Below are positions 1-32,094 of a DNA stretch of 32,094 nucleotides, piece after piece. The translations under genes were made by a program, and so were the position numbers. A model generated the notes under the pieces. The model was given only the letters and a program-made list of their open reading frames with translations. It ran no database searches and was not told the origin of the DNA. The DNA lies in assembly GCA_018713045.1 (NCBI GenBank), contig DVFV01000103.1, positions 1 through 32,094 on the forward strand, written 5' to 3'. Source of the stretch: Candidatus Coprosoma intestinipullorum. GTDB lineage: Bacteria; Bacillota_I; Bacilli_A; RF39; UBA660. Numbering within the stretch: the first letter of the stretch is position 1; each line of letters starts with the position of its first letter.

Positions 1-1171
1 ACTACTAAAAAAATTGGCGGACAAAAAGGACATAAAGGATATGGCCTTACTAGAGAAAAAGTTGAAAAATTAATTAAAGAAAATAAATTAGAAACAAGAA
101 TTCTTTATCATCAAAGTAATAATAAAAGTAAAAAAGATGTCATTAAATATAGACTTGGTATTGAGATTAATGCATATGTTGAAAAACATATTTTTAAACA
201 TGTATCAAATTCAAAAAACAAAATACCAAATGAATTTTATACTGATGTAACTTATGACAATAGTATAAAGTCTTTATCAATTGAATTAGGAGTTTACAAC
301 GTAATTTCTTATAATAGACTAAGTGATTTTTTTTAAAGTTATCTCAAAAGGTTTAATTACAATATCAAATGGAACGTTAGTAAATTTTCTGAAAGAATTT
401 AGTAAAAAGGCAACTAATACAATAAATAATTTAAAATACAATTTATTAAATGAAGAAATAATGTATACAGACGAAACAAGTAATAATAAATGGTATATAA
501 GGAATTATAGTAATCCCAATACAGTAGTTTATATGTCTTATAATAGGCGTGGTCATAAACAAATTGAAGTTCATGATATATTAACAAAATATATTGGAGG
601 ACTGATGCATGATCATGATACAACCATGTATAAATATGGTCAAAGTAATTACGAATGTTTAATTCACTTGGGAAGATATTTTGAAGAATTAATTCAAAAT
701 ATACCTGAAATAACATGGGCAAAAGAGATGAAAAAATTATTGTTTGAGACATATTATCAAAGAAAGGAATTGATAAGTCAAAACATTCATGAATTCACTA
801 CGAATCAAATTCAAACAATTGAACAAAGATATGATGAATTATTGTTATTAGCTAAAACAGAGAATAAAAATATTAGTTCTTCGTTTTATAAAGAAAAATC
901 AATAAAATTGATGAAGCGATGTAAAAAATATAAAGAGAATCATTTAGCTTATATACATAATTTTAATGTTCCATTTGATAATAATCTATCAGAAAGAGAT
1001 TTAAGAATTATAAAAATCAAATCAAAAATATCTGGTGGATTTAGAAACGAAACTGGGGCGAAAACATATTGCGATGCCATTAGTATCATAAAAACAGCAA
1101 TTAAAAGAAAAATAAATCCTTATGAAACCATCTCATCAATATTTAATTGTAAAGAACTTTTTGCGTGTTAA
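1..1171 (+). pseudogene. IS66-family transposase, 5'-truncated by window edge and interrupted by a frame break at a T8 run (frame 1 for 1..336, frame 2 from ~323 to 1171)
   Basis: Frame 1 from base 1 reads TTKKIGGQKGHKGYGLTREKVEKLIKEN...SYNRLSDFF* (GGQKGHKG is an IS66-type motif). The frame-2 ORF 323..1171 continues as FFKVISKGLITISNGTLVNFL...NNLSERDLRIIKIKSKISGGFRNETGAKTYC, the typical IS66 C-terminal catalytic region. The frames join at GATTTTTTTTAAA. Confidence 0.85.
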
Positions 1172-1234
1172 AAGAGCAATCGAACATGATTACTCTTTAT
1201 TTTTACGTGACGAAGTCTGAATAGTTACTGTGAC

Positions 1235-1285
1235 TGTAGATTTTAACTCTAATTTACCCAGAAATTATCGAAATAAATTACCCAC
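1235..1285 (+). repeat. Left inverted terminal end of the transposon, two TTACCC motifs 24 bp apart
   Basis: TGTAGATTTTAACTCTAATTTACCCAGAAATTATCGAAATAAATTACCCAC. Confidence 0.85.
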
Positions 1286-1315
1286 TTAACTAGATAGAAG
1301 ATGGGAGTAGTTAAT

Positions 1316-1353
1316 AAAAAAGATGCATCAATTTGAAAAAGATGTATCTTTTT
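1316..1353 (+). terminator. Terminator-like hairpin just inside the left transposon end
   Basis: AAAAAGATGCATC ... GATGTATCTTTTT, 13-bp stem with one G-U type mismatch, followed by T-rich sequence. Confidence 0.6.
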
Positions 1354-1371
1354 AGTATTATATAAAACAAA

Positions 1372-1412
1372 AAAAAGAAACGCACAAAACGAAAAATAAA
1401 CCGTTTCTTTTT
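1372..1412 (+). terminator. Second terminator-like hairpin upstream of the first transposon gene
   Basis: AAAAAGAAACG ... CGTTTCTTTTT, 11-bp perfect stem ending in a T5 run. Confidence 0.6.
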
Positions 1413-1429
1413 ACCCAAAAGGTGATTAT

Positions 1430-1993
1430 ATGATAACATTAAAAACAAGAACTGTCAAATTGTTTGATGGAAGCGAAAGAATCAATGTAAGCTTAAAAGA
1501 AAAAACATATAATTTAAAAGAGGAAATAAAAGAATATGAACAAACGTTAAACTATGGATATTTAGAATGTCCAAAATGTCATACATCAAATTTGATTTAT
1601 TATGGCGGATATATAAGAAATATAGGTATAAATCAAGAGTTTTTGATTATAAGAATTCAAAGAGTACAATGTAAAGATTGTAAGAAAACTCATGCGATAA
1701 TACCGAATTTTATATATCCGTTTTTTCAGTATGAAAAAAGTTATATAAATTATATTTTATTGCTTATGAAAGTTCGTGAGAAAAAAGATAAAGAAATAGA
1801 AAATAGATTAAAACTTTCAAGACAACTATTGTCAAAATGGGAACAAAGATTTAAAAATCATGAAACAAGGCTAAAAACATTTTTAAAAACATCAAAAATA
1901 CCTGAAATAATAAAAGAAGTAATAACGGGTTTTTTTGAACATGGATATGAGTCTGAAAATGGGATAAGATACTTTCAAAAAATACCAACATAA
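1430..1993 (+). CDS. Transposon-encoded zinc-finger protein (DUF6431-like), likely accessory transposition protein
   Basis: Two CxxC pairs (CPKCHTSN...VQCKDCKKTHAIIP) followed by a helical/HTH-like C-terminus; RBS AAAGGTG; co-oriented with transposase and ATPase. Family name from recall. Confidence 0.6.
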   Translation: MITLKTRTVKLFDGSERINVSLKEKTYNLKEEIKEYEQTLNYGYLECPKCHTSNLIYYGGYIRNIGINQEFLIIRIQRVQCKDCKKTHAIIPNFIYPFFQYEKSYINYILLLMKVREKKDKEIENRLKLSRQLLSKWEQRFKNHETRLKTFLKTSKIPEIIKEVITGFFEHGYESENGIRYFQKIPT

Positions 1994-2055
1994 AAGTTTC
2001 ATTTACAACCTCAAGCAGCTTGGGTAGTATAGCTATCAGAGAGGAGGAAAAGTAG

Positions 2056-3318
2056 ATGAGACAAGGAACAAGTCGATTAGACTTATTTCGTTATGGAGTA
2101 ATTCTGCCACTTTTAACAGGTGAAGAAAGTAATGTACGAAAGTATTGTAAGGAAGAGTCGGCAAAACCACATTACTATAAAGGAAAAGAATACTATTTTA
2201 GTGAAGAGACAATAAGAAAATGGTATTACAAATATTTAAATGAAGGCTTTGATAAATTAAACAGGAAAAAAAGAAGCGATAAAGACATACCAAGAAAGAT
2301 GAATGAAGAGGCGATAAATTATATAATTGATCTTAAAAGTGGATATCCAAGAATAACAACAAAAAAGATATATGAAAGATTAAAGGAAGAGAGAGTGGTA
2401 GGAAAAGATATATCGATAAATAGTTTTTATAGGTATATGAAAACAAACAATTTAAGGACACAGGTAATAGCCAACAAAGAGAGAAGAAGATATGAAAAAG
2501 AATACCCGAATGATACATGGCAGGCAGACACTAGTTATGGTCCATATATAAAAGTAGATGGGAAGAAGTACCGGACATATTTAATACAGTTTATAGATGA
2601 TAATTCAAGATTAGTAGTAGGGTATGGATTTTATTTTCATGACAATGCGGTAAATGTTCAGAAAACATTTAAAAAAGCGATAGAGAAATATGGAATTCCC
2701 AAACAAATATATTTAGATAATGGTAAACCATATAGTAATGAACAACTAGAGATAATATGTGCGAGACTAGGAGTAAAACTAACGCATACACATGCATATG
2801 ATCCAGCATCCAAAGGAAAAGTTGAAAGATGTTTTAAGACGATAAAAGAAGGGTGGATGTATGCGAGAGATTGGAATAAATATGGAAGTATCGAAGAGTT
2901 AGAAGAGGATTATGGGAGGTATTTATATGACGAATATATCAATAAAAAACATAGTGAACTTGGTGATTCACCAAATAATGTATGGCATAAAGGGATTGAA
3001 AATACAGTATATAAACAAATAGAAAAAGAGAAATTAGAAGAATGCTTTATGAATACAGTAATAAGAGTAGTAACAAAAGATAGATTAGTAAGTATAAATA
3101 ATAAATATTATGAAGTGCCATATAAGTATGTAGGAAGTAAGATAGAACTTAGATATTATGTAACAAATGAAGAAGAGATATGGGTATATGAAAATAATGA
3201 AATGAAAGAAAAATGTGAACCGTTAAATAAGAAAGATAATAGTAAAGTGAAAAGAGAAAATAATATAGATTATTCAAAACTAGTTAACAATGAAGAGGAT
3301 GTGATAGAATGTTCCTAA
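2056..3318 (+). CDS. DDE (rve-fold) transposase with Mu-type C-terminal domain, TnsB/IS481-like
   Basis: N-terminal HTH; catalytic residues in WQADTSYGP ... IYLDNGKPYSN ... SKGKVERCF; RBS GAGGAGG. Confidence 0.9.
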   Translation: MRQGTSRLDLFRYGVILPLLTGEESNVRKYCKEESAKPHYYKGKEYYFSEETIRKWYYKYLNEGFDKLNRKKRSDKDIPRKMNEEAINYIIDLKSGYPRITTKKIYERLKEERVVGKDISINSFYRYMKTNNLRTQVIANKERRRYEKEYPNDTWQADTSYGPYIKVDGKKYRTYLIQFIDDNSRLVVGYGFYFHDNAVNVQKTFKKAIEKYGIPKQIYLDNGKPYSNEQLEIICARLGVKLTHTHAYDPASKGKVERCFKTIKEGWMYARDWNKYGSIEELEEDYGRYLYDEYINKKHSELGDSPNNVWHKGIENTVYKQIEKEKLEECFMNTVIRVVTKDRLVSINNKYYEVPYKYVGSKIELRYYVTNEEEIWVYENNEMKEKCEPLNKKDNSKVKRENNIDYSKLVNNEEDVIECS

Positions 3319-4109
3319 GTTATTATGGATTGGATAGAGATTTGTTTAAAAAAGAAATAAGCGAAAAAGAGGCATATAAGTCAAGTAATTATAAAGAGAT
3401 GATGTCCAGGTTAGAATATATAAAAGAAATAAAAGGCATAGGTTTATTTGTAGGAGAACATGGAATAGGAAAGACATATACTTTAAGATGTTTTAAAGAA
3501 AAGACAAACAAAGAGTTATATAAGATCATATACATATCAGTAGGTAATTTAACAGTATTTGAATTTTTGAATGTTATAAGTAAAGAATTAGGTTTAGATA
3601 CAGGAAACTGTTATCGGAATGAGATGGAAAGTAATATTCAAAGTGAAATAAAAAGAATGATAAGTAATCATAAAGATATAATTCTAATATTAGACAATGC
3701 CCAGAACTTAAGTAGAGAAATGATACAGTCATTAAAATTTTTATATGATTTCGATATGGATAGTGTAGATTACGTAAGTATAGTAATATGTGGCAGTAGT
3801 GAGATAGAAGATGAACTCAAGAAAAAGAGATATGAACATATAAAACAAAGAATTATATTAAAATATCATTTGAAACCATTAACAAGAGAAGAAACGAAGG
3901 AATATATAAAAACAAGGTTAAAGTTATCGGGACAAAATAAAATGATATATACAGAAGCGGCATTAAATGCATTATATAATATATCAAAAGGGAATATAAG
4001 AATCTTAAACAATATAATAAAAACAACCTTAATAGTAGGTTATCAACAAAAGAAAGAAATGATAGATGAAGAGATAGTAAGAATGGCAAAAGAAGAGGTA
4101 GAAATATAG
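3309..4109 (+). CDS. AAA+ ATPase, ExeA/TnsC-like transposition ATPase
   Basis: Walker A GEHGIGKTYT, Walker B IILILDNAQ, C-terminal GNIRILNNIIKTTL typical of ExeA/TnsC-like ATPases; start overlaps the transposase stop by 10 nt. Confidence 0.9.
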   Translation: MFLSYYGLDRDLFKKEISEKEAYKSSNYKEMMSRLEYIKEIKGIGLFVGEHGIGKTYTLRCFKEKTNKELYKIIYISVGNLTVFEFLNVISKELGLDTGNCYRNEMESNIQSEIKRMISNHKDIILILDNAQNLSREMIQSLKFLYDFDMDSVDYVSIVICGSSEIEDELKKKRYEHIKQRIILKYHLKPLTREETKEYIKTRLKLSGQNKMIYTEAALNALYNISKGNIRILNNIIKTTLIVGYQQKKEMIDEEIVRMAKEEVEI

Positions 4110-4126
4110 AAGGGAAAAGAGAGAAA

Positions 4127-4440
4127 ATGAATAAAGAAGAAATAGAAACAAATTATTCAGATAATTGTAAGTCTAGATATGGAAGTAGTAAGGTAGAATT
4201 CATAGTAGAATATTTAGACGATTATGTAAGGATGGAATATAGGATACTGATAAAAAAATAGATGAAGATGCCGAACTACAGTTAATTCATATACTTTATT
4301 ATTTAATGGATGAATATCCTGAGGGGTCTCTTGCCAAGGCAATTTATGATAATAAAATAGTATAGACTTTATTAAAACTTGAGAATAATACACCAAAAAT
4401 TGTTTTCAAGTTTTTTAATAGAAAAACAGAAATAAATTAA
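4127..4440 (+). pseudogene. Fourth transposon ORF, frame-interrupted at an A7 run and by an in-frame TAG; unknown function
   Basis: ATG 4127 gives MNKEEIETNYSDNCKSRYGSSKVEFIVEYLDDYVRMEYRILIKK* (stop 4259-4261). The -1 frame from A7 (4252-4258) continues IDEDAELQLIHILYYLMDEYPEGSLAKAIYDNKIV* (TAG 4363-4365) TLLKLENNTPKIVFKFFNRKTEIN* (TAA 4438-4440). Confidence 0.6.
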
Positions 4441-4467
4441 ATAAGATGTTTTGAGGTAGTTTATAGT

Positions 4468-4518
4468 GTGGGTAAAATAAATCGATAAAAAGCGGGTAAA
4501 TTAATTCGGCAATCTACA
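4468..4518 (-). repeat. Right inverted terminal end of the transposon, two GGGTAA motifs 24 bp apart
   Basis: GTGGGTAAAATAAATCGATAAAAAGCGGGTAAATTAATTCGGCAATCTACA; reverse complement aligns with the left end without gaps. Confidence 0.85.
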
Positions 4519-4615
4519 AATAGTTCTTGGTTTTTATTTAAAGTTGATGATGGAGGTCATTAATGTAATTAAGAAATAAAATTAAAAACGTATAAAATGC
4601 TTACCCCCTGAAAAG

Positions 4616-4645
4616 TTGATTTTTCTGGGGGGGGGGGTGTACAAT
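4616..4645 (+). promoter_or_regulatory. Putative promoter of the BspA-like gene with a G11 tract in the spacer
   Basis: TTGATT (4616-4621), 18-nt spacer containing G11 (4627-4637), TACAAT (4640-4645); RBS AGGTG and ATG at 4676 follow ~30 nt downstream. Confidence 0.55.
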
Positions 4646-4656
4646 GGAATTGTACA
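4638..4656. promoter_or_regulatory. Palindromic operator-like site overlapping the putative -10
   Basis: TGTACAAT-GGA-ATTGTACA, perfect 8-bp inverted repeat. Confidence 0.5.
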
Positions 4657-4675
4657 TAATAAAATAGGTGATTTT

Positions 4676-5766
4676 ATGCGTAGAATAAGAAGAAAAAGAG
4701 AGAAGCAAAAAAGAGAATAATAATTATAAGTGTATTTCTATTTTTAATAATAATGACAAGTGGTTATGCGGCGTTTTCTACCAATATAACACTTCATGCC
4801 AAAGGAAACATTAAAGAAAAGAGTAGAGTAATACAGTCATGGACTAGTGTGAGTCAAACGGATTTTCATTCAGATTATTATAAACAGAATATAGTAAGTG
4901 CGACATTTATGGATAACAACAATGTTCCGGATAGTGCGGTAGAAAGTTGGAATGTGTCAGAAGATAAAGAAAATGGAGAAGTAATGGCTTGGGTAGTACC
5001 TACCGCATCAGATAATTCAAAATACGATTTATATATCGGAGCCAAAGCTGGAGTTATTGCCAATGAAAATAGTAGAAATTTATTTGATAGTTTTTATAAT
5101 ATAAAATCAATAGTTTTTAACGATAATTTTGATACAAGCAATGCTACAACGATGCAGTCAATGTTTAGACGATGTGTCAATTTAATCGAACTTGATTTAT
5201 CAAGTTTTGATACCTCAAATGTTACTGATATGGTGGGAATGTTTCAAAGTGATGATGCAGATAATTCGATGAAGATACAAAGAATAATTCTTGGTGAAAA
5301 TTTTAATACAAGTAAAGTAACAAATATGAGAGCTATGTTTGGTAATTGTTATTCTTTAGTGGATGTTGATGTAAGTGGGTTTGATACAAGAAATGTTACA
5401 AATATGCGTGATATGTTTGCCAGTTGTTTTGCTTTGCCTAAAGTTGATGTAAGTAATTTTGATACATCTAAAGTGACTAATATGCAGGGAATGTTTTATA
5501 GGTGCCGGAGTTTAACCGAACTTGATATAAGTAATTTTGATACAAGTAATGTAACAAATATGCGAAGTATGTTTTCAGAGTTAAATTTTGATAAATTAGA
5601 TCTGTGTTCATTTGATACGCGTAAAGTTGTTGATATGAATGGAATTTTTTCTGGTACGAATCTTCAAAGTATTTATGTTGGACCAAATTGGACGACTGAG
5701 AATGCTGATATAACGCACATGTTTTATAATAGTAGTGTTTCTTCAGTTACAACTGGTCAGTGTTAA
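4676..5766 (+). pseudogene. BspA-like (DUF285) leucine-rich-repeat surface protein; start codon and signal peptide are out of frame at an A6 tract (main ORF 4753..5766)
   Basis: Repeated FDTSNVTNMRxMF / LxELDxSxFDTS units. ATG 4676 reads MRRIRRKREKQKRE*; the -1 frame gives KKRIIIISVFLFLIIMTSGYAAFSTNI, a hydrophobic signal segment in frame with the repeats. Could be phase-OFF rather than a dead gene. Confidence 0.75.
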
Positions 5767-5785
5767 TATTTATAGGTATATTATA

Positions 5786-5820
5786 AAAAATCTTCCATAA
5801 ATTTTTATAGGAGGATTTTT
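5786..5820 (+). promoter_or_regulatory. Hairpin enclosing the RBS of the MntP-like gene (also possible terminator of the upstream gene)
   Basis: AAAAATCTTCC ... GGAGGATTTTT, 11-bp stem with one G-U, includes the AGGAGG. Confidence 0.45.
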
Positions 5821-5822
5821 AT

Positions 5823-6353
5823 ATGGAATTTTTACTAATACTGGTGATTGGAATTAGTGTAAGTATGGATGCTTTTTCCTTGTCTTTGGCTTATGGAACA
5901 TTAGGTATTTTAAGAAGACAAAGATATTGTTTGGCGATAATTGTTGGTGTTTTTCATTTCTTTATGCCTATTTTGGGTTATTTGTTTGGAAATTTTGTTA
6001 TTAATTTATTAAATTTAGATCCTGATATTATTGTAACTTTAGTTTTGGTTTTTATCGGAATAGATATGATTATTTCGTCTTTTAAAAAAGAAGATAATTT
6101 AAAGGTTATGAAAAAACTTGAATATTTGTTTTTTGGACTTGCAGTGTCAATAGACAGTTTTTCAATTGGCATGACCTTGACAGATATTAGTAAAAATGTC
6201 TTTTATCCGGCAATTGTGTTTAGTTTGTGCAGTGGTGTTTGTACTTTTATCGGCTTATCGTTTGGTAATAAAATAGAAAAATCACTAGGAAAAATTGCAA
6301 CTATTGGTGGCGGAGTGGTACTTACAATAATTGGACTAGTTTATATGTTTTAA
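5823..6353 (+). CDS. MntP/YtaF-family manganese efflux-like membrane protein
   Basis: Six-helix hydrophobic pattern with duplicated SMDAFSLSLAYG / SIDSFSIGMTL motifs. Confidence 0.75.
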   Translation: MEFLLILVIGISVSMDAFSLSLAYGTLGILRRQRYCLAIIVGVFHFFMPILGYLFGNFVINLLNLDPDIIVTLVLVFIGIDMIISSFKKEDNLKVMKKLEYLFFGLAVSIDSFSIGMTLTDISKNVFYPAIVFSLCSGVCTFIGLSFGNKIEKSLGKIATIGGGVVLTIIGLVYMF

Positions 6354-6370
6354 TTGTAAGGGGGAATACA

Positions 6371-7093
6371 ATGATAAAGAAGGGTTTGATAGGTGGCGCG
6401 GTTTTACTTTTAATTTTTTTGATATATTTGTCGACAATGGATAGGAAGGTTTATTATCTTGTTTTGGGAGATTCGCTGGCAACAAGTGAAGGTGCCGATG
6501 GATTGAAGGTTCGAGGTTATACGGATATTGTAGCTGAAAATCTAGAAAAAAGAGATGTTTTAGAAGAGTACATAAAAGGTTTTGCTGAAGATGGTATGAA
6601 GGTTCCTGATTTAATCGATGATATTGAGGATAACAGGGAGATAGAGGTTAATGGTAAGACGATAAGGATAAAAAATGCTTTAGTAAAAGCTGATTTGGTA
6701 ACTCTTTCAATAGGGGCGAATGATATTTTAGAGAAGTTAGATAGTGAATATATAAGTGATAATGATGTTTATAATTATATCGACGAGATGACTGATGATT
6801 TGGAGGAGCTTCTTAAACTTATTAGAGAGTATTCAAAGGAAGATATTATTATGGTTGGTTATTATAATCCTTTTAAAGATATAGATGTTCAAAAGTTTAT
6901 CGATTATTTAAATAAAAGATATAAAGAGGTTTCTAATGTTTATGATATTATTTATGTTGAGATAGATGATGTTTTTGAAAAGCATCCTGAGTATTTGCCT
7001 AATGAGAATAATATTCATCCGTCAAGTGAGGGTTATGAGGCGATAGCAGAACTTGTAATGAAGAAAGTTAATAAAAATTTATTTGAAACTTGA
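6371..7093 (+). CDS. SGNH/GDSL-family hydrolase with N-terminal TM anchor
   Basis: YYLVLGDSLA block I, TLSIGANDI block III, NNIHPSSEGY block V. Confidence 0.85.
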   Translation: MIKKGLIGGAVLLLIFLIYLSTMDRKVYYLVLGDSLATSEGADGLKVRGYTDIVAENLEKRDVLEEYIKGFAEDGMKVPDLIDDIEDNREIEVNGKTIRIKNALVKADLVTLSIGANDILEKLDSEYISDNDVYNYIDEMTDDLEELLKLIREYSKEDIIMVGYYNPFKDIDVQKFIDYLNKRYKEVSNVYDIIYVEIDDVFEKHPEYLPNENNIHPSSEGYEAIAELVMKKVNKNLFET

Positions 7094-7118
7094 TTTTTAG
7101 ATAAATGTTTGTTACAAT
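7090..7118 (+). promoter_or_regulatory. Promoter of rpmE
   Basis: TTGATT - 17 nt - TACAAT. Confidence 0.6.
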
Positions 7119-7138
7119 ATGTTTGCTATTTAATTTCT

Positions 7139-7156
7139 ATGGCTATTTTTAGTCAT
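7139..7156 (+). promoter_or_regulatory. rpmE leader hairpin (possible L31 autoregulatory leader)
   Basis: ATGGCTA-TTTT-TAGTCAT stem immediately upstream of the RBS. Confidence 0.35.
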
Positions 7157-7176
7157 GGCGGAAGGAGAGAAGACGT

Positions 7177-7389
7177 ATGAAAAAAGGTATTCATCCAGAA
7201 TATATGGAAACTAAAGTTACTTGTGGTTCTTGTGGTAATACTTTTACTGTAAGATCTAATAGACCAGAACTTGAAGTTGAAATTTGTAATCAATGTCATC
7301 CATATTATACAGGTAAACAAAGTACTGTTAAAAAGGATGGTCGTATTGATAAATTCAATAAGAAATATGGTCTTAACCAAGCTAAATAG
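7177..7389 (+). CDS. rpmE: 50S ribosomal protein bL31
   Basis: MKKGIHPEYMETKVTCGSCGNTFTVRS...CNQCHPYYTGKQ, zinc-type L31. Confidence 0.95.
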   Translation: MKKGIHPEYMETKVTCGSCGNTFTVRSNRPELEVEICNQCHPYYTGKQSTVKKDGRIDKFNKKYGLNQAK

Positions 7390-7407
7390 TTTGGTTTTTT
7401 AATAAAT

Positions 7408-7437
7408 AAGAACACAATTTTTAAAGATTGTGTTCTT
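7408..7437. terminator. Bidirectional intrinsic terminator between rpmE and the convergent OrfA
   Basis: AAGAACACAAT-TTTTAAAG-ATTGTGTTCTT perfect 11-bp stem. Confidence 0.7.
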
Positions 7438-7702
7438 GTTTTATCTGTTCAATATTAGCTTCGAGAATTGCTTTTTGAAATTCTAAGGCTTTAATAGATT
7501 TTTGGAGTTCACTTATACGCTTTTCAGGTGAGATGTATTCTCTATTGAAAACTTTATTATTTTTACGGTACGCAGTAATCCATTTCTCAAATGTTTTAAG
7601 GGGGATATCGAATTCTTTGGCGGTTTGAGAAGTTGATTTACCGTCTTTCATTACTCTTTCAACAGCTGTTTTTTTAAATTCTTTTTCATATGTACGAGGT
7701 AT
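7421..7702 (-). CDS. Orphan IS3-type OrfA / HTH protein (ATG-initiated ORF ends at 7651; reading frame extends to an ATA at 7702)
   Basis: IPRTYEKEFKKTAVERVMKDGKSTSQTAKEFDIPLKTFEKWITAYRK... coiled coil; no OrfB next to it; SD-like AAGGATGTG upstream of the ATA codon. Confidence 0.6.
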   Translation of the reverse strand: MPRTYEKEFKKTAVERVMKDGKSTSQTAKEFDIPLKTFEKWITAYRKNNKVFNREYISPEKRISELQKSIKALEFQKAILEANIEQIKQEHNL

Positions 7703-7761
7703 TTAAATCACATCCTTCGTTTATATTATATCATGGAAAATTGTTTTTCGGTAGTTAAATT

Positions 7762-9069
7762 TTAGTGGTTGATTTCATTTTTAATACAGAAAGTCGCATA
7801 TAGCGGAACAGATTTGATTTTGTTTTCAAGACCAAAGTTTTTGGTTGACAATCTAATACTATAATTTGGATTATATTTTTTTATATATTCGTTTAGACTT
7901 TTACTAGTGGTTCTTCTTCCAGATTTGATTTCTACAGGGATTATATTACCGTTTAATTTTATTAAGAAGTCTATTTCATAATTTTCAAATGTATAGTAAT
8001 ATAATTCTTTAAATGTTTGGATAAATTCACAAGCAATATAGTTTTCGGTTAAAACTCCTTTGTACATTTCATTTTTATCAAGAAGAATTTCTTCGTATTC
8101 TATGTTTGATAAGGTTCTGAGTAGCCCACAGTCGCTTAAATATATTTTAAATTTTTCGGTGTTTATGTAAGCTTTAAGTGGAGATTCTGGTTTTTCTACA
8201 AGATTGCATTTTAAAATCATATTACTGGCGAGAAGCCAATCTAAACTACTTTCATATCTTATTTTTCTGGCAGATTTATCGACAATACTATATTTAAATG
8301 TATTGTTTTCTCTTGCTAATTCTTTGGGAATTGCATTATATATTTTACTGTTTTTAATGCTTTCGGTGTTTTCGGTATATTTGTTCATATCGGCAAGGTA
8401 TGAAGTAATAATTTGTTCACCTAATTCAAAATTTACTTTTGATATATCACAATCTGAATTTAAATAATCTTTGATGATGGCTGGCATACCACCTAGAACC
8501 AAATATTTTTTGTATAAATCTAGAGCGTGGCTATGTATGCTGGCAATTAGTGGTTCGTTATTTTGATAGTGTTTTTCTATTTCTTTAATTAAATTTTCTT
8601 CTTGGCAGGCAATTAAAAATTCTTCAAATGACATTGGATATAAGTATTTAATGGTTACTTTCCCAACCGGAAAGGATGAGTGAAATCTATTTATTTTTAC
8701 ACCAAGTAATGATCCGGCACATACAATTTTATAGTTATCTTCGCTTTCACAAAAATATTTTAAAGAAGTTATGGCATTTTCATTTACTTGAATTTCATCT
8801 AGAAAAAGTAATGTGTTTTCAATATTAAAATTAATTTTTTTTAATATTTCAATTTTTTCTATTATTTCTTTAGGATTGAGCGTTTCGTTAAAGATGTCTG
8901 AAATTTCTTTTTCTTTTTCTAGATTAATATAAATATAGTTTTCAAAATTGTCTTTGGCAAATTTTTTTAATATATAAGTTTTACCTGTTTGTCTGGCGCC
9001 GATAAGCATTAGTGGCATTTTTGAGTTTTTTTTCCATATTATTAAATCTTTTTCAATTTTTCTGTACAT
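7762..9069 (-). CDS. AAA-family ATPase with DUF4143-type C-terminus
   Basis: Walker A GARQTGKTYILKKF, LLFLDEIQ, C-terminal nuclease-like EIDFLIKLNGNIIPVEIKSGRRTTSKSL. Confidence 0.9.
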   Translation of the reverse strand: MYRKIEKDLIIWKKNSKMPLMLIGARQTGKTYILKKFAKDNFENYIYINLEKEKEISDIFNETLNPKEIIEKIEILKKINFNIENTLLFLDEIQVNENAITSLKYFCESEDNYKIVCAGSLLGVKINRFHSSFPVGKVTIKYLYPMSFEEFLIACQEENLIKEIEKHYQNNEPLIASIHSHALDLYKKYLVLGGMPAIIKDYLNSDCDISKVNFELGEQIITSYLADMNKYTENTESIKNSKIYNAIPKELARENNTFKYSIVDKSARKIRYESSLDWLLASNMILKCNLVEKPESPLKAYINTEKFKIYLSDCGLLRTLSNIEYEEILLDKNEMYKGVLTENYIACEFIQTFKELYYYTFENYEIDFLIKLNGNIIPVEIKSGRRTTSKSLNEYIKKYNPNYSIRLSTKNFGLENKIKSVPLYATFCIKNEINH

Positions 9070-9103
9070 AGAAGGTCACCTCTTTATCATTGTATCACAT
9101 TTT

Positions 9104-9150
9104 CGTACAAAATGTACGTTTTTAGCCGTTTTTTTCGTACAAAATGTACG
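9104..9150. promoter_or_regulatory. Two tandem palindromic operator-like sites upstream of the DUF4143 gene
   Basis: CGTACAAAATGTACG at 9104-9118 and again at 9136-9150, both in the context TTCGTACAAAATGTACGTTTTT. Confidence 0.7.
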
Positions 9151-9171
9151 TTTTTTAACAAAAAAAACGAC

Positions 9172-10143
9172 TTAAGGTTTTTGAATTAAAAAGTCGATTA
9201 ATGTTTTTGGATTTTTTCCATTATAAATTATGTCGTTTATTAAATCGATAATTGGCATTTCGACAGCTTTATTGTCGACTAATTTACGAACAGATTTTAA
9301 TGTATATAGTCCTTCAACGGTTGTATTTTTGATGTATTCGTCGATTTCTTTTTGGCTTGCACCTTCACCGATTAATTTACCAAATGAGAAGTTGCGGCTT
9401 TTGGTACTGGTGGCTGTTAGTAATAAATCACCGAATCCGGCAAATGAGTAGACGGTTGAACCGTTGCCACCTAGGCCTTTAATTAACTCTTTGATGTCGT
9501 GAAGAGATTCTGTTATGAGCATAGCAATGGTCGATTCTGGAAGGCCAAGACCACTTAGGATTCCTGAGGCAATAGCGATAACGTTTTTAATGGCTCCGCA
9601 GACTTCAGTTCCAACGATATCATATGATTTACGTAGTTTGAAGTGATCGTTTGCAAAAGCTTTATAAACGGTATCGATAGCTTTTTTATTTTGACCAGCA
9701 AGGGTTAGGCCGACAGGAACTTTATTTGCAACGTCAATGGCAAAAGAAGGTCCGGACATAATGGCTATTTCATCGGTATTTAAATATTTTTTGATAACAT
9801 CGTAGACGAATAGACAGGTGTCTTGTTCGATACCTTTAGAGATGGCACAGATTGGAGTTCCATCATAGTATTCTTGCATCTGTTTTGTGACTTCATCGAC
9901 CGCACCAGTAGGGGTGGCGATGACAATTAAATCTTTATTTGTAATTGCTTCTTTTAAATCTGTAGTAAATTTAAAACTTTCGGATAGTTTTATTCCTTTT
10001 AATCTTGGACTTTCATGGTTTGTTTGAAGGTAGTCTATTTCATCTTTGAAAGCAGACCAAATTGTTACTTCGTTTTTGTTTTCTTCTAAAACAGTAGAAA
10101 GGGCAGTTCCATAGGCACCCGCACCTAAAACAGTTATTTTCAT
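9172..10143 (-). CDS. gpsA: Glycerol-3-phosphate dehydrogenase [NAD(P)+]
   Basis: MKITVLGAGAYGTALSTVLEEN...AISKGIEQDT...IMSGPSFAIDVA...EVCGAIKNVIAIASGILSGLGL; start taken at MKITVLG with RBS GGTGA rather than the ORF-track start at 10185. Confidence 0.95.
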   Translation of the reverse strand: MKITVLGAGAYGTALSTVLEENKNEVTIWSAFKDEIDYLQTNHESPRLKGIKLSESFKFTTDLKEAITNKDLIVIATPTGAVDEVTKQMQEYYDGTPICAISKGIEQDTCLFVYDVIKKYLNTDEIAIMSGPSFAIDVANKVPVGLTLAGQNKKAIDTVYKAFANDHFKLRKSYDIVGTEVCGAIKNVIAIASGILSGLGLPESTIAMLITESLHDIKELIKGLGGNGSTVYSFAGFGDLLLTATSTKSRNFSFGKLIGEGASQKEIDEYIKNTTVEGLYTLKSVRKLVDNKAVEMPIIDLINDIIYNGKNPKTLIDFLIQKP

Positions 10144-10243
10144 TTTTATCACCATTATAATTATAACATGTATAGTCTTAAACATAAAGTTTTTTTGAAT
10201 TCGATTTTATATGGTATAATGATTATAGGAAGGTGATTCATTT

Positions 10244-10561
10244 ATGAAAGAAACTTTAGAAAATGTGATGCTTATGGGACTTGGAGCTTTGGCTATGACA
10301 AGTGAGCGAGCTTCAGAGTTAAAAGAAGAACTTTTAAAAAAAGGGGAAGAGGCTTATAAGAGTGGTAAGGCTTTAAACGAAGAGCTTAAACATAATATAA
10401 GTGAAAAGATTAAGGAAAACGTGACGGTTGTCGTCGAGAGTCCGGAAATGACTAAGGAAGATTTAGCTAAAGAAATTGAGAAACTTAGCGATGAAGATAA
10501 GAAAGAAATGCTTAACTTGCTCAAAAAGAGCAAAAAGGATGTAAAGACAAAAAATGAGTAG
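10244..10561 (+). CDS. Phasin-family-like small helical protein
   Basis: Amphipathic helical pattern, MLMGLGALAMTSERASELKEELLKKGEEAYKSGKALNEEL; overlaps the UbiB-like start. Confidence 0.55.
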   Translation: MKETLENVMLMGLGALAMTSERASELKEELLKKGEEAYKSGKALNEELKHNISEKIKENVTVVVESPEMTKEDLAKEIEKLSDEDKKEMLNLLKKSKKDVKTKNE

Positions 10562-12119
10562 TGGGAAAGATAGATTATTTGAAATAATAAACACGATTAG
10601 AAAATATGACCTTATAAAAAATATGTCGGCAGAGAGGCTTAGACTGGCAATAGAAGAGCTTGGGCCGACTTTTATTAAACTCGGTCAAATTTTATCTTAC
10701 CGTGATGATGTAATTCCAAAAGAATATTGTGAGGAACTTAGTCATTTGCGCAACCAAGTAAAACCGATGGAATTTGAAAAGGTAATGGAAATTTTGGATG
10801 GCGAATATAAAGGACAAACCAAAGATATTTTTCAAGAAATAGATGAAGTGCCAATAGGTTCAGCTTCTATTGCTCAGGTTCACCGGGCAAAGCTTATGGA
10901 CGGAACGGATGTCGTAATAAAGGTTCAAAGAGAACATATTTACGAGAGAATGGAAACGGATGTCAATTTAATTAAAAAGATTATAAAAACATTTAGGATT
11001 CAAAAGATATTTAATTCGGTGTTTGATTTTGATTCAATTATCGACGAGATGTTTGCATCAGCTAAAGAGGAGATGAATTTCTTAATCGAGGCTGAACATA
11101 CAGAGCGTTTCCATAAGTATAATAAGGATGTCGTTTATATAAAGTCACCTAAAGTTTATAATGATTATACGACAAGCAAGGTTTTAGTGATGGAATATAT
11201 GGATGGGGTTTTAATCGATGATTTCGAAAAATTAAAAGAGCTTGGGTATAATATGGATGAGATTGGCGAGAAGCTTGGGGCAAATTATATTAAACAGGCG
11301 ATAGATGATGGTTATTTTCATGCCGATCCGCATACGGATAATTTAAAGATAAACGATGGCAAAATAGTTTATATGGATTTTGGCATGATGGGTGTTTTGT
11401 CTAAACGAGATAGGACGCTTTTAAGTAAATGTATTTTGGCAATTGTTCGCGATGATATAGATGAGGTTGAACATATTTTGCTGACGCTTGGAACGGCAAG
11501 GGGTCAGGTCGATCATATGGGGCTTAAAAGCGATATAAAAACGGTTTTGGATAAGAATAAAACTCAAGATGTTTTAGATATCGATGTCAAGGACTTTACA
11601 AATGACCTTCTATCTATGTTATCTAAGAATAATGTTACTATGCCTAAAGATATTACAATGCTCATTCGAGGAATAATAGTTATGGAGGGAGTTCTTCGAA
11701 AGATAAGTCCAAGGATAAATTTAATAAGTTTACTTGAAACGCATGTAAAACCAAGTGAAGTTTTGTCTAAGGAAGATATTGGTAAATTTACGCGCAAGGG
11801 AATAGAAAGTGGTACGAGTTTAGTTTATATTCCAAACGAGCTTTTAACATTTTTAAAAGGTGTTAATAGTGGGGAACTTAGGTTTAATATCGAGCTTAAT
11901 GATTCAAAACATCAAATTAGAAATATCGAACAACTTGTTCATTTAGTGATGATTACAATTTTAGATGTGGCTTATATTTTAGGAACGAGTTTGATAGTTA
12001 TGCAGAATCACGATGATTTACCATTTATTTTCTATATTTATTTGATTATGGGTGGTATTTGTACAATTTGGATATTCTATAAATTATTTATGAGTAAGTT
12101 AAAAAATAGGAGAGGTTAG
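10554..12119 (+). CDS. ABC1/UbiB (AarF)-family atypical kinase
   Basis: LGPTFIKLGQILSYRDDVIPKEYCEEL, VPIGSASIAQVHRA, YFHADPHTDNLKI, YMDFGMMG; C-terminal TM helices. Confidence 0.93.
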   Translation: MSSGKDRLFEIINTIRKYDLIKNMSAERLRLAIEELGPTFIKLGQILSYRDDVIPKEYCEELSHLRNQVKPMEFEKVMEILDGEYKGQTKDIFQEIDEVPIGSASIAQVHRAKLMDGTDVVIKVQREHIYERMETDVNLIKKIIKTFRIQKIFNSVFDFDSIIDEMFASAKEEMNFLIEAEHTERFHKYNKDVVYIKSPKVYNDYTTSKVLVMEYMDGVLIDDFEKLKELGYNMDEIGEKLGANYIKQAIDDGYFHADPHTDNLKINDGKIVYMDFGMMGVLSKRDRTLLSKCILAIVRDDIDEVEHILLTLGTARGQVDHMGLKSDIKTVLDKNKTQDVLDIDVKDFTNDLLSMLSKNNVTMPKDITMLIRGIIVMEGVLRKISPRINLISLLETHVKPSEVLSKEDIGKFTRKGIESGTSLVYIPNELLTFLKGVNSGELRFNIELNDSKHQIRNIEQLVHLVMITILDVAYILGTSLIVMQNHDDLPFIFYIYLIMGGICTIWIFYKLFMSKLKNRRG

Positions 12120-12121
12120 AG

Positions 12122-12829
12122 ATGAAAAAGTTTAAGTGGTTAGTTTTGGGCATGTTGCTGGTTGTATTTTGTGTGGGGTGCTACATAATATATGAAAACA
12201 ATACTAAAAATGCTTCTTCAAAGGATGATACTTTAGATAATTTGAATAATGTGGCTTTGGAGCTTCAGAGTTTTGTTTCGGATAACAGTTTAGATTCATT
12301 AGATCTTTACGGAATGGATAATTTAGATAGGGTAGCCATTAATTATTATTGTTTTAAAGAAGATAAGTGTGACACTGTCAGCAAGGGTGAGGTGGATGAG
12401 TATTTAAACAAGGTTTTTAAAAGAACATTTAAACACACTGATATATTGTGCAGGGTCGACGATGAAGTTTTATATAAATTCGATGGGGAGAATTTTATTT
12501 ATAATGAGGATCATCCAGGTCATGATGGTGATAATGCGACGTCTATTTATTCAAAGGTTTATTCCATTTCTCAAATTGGAGATAAATATGTGCTTGTTTT
12601 AAACAAAATTTATTATTCACCACTTTCAAGTGATTATATTACGACAGATCCACAGAATAATAATAAGCTTTTTGAGGATTCTTTGTTTGGCGATGAGGCT
12701 TCAAATGAGGAGATAATAGATTATTATAGTGAGCATTATGATGAGTTTAAGAATAAAGGAAATAAATATAAGTATACGTTCGAAAAAAGCAGAGATAGTT
12801 TTTATTTAAAAGATTATAAAGTGATATAG
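12122..12829 (+). CDS. Hypothetical membrane-anchored extracytoplasmic protein
   Basis: N-terminal hydrophobic segment FKWLVLGMLLVVFCVGCYIIYENN followed by a hydrophilic domain. Confidence 0.7.
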   Translation: MKKFKWLVLGMLLVVFCVGCYIIYENNTKNASSKDDTLDNLNNVALELQSFVSDNSLDSLDLYGMDNLDRVAINYYCFKEDKCDTVSKGEVDEYLNKVFKRTFKHTDILCRVDDEVLYKFDGENFIYNEDHPGHDGDNATSIYSKVYSISQIGDKYVLVLNKIYYSPLSSDYITTDPQNNNKLFEDSLFGDEASNEEIIDYYSEHYDEFKNKGNKYKYTFEKSRDSFYLKDYKVI

Positions 12830-12850
12830 ACTCTTATTTGAGTCTTTTTC
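12828..12850 (+). terminator. Intrinsic terminator
   Basis: AGACTC-TTATTT-GAGTCT-TTTT. Confidence 0.8.
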
Positions 12851-12858
12851 TTTTGAGT

Positions 12859-12886
12859 TTGACAAATTAAAATGATTGTTTATAAT
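12859..12886 (+). promoter_or_regulatory. Promoter of the 12901 ORF
   Basis: TTGACA - 16 nt - TATAAT. Confidence 0.7.
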
Positions 12887-12900
12887 ACTACGTATGTGAA

Positions 12901-13434
12901 ATGGAGGAAGAGATTATGGCATATTTTTTAGATAAACTATTTATCCATAAAAAAACTTACGATAAGGATTTTGGTTTTACCGAAAAAGATAGAGGATATG
13001 TTCTTTTACTTAACGATGAGGATTTAACTTTAGATGATTTGGAAGTTTTAAAAAAATTTGCTCTTGATAAAAATTACAATATCATTTCTATCGAGGAATC
13101 ACTAGCTAAACTAAAAAAAGACAGAAATCATTTTGATCCTGAGGATTCGATGATTGCAGATTTGATTATGGATAGGTCAATTAATCAAAAACTTATCGAA
13201 ATGGTTAAGTGTAGAATAGCTGGTTATAATGAACCTTGTTCTTTAGATGAAATCGAATATAGTACTGAGAAGATTACAGAAATTAACAATAAGCTTGTTG
13301 ACGGTTTTAACCGTGGTTTGGTTATGGATACGTACGGTTTAATTCGGGAAAGAGATAACGAGGTTTGTTTAATTGGAGAGGTTAAATATGGTGTTGGTTC
13401 TAAGAAAAATAGAAAAGAAAAAATTAAAAAGTAG
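12901..13434 (+). CDS. Hypothetical protein
   Basis: Intact 177-codon ORF behind a good promoter; GGAGG precedes an internal in-frame ATG (MAYFLDKLF), which may be the true start. Confidence 0.7.
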   Translation: MEEEIMAYFLDKLFIHKKTYDKDFGFTEKDRGYVLLLNDEDLTLDDLEVLKKFALDKNYNIISIEESLAKLKKDRNHFDPEDSMIADLIMDRSINQKLIEMVKCRIAGYNEPCSLDEIEYSTEKITEINNKLVDGFNRGLVMDTYGLIRERDNEVCLIGEVKYGVGSKKNRKEKIKK

Positions 13435-13498
13435 ATAAGAAAGTAGATTATGTTGATTTACTTTTTTTTATTAATACAGTATTGCTTATTGAGTAAAT

Positions 13499-13526
13499 TT
13501 GATATCTTTTGAAATTTTTGTATAAT
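13499..13526 (+). promoter_or_regulatory. Putative promoter ~220 nt upstream of the alpha/beta hydrolase
   Basis: TTGATA - 16 nt - TATAAT. Confidence 0.5.
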
Positions 13527-13745
13527 ACCACGTAATTTATTGGATCGGTTGAAATGTAAAAATTAAGAATCGTTTGTTAAATATATATTAAGGAGGATTT
13601 TATAAACAAGATATTATGATATTTTATTATGGTGACGCAGGTTTATATGATGGAATTTCTAAAAGTTTACAGACGCAGATTTAATGGTATGCTTTTTTTA
13701 AATTAAAACAGTAGTTATGTTATAATTGTTATAGGAGGAGACAAA

Positions 13746-14783
13746 ATGAATAAGGAAGTAAAATTCGTAATGTCTGATGGCTTAGTAATTAGGGGAAGTT
13801 TAGAAGGTAATTTGGATTCAGATAATTTAGTTGTTATGCTTCATAGTGGAGGTTATGACCGCCATGAACAAGGAATAAAAGAGGCAAAGAAAAATCCAGA
13901 GACTGGAAAAACGGAAAAGGTATTTTATAATCCACAGGGAAATTATGATTATTTAACTACAATGTTAAAGGATGATTATTGTGTTTTAAGGATTGATCAA
14001 AGGAATCATGGTAAGAGTGGAAAAAATGTCGATGTTCAGAAATTAGATGAAAAATTAAATGAATTTAATCTTTCAGAAAGTGAGAAGCAAGAAATTGTTA
14101 AGGCTTTGCACGAGAGAGATAATAAAAAGATAAGCGAACTTGCAACAAGTGATGATTTAAATATGCTTTTACATAGACCACCTTTAAAGGATATGTCATT
14201 TGTGGAAATGTCAAAAGATTTAGAGGAGGTAATGAAGCAATTACCAGAAGTTGTAGGCAAGTCTTTTAATTCTGTCGATTATGTTGGAACATGTATGGGA
14301 ACAGTGGTTTTAGGTCTTTATTTGGAAAATGAGAAGAACAGAGAAAATGTTAATTCTATTACTCTTTTTTCACCACTTTATACATTTGATTATTCATTTA
14401 CTAATACGCCGGAAGATGCAGGTCTTTTAGCTAAGAAGAAGCAAGTAATCGAAAGTGGTAAACAATTTAGACTTGGAAACGCGGTTGAAGGAAAGTCAAC
14501 CTATGATGAGGTAGCTCGTTTTTCTGACGAGTTTATCGAAAATTTAAAAAACCTAGATATTCCAACTTATTGTATTCAAGGTACTAGTGATGTTTTAGTA
14601 CCAGAACAAGAACAACTTAAATTATTTACGGAAGTTATTAAGAATCGCTTAGGCAAAGGTTTGAGCGAGGTTTATTATGCGGAAATAGAGGGTGTTCATT
14701 GTTTATATGATTCGCTTTATCCGTCATTAGTAGAAGTTTCTGATTTTATAAATGCAAATCATCAAGCACAAAAAACAATTTAA
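13746..14783 (+). CDS. Alpha/beta hydrolase (serine-aminopeptidase-like fold)
   Basis: VVMLHSGGYDRHEQG, VLRIDQRNHGKS, YVGTCMGTVVLGLYL nucleophile-elbow-like, late GVHCLYDSLYPS; RBS GGAGGAG. Confidence 0.75.
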   Translation: MNKEVKFVMSDGLVIRGSLEGNLDSDNLVVMLHSGGYDRHEQGIKEAKKNPETGKTEKVFYNPQGNYDYLTTMLKDDYCVLRIDQRNHGKSGKNVDVQKLDEKLNEFNLSESEKQEIVKALHERDNKKISELATSDDLNMLLHRPPLKDMSFVEMSKDLEEVMKQLPEVVGKSFNSVDYVGTCMGTVVLGLYLENEKNRENVNSITLFSPLYTFDYSFTNTPEDAGLLAKKKQVIESGKQFRLGNAVEGKSTYDEVARFSDEFIENLKNLDIPTYCIQGTSDVLVPEQEQLKLFTEVIKNRLGKGLSEVYYAEIEGVHCLYDSLYPSLVEVSDFINANHQAQKTI

Positions 14784-14836
14784 TTTTTTTAAGTTGTTTT
14801 TTTATAAAAAAATTTAAAAAAAAAACTAAAAATGCC

Positions 14837-14865
14837 TTGATTTTTATACACTTTTAATGTATACT
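14837..14865 (+). promoter_or_regulatory. Promoter of the S10-spc-alpha ribosomal protein cluster
   Basis: TTGATT - 17 nt - TATACT. Confidence 0.75.
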
Positions 14866-14871
14866 TTTGAA

Positions 14872-14998
14872 TGTGTGGCATGCATGGATGTGTGAGGTTG
14901 CTAAAACGCGGGGTTAAGTTGATAGAAATTTAAACGTGATTTTAGGTTTTTACACGGAGCAAGTCTATACAAGATATAGGCGAGAGGAGGATACAATA
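14872..14998 (+). promoter_or_regulatory. rpsJ 5' leader (S10-leader-like)
   Basis: GATGTGTGAGGTTGCTAAAACGC and ACGGAGCAAGTCTATAC before rpsJ resemble the Firmicutes S10 leader from memory; non-coding ~127 nt after the promoter. Confidence 0.5.
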
Positions 14999-15307
14999 AT
15001 GTCAAAGAACAAAGTTCGTATTAGATTAAAATCTTTTGAACACAAAAATTTGGACGCTGCATGTGCAAAAATAGTTGCAACAGTTCAAAGAACTGGTGGC
15101 GAAGTTAGTGGACCAGTTCCACTTCCAACTGAAGTTGAAAAGATTACAATTTTAAGAGCTGTTCACAAATATAAAGATTCTCGTGAACAATTCGAAAAGA
15201 GAACACACAAAAGACTTATTGATATCAATAATCCAAGCAAGGAGACAATAGATGCACTATCACATCTAGAAATCCCTAGCGGGGTTGATATCCAAATCAA
15301 ATTATAG
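14999..15307 (+). CDS. rpsJ: 30S ribosomal protein uS10
   Basis: [19 protein letters not shown]...; the ORF-track start 14936 lies in the leader; AGGAGG upstream of 14999. Confidence 0.97.
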
Positions 15308-15319
15308 GAGGAATGAAAA

Positions 15320-16024
15320 ATGAAAGGAATCTTAGGTCGTAAAATTGGGATGACTCAAGTATTTGACCAAGACGGAAAGTTAACTCCAGTAACTGTCGTT
15401 GAAGTTACTCCTAACGTTGTAACTCAAATTAAGACTATGGAAAACGACGGTTATGAAGCTATTCAACTTGGTTTTGATACAAAGAGAGAAAAGTTAGCGA
15501 CAAAAGCTTCTATTGGACACACCAATAAAGCTAATACTACACCTAAGCGCTTCTTTAAAGAAATCAGAGGTGTAAACATCAATGACTATACTTTAGGTGA
15601 AGAAATTAAGGCTGACATCTTTGAAGTTGGCGAAGTTGTTGATGTAACTGGAACTACTAAAGGTAAAGGGTTCCAAGGCTCAATCAAAAAATACAATCAA
15701 AGTAGAGGACCTATGGGTCACGGCTCTAAATATCATAGAGGCGTAGGATCACTTGGTACAATGAGACCAAAGCGTGTATTTAAAGGTAGAGGACTTCCAA
15801 GTCACATGGGAGTTAATACTGTAACTATCCAAAATTTGGAAATTGTAGCTGTTGACGTTGAAAATAATGCTATTTTAGTTAAGGGAAATATTCCTGGACC
15901 TAAAAAATCATTAGTAACTATTAGATCTGCAGTTAAAAATCCTAATAAGGTTAACAAGAGAGCTGATCTTATTTCTTGGGATAAAGAAGATAACGCTGAA
16001 GTTTCTGAGGTTAAGGAGGATTAA
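15320..16024 (+). CDS. rplC: 50S ribosomal protein uL3
   Basis: [28 protein letters not shown]... Confidence 0.97.
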
Positions 16025-16026
16025 GG

Positions 16027-16650
16027 ATGAAAAAGAATTCTGTAATTAATCTTAAAGGTGAAAAAGTAAGCGACATTACTTTAAATGAAAATGTTTGGGG
16101 AATTACTCCAAATGATAGCGTTATTTATGATGCAGTAAGACTTACTAATTTAGCACAAAGACAAGGAACAGCTGATACTAAAACACGTAGTGAAGTAAGT
16201 GGTGGTGGAAGAAAGCCATGGAGACAAAAAGGTACTGGTAGAGCTAGACAAGGTAGTACAAGAGCTCCACATTGGTATCATGGTGGTATCGTATTTGGAC
16301 CACACCCAAGAACTTACAAATTAAAGATGAACAAGAAAGAGAGAGTTTTAGCTCTTAAATCTGCTTTATCTTATAAAGAAGCTAATAATGAAATTATCGT
16401 TTTAGATGATTTAAAATTAGAAAGCAATAAAACAAAAGATATGGTAAATATCTTAAATACAATTAAAGCTACGAAAAATATTTTAATCGTAGTAGATGAA
16501 CTTACAGACAATTTAATTTTAGCTACTCGTAATTTACCAAAGGTAGATTTACTTGAGGCATCTGAAATTAATGTTCTTGATATCTTAGCTGCCGACTGCT
16601 TAGTTATCACTAAAGATGCAATTAAAGCTATAGAGGAGGTGCTTGCATAA
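16027..16650 (+). CDS. rplD: 50S ribosomal protein uL4
   Basis: [25 protein letters not shown] motif. Confidence 0.97.
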
Positions 16651-16928
16651 TGGATAGATATAGAGACATTATAAAAGCTCCAATTATTACTGAAAAGACT
16701 TCTGATTTAGCTAAAGATAACGTTTTCGTATTTAGTGTTGATCCAAGAGCTAATAAGATTGAAATCAAAAAAGCTATTGAAAAGATTTTCAATGTTGAGG
16801 TTGAAAATGTAAACACTATTAATACTTATGCCAAGAAAAAAAGAGTTGGTCGTTATGTCGGTAGAGCTAACAGAGTTAAAAAAGCAATTGTTAAATTAAA
16901 AGAAGGAAGTTCAATCGAACTTAATTAA
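16650..16928 (+). CDS. rplW: 50S ribosomal protein uL23
   Basis: [15 protein letters not shown]...; operon position. Confidence 0.96.
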
Positions 16929-16946
16929 TCTTAAGGGAGGACGAAT

Positions 16947-17777
16947 ATGGCAATTAAATCATATAGACCAACAACTAATGGTAGAAGAGGAATGACTACT
17001 TTAGTTAATTCAGAACTTACTAAAGTTAAGCCAGAAAAATCTTTATTAGTTACAGTTAAAAAATCAGGTGGTCGTAATAATCAAGGCAAAATCACTGTTA
17101 GACATCACGGTGGTGGAGTTAAACAAAAATACAGAATCATCGATTTTAAAAGAAATAAGGATGGTGTGATTGGAACTGTTGCTTCAATCGAATACGATCC
17201 AAATAGAAATGCTAACATTGCTTTAATTAATTATACAGATGGAGAAAAGAGATATATTATTGCTCCAAAAGGCTTAAAGCCTGGAATGAAAATTGAAAGT
17301 GGAGAAGTTACTGATATTAAAGTGGGTAATAGTTTACCACTTGGAAATATTCCTGAAGGTACACTTGTTCACAATATCGAATTAAAACCTGGTAAGGGTG
17401 GCCAAATGGTTAGAAGTGCTGGTTCAAGCGCTCAAATCTTAGGTCATGAAGGTGATTATACTTTACTTCGTTTAACTAGTGGAGAAGTTAGAAAAGTTCT
17501 AAGTGTTTGCCGCGCAACTGTCGGTGAAGTTGGAAATGAAGATTTCGGATTAGTTAATTTAGGTAAAGCTGGAAGAAAGAGACATATGGGAGTTAGACCT
17601 ACAGTACGTGGATCTGTTATGAACCCTAATGATCACCCACACGGTGGTGGTGAAGGACGTGCGCCAGTTGGACGTAAACATCCAGTTACACCTTGGGGTA
17701 AACCTGCTCTTGGACTCAAGACTCGTAAAACTAAGAAGGCTTCAACTAAATTAATAGTACGCCGTCGTAAAAAATAG
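16947..17777 (+). CDS. rplB: 50S ribosomal protein uL2
   Basis: [17 protein letters not shown]...[18 protein letters not shown]. Confidence 0.98.
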
Positions 17778-17794
17778 GAAAGGATGATTTATAA

Positions 17795-18067
17795 ATGGCT
17801 AGAAGTTTAAAAAAAGGTCCTTTTGCCGATGAACATTTAATGGCAAAGGTTCAAAAATTAAATGAATCTAATAAAAAAGAAGTAATTAAAACATGGTCTC
17901 GCCGTTCTACAATTTATCCTGATTTTGTTGGACACACATTTGCTGTTCATAATGGTAAAGAATTTATTCCGGTTTATGTAACAGAAGAAATGGTTGGACA
18001 TAAATTGGGTGAATTCGCTCCAACTCGTAAGTTCGGCGGTCATGGCGAAAATAAAGATAAAAAATAA
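17795..18067 (+). CDS. rpsS: 30S ribosomal protein uS19
   Basis: [19 protein letters not shown]...[15 protein letters not shown]. Confidence 0.98.
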
Positions 18068-18086
18068 ACCGGAAAGGATGATATAA

Positions 18087-18422
18087 ATGGAAGCTAAAGC
18101 AATTGCTAAAGGTGTTAGAATTTCACCAAGAAAAGTACGTTTAGTTACTCGTTTAATCGTTGGTAAAAGCGTATCTGAAGCTGACGTAATTCTTTCACAC
18201 CTTAATAAGGATGCAGCTACAGCTGTCCGTAAAGTATTACTTTCAGCAACCGCTAACGCAGAAAACAATTTAGAACTTAATAGAGAGAATCTTTATGTTA
18301 AAGAAGCGTATGTTGGTGATGGTATAACTTTAAAAAGAGGAAGAGCTGCGGCTAAAGGAAGTCCAAAACCAATTTTAAAAAGATCATCTCACATTACTGT
18401 TGTTGTGAGTGAAAGAGATTAA
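18087..18422 (+). CDS. rplV: 50S ribosomal protein uL22
   Basis: [14 protein letters not shown]...[10 protein letters not shown]. Confidence 0.97.
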
Positions 18423-18439
18423 GCAAAGGAGGTAAACTG

Positions 18440-19117
18440 ATGGGTCAAAAGGTTAGTCCAGTGGGACTTAGAATTGGAATAAATAAGACTTGGGAATCTA
18501 ACTGGTATGCAGGTAAAAAAGATTTTGCAAGATTTTTAAATAACGACTATAAAATTCGTAAATTTTTAGAGAAAAAATTAAAAGACGCAGCAGTTTCAGA
18601 TATAGTTATCGAAAGAAATTCTGGCAAGACCGAAATCATTATCAATACAGCTAAGCCTGGTGTTGTAATTGGTCATGGCGGAGATGAAATTGAAAAATTA
18701 AGAAAAGAAGTTGCTAAACTTGTAAATGAAGATGTTCATATTTCAATCAAAGAAATCAAAAATCCTAATTTAGTTGCAAGTTTAGTTGCAGAAAATATAG
18801 CTCATCAAATCGAGAATCGTGTTTCATTCAAGATTGCTCAAAAGAAAGCTATTAGAAACGTTATGAAGTCAGGTGCTAAAGGTGTTAAGACTTTAGTTTC
18901 TGGACGTTTAGATGGTGCAGAAATGGCTCGTAACGAAGGATATACAGAAGGTAAGGTTCCTCGTCATACTTTACGTGCTGATATCGATTATGCCGCTAAA
19001 GAAGCTAATACTACTTATGGTAAAATCGGAGTAAAAGTATGGATTTATAAGGGTGAAATCCTTGCTAAAGACGATAAGGGAGGTGCGAGTCATGGCCGTA
19101 ATTCCAAAAAGAACTAA
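18440..19117 (+). CDS. rpsC: 30S ribosomal protein uS3
   Basis: [29 protein letters not shown]... Confidence 0.98.
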
Positions 19118-19523
19118 GTATCGTCGTCCACATCGTATAAGATATGATGGAGAAACTAGAGGTAACAAGACAGTTCATTTTGGTGAATATGGTCTTCAAG
19201 CTCTAGAAGGTGCTTGGATTACTGAAAGACAAATCGAAGCTGCCAGAGTTGCAATGACTCGTTATATGAAACGTGGTGGAAAGGTTTGGATAAACATTTT
19301 CCCACACTTATCTTTGACTGCCAAAGGTATCGGTATGCGTCAAGGTAAAGGTAAAGGTGCACCAGAGAAATGGGTTGCTGTCGTAAAACGTGGAAAAGTT
19401 ATGTTCGAAATTGCCGGTGTAAGTGAAGATGTTGCACGTGAAGCTTTAAGACTTGCAATGCATAAACTTCCAATTAAGTGTAAATTTGTTAAGAAAGAAA
19501 GTGGTGAGGCAAATGAAGATTAA
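19092..19523 (+). CDS. rplP: 50S ribosomal protein uL16
   Basis: [25 protein letters not shown]...; start corrected from 19053; overlaps rpsC. Confidence 0.97.
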
Positions 19524-19707
19524 TGAACTTAGAGAGTTAAGCGACGAAGATTTAAAGAAGAAAATCGACGAAACTAAAGCTGAATTATTTAATTTACGTT
19601 TAAGCCAAGCTACTGGTAGTCTTGAGAAGCCAGCTAGAATAAATGAACTTAGAAAGGCTGTCGCACGTATGAAAACTATCTTACGTGAACGTGAATTACA
19701 AGACTAG
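19513..19707 (+). CDS. rpmC: 50S ribosomal protein uL29
   Basis: [40 protein letters not shown]; start corrected from 19453. Confidence 0.96.
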
Positions 19708-19717
19708 GAGGACTAAT

Positions 19718-19975
19718 ATGGATAAGAAAAAAAGAGAATTAACTGGAAAAGTTGTAAGTGCTAAAGGCGATAAGACAATTTCTGTTTTAGTTGAAACTTA
19801 TGTAATGGATAAAAAATATGGCAAGAGAGCTATGTATTCTAAGAAATATGCAGCTCATGACGAACGTAACGAAGCTAAAGTTGGCGACAAAGTTAGAATT
19901 GTGGAAACTAGACCACTATCTAAGACTAAACATTATCGTTTAGTAGAAATAGTAGAAAAGGCAGTTATTTTATAA
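19718..19975 (+). CDS. rpsQ: 30S ribosomal protein uS17
   Basis: [26 protein letters not shown]...; start corrected from 19685. Confidence 0.96.
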
Positions 19976-19998
19976 CTAGCTGGAAGGAGGATTAATTT

Positions 19999-20367
19999 AT
20001 GATTCAACAAGAAAGCCGTTTAAAAGTAGCTGACAATTCTGGGGCTCGCGAACTTTTAGTTATGAGAGTGCTTGGTGGCAGCAAAGTTAAAACTGGTAAT
20101 ATTGGAGATATAATTATAGGAACAGTTAAAAAAGCAACTCCTAATGGACCTATTCCAGCAGGTAAGGTTGTTAAGGCTGTTGTAGTTAGAACAAGACGTG
20201 GAGTTAGAAGAGAAGATGGATCTTATATCAAATTTGATGATAATGCATGCATTTTAATTAAAGATGATAAGACTCCATATGGAACCCGCGTATTTGGACC
20301 AGTAGCTCGTGAACTTCGTGATAAAGGTTTCATGAAGATTGCTTCACTAGCTAAGGAAGTATTATAA
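19999..20367 (+). CDS. rplN: 50S ribosomal protein uL14
   Basis: [28 protein letters not shown]. Confidence 0.98.
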
Positions 20368-20385
20368 AATCGTTTGGAGGAGAAT

Positions 20386-20691
20386 ATGAGACTTAAACAA
20401 GGAGATAAAGTAGTTGTCATTGCCGGAAAGGACAAGGGCAAAGAAGGAAAAATTATTAAAACTTTAAGAGCCGATAACAAAGTCATCGTTGAAGGCGTTA
20501 ATATTGTAAAGAAACATATTAAACCAAACGGTGGAGAGTCAGGAAGAATTCAAGAGATGGAAGCACCTCTTGATGCTTCAAATGTTATGGCTATTGATTC
20601 AAAGACTAAAAAAAGAACAAGAATTGGATATAAAATTGAAGATGGCAAAAAAATAAGAGTGTCAAGAAAATCAAATGAAAAGCTTGACTAA
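20386..20691 (+). CDS. rplX: 50S ribosomal protein uL24
   Basis: [23 protein letters not shown]; start corrected from 20374 given GGAGGAG spacing. Confidence 0.95.
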
Positions 20692-20711
20692 GACCTGGAA
20701 GGAGGGTATTT

Positions 20712-21251
20712 ATGAACCGCCTAGAAAAAGAGTATAATGAAAAAATAGTGCCTAGCTTAAGAGAAAAATATAACTATAAGAGCGTGATGGCTGTGCCAAA
20801 GCTTGATAAAATTGTTATCAATATGGGTGTTGGTGACGCAACTAGTAATAGTAAGCTTATCGATGCAGCTGTAGCTGATTTGAAAGCTATTAGTGGTCAA
20901 CAACCAGTTATTACAAAAGCAAAGAAAGCCGTAGCTGGATTTAAGGTTCGTGAAGGACAAGCTATCGGATGTAAAGTAACTTTGCGTGGAGATAATATGT
21001 ATAACTTTTTAGATAAATTAATTAGTATTACATTACCTCGCGTTCGTGACTTTAGAGGTATTAGTCCAAAATCATTTGATGGAAGAGGTAACTACACTCT
21101 AGGGCTTACTGAACAGTTAATTTTCTCAGAAGTTGATTATGATAAGGTTGTTAAGGTACGCGGTATGGATATCGTATTTGTAACAACTGCAAACACTAAT
21201 GAAGAAGCATTAGACTTATTAAAAGGTTTCGGTATGCCGTTTAAAAAATAA
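20712..21251 (+). CDS. rplE: 50S ribosomal protein uL5
   Basis: [43 protein letters not shown]. Confidence 0.98.
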
Positions 21252-21267
21252 ATATTAGGAGGAAATT

Positions 21268-21453
21268 ATGGCTAAAAAAAGTATGATTGAAAAAGCTAAA
21301 CGCAAACCTAAGTTTAAAGTGCGCGAATATACTCGCTGCCAAATATGCGGTAGACCACATGCAGTACTTAAAAAATATGGGATTTGCCGTATTTGTTTTA
21401 GAAATTTAGCTTACAAAGGTCAAATACCTGGATTTACAAAATCAAGTTGGTAA
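21268..21453 (+). CDS. rpsN: 30S ribosomal protein uS14, zinc-binding type
   Basis: 61 aa with CQICG...CRICF. Confidence 0.97.
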
Positions 21454-21469
21454 GAAGGGAGGATATATT

Positions 21470-21868
21470 ATGGTAGTATCAGATCCAATTGCTGATATGC
21501 TTACGAGAATCCGTAATGCAAATCAACTACGTTACAAAGAAGTAGAAGTTCCGGCTTCTAAAATGAAAAAAGAAATTGCCAGAATTTTAAAGGAAGAAGG
21601 ATATATCGCTAATTATAAAGTTAATAAGACTGATAAGGGTGATATGATTACTTTAACTTTAAAATATGGTGACAAAAGAGAACGCGTTATTACTGGACTT
21701 AAGAGAATTTCAAAACCAGGATTACGTGTGTACGCCCAAGCTAACGAGATTCCAAAGGTTTTAAATGGTCTTGGAATTGCAATCGTATCAACATCTAAGG
21801 GTGTTATGACAGGAAGAGATGCTAAAGCTAAATCATTAGGTGGCGAAGTTTTAGCATACGTATGGTAG
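21470..21868 (+). CDS. rpsH: 30S ribosomal protein uS8
   Basis: [15 protein letters not shown]...[26 protein letters not shown]. Confidence 0.98.
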
Positions 21869-21886
21869 AAAGGATGCGGAAAGTAA

Positions 21887-22417
21887 ATGAGTCGTATAGG
21901 AAACAGAATACTTTCAATACCGGCTGGGGTTACAGTAACTACTAATGGTAATATTGTGACGGTTAAAGGTCCAAAAGGTGAACTTTCTACGGAAATTAAC
22001 AAGAATATTACTGTTAAAATCGATGGAGATAAGTTAGAAGTTACTAGAAAGAACGATAACTTTAAGAATTTCCATGGAACTGCTAACGCCAATATTCACA
22101 ATATGATTATTGGAGTAACAGAAGGTTTTGAAAAGAAATTAGAAATGGTTGGTGTTGGATACAGATTTAAAGTATCTGGCAACAAGGTAGATATTAGTGC
22201 TGGTTATTCTCATCCAATTGTTATGGAAGCGCCAGAAGGTATTACAGTGGAATCTCCAAGTAATACAGAGCTTTATATCAGAGGTGCTGATAAACAATTA
22301 GTTGGCGAGTTTGCTGCTAATATTAGAAAAATAAGAAAACCTGAACCTTACAAAGGAAAAGGTATTCGTTATACAGACGAGCACGTTATTCGTAAAGATG
22401 GTAAGAAAGCTGCTTAG
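21887..22417 (+). CDS. rplF: 50S ribosomal protein uL6
   Basis: MSRIGNRILSIPAGVTVT...RKPEPYKGKGIRY. Confidence 0.98.
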   Translation: MSRIGNRILSIPAGVTVTTNGNIVTVKGPKGELSTEINKNITVKIDGDKLEVTRKNDNFKNFHGTANANIHNMIIGVTEGFEKKLEMVGVGYRFKVSGNKVDISAGYSHPIVMEAPEGITVESPSNTELYIRGADKQLVGEFAANIRKIRKPEPYKGKGIRYTDEHVIRKDGKKAA

Positions 22418-22440
22418 TTTAAGGTAAAGGAGAAGAGATT

Positions 22441-22803
22441 ATGATAAAAAAGGTAAATCGTAATGAAGTGCGTAAGGCTAGACACGAAAGAGTTCGCTCT
22501 AAAGTTTCTGGTACTGCTTCAGTTCCAAGACTAAATGTGTTTAGATCTAATAGTAATATTTTCGCACAAATTATCGACGACGTTAAAGGTGAAACTTTAG
22601 TAAGTGCTTCTTCAATTGATAAAGAACTATCATTAGAAAATGGTGGAAATGTAGACGCCGCTGCTCGCGTTGGAGAATTGCTAGCTAAAAGAGCTAAAAA
22701 AGCAAATATTACAAATGTAGTATTCGATAGAGGCGGATACTTATATCATGGACGTGTTAAAGCTTTAGCAGAAGCTGCACGCGAAAATGGATTAAATTTC
22801 TAG
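22441..22803 (+). CDS. rplR: 50S ribosomal protein uL18
   Basis: [34 protein letters not shown]...[22 protein letters not shown]. Confidence 0.97.
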
Positions 22804-22816
22804 AGGAGGAAGAAAC

Positions 22817-23320
22817 GTGGAAAATAAAAGAAGAGAAGCTCGTCCTAAAATCTTTGACGAAGAAGTTATTAATATTGCCCGCGTTACTAAGGTAACTAAA
22901 GGTGGTCGTCAATTACGTTTTGCTGCCACTGCCGTTGTCGGTGACAGAAAAGGTAGAGTCGGAATTGGCTCTGGTAAAGCTGCCGAAGTACCTGCAGCTA
23001 TTAAGAAGGCAGTTGCGGCTGCAACTAAAAATGTTGTAAGAGTTCCAATTGTCGATGAAAGTACTATTCCTCATGAAGCTTATGGAACTAGAGGCGCTAG
23101 TAAGATTTTATTAAAGCCAGCTCCTAAAGGTACTGGAGTTAAAGCAGGTGGTCCTGTCCGTTCAGTATTAGAGCTTGCTGGTGTTAAGGATATTTTATCT
23201 AAATCACTTGGTTCAAGTACAAAAATTAATATGGCATATGCAACTTTAAACGCTTTAACATCACAAAGAACTGCAGAACATATTGCAAAATTACGTGGTA
23301 AGAAAGTTGAGGAGTTATAG
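22817..23320 (+). CDS. rpsE: 30S ribosomal protein uS5 (GTG start)
   Basis: [34 protein letters not shown]. Confidence 0.97.
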
Positions 23321-23321
23321 G

Positions 23322-23765
23322 ATGAAATTACATACATTAAAACCAAATGAAGGTTCTATCAAGAATCGTAAAAGAGTTGGCCGTGGTCAAGGTAGCGGTA
23401 CTGGAAAAACTTCAGGACGCGGTGAAAAAGGTCAAAACGCTCGTAGTGGTGGAGGCGTTAGAGTAGGTTTTGAAGGTGGACAAACTCCACTTTTCAGAAG
23501 ACTTCCTAAAAGAGGTTTCTCTAATGCTTTATTCAAGAAAGAATATGCTATTATTAATTTAGATGAACTTAATAAATTCGAAGATGGTGCTGAAGTTAGT
23601 TTAGAAGTTTTAAGAGAAATGGGAATAGTAAAGAAGTCTAAAGATGGGCTTAAAGTTTTAGGAAATGGTACTTTAGAGAAAAAATTAACTGTTAAAGCAA
23701 ATAAATTTTCTGCTTCTGCTAAGGAACAAATAGAAAAATTAGGTGGAAAAGCAGAGGTGATCTAA
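23322..23765 (+). CDS. rplO: 50S ribosomal protein uL15
   Basis: [38 protein letters not shown]; start corrected from 23283. Confidence 0.97.
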
Positions 23766-23766
23766 T

Positions 23767-25023
23767 TTGTTTGCAAGTATAAAGCAAATTTTTGATCCTG
23801 TTAATAAGGATTTACGAAAGAAAATATATTTCACATTATTTTGTTTGTTTGTGTTTAAACTAGGAACAGCGATTGTTGTACCTGGGGTAGATGCAAATTT
23901 GAACGTTGGTTTCCTCGAACTACTTAATATTATGGGCGGGGGAGCTATGCAAAACTTTTCAATTTTTGCACTTGGCGTAATGCCTTATATTACAGCGCAA
24001 ATTATTATGCAATTATTACAGATGGATATCGTTCCTTATTTTTCAGAACTTGCTAAGCAAGGGCAAACAGGAAGGAATCAACTTAATAAAATAACTCGTA
24101 TTTTGGGTATTGCAATGGCCTTTATTCAAGGTTATATGTTCTCATTCGCCTTTATTCAAGACGGATCAGTAACTGACTATTTGAGTGCTTCTTTGGTTAT
24201 GACAGCTGGTACAGCTTTCCTTCTTTGGATTGGTGACCAGATAACTAAGAAGGGTCTTGGAAATGGTATTTCAATGATTATCATGGCCGGTATTTTAGCA
24301 AGTATTCCAAATATGTTTGGACAAGCTTTTGATGGCCTTGTTAATGGTAGTGATCAGCTTGCAATAGGAATTATCTCATTTGCGGTGTTTGTAATTATGT
24401 ATTTTGTAATTGCTTTTGCAATTTTATATGTACAACTTGCCGAGAGAAGAATTCCGGTTCAATATGCGAATAAAACTAACAACGTATATGGAAGTAAAAA
24501 GAGTTATTTACCATTTAAGATTAATCCAGCTGGAGTAGCGCCTGTTATCTTCGCATCTGCATTGATTTCAGTGCCTGCTTTAATTGCTCAGTTTACGAAA
24601 AATGAAGATATGATGCTTTTTGTAAATAAATGGCTTAGTTTATCATCTGTAACAGGAATGCTTTTATTCTTAGTATTTATCATAGGATTTACATATTTCT
24701 ATATGTATGTCGTTATTAAACCAAAAGAGATGAGTGAAGATTTACAAAAATCTGGTGGTTATATTCCTGGAATTAGACCGGGAGAAGAAACTATCAGTTA
24801 TGTTCGTAAGGTTTTAAATAGAATTACTGTTGTTGGTTCACTATTTTTAGCGATAATTTCCGCTTTACCTTATATTTTCCAAATGTTCTTTACTAATTTA
24901 CCGACGACTGTTTCACTCGGTGGTACCGGGCTTATAATCGTTGTTGGTGTTATTTTAGAGAGTTATAAACAACTCGAAAGTAACTTGATTAGTCACAGTT
25001 ACCGCTTAAGGGGAAGAAAATAG
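23767..25023 (+). CDS. secY: Protein translocase subunit SecY (TTG start)
   Basis: Ten-TM pattern, FVFKLGTAIVVPG, PYITAQIIMQLL, ERRIPVQYANK, INPAGVAPVIFASAL. Confidence 0.97.
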   Translation: MFASIKQIFDPVNKDLRKKIYFTLFCLFVFKLGTAIVVPGVDANLNVGFLELLNIMGGGAMQNFSIFALGVMPYITAQIIMQLLQMDIVPYFSELAKQGQTGRNQLNKITRILGIAMAFIQGYMFSFAFIQDGSVTDYLSASLVMTAGTAFLLWIGDQITKKGLGNGISMIIMAGILASIPNMFGQAFDGLVNGSDQLAIGIISFAVFVIMYFVIAFAILYVQLAERRIPVQYANKTNNVYGSKKSYLPFKINPAGVAPVIFASALISVPALIAQFTKNEDMMLFVNKWLSLSSVTGMLLFLVFIIGFTYFYMYVVIKPKEMSEDLQKSGGYIPGIRPGEETISYVRKVLNRITVVGSLFLAIISALPYIFQMFFTNLPTTVSLGGTGLIIVVGVILESYKQLESNLISHSYRLRGRK

Positions 25024-25671
25024 ATGAATATCGTTTTCATCGCTCCCCCAGCAGCTGGTAAAGGGGCTCAATCAGGAATGATCAGTAAGGAATTTGGTAT
25101 TCCACACGTTTCGATTGGTGATTTACTTAGAAACGTAAACGATGAAAAGATAAGAAAACAACTTTCTTTAGGAGAGTTTGTCGATAATAGTGTGATTGAA
25201 AAGTTACTTACGGAAAGACTTTTAAAAGATGATTGTAAAAACGGTTATGTTTTAGATGGGTTTCCAAGAAATAGTTCACAGATAGAAATATATGAGAAAA
25301 TAAAAAGTATTTCTAATGACAAAGATAATGTAGTTATCGTTTTGGATATTCCAAAAGAGGTCGGTGAAATGCGAATATGCGGAAGACTTGTTTGTCCGAA
25401 GTGTGGTAGTGTTTATAACGAACTAGTTTTGGAAAGTAGACCGAAGATTGCTAATATTTGTGATAAATGTGGTAAAACTTTGGCTAAAAGAAAGGACGAT
25501 AACAAGGAAACTTATGATAAGAGATATGATACTTATTTGAAGGAAACCGCACCGCTTATCAATTATTTCGAGGATAAGGGTATGGTTTATCATATCGACA
25601 GTTCAAAAAGTGTTTTAGATACTTTTAAGGACATTTCAAAAGTTATAGGAGGCTTTTATGATAGGAATTAA
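25024..25671 (+). CDS. adk: Adenylate kinase with zinc lid and diverged P-loop
   Basis: MNIVFIAPPAAGKGAQ; YVLDGFPRN; GRLVCPKCGSVYN...CDKCG; DDNKETYDKRYDTYLKETAPLI. Confidence 0.93.
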   Translation: MNIVFIAPPAAGKGAQSGMISKEFGIPHVSIGDLLRNVNDEKIRKQLSLGEFVDNSVIEKLLTERLLKDDCKNGYVLDGFPRNSSQIEIYEKIKSISNDKDNVVIVLDIPKEVGEMRICGRLVCPKCGSVYNELVLESRPKIANICDKCGKTLAKRKDDNKETYDKRYDTYLKETAPLINYFEDKGMVYHIDSSKSVLDTFKDISKVIGGFYDRN

Positions 25672-26404
25672 AAGTCCAAGGGAAATCGAGTTAATGCGCA
25701 AAGCGGGAGAGATTACTGGTGAGACTTTGAAGTATTTGGCTACAAAGGTTAAACCAGGAATCACTACTAAAGAGCTCGATAAATTAGCTGAAGATTTTGT
25801 GCTTAAAAAAGGTGCGACCCCAGAATGTAAAGGTTTTGAAGGTTTTCCAGCTTCAATATGTATATCAGTTAATGACGAGGTTGTTCATGGTATTCCTGGA
25901 CCTAGGAAATTAAAGGAAGGCGATATCGTCAAGCTTGATCTTGTGGCAAATTATAAGGGATATCAAGGTGACTCAGCGATTACTGTGCCAGTTGGGAAAA
26001 TCGATGATAAAAAGAAGTATTTGATTGAACATACTGAAAAGGCTTTATATAAAGGTTTGGAAGCAATTCATGATGGTTGTCATGTTGGCGATATTGGGTA
26101 TGCGATTCAAAAGTATGCAGAGGAACACAATTTAGGAGTTGTTCGCGAACTTGTGGGTCATGGTATTGGAACACAGATGCATGAGGATCCTGATGTGCCA
26201 AATTACGGGGCTCGTCATACAGGACCGGTTTTAAAGGAAGGTATGGTTATAGCGGTTGAACCAATGCTTAATCTAGGAACTCGCAGAGTTTATTTACTAG
26301 ATGATGGCTGGACAATTATTACCGCAGATGGCAAGCCTTCAGCTCATTTTGAACATACAGTATTAGTTACGAAAGATGGGTATGAGATTTTAACTAGGAG
26401 GTGA
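25658..26404 (+). CDS. map: Type I methionyl aminopeptidase
   Basis: [21 protein letters not shown]...[14 protein letters not shown]...[18 protein letters not shown]. Confidence 0.97.
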
Positions 26405-26408
26405 TATA

Positions 26409-26630
26409 ATGGCAAAAGAAGATGTCATTGAAACAGAGGGTCAAGTTATCGAAATTCTCCCTGGTAGAGAATTTAAGGTTAGACTCGAGAACGATCACGT
26501 TATAAAAGCTCGCATTTCTGGTAAAATGCACATTCATCACATACGTATTTTACTAGGTGACAAAGTGAAAGTGGAATTATCACCTTATGATTTAACATGC
26601 GGGCGTATAACCTATAGAGTAACAAGGTAG
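26409..26630 (+). CDS. infA: Translation initiation factor IF-1
   Basis: [48 protein letters not shown]. Confidence 0.97.
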
Positions 26631-26641
26631 GAGGAAGAAAA

Positions 26642-26755
26642 ATGAAAGTAAGACCATCAGTCAAAAAAATTTGTGATAAATGTAAGATTATCAGACGTAA
26701 TGGAAAAGTGTTAGTGATTTGCGAAAATCCTAAACACAAACAAAGACAAGGTTAA
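26642..26755 (+). CDS. rpmJ: 50S ribosomal protein bL36
   Basis: 37 aa [37 protein letters not shown]; too short for the ORF track. Confidence 0.97.
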
Positions 26756-26770
26756 TATAGGAGGTGTTTT

Positions 26771-27136
26771 ATGGCACGTATTAAAGGTGTAAATATACCT
26801 GATAATAAGAGAATTGAAATTGCTCTTACATATGTTTATGGTATTGGTAGAAGTTTATCAAATAAAATTTTAGCTGATGCTAATGTTGATATTAATAAAA
26901 AAGCTGGCGATTTAACTAGTGAAGAGTTAGTTCGCATTCGTGATGAAGTAAACAAGTATGCAACTGAAGGTGATTTACGTCGTGAAGTTAATAGTAATAT
27001 TAAAATGAAGATGGAAATCAATTGTTATCAGGGACTTCGTCATAAGAGAGGCTTACCAGTAAGAGGACAAAGTACACGTAGAAATGCACGTACTCGTAAA
27101 GGTAAACCAAAGACAATAGCTAATAAGAAGAAATAA
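26771..27136 (+). CDS. rpsM: 30S ribosomal protein uS13
   Basis: [26 protein letters not shown]...[19 protein letters not shown]. Confidence 0.98.
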
Positions 27137-27152
27137 TTAAAGGAGGATTTTT

Positions 27153-27536
27153 ATGGCTTATAAAGCAAGAAAACGTAAGGTTAAAAAGAATGTTCCAGAA
27201 GGTAAAGCTTTTATTCATTCAACTTTTAACAATACTATCGTAACTTTAACTGATAAAGATGGTAATGCGATTAGTTGGGCTTCAGCTGGAACTTTAGGAT
27301 TTAAAGGTAGTAAAAAGTCAACTCCATTCGCTGCTGGTATGGCGGCCGAAGCAGCTGGTAAAGCTGCAGCTGAGATGGGAATGAAGAAGGTTGAGGTTTA
27401 CGCTAAAGGATTAGGTTCTGGTCGTGAAACTGCTATTCGTTCATTACAAACAGCTGGCCTAGAAATTACTTCAATTTCTGATATAACACCTATGCCACAT
27501 AATGGATGTCGTCCACCAAAACGACCTCGTGGATAA
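27153..27536 (+). CDS. rpsK: 30S ribosomal protein uS11
   Basis: [27 protein letters not shown]...[17 protein letters not shown]. Confidence 0.98.
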
Positions 27537-27553
27537 AAGGAAAGGAGCCCTTT

Positions 27554-28501
27554 ATGAATTTTGAAAAACCTGATTATAAAATAACTGAATATGTCGAAGA
27601 TAGCCATTTTGGTAAGTTCGAACTTGAACCTTTGGAAAGAGGTTTTGGTATTACTATCGGTAATGCCCTTAGAAGAGTAATGCTTTCTTCTATGCCTGGT
27701 TCTGCTATTGTGGCAGTTAGAATTGATGGAGTTATGCATGAATTCCAAACAATCGAAGGGGTTATTGAAGATGCAACAGCAATTATTCTTAATTTAAAAG
27801 GCGTTGTTTTAAAGAACAATACAGATGAAGTAAAGACTGCTCATTTGTCAGTTAGCGAAGAACGTGAGGTTACTGCTGCTGATATAGTATGTGATGAAGG
27901 TGTAGAGGTAATTAACAAGGATCAAGTTATTGCTACTTTAGCTAAAGGTGGTAAACTTAACATGGATTTTGTAATTGCCAATGGTAGAGGAGCTTCACTA
28001 TCATCTGATAACAAGAAATATATCAAGGATTTACCTTTAGGATATATTCCAATTGATGCTCTTTATTCACCAATCGAGAGAATTAGTTATTATGTCGACA
28101 ATGCTCGTGTTGGTCAAGATGCTTCTTATGATAAATTAATTATGGAAGTACAAACTAATGGTTCGATTAGACCTGAGGAAGCTATGGCTTTAGGTGCGAA
28201 AATTTTAATTGAACACCTTAATATTATTACTAATTTAAGCGAAATTGCGGATGTTACTGGCATTATGAATGCTAAACAAGAGGACAGTAAGCTTAAGAAG
28301 TTAGAGACTTCTATCGACGATTTAGACTTCTCTGTTAGAGCTTATAACTGCTTAAAGAGAGCTAATATCAATACTTTAGGAGATTTAACTGAAAAGACTG
28401 AAACTGAAATGATGAAGATCCGTAATTTAGGTAAGAAGTCTTTAAAAGAAGTTATGGATAAGATTAAAGATATGGGACTTAAATTCCGTGATGAGGATTA
28501 A
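27554..28501 (+). CDS. rpoA: DNA-directed RNA polymerase subunit alpha
   Basis: FELEPLERGFGITIGNALRRVMLSSMPG; C-terminal domain LKRANINTLGDL; start corrected from 27506. Confidence 0.98.
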   Translation: MNFEKPDYKITEYVEDSHFGKFELEPLERGFGITIGNALRRVMLSSMPGSAIVAVRIDGVMHEFQTIEGVIEDATAIILNLKGVVLKNNTDEVKTAHLSVSEEREVTAADIVCDEGVEVINKDQVIATLAKGGKLNMDFVIANGRGASLSSDNKKYIKDLPLGYIPIDALYSPIERISYYVDNARVGQDASYDKLIMEVQTNGSIRPEEAMALGAKILIEHLNIITNLSEIADVTGIMNAKQEDSKLKKLETSIDDLDFSVRAYNCLKRANINTLGDLTEKTETEMMKIRNLGKKSLKEVMDKIKDMGLKFRDED

Positions 28502-28518
28502 ATAGTTAGGAGGATTTT

Positions 28519-28884
28519 ATGGCTTATAGAAAATTAGGACGTGACAATAAACACCGTAGAAGTATGCTTGCCAATCTAACTAAAGATGTCATCAATAACG
28601 AAAGAGTTATTACTACTGAAACTAGAGCTAAAGAAGTTCGTAAGTTTGTCGATAAGATGATTACTTACGGAAAAGATGGTTCACTTGTAGCTAGAAGAAA
28701 AGCTTTGGCTTTCCTTCATAACGATAAGGCTACTGTTTCTAAGGTTTTTGATGATTTAGCTAAAAGATATGAAAATAGAAATGGCGGATATACAAGAATC
28801 TTAAAATTAGAGGAACGTCGTGGCGACGATGCGCTTAGAGTCGTTTTAGAATTAGTAAAGGAAGATACTAAAGAAGAAAAATAG
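28519..28884 (+). CDS. rplQ: 50S ribosomal protein bL17
   Basis: [41 protein letters not shown]. Confidence 0.98.
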
Positions 28885-28895
28885 TATCTTTTTTT
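28862..28895 (+). terminator. Terminator of the ribosomal cluster, stem starts inside the rplQ C-terminal codons
   Basis: AAGATACTA ... TAGTATCTT + T run. Confidence 0.8.
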
Positions 28896-28944
28896 GTTTT
28901 ATTTTTTTAAATTTATGATAATATGTTTGTAAGGAGGAACTTTT

Positions 28945-29493
28945 ATGTGTGAAAGTACTGAATCATATGATATTTTATTAGATAAGCTTAAAAAGATGGG
29001 ATCGATTAAGGAGATAATAAATAATCCTATTCTTATTGATATGGTTTTGAGTTATAATGGCGATAGACATTTTACTGAACTCTTTTTTAGAAAAATAAGA
29101 AATGAAATAGAAATGGGTAATTTAAGCGATAAAGATTTACTTTTTTTGCGCAGTGGTTATTTGATTAGAAGGCTTGTTAATTTGGATGAGTGTGTTTTAG
29201 AAGTTAAAGGTAGAAAATTATATAAGAATGAACTTACTGATAAGATAAGTTATCTACCAGAAATAGGAGATAATCAGGTTTTAATAAACTCTCTTACTTC
29301 TAAAGAAATGATTTCTATTTTATTTGATGATAGAGTTGATGATAAGGCTGTAGCTATTTTAAATACTGTTAGTTCTTTTTATAATGATTTGCCGAATGAT
29401 GTTAAGCTTTCTATTGTATCAGTAGCTTTATTAAAAGGAAAAAATGATATAGCGGAGATGTTAATGGATAGAGATGAGACGAAAAAAAGGTAG
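28945..29493 (+). CDS. Hypothetical protein
   Basis: Intact 182-codon ORF with AAGGAGG RBS; no family recognised. Confidence 0.75.
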   Translation: MCESTESYDILLDKLKKMGSIKEIINNPILIDMVLSYNGDRHFTELFFRKIRNEIEMGNLSDKDLLFLRSGYLIRRLVNLDECVLEVKGRKLYKNELTDKISYLPEIGDNQVLINSLTSKEMISILFDDRVDDKAVAILNTVSSFYNDLPNDVKLSIVSVALLKGKNDIAEMLMDRDETKKR

Positions 29494-29505
29494 GTTTGTA
29501 TCAAT

Positions 29506-29534
29506 TTGACACTTTTAATGTTTTATGGTAGTAT
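29506..29534 (+). promoter_or_regulatory. Promoter of the 29559 ORF
   Basis: TTGACA - 17 nt - TAGTAT. Confidence 0.65.
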
Positions 29535-29558
29535 ACGTCTTTGTCAAGGGGTGATTTT

Positions 29559-30503
29559 ATGTCTTTAGAGGAAATAAAGGCTTATAATTCATTGATTACA
29601 AAAACAGATGATATTAAAGAGGTTTTTTCTATTATAGATAAAATTGATAGTGTTTTTGATTTAAATCTTATTGCCGAGTCTTTATTAAACGATATTTCTA
29701 TTTTAAAAATGATTGATGATTCTTCTAAAGAAATTTCATTATTAAGCTTTAAGGTTAGATGTATTTGGCAAAGAATAGATGAACTTAAAGAAAAAATAAA
29801 TGATAAAGGGACGGTAAACTTACTATTTGCTACTTCTAATGCGGGTAATGTTTATGCCCTAGATGACATTAAATCAATTGATTTAAGTTATTATTCAGAA
29901 ATAGAAGAATGTTTGAACAATATAAGAAATGGTGCGGAATTAAAGACCTTTTCAAGTACAGATAAACGTAAAAAAAATATTTTGTTTTATAAAAAAGGCA
30001 ATGGGAAACAAGTTAGAGTTTATGCAATTAAGGTGTCTGGTAATTATATTTGTGTGTTTGGGGTGGCAGTAAAGAAAGATAATTGGAGTAAGAAAATGTC
30101 AACGATGCTTGACTCTCGAATGGCAATTGTTACTGATGAAGTTCATGAATTTAAAAAGATGATTGAGACAGGTAACGAGCGCTTTATAAAAGAAAGTGAA
30201 AGAAATTATAGTGATATTCAAAATGTTTTATCTATTAATGATAAAAATTCTTATTTTGAGGTGTGTAAGAATTATTTGATTTCATATAGTAATAATTATA
30301 TGACTAGAATGATTTCTGATGATAAATTATATGATTTACTAGATGAACTCGATTTACGTGAACTTTGTGAGATAAGTAAATTAGTTTTAACTTTTGAAAT
30401 ACCTGATTTTAAAAAAAATATAATCCAAGATAAAATTAAAGATTCTTATCTTAGTGGTTATGGAGTTTCTATAGAGGAAAAAGTGAAAATAAAGAGGGGA
30501 TAA
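29559..30503 (+). CDS. Hypothetical protein
   Basis: ATG at 29559 preceded by AAGGGGTG; the ORF-track start 29541 falls only 7 nt after the -10, so 29559 is preferred. Confidence 0.75.
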   Translation: MSLEEIKAYNSLITKTDDIKEVFSIIDKIDSVFDLNLIAESLLNDISILKMIDDSSKEISLLSFKVRCIWQRIDELKEKINDKGTVNLLFATSNAGNVYALDDIKSIDLSYYSEIEECLNNIRNGAELKTFSSTDKRKKNILFYKKGNGKQVRVYAIKVSGNYICVFGVAVKKDNWSKKMSTMLDSRMAIVTDEVHEFKKMIETGNERFIKESERNYSDIQNVLSINDKNSYFEVCKNYLISYSNNYMTRMISDDKLYDLLDELDLRELCEISKLVLTFEIPDFKKNIIQDKIKDSYLSGYGVSIEEKVKIKRG

Positions 30504-30601
30504 TTATGGATTTTGTAAATAGTTTTTATTTAGTTATTAACAATTTAAAAATGTATTATTATATTATCATTACTAAAAGAATGATAGGTTAATTTTAGTT
30601 G

Positions 30602-30628
30602 AAGTAAATAAGTTTGTTTACTTTTTTT
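30602..30628 (+). terminator. Intrinsic terminator
   Basis: AAGTAAA-TAAGTTTG-TTTACTT-TTTTT. Confidence 0.7.
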
Positions 30629-30665
30629 AGTCTTTGATATATAATGTTTTAAAAAGCGAGTTGAT

Positions 30666-31418
30666 ATGATGAAAGCAATTGTTACGGGTGCGAGTAGTGG
30701 TCTTGGAGCCGATATGGCAAGGGTTTTAATAGATGAGGGTTATGAGGTTGTCCTAGTGGCAAGAAGAAAAACAAAGCTTGAGAAGCTCCAAAAAGAGCTT
30801 GGTGATAAAGCGAGTTTTATTGTAATGGATATTTCTAGTACTTATAATTGTATGGAACTTTATAACAGTTTGAAAAAAGAAGATGTCGGTATTTTGATTA
30901 ATTGTGCGGGTTTTGGTTTATATGGTGATTTTGTGGATTCAAATATTGATAAAGAGCTCGATATGATTGATTTAAATGTTAAAAGCGTTCAAACTTTAAC
31001 AAAATTGTTTTTGAAAGACTTTGTAAAAAAGGATCGAGGGTATATTTTAAATGTTGCTTCGATGGCGGGATTTATGCCGGGACCTGGGATGGCAACTTAT
31101 TATGCGAGTAAGGCTTATGTACTGAGTTTTACTGAGGCTATATATAAAGAACTTAAAAAAAGTGATAGTAATGTTTCAGTAAGTTGTCTATGTCCAGGAC
31201 CTGTGGATACTAATTTTAACAAGGTGGCTAAAGTAGAATTTGGAGTTAAAGGGTTAAATAGTATGGATGTGGCTAGATATGCGATAAATAAGATGTTCAA
31301 CGAAAAATTAATTATTATTCCGTCATTTTGGATGAAGATAATTCATATTTTGGTTAAAGTTTTGCCAGTTAAATTAGTTATGAGATTTGTTTATAATTTT
31401 CAAAAGAGTAAATCTTGA
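30666..31418 (+). CDS. Short-chain dehydrogenase/reductase (SDR) family oxidoreductase
   Basis: AIVTGASSGLGADMARVL; LINCAGFG; NVASMAGFMPGPGMATYYASKAYV; CPGPVDTNF. Confidence 0.92.
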   Translation: MMKAIVTGASSGLGADMARVLIDEGYEVVLVARRKTKLEKLQKELGDKASFIVMDISSTYNCMELYNSLKKEDVGILINCAGFGLYGDFVDSNIDKELDMIDLNVKSVQTLTKLFLKDFVKKDRGYILNVASMAGFMPGPGMATYYASKAYVLSFTEAIYKELKKSDSNVSVSCLCPGPVDTNFNKVAKVEFGVKGLNSMDVARYAINKMFNEKLIIIPSFWMKIIHILVKVLPVKLVMRFVYNFQKSKS

Positions 31419-31434
31419 GTGATTTATTTTTTTT
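31409..31434 (+). terminator. Intrinsic terminator overlapping the SDR stop codon
   Basis: TAAATC-TTGAGT-GATTTA-T8. Confidence 0.75.
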
Positions 31435-31469
31435 AAACAAATATGATATAATTAGGGAAGTGATGTATT

Positions 31470-32094
31470 ATGAAAAAAATATTAGATTATGAAGAGATGC
31501 AGGAGCTTTTATACTCCTTTGATAAAGATATAATTGTCAAGCACGAACCGATTGGTTTTACCAATTTTGGAATGCCGATTGACCATTATAGTTATGGTCA
31601 TGGAGATTATCATTTAATTATTACAGGTGGGACACATTCGTCTGAACTAATTACAAATATTTTTGTGATAAGGTTTATGGAAAAGCTTTCTAATAAGGAA
31701 ATTGATATCGATCCAGATATTTATACTTTGGATTTTATTCCGTTTGTAAATCCTGAGGGAACAGTAATAGTTACATCAGCTATTAGAAGTTTGATTAAGC
31801 GAAATATTTCTTCTGATGCCGAGCAAACTTACTGTCTTACTTTTTATAGAAATAGTAGGATTGAGGGTATTTATTACGATAAAGACGAGAATCATGATAT
31901 AAAGCTTGAGCAGTGGATGTTTAGGTATGCGACTCCAGAGTGTATTGATGATAAATATTTAGAACTTAAAAATTATTTAAGAGGACTATTTAAAGAAAAT
32001 GATTTGCCTAGAGGATGTATGATTAATTGGTCTAGTAATGGTAGGGGTGTTGATTTAAATAGTAATTTAAAAGAGAGTTCTTTTATAGAGAGAG
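31470..32094 (+). CDS. M14-family zinc carboxypeptidase-like protein, truncated by the window end
   Basis: MKKILDYEEMQELL...IGFTNFGMPIDHYSYGHGDYHLIITGGTHSSELITNIF (HxxE), FIPFVNPEGTVI, MINWSSNGRGVDLNSN. Confidence 0.75.
   Translation, partial: MKKILDYEEMQELLYSFDKDIIVKHEPIGFTNFGMPIDHYSYGHGDYHLIITGGTHSSELITNIFVIRFMEKLSNKEIDIDPDIYTLDFIPFVNPEGTVIVTSAIRSLIKRNISSDAEQTYCLTFYRNSRIEGIYYDKDENHDIKLEQWMFRYATPECIDDKYLELKNYLRGLFKENDLPRGCMINWSSNGRGVDLNSNLKESSFIER

Follow-up and report, generated by a model that had tools for sequence, protein, structure and literature searches.

A poly-G promoter spacer ahead of a surface-protein gene in uncultured Bacilli: a candidate phase-variable promoter unit and its recurrence

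Promoter-spacer switches built on poly-G tracts are known from a few pathogens, where they mostly govern one or a few genes each. Mycoplasmas carry related arrangements in families of loci, in which a repeat lies within or next to the promoter spacer of surface genes, as at Vlp (poly-A) and Vmm (TA repeat). In Neisseria meningitidis porA, promoter spacers containing 11, 10 or 9 Gs give graded expression, and altering a 7A tract near the start of the reading frame abolishes expression (PMC3639595). The nearest relatives in gene content of the locus described here are the contingency loci of mycoplasma DUF285/PARCEL surface lipoproteins and the spma genes (M. capricolum, M. agalactiae). The 5' flanks of the former contain homopolymeric or dinucleotide tracts (PMC2996958), and each of the latter, in an AT-rich genome, is preceded by a poly-G tract of up to 13, with control of transcription described as unknown (PMC2824730).

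Our locus lies in the window, the whole 32,094-nucleotide stretch of DNA that was analyzed, where a G tract separates a -35 and a -10 element ahead of a gene for a BspA-like surface protein. A repeat tract is thus placed between the two promoter elements, as in promoter-spacer phase variation. Like porA, the locus has some 11 Gs in the promoter spacer of a surface-protein gene, together with an early A tract that may act in the manner of the porA 7A tract. Unlike porA, a single gene of a Gram-negative pathogen for which changes in length and graded expression have been shown, the layout described here is found at many dispersed genes of uncultured Bacilli, where length change is predicted, and includes a palindrome common to the unit copies. 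The mycoplasma DUF285/PARCEL and spma genes resemble it in having tracts in their 5' flanks, whereas a poly-G -35/-10 unit with a conserved palindrome is not among the features described in the excerpts of those sources; Vlp and Vmm differ in repeat unit and clade. Our searches of the open-access literature returned no account of such promoter spacers from uncultured Bacilli.

Architecture and copies of the promoter unit

A first-pass annotation of the window had proposed a candidate phase-variable promoter with a homopolymer spacer, and the G11 run, both hexamers, the 18-nt spacer, the ribosome-binding site, the ATG and the palindrome are each located exactly where it placed them (Table 1). 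At least eight consecutive Gs occur at a single place in the window (four overlapping matches versus 0.14 expected). Under a first-order composition model, G/C runs of at least 11 are expected 0.001 times in the window and 0.05 times in the 1.51-Mb genome to which it belongs (G000). That genome has five contig positions with such runs, each inside a copy of the promoter unit, and its runs of at least 10 Gs likewise all fall within unit copies. By itself, the hexamer match of the window promoter (9/12 bases) is unremarkable, with 7 such hits versus 4.4 in shuffles. The window promoter is therefore convincing because of its comparison with other copies and not because of the weak lone match.

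Table 1. Features of the promoter unit and the start of the downstream gene, in window coordinates
Feature	Position	Strand	Remarks
Whole promoter unit (C5 / -35 / G tract / -10 + palindrome), 54 nt	4603-4656	+	11 places in the window's genome
Conserved 24-nt block CCCCCTGAAAAGTTGATTTTTCTG holding the -35	4604-4627	+	17/24 identity with a mobile-element terminus from sister species G028
-35 hexamer TTGATT	4616-4621	+	TTGA invariant across aligned 24-nt blocks
G11 tract in 18-nt spacer	4627-4637	+	Longest G run 4-12 and spacer 12-23 over 31 measured copies
Perfect 8-3-8 palindrome TGTACAAT-GGA-ATTGTACA (19 bp, TGTACAATGGAATTGTACA), overlapping the -10	4638-4656		Candidate operator
-10 hexamer TACAAT	4640-4645	+	TATAAT instead in copy C133
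Ribosome-binding site AGGTG	4666-4670	+	Present at position; retained by paralogues
Start ATG and 14-codon frame MRRIRRKREKQKRE, TAA at 4718-4720	4676-4720	+	Frameshifted 5' end of the surface gene
Remaining open frame, BspA-like / DUF285 surface protein, 360 codons	4684-5766	+	DUF285 PF03382, E 4e-54
A6 run (A7 in paralogue C94)	4707-4712	+	Likely -1 frameshift site

Searching the window's genome at the DNA level gave 17 matches, eleven of which carry all or most of the unit: CCCCC, the 24-nt block with TTGATT, the G tract, and TGTACAAT-NNN-ATTGTACA. Two of the contigs involved, C54 and C94, have a common end and probably represent one locus. Within the same genus, further copies were found in G023 (7), G028 (12) and G004 (1). 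Across the 31 copies measured in these four species, the -35 element is TTGATT or TTGACA in 29 and the -10 element is TACAAT or TATAAT in 30, and despite these conserved blocks both the G run and the spacer vary in length (Table 1), bearing in mind that the assemblies are metagenome-type, that long G runs can be miscounted in them and that several copies lie at contig ends. Beyond the sister species G023 and G028, a scan of a contig collection gave seven unrelated single matches that lacked the palindrome, and no unit copies were found in viral contigs. We considered contig ends at G tracts as a sign of mixed tract lengths and set this reading aside, since sequence common to the copies also breaks assemblies. 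At one contig of G028 (C30, L092), a G18 tract is preceded by a long A run close to the contig end, representing either an extreme expansion or an assembly error.

The palindrome is closely tied to the unit. With up to two mismatches, 10, 7 and 13 sites were found in G000, G023 and G028, respectively, all of them inside units, as compared with one, one and zero matches to the reversed control; G004 has one unit plus two other palindrome sites. Its arms pair in 95% of cells versus 14-60% after sliding, the three central bases vary freely, and one pair in the C133 copy is altered on both sides. The right arm lies outside the -10 element, so that its conservation is unexplained by the promoter. 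These patterns suggest that a dimeric regulator, most simply a repressor, likely reads the palindrome. In G000, G023 and G028, we identified no regulator gene and no free-standing palindrome site that would mark one. A palindrome copy at G000:C125:7388-7406 stands ahead of an intact gene without a -35 block or G tract and looks like the product of a deletion between two TGTA sequences.

Poly-G spacers across the genus and class

Runs of at least 10 Gs are present in 23 of the 44 genus genomes. They are preceded by TTGACAAAGTA in G034 and by TTGAAATTTTGAT in G030 and followed in both by TATAAT, and most readable genes of these two genomes open with the same type of anchor (GYAAFQTNL, GYAAFSTNL). 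To survey the layout more broadly, we used a general pattern (TTGA, 5-12 bases, G8, 0-10 bases, TANNAT) that permits spacers of 11-28 or more. This pattern occurs in 19 of the 44 genus genomes and in 46 of the 296 genomes from the class, representing 35 of 166 genera, while the reversed control pattern gave zero matches in every one of these genomes. Many, though not all, of the downstream genes in other genera encode signal peptides or lipoprotein signals. The C5 block and the palindrome are specific to the window's lineage, and the unit is one local version of this widespread arrangement.

Among the 95 sites listed from outside the genus, 73 have a spacer of 17-20, and the mode is 18; within the genus the mode is 19. 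The suggestion that losing one G would bring the window promoter to a preferred 17 nt is not supported by these distributions, in which poly-G promoter spacers peak at 18-19. At 18 nt, the window promoter may be in an active state as it stands; alternatively, the common lengths may represent a low state.

Length differences also come from G030, where near-identical paralogous promoters differ in tract length only. In the pairs L190/L197 and L197/L199, the 45 bases upstream and the 25 downstream match exactly and the tracts measure G12 and G13, and L191/L198 are identical over 70 flanking bases with tracts of G11 and G13. Such variation beside constant flanks is a difference between loci, seen for G030 paralogues and for unit copies. 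Together with the multi-copy unit, its conserved -35, -10 and palindrome around a variable G tract, and the orientation-specific recurrence over the class, these promoter pairs back the proposal of a candidate phase-variable promoter.

We think it likely that 4603-4656 belongs to a promoter unit present at many loci for exported surface proteins, that the poly-G spacer of this unit lengthens or shortens by replication slippage, and that the layout probably serves as a mutation-driven switch, either on/off or of strength. In the mechanism that we propose, slippage would alter the length of the G tract within the spacer, each such change would shift the distance between the -35 and -10 elements and thereby the strength of that one promoter, and the presence of many such loci would give cells of one clone different mixtures of surface proteins, with a possible biological benefit. 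In the window's lineage, the palindrome over the -10, as a probable repressor site, would in addition place all copies under joint control.

Some of the same observations could also be read as a static, constitutive spacer: a non-switching promoter copied together with its gene family, with tract lengths reflecting neutral drift. The long stretches common to the copies do indicate that the unit spread by duplication, and some tracts are interrupted (GGGAGGGGGG, GGGGGTGGGGG, GGGGGGGCGGG), which would stabilize them. However, pure runs of 10-16 Gs are intrinsically unstable, different lengths sit between identical flanks in G030, and the layout recurs independently in many genera with unrelated -35 blocks, which leaves a static spacer unlikely.

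If the G tracts vary within a strain, as the slippage model predicts, a large part of the uncultured Bacilli would vary its surface stochastically, gene by gene. Host and phage interactions would then be affected, as would the reading of metagenomes, given that the states would be invisible in consensus assemblies, which would also break at the tracts. Tentatively, we suggest that uncultured Bacilli lineages may widely carry unrecognized poly-G spacer promoters that stochastically set exported proteins and that, in the window's lineage, these could share a common operator and have had their -35 blocks repeatedly replaced at the G tract by mobile ends. Because of its orientation-specific recurrence and the zero matches in reversed controls, the layout offers a simple marker for such genes in other genomes.

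Mobile elements, and hairpin control or inversion as unlikely alternatives

Mobile DNA meets the promoter unit at several loci. A second block, CCCCCTCTTAAGTTGACATTATTG, takes the place of the first at G000:C23, G023:C12, G028:C5 and G028:C6, and in G028 this sequence terminates a mobile element whose terminal repeats span 63 bp. Contigs C23 and C31 of G028 flank one apparent insertion of the element, with a 10-bp duplication (GCTATGCGGC). The body of the element, including any transposase, is absent from the G028 assembly, and the body was not found in viral contigs. At G028:C5, the outward TTGACA of the element, 6 nt from its tip, combines with the native -10 at a spacer of 18 ahead of an intact gene, much like described insertion-element ends with an outward -35. 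This outward-facing end belongs to the sister species G028 and not to the window.

These junctions bear on the alternative, offered by the first-pass annotation, that an insertion-sequence end left behind the tract and its 24-nt block. In its favor, the identity between the block and the G028 element end (Table 1) is matched by just 48 of 20,000 shuffles, the element abuts G tracts at contigs C5, C7, C8, C46 and C53, at C13 one of its ends is fused to a DUF285 gene tail beside a G tract, and at C5 it supplies the -35 of an intact gene. The likeness is nevertheless weak beyond the common CCCCCT (11/18; 795 of 20,000 shuffles), and the window-type block is never attached to an element body or transposase; no transposase lies beside the solo block copies at G000 C23 and C20 or at G028:C6 and C13. 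An inverted repeat with target duplication was seen for the type-B end of G028 only, and not for the window-type block. Moreover, poly-G spacers accompany many other, unrelated -35 blocks that show no resemblance to the element end. The tract therefore needs no IS-end origin, and we regard such an origin as improbable; the window block itself may once have been such an end.

Two other elements lie in the window itself. Positions 1250-4521 hold a Tn7/Tn5090-like transposon (DUF6431, an integrase-type transposase and an AAA ATPase) whose terminal repeats, TAATTTACCC.../...GGGTAAATTA, differ from the 24-nt block and stop approximately 80 nt before the unit. Units or relics at G000:C133, G000:C20, G028:C13 and G028:C41 have similar transposon ends 20-80 nt away, as if this transposon favored these promoters. 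Upstream of it, positions 1-1171 contain the remnant of an interrupted IS66-type transposase. At three contig ends of G023 (C5:1, C9 and C15), a second repeated sequence, ACTTGACCCCCTCTTTACATTGTCTAAAAAAATGATAACATCCC, meets the unit at its C tract and is perhaps another mobile-element end.

The tract had also been predicted to form a hairpin, and CCCCC...GGGGG can indeed fold as single-stranded DNA (-9.1 kcal/mol, z -2.7), with a T-T mismatch inside. Control through such a DNA hairpin (CCCCCTGAAAA/TTTTCTGGGGG) in place of spacer length would fit the observations that the fold beats most shuffles and that C5 and most of the G-tract pairs are conserved. However, the inner pairs are often broken without compensation (7-22 in 10 of 13 and 12-17 in 8 of 13), the pairing score is no better than that of a one-column slide, the hairpin precedes the likely start and would be missing from the RNA, and C5 is absent in sister species with poly-G spacers, making this mode of control very unlikely. 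Equally far-fetched is DNA inversion or shuffling with the CCCCC/GGGGG inverted repeats or the palindrome as recombination sites that flip promoters, since the head-to-head -35 blocks with one common G tract at G028 contig ends and G000:C20 that would suggest it are explained by element insertion with target duplication, and the reciprocal back-to-back -10/-10 junction is absent in 44 of 44 genus genomes.

Downstream genes and the frameshifted window gene

Every readable gene downstream of a unit begins with a basic N-terminus and a hydrophobic anchor (e.g., MRKIRRKREKRKKKIIIISVFLFLIIMTSGYAAFSTN), and the genes fall into four related families, some members of which contain DUF285 or BspA-type leucine-rich repeats. 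These signal-anchor N-termini suggest that the unit controls products located at the surface.

The gene in the window departs from this pattern in its reading frame. The ribosome-binding site and ATG 4676 that the first-pass annotation had assigned to it are both present, but the ATG frame ends after 14 codons and the surface-protein frame runs in another phase, with the mechanical ORF beginning at 4753. The window reads CAAAAAAG where paralogue C94 reads CAAAAAAAG, one A fewer. With the frame shifted just past the start codon, the window copy is probably silent now, being OFF at the level of the reading frame irrespective of its promoter. The missing A may reflect a genuine mutation, an assembly error or an additional, slower switch comparable to the porA 7A tract.

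We also compared spacer length with the state of the downstream gene. Copies with spacers of 17-19 precede intact genes in 14 of 15 cases, the window being the exception, while those with other spacers precede intact genes in 4 of 10 and broken frames in 6 of 10 (Fisher p = 0.007), a comparison that is supportive only, as the grouping was devised after seeing the data and the copies are related. By eye, three paralogues without the unit (C33, C59:3907 and C98) show promoter-like hexamers separated by 17 nt and lack a G tract.

The single strain-like pair, G000:C21 and G004:C72, with 99.2% identity across 5.3 kb, has tracts of equal length and differing composition. This near-identity between two species bins reflects either binning contamination or recent transfer. 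The surface gene on the stretch reads CAG in G004 at a codon where G000 has the stop TAG.
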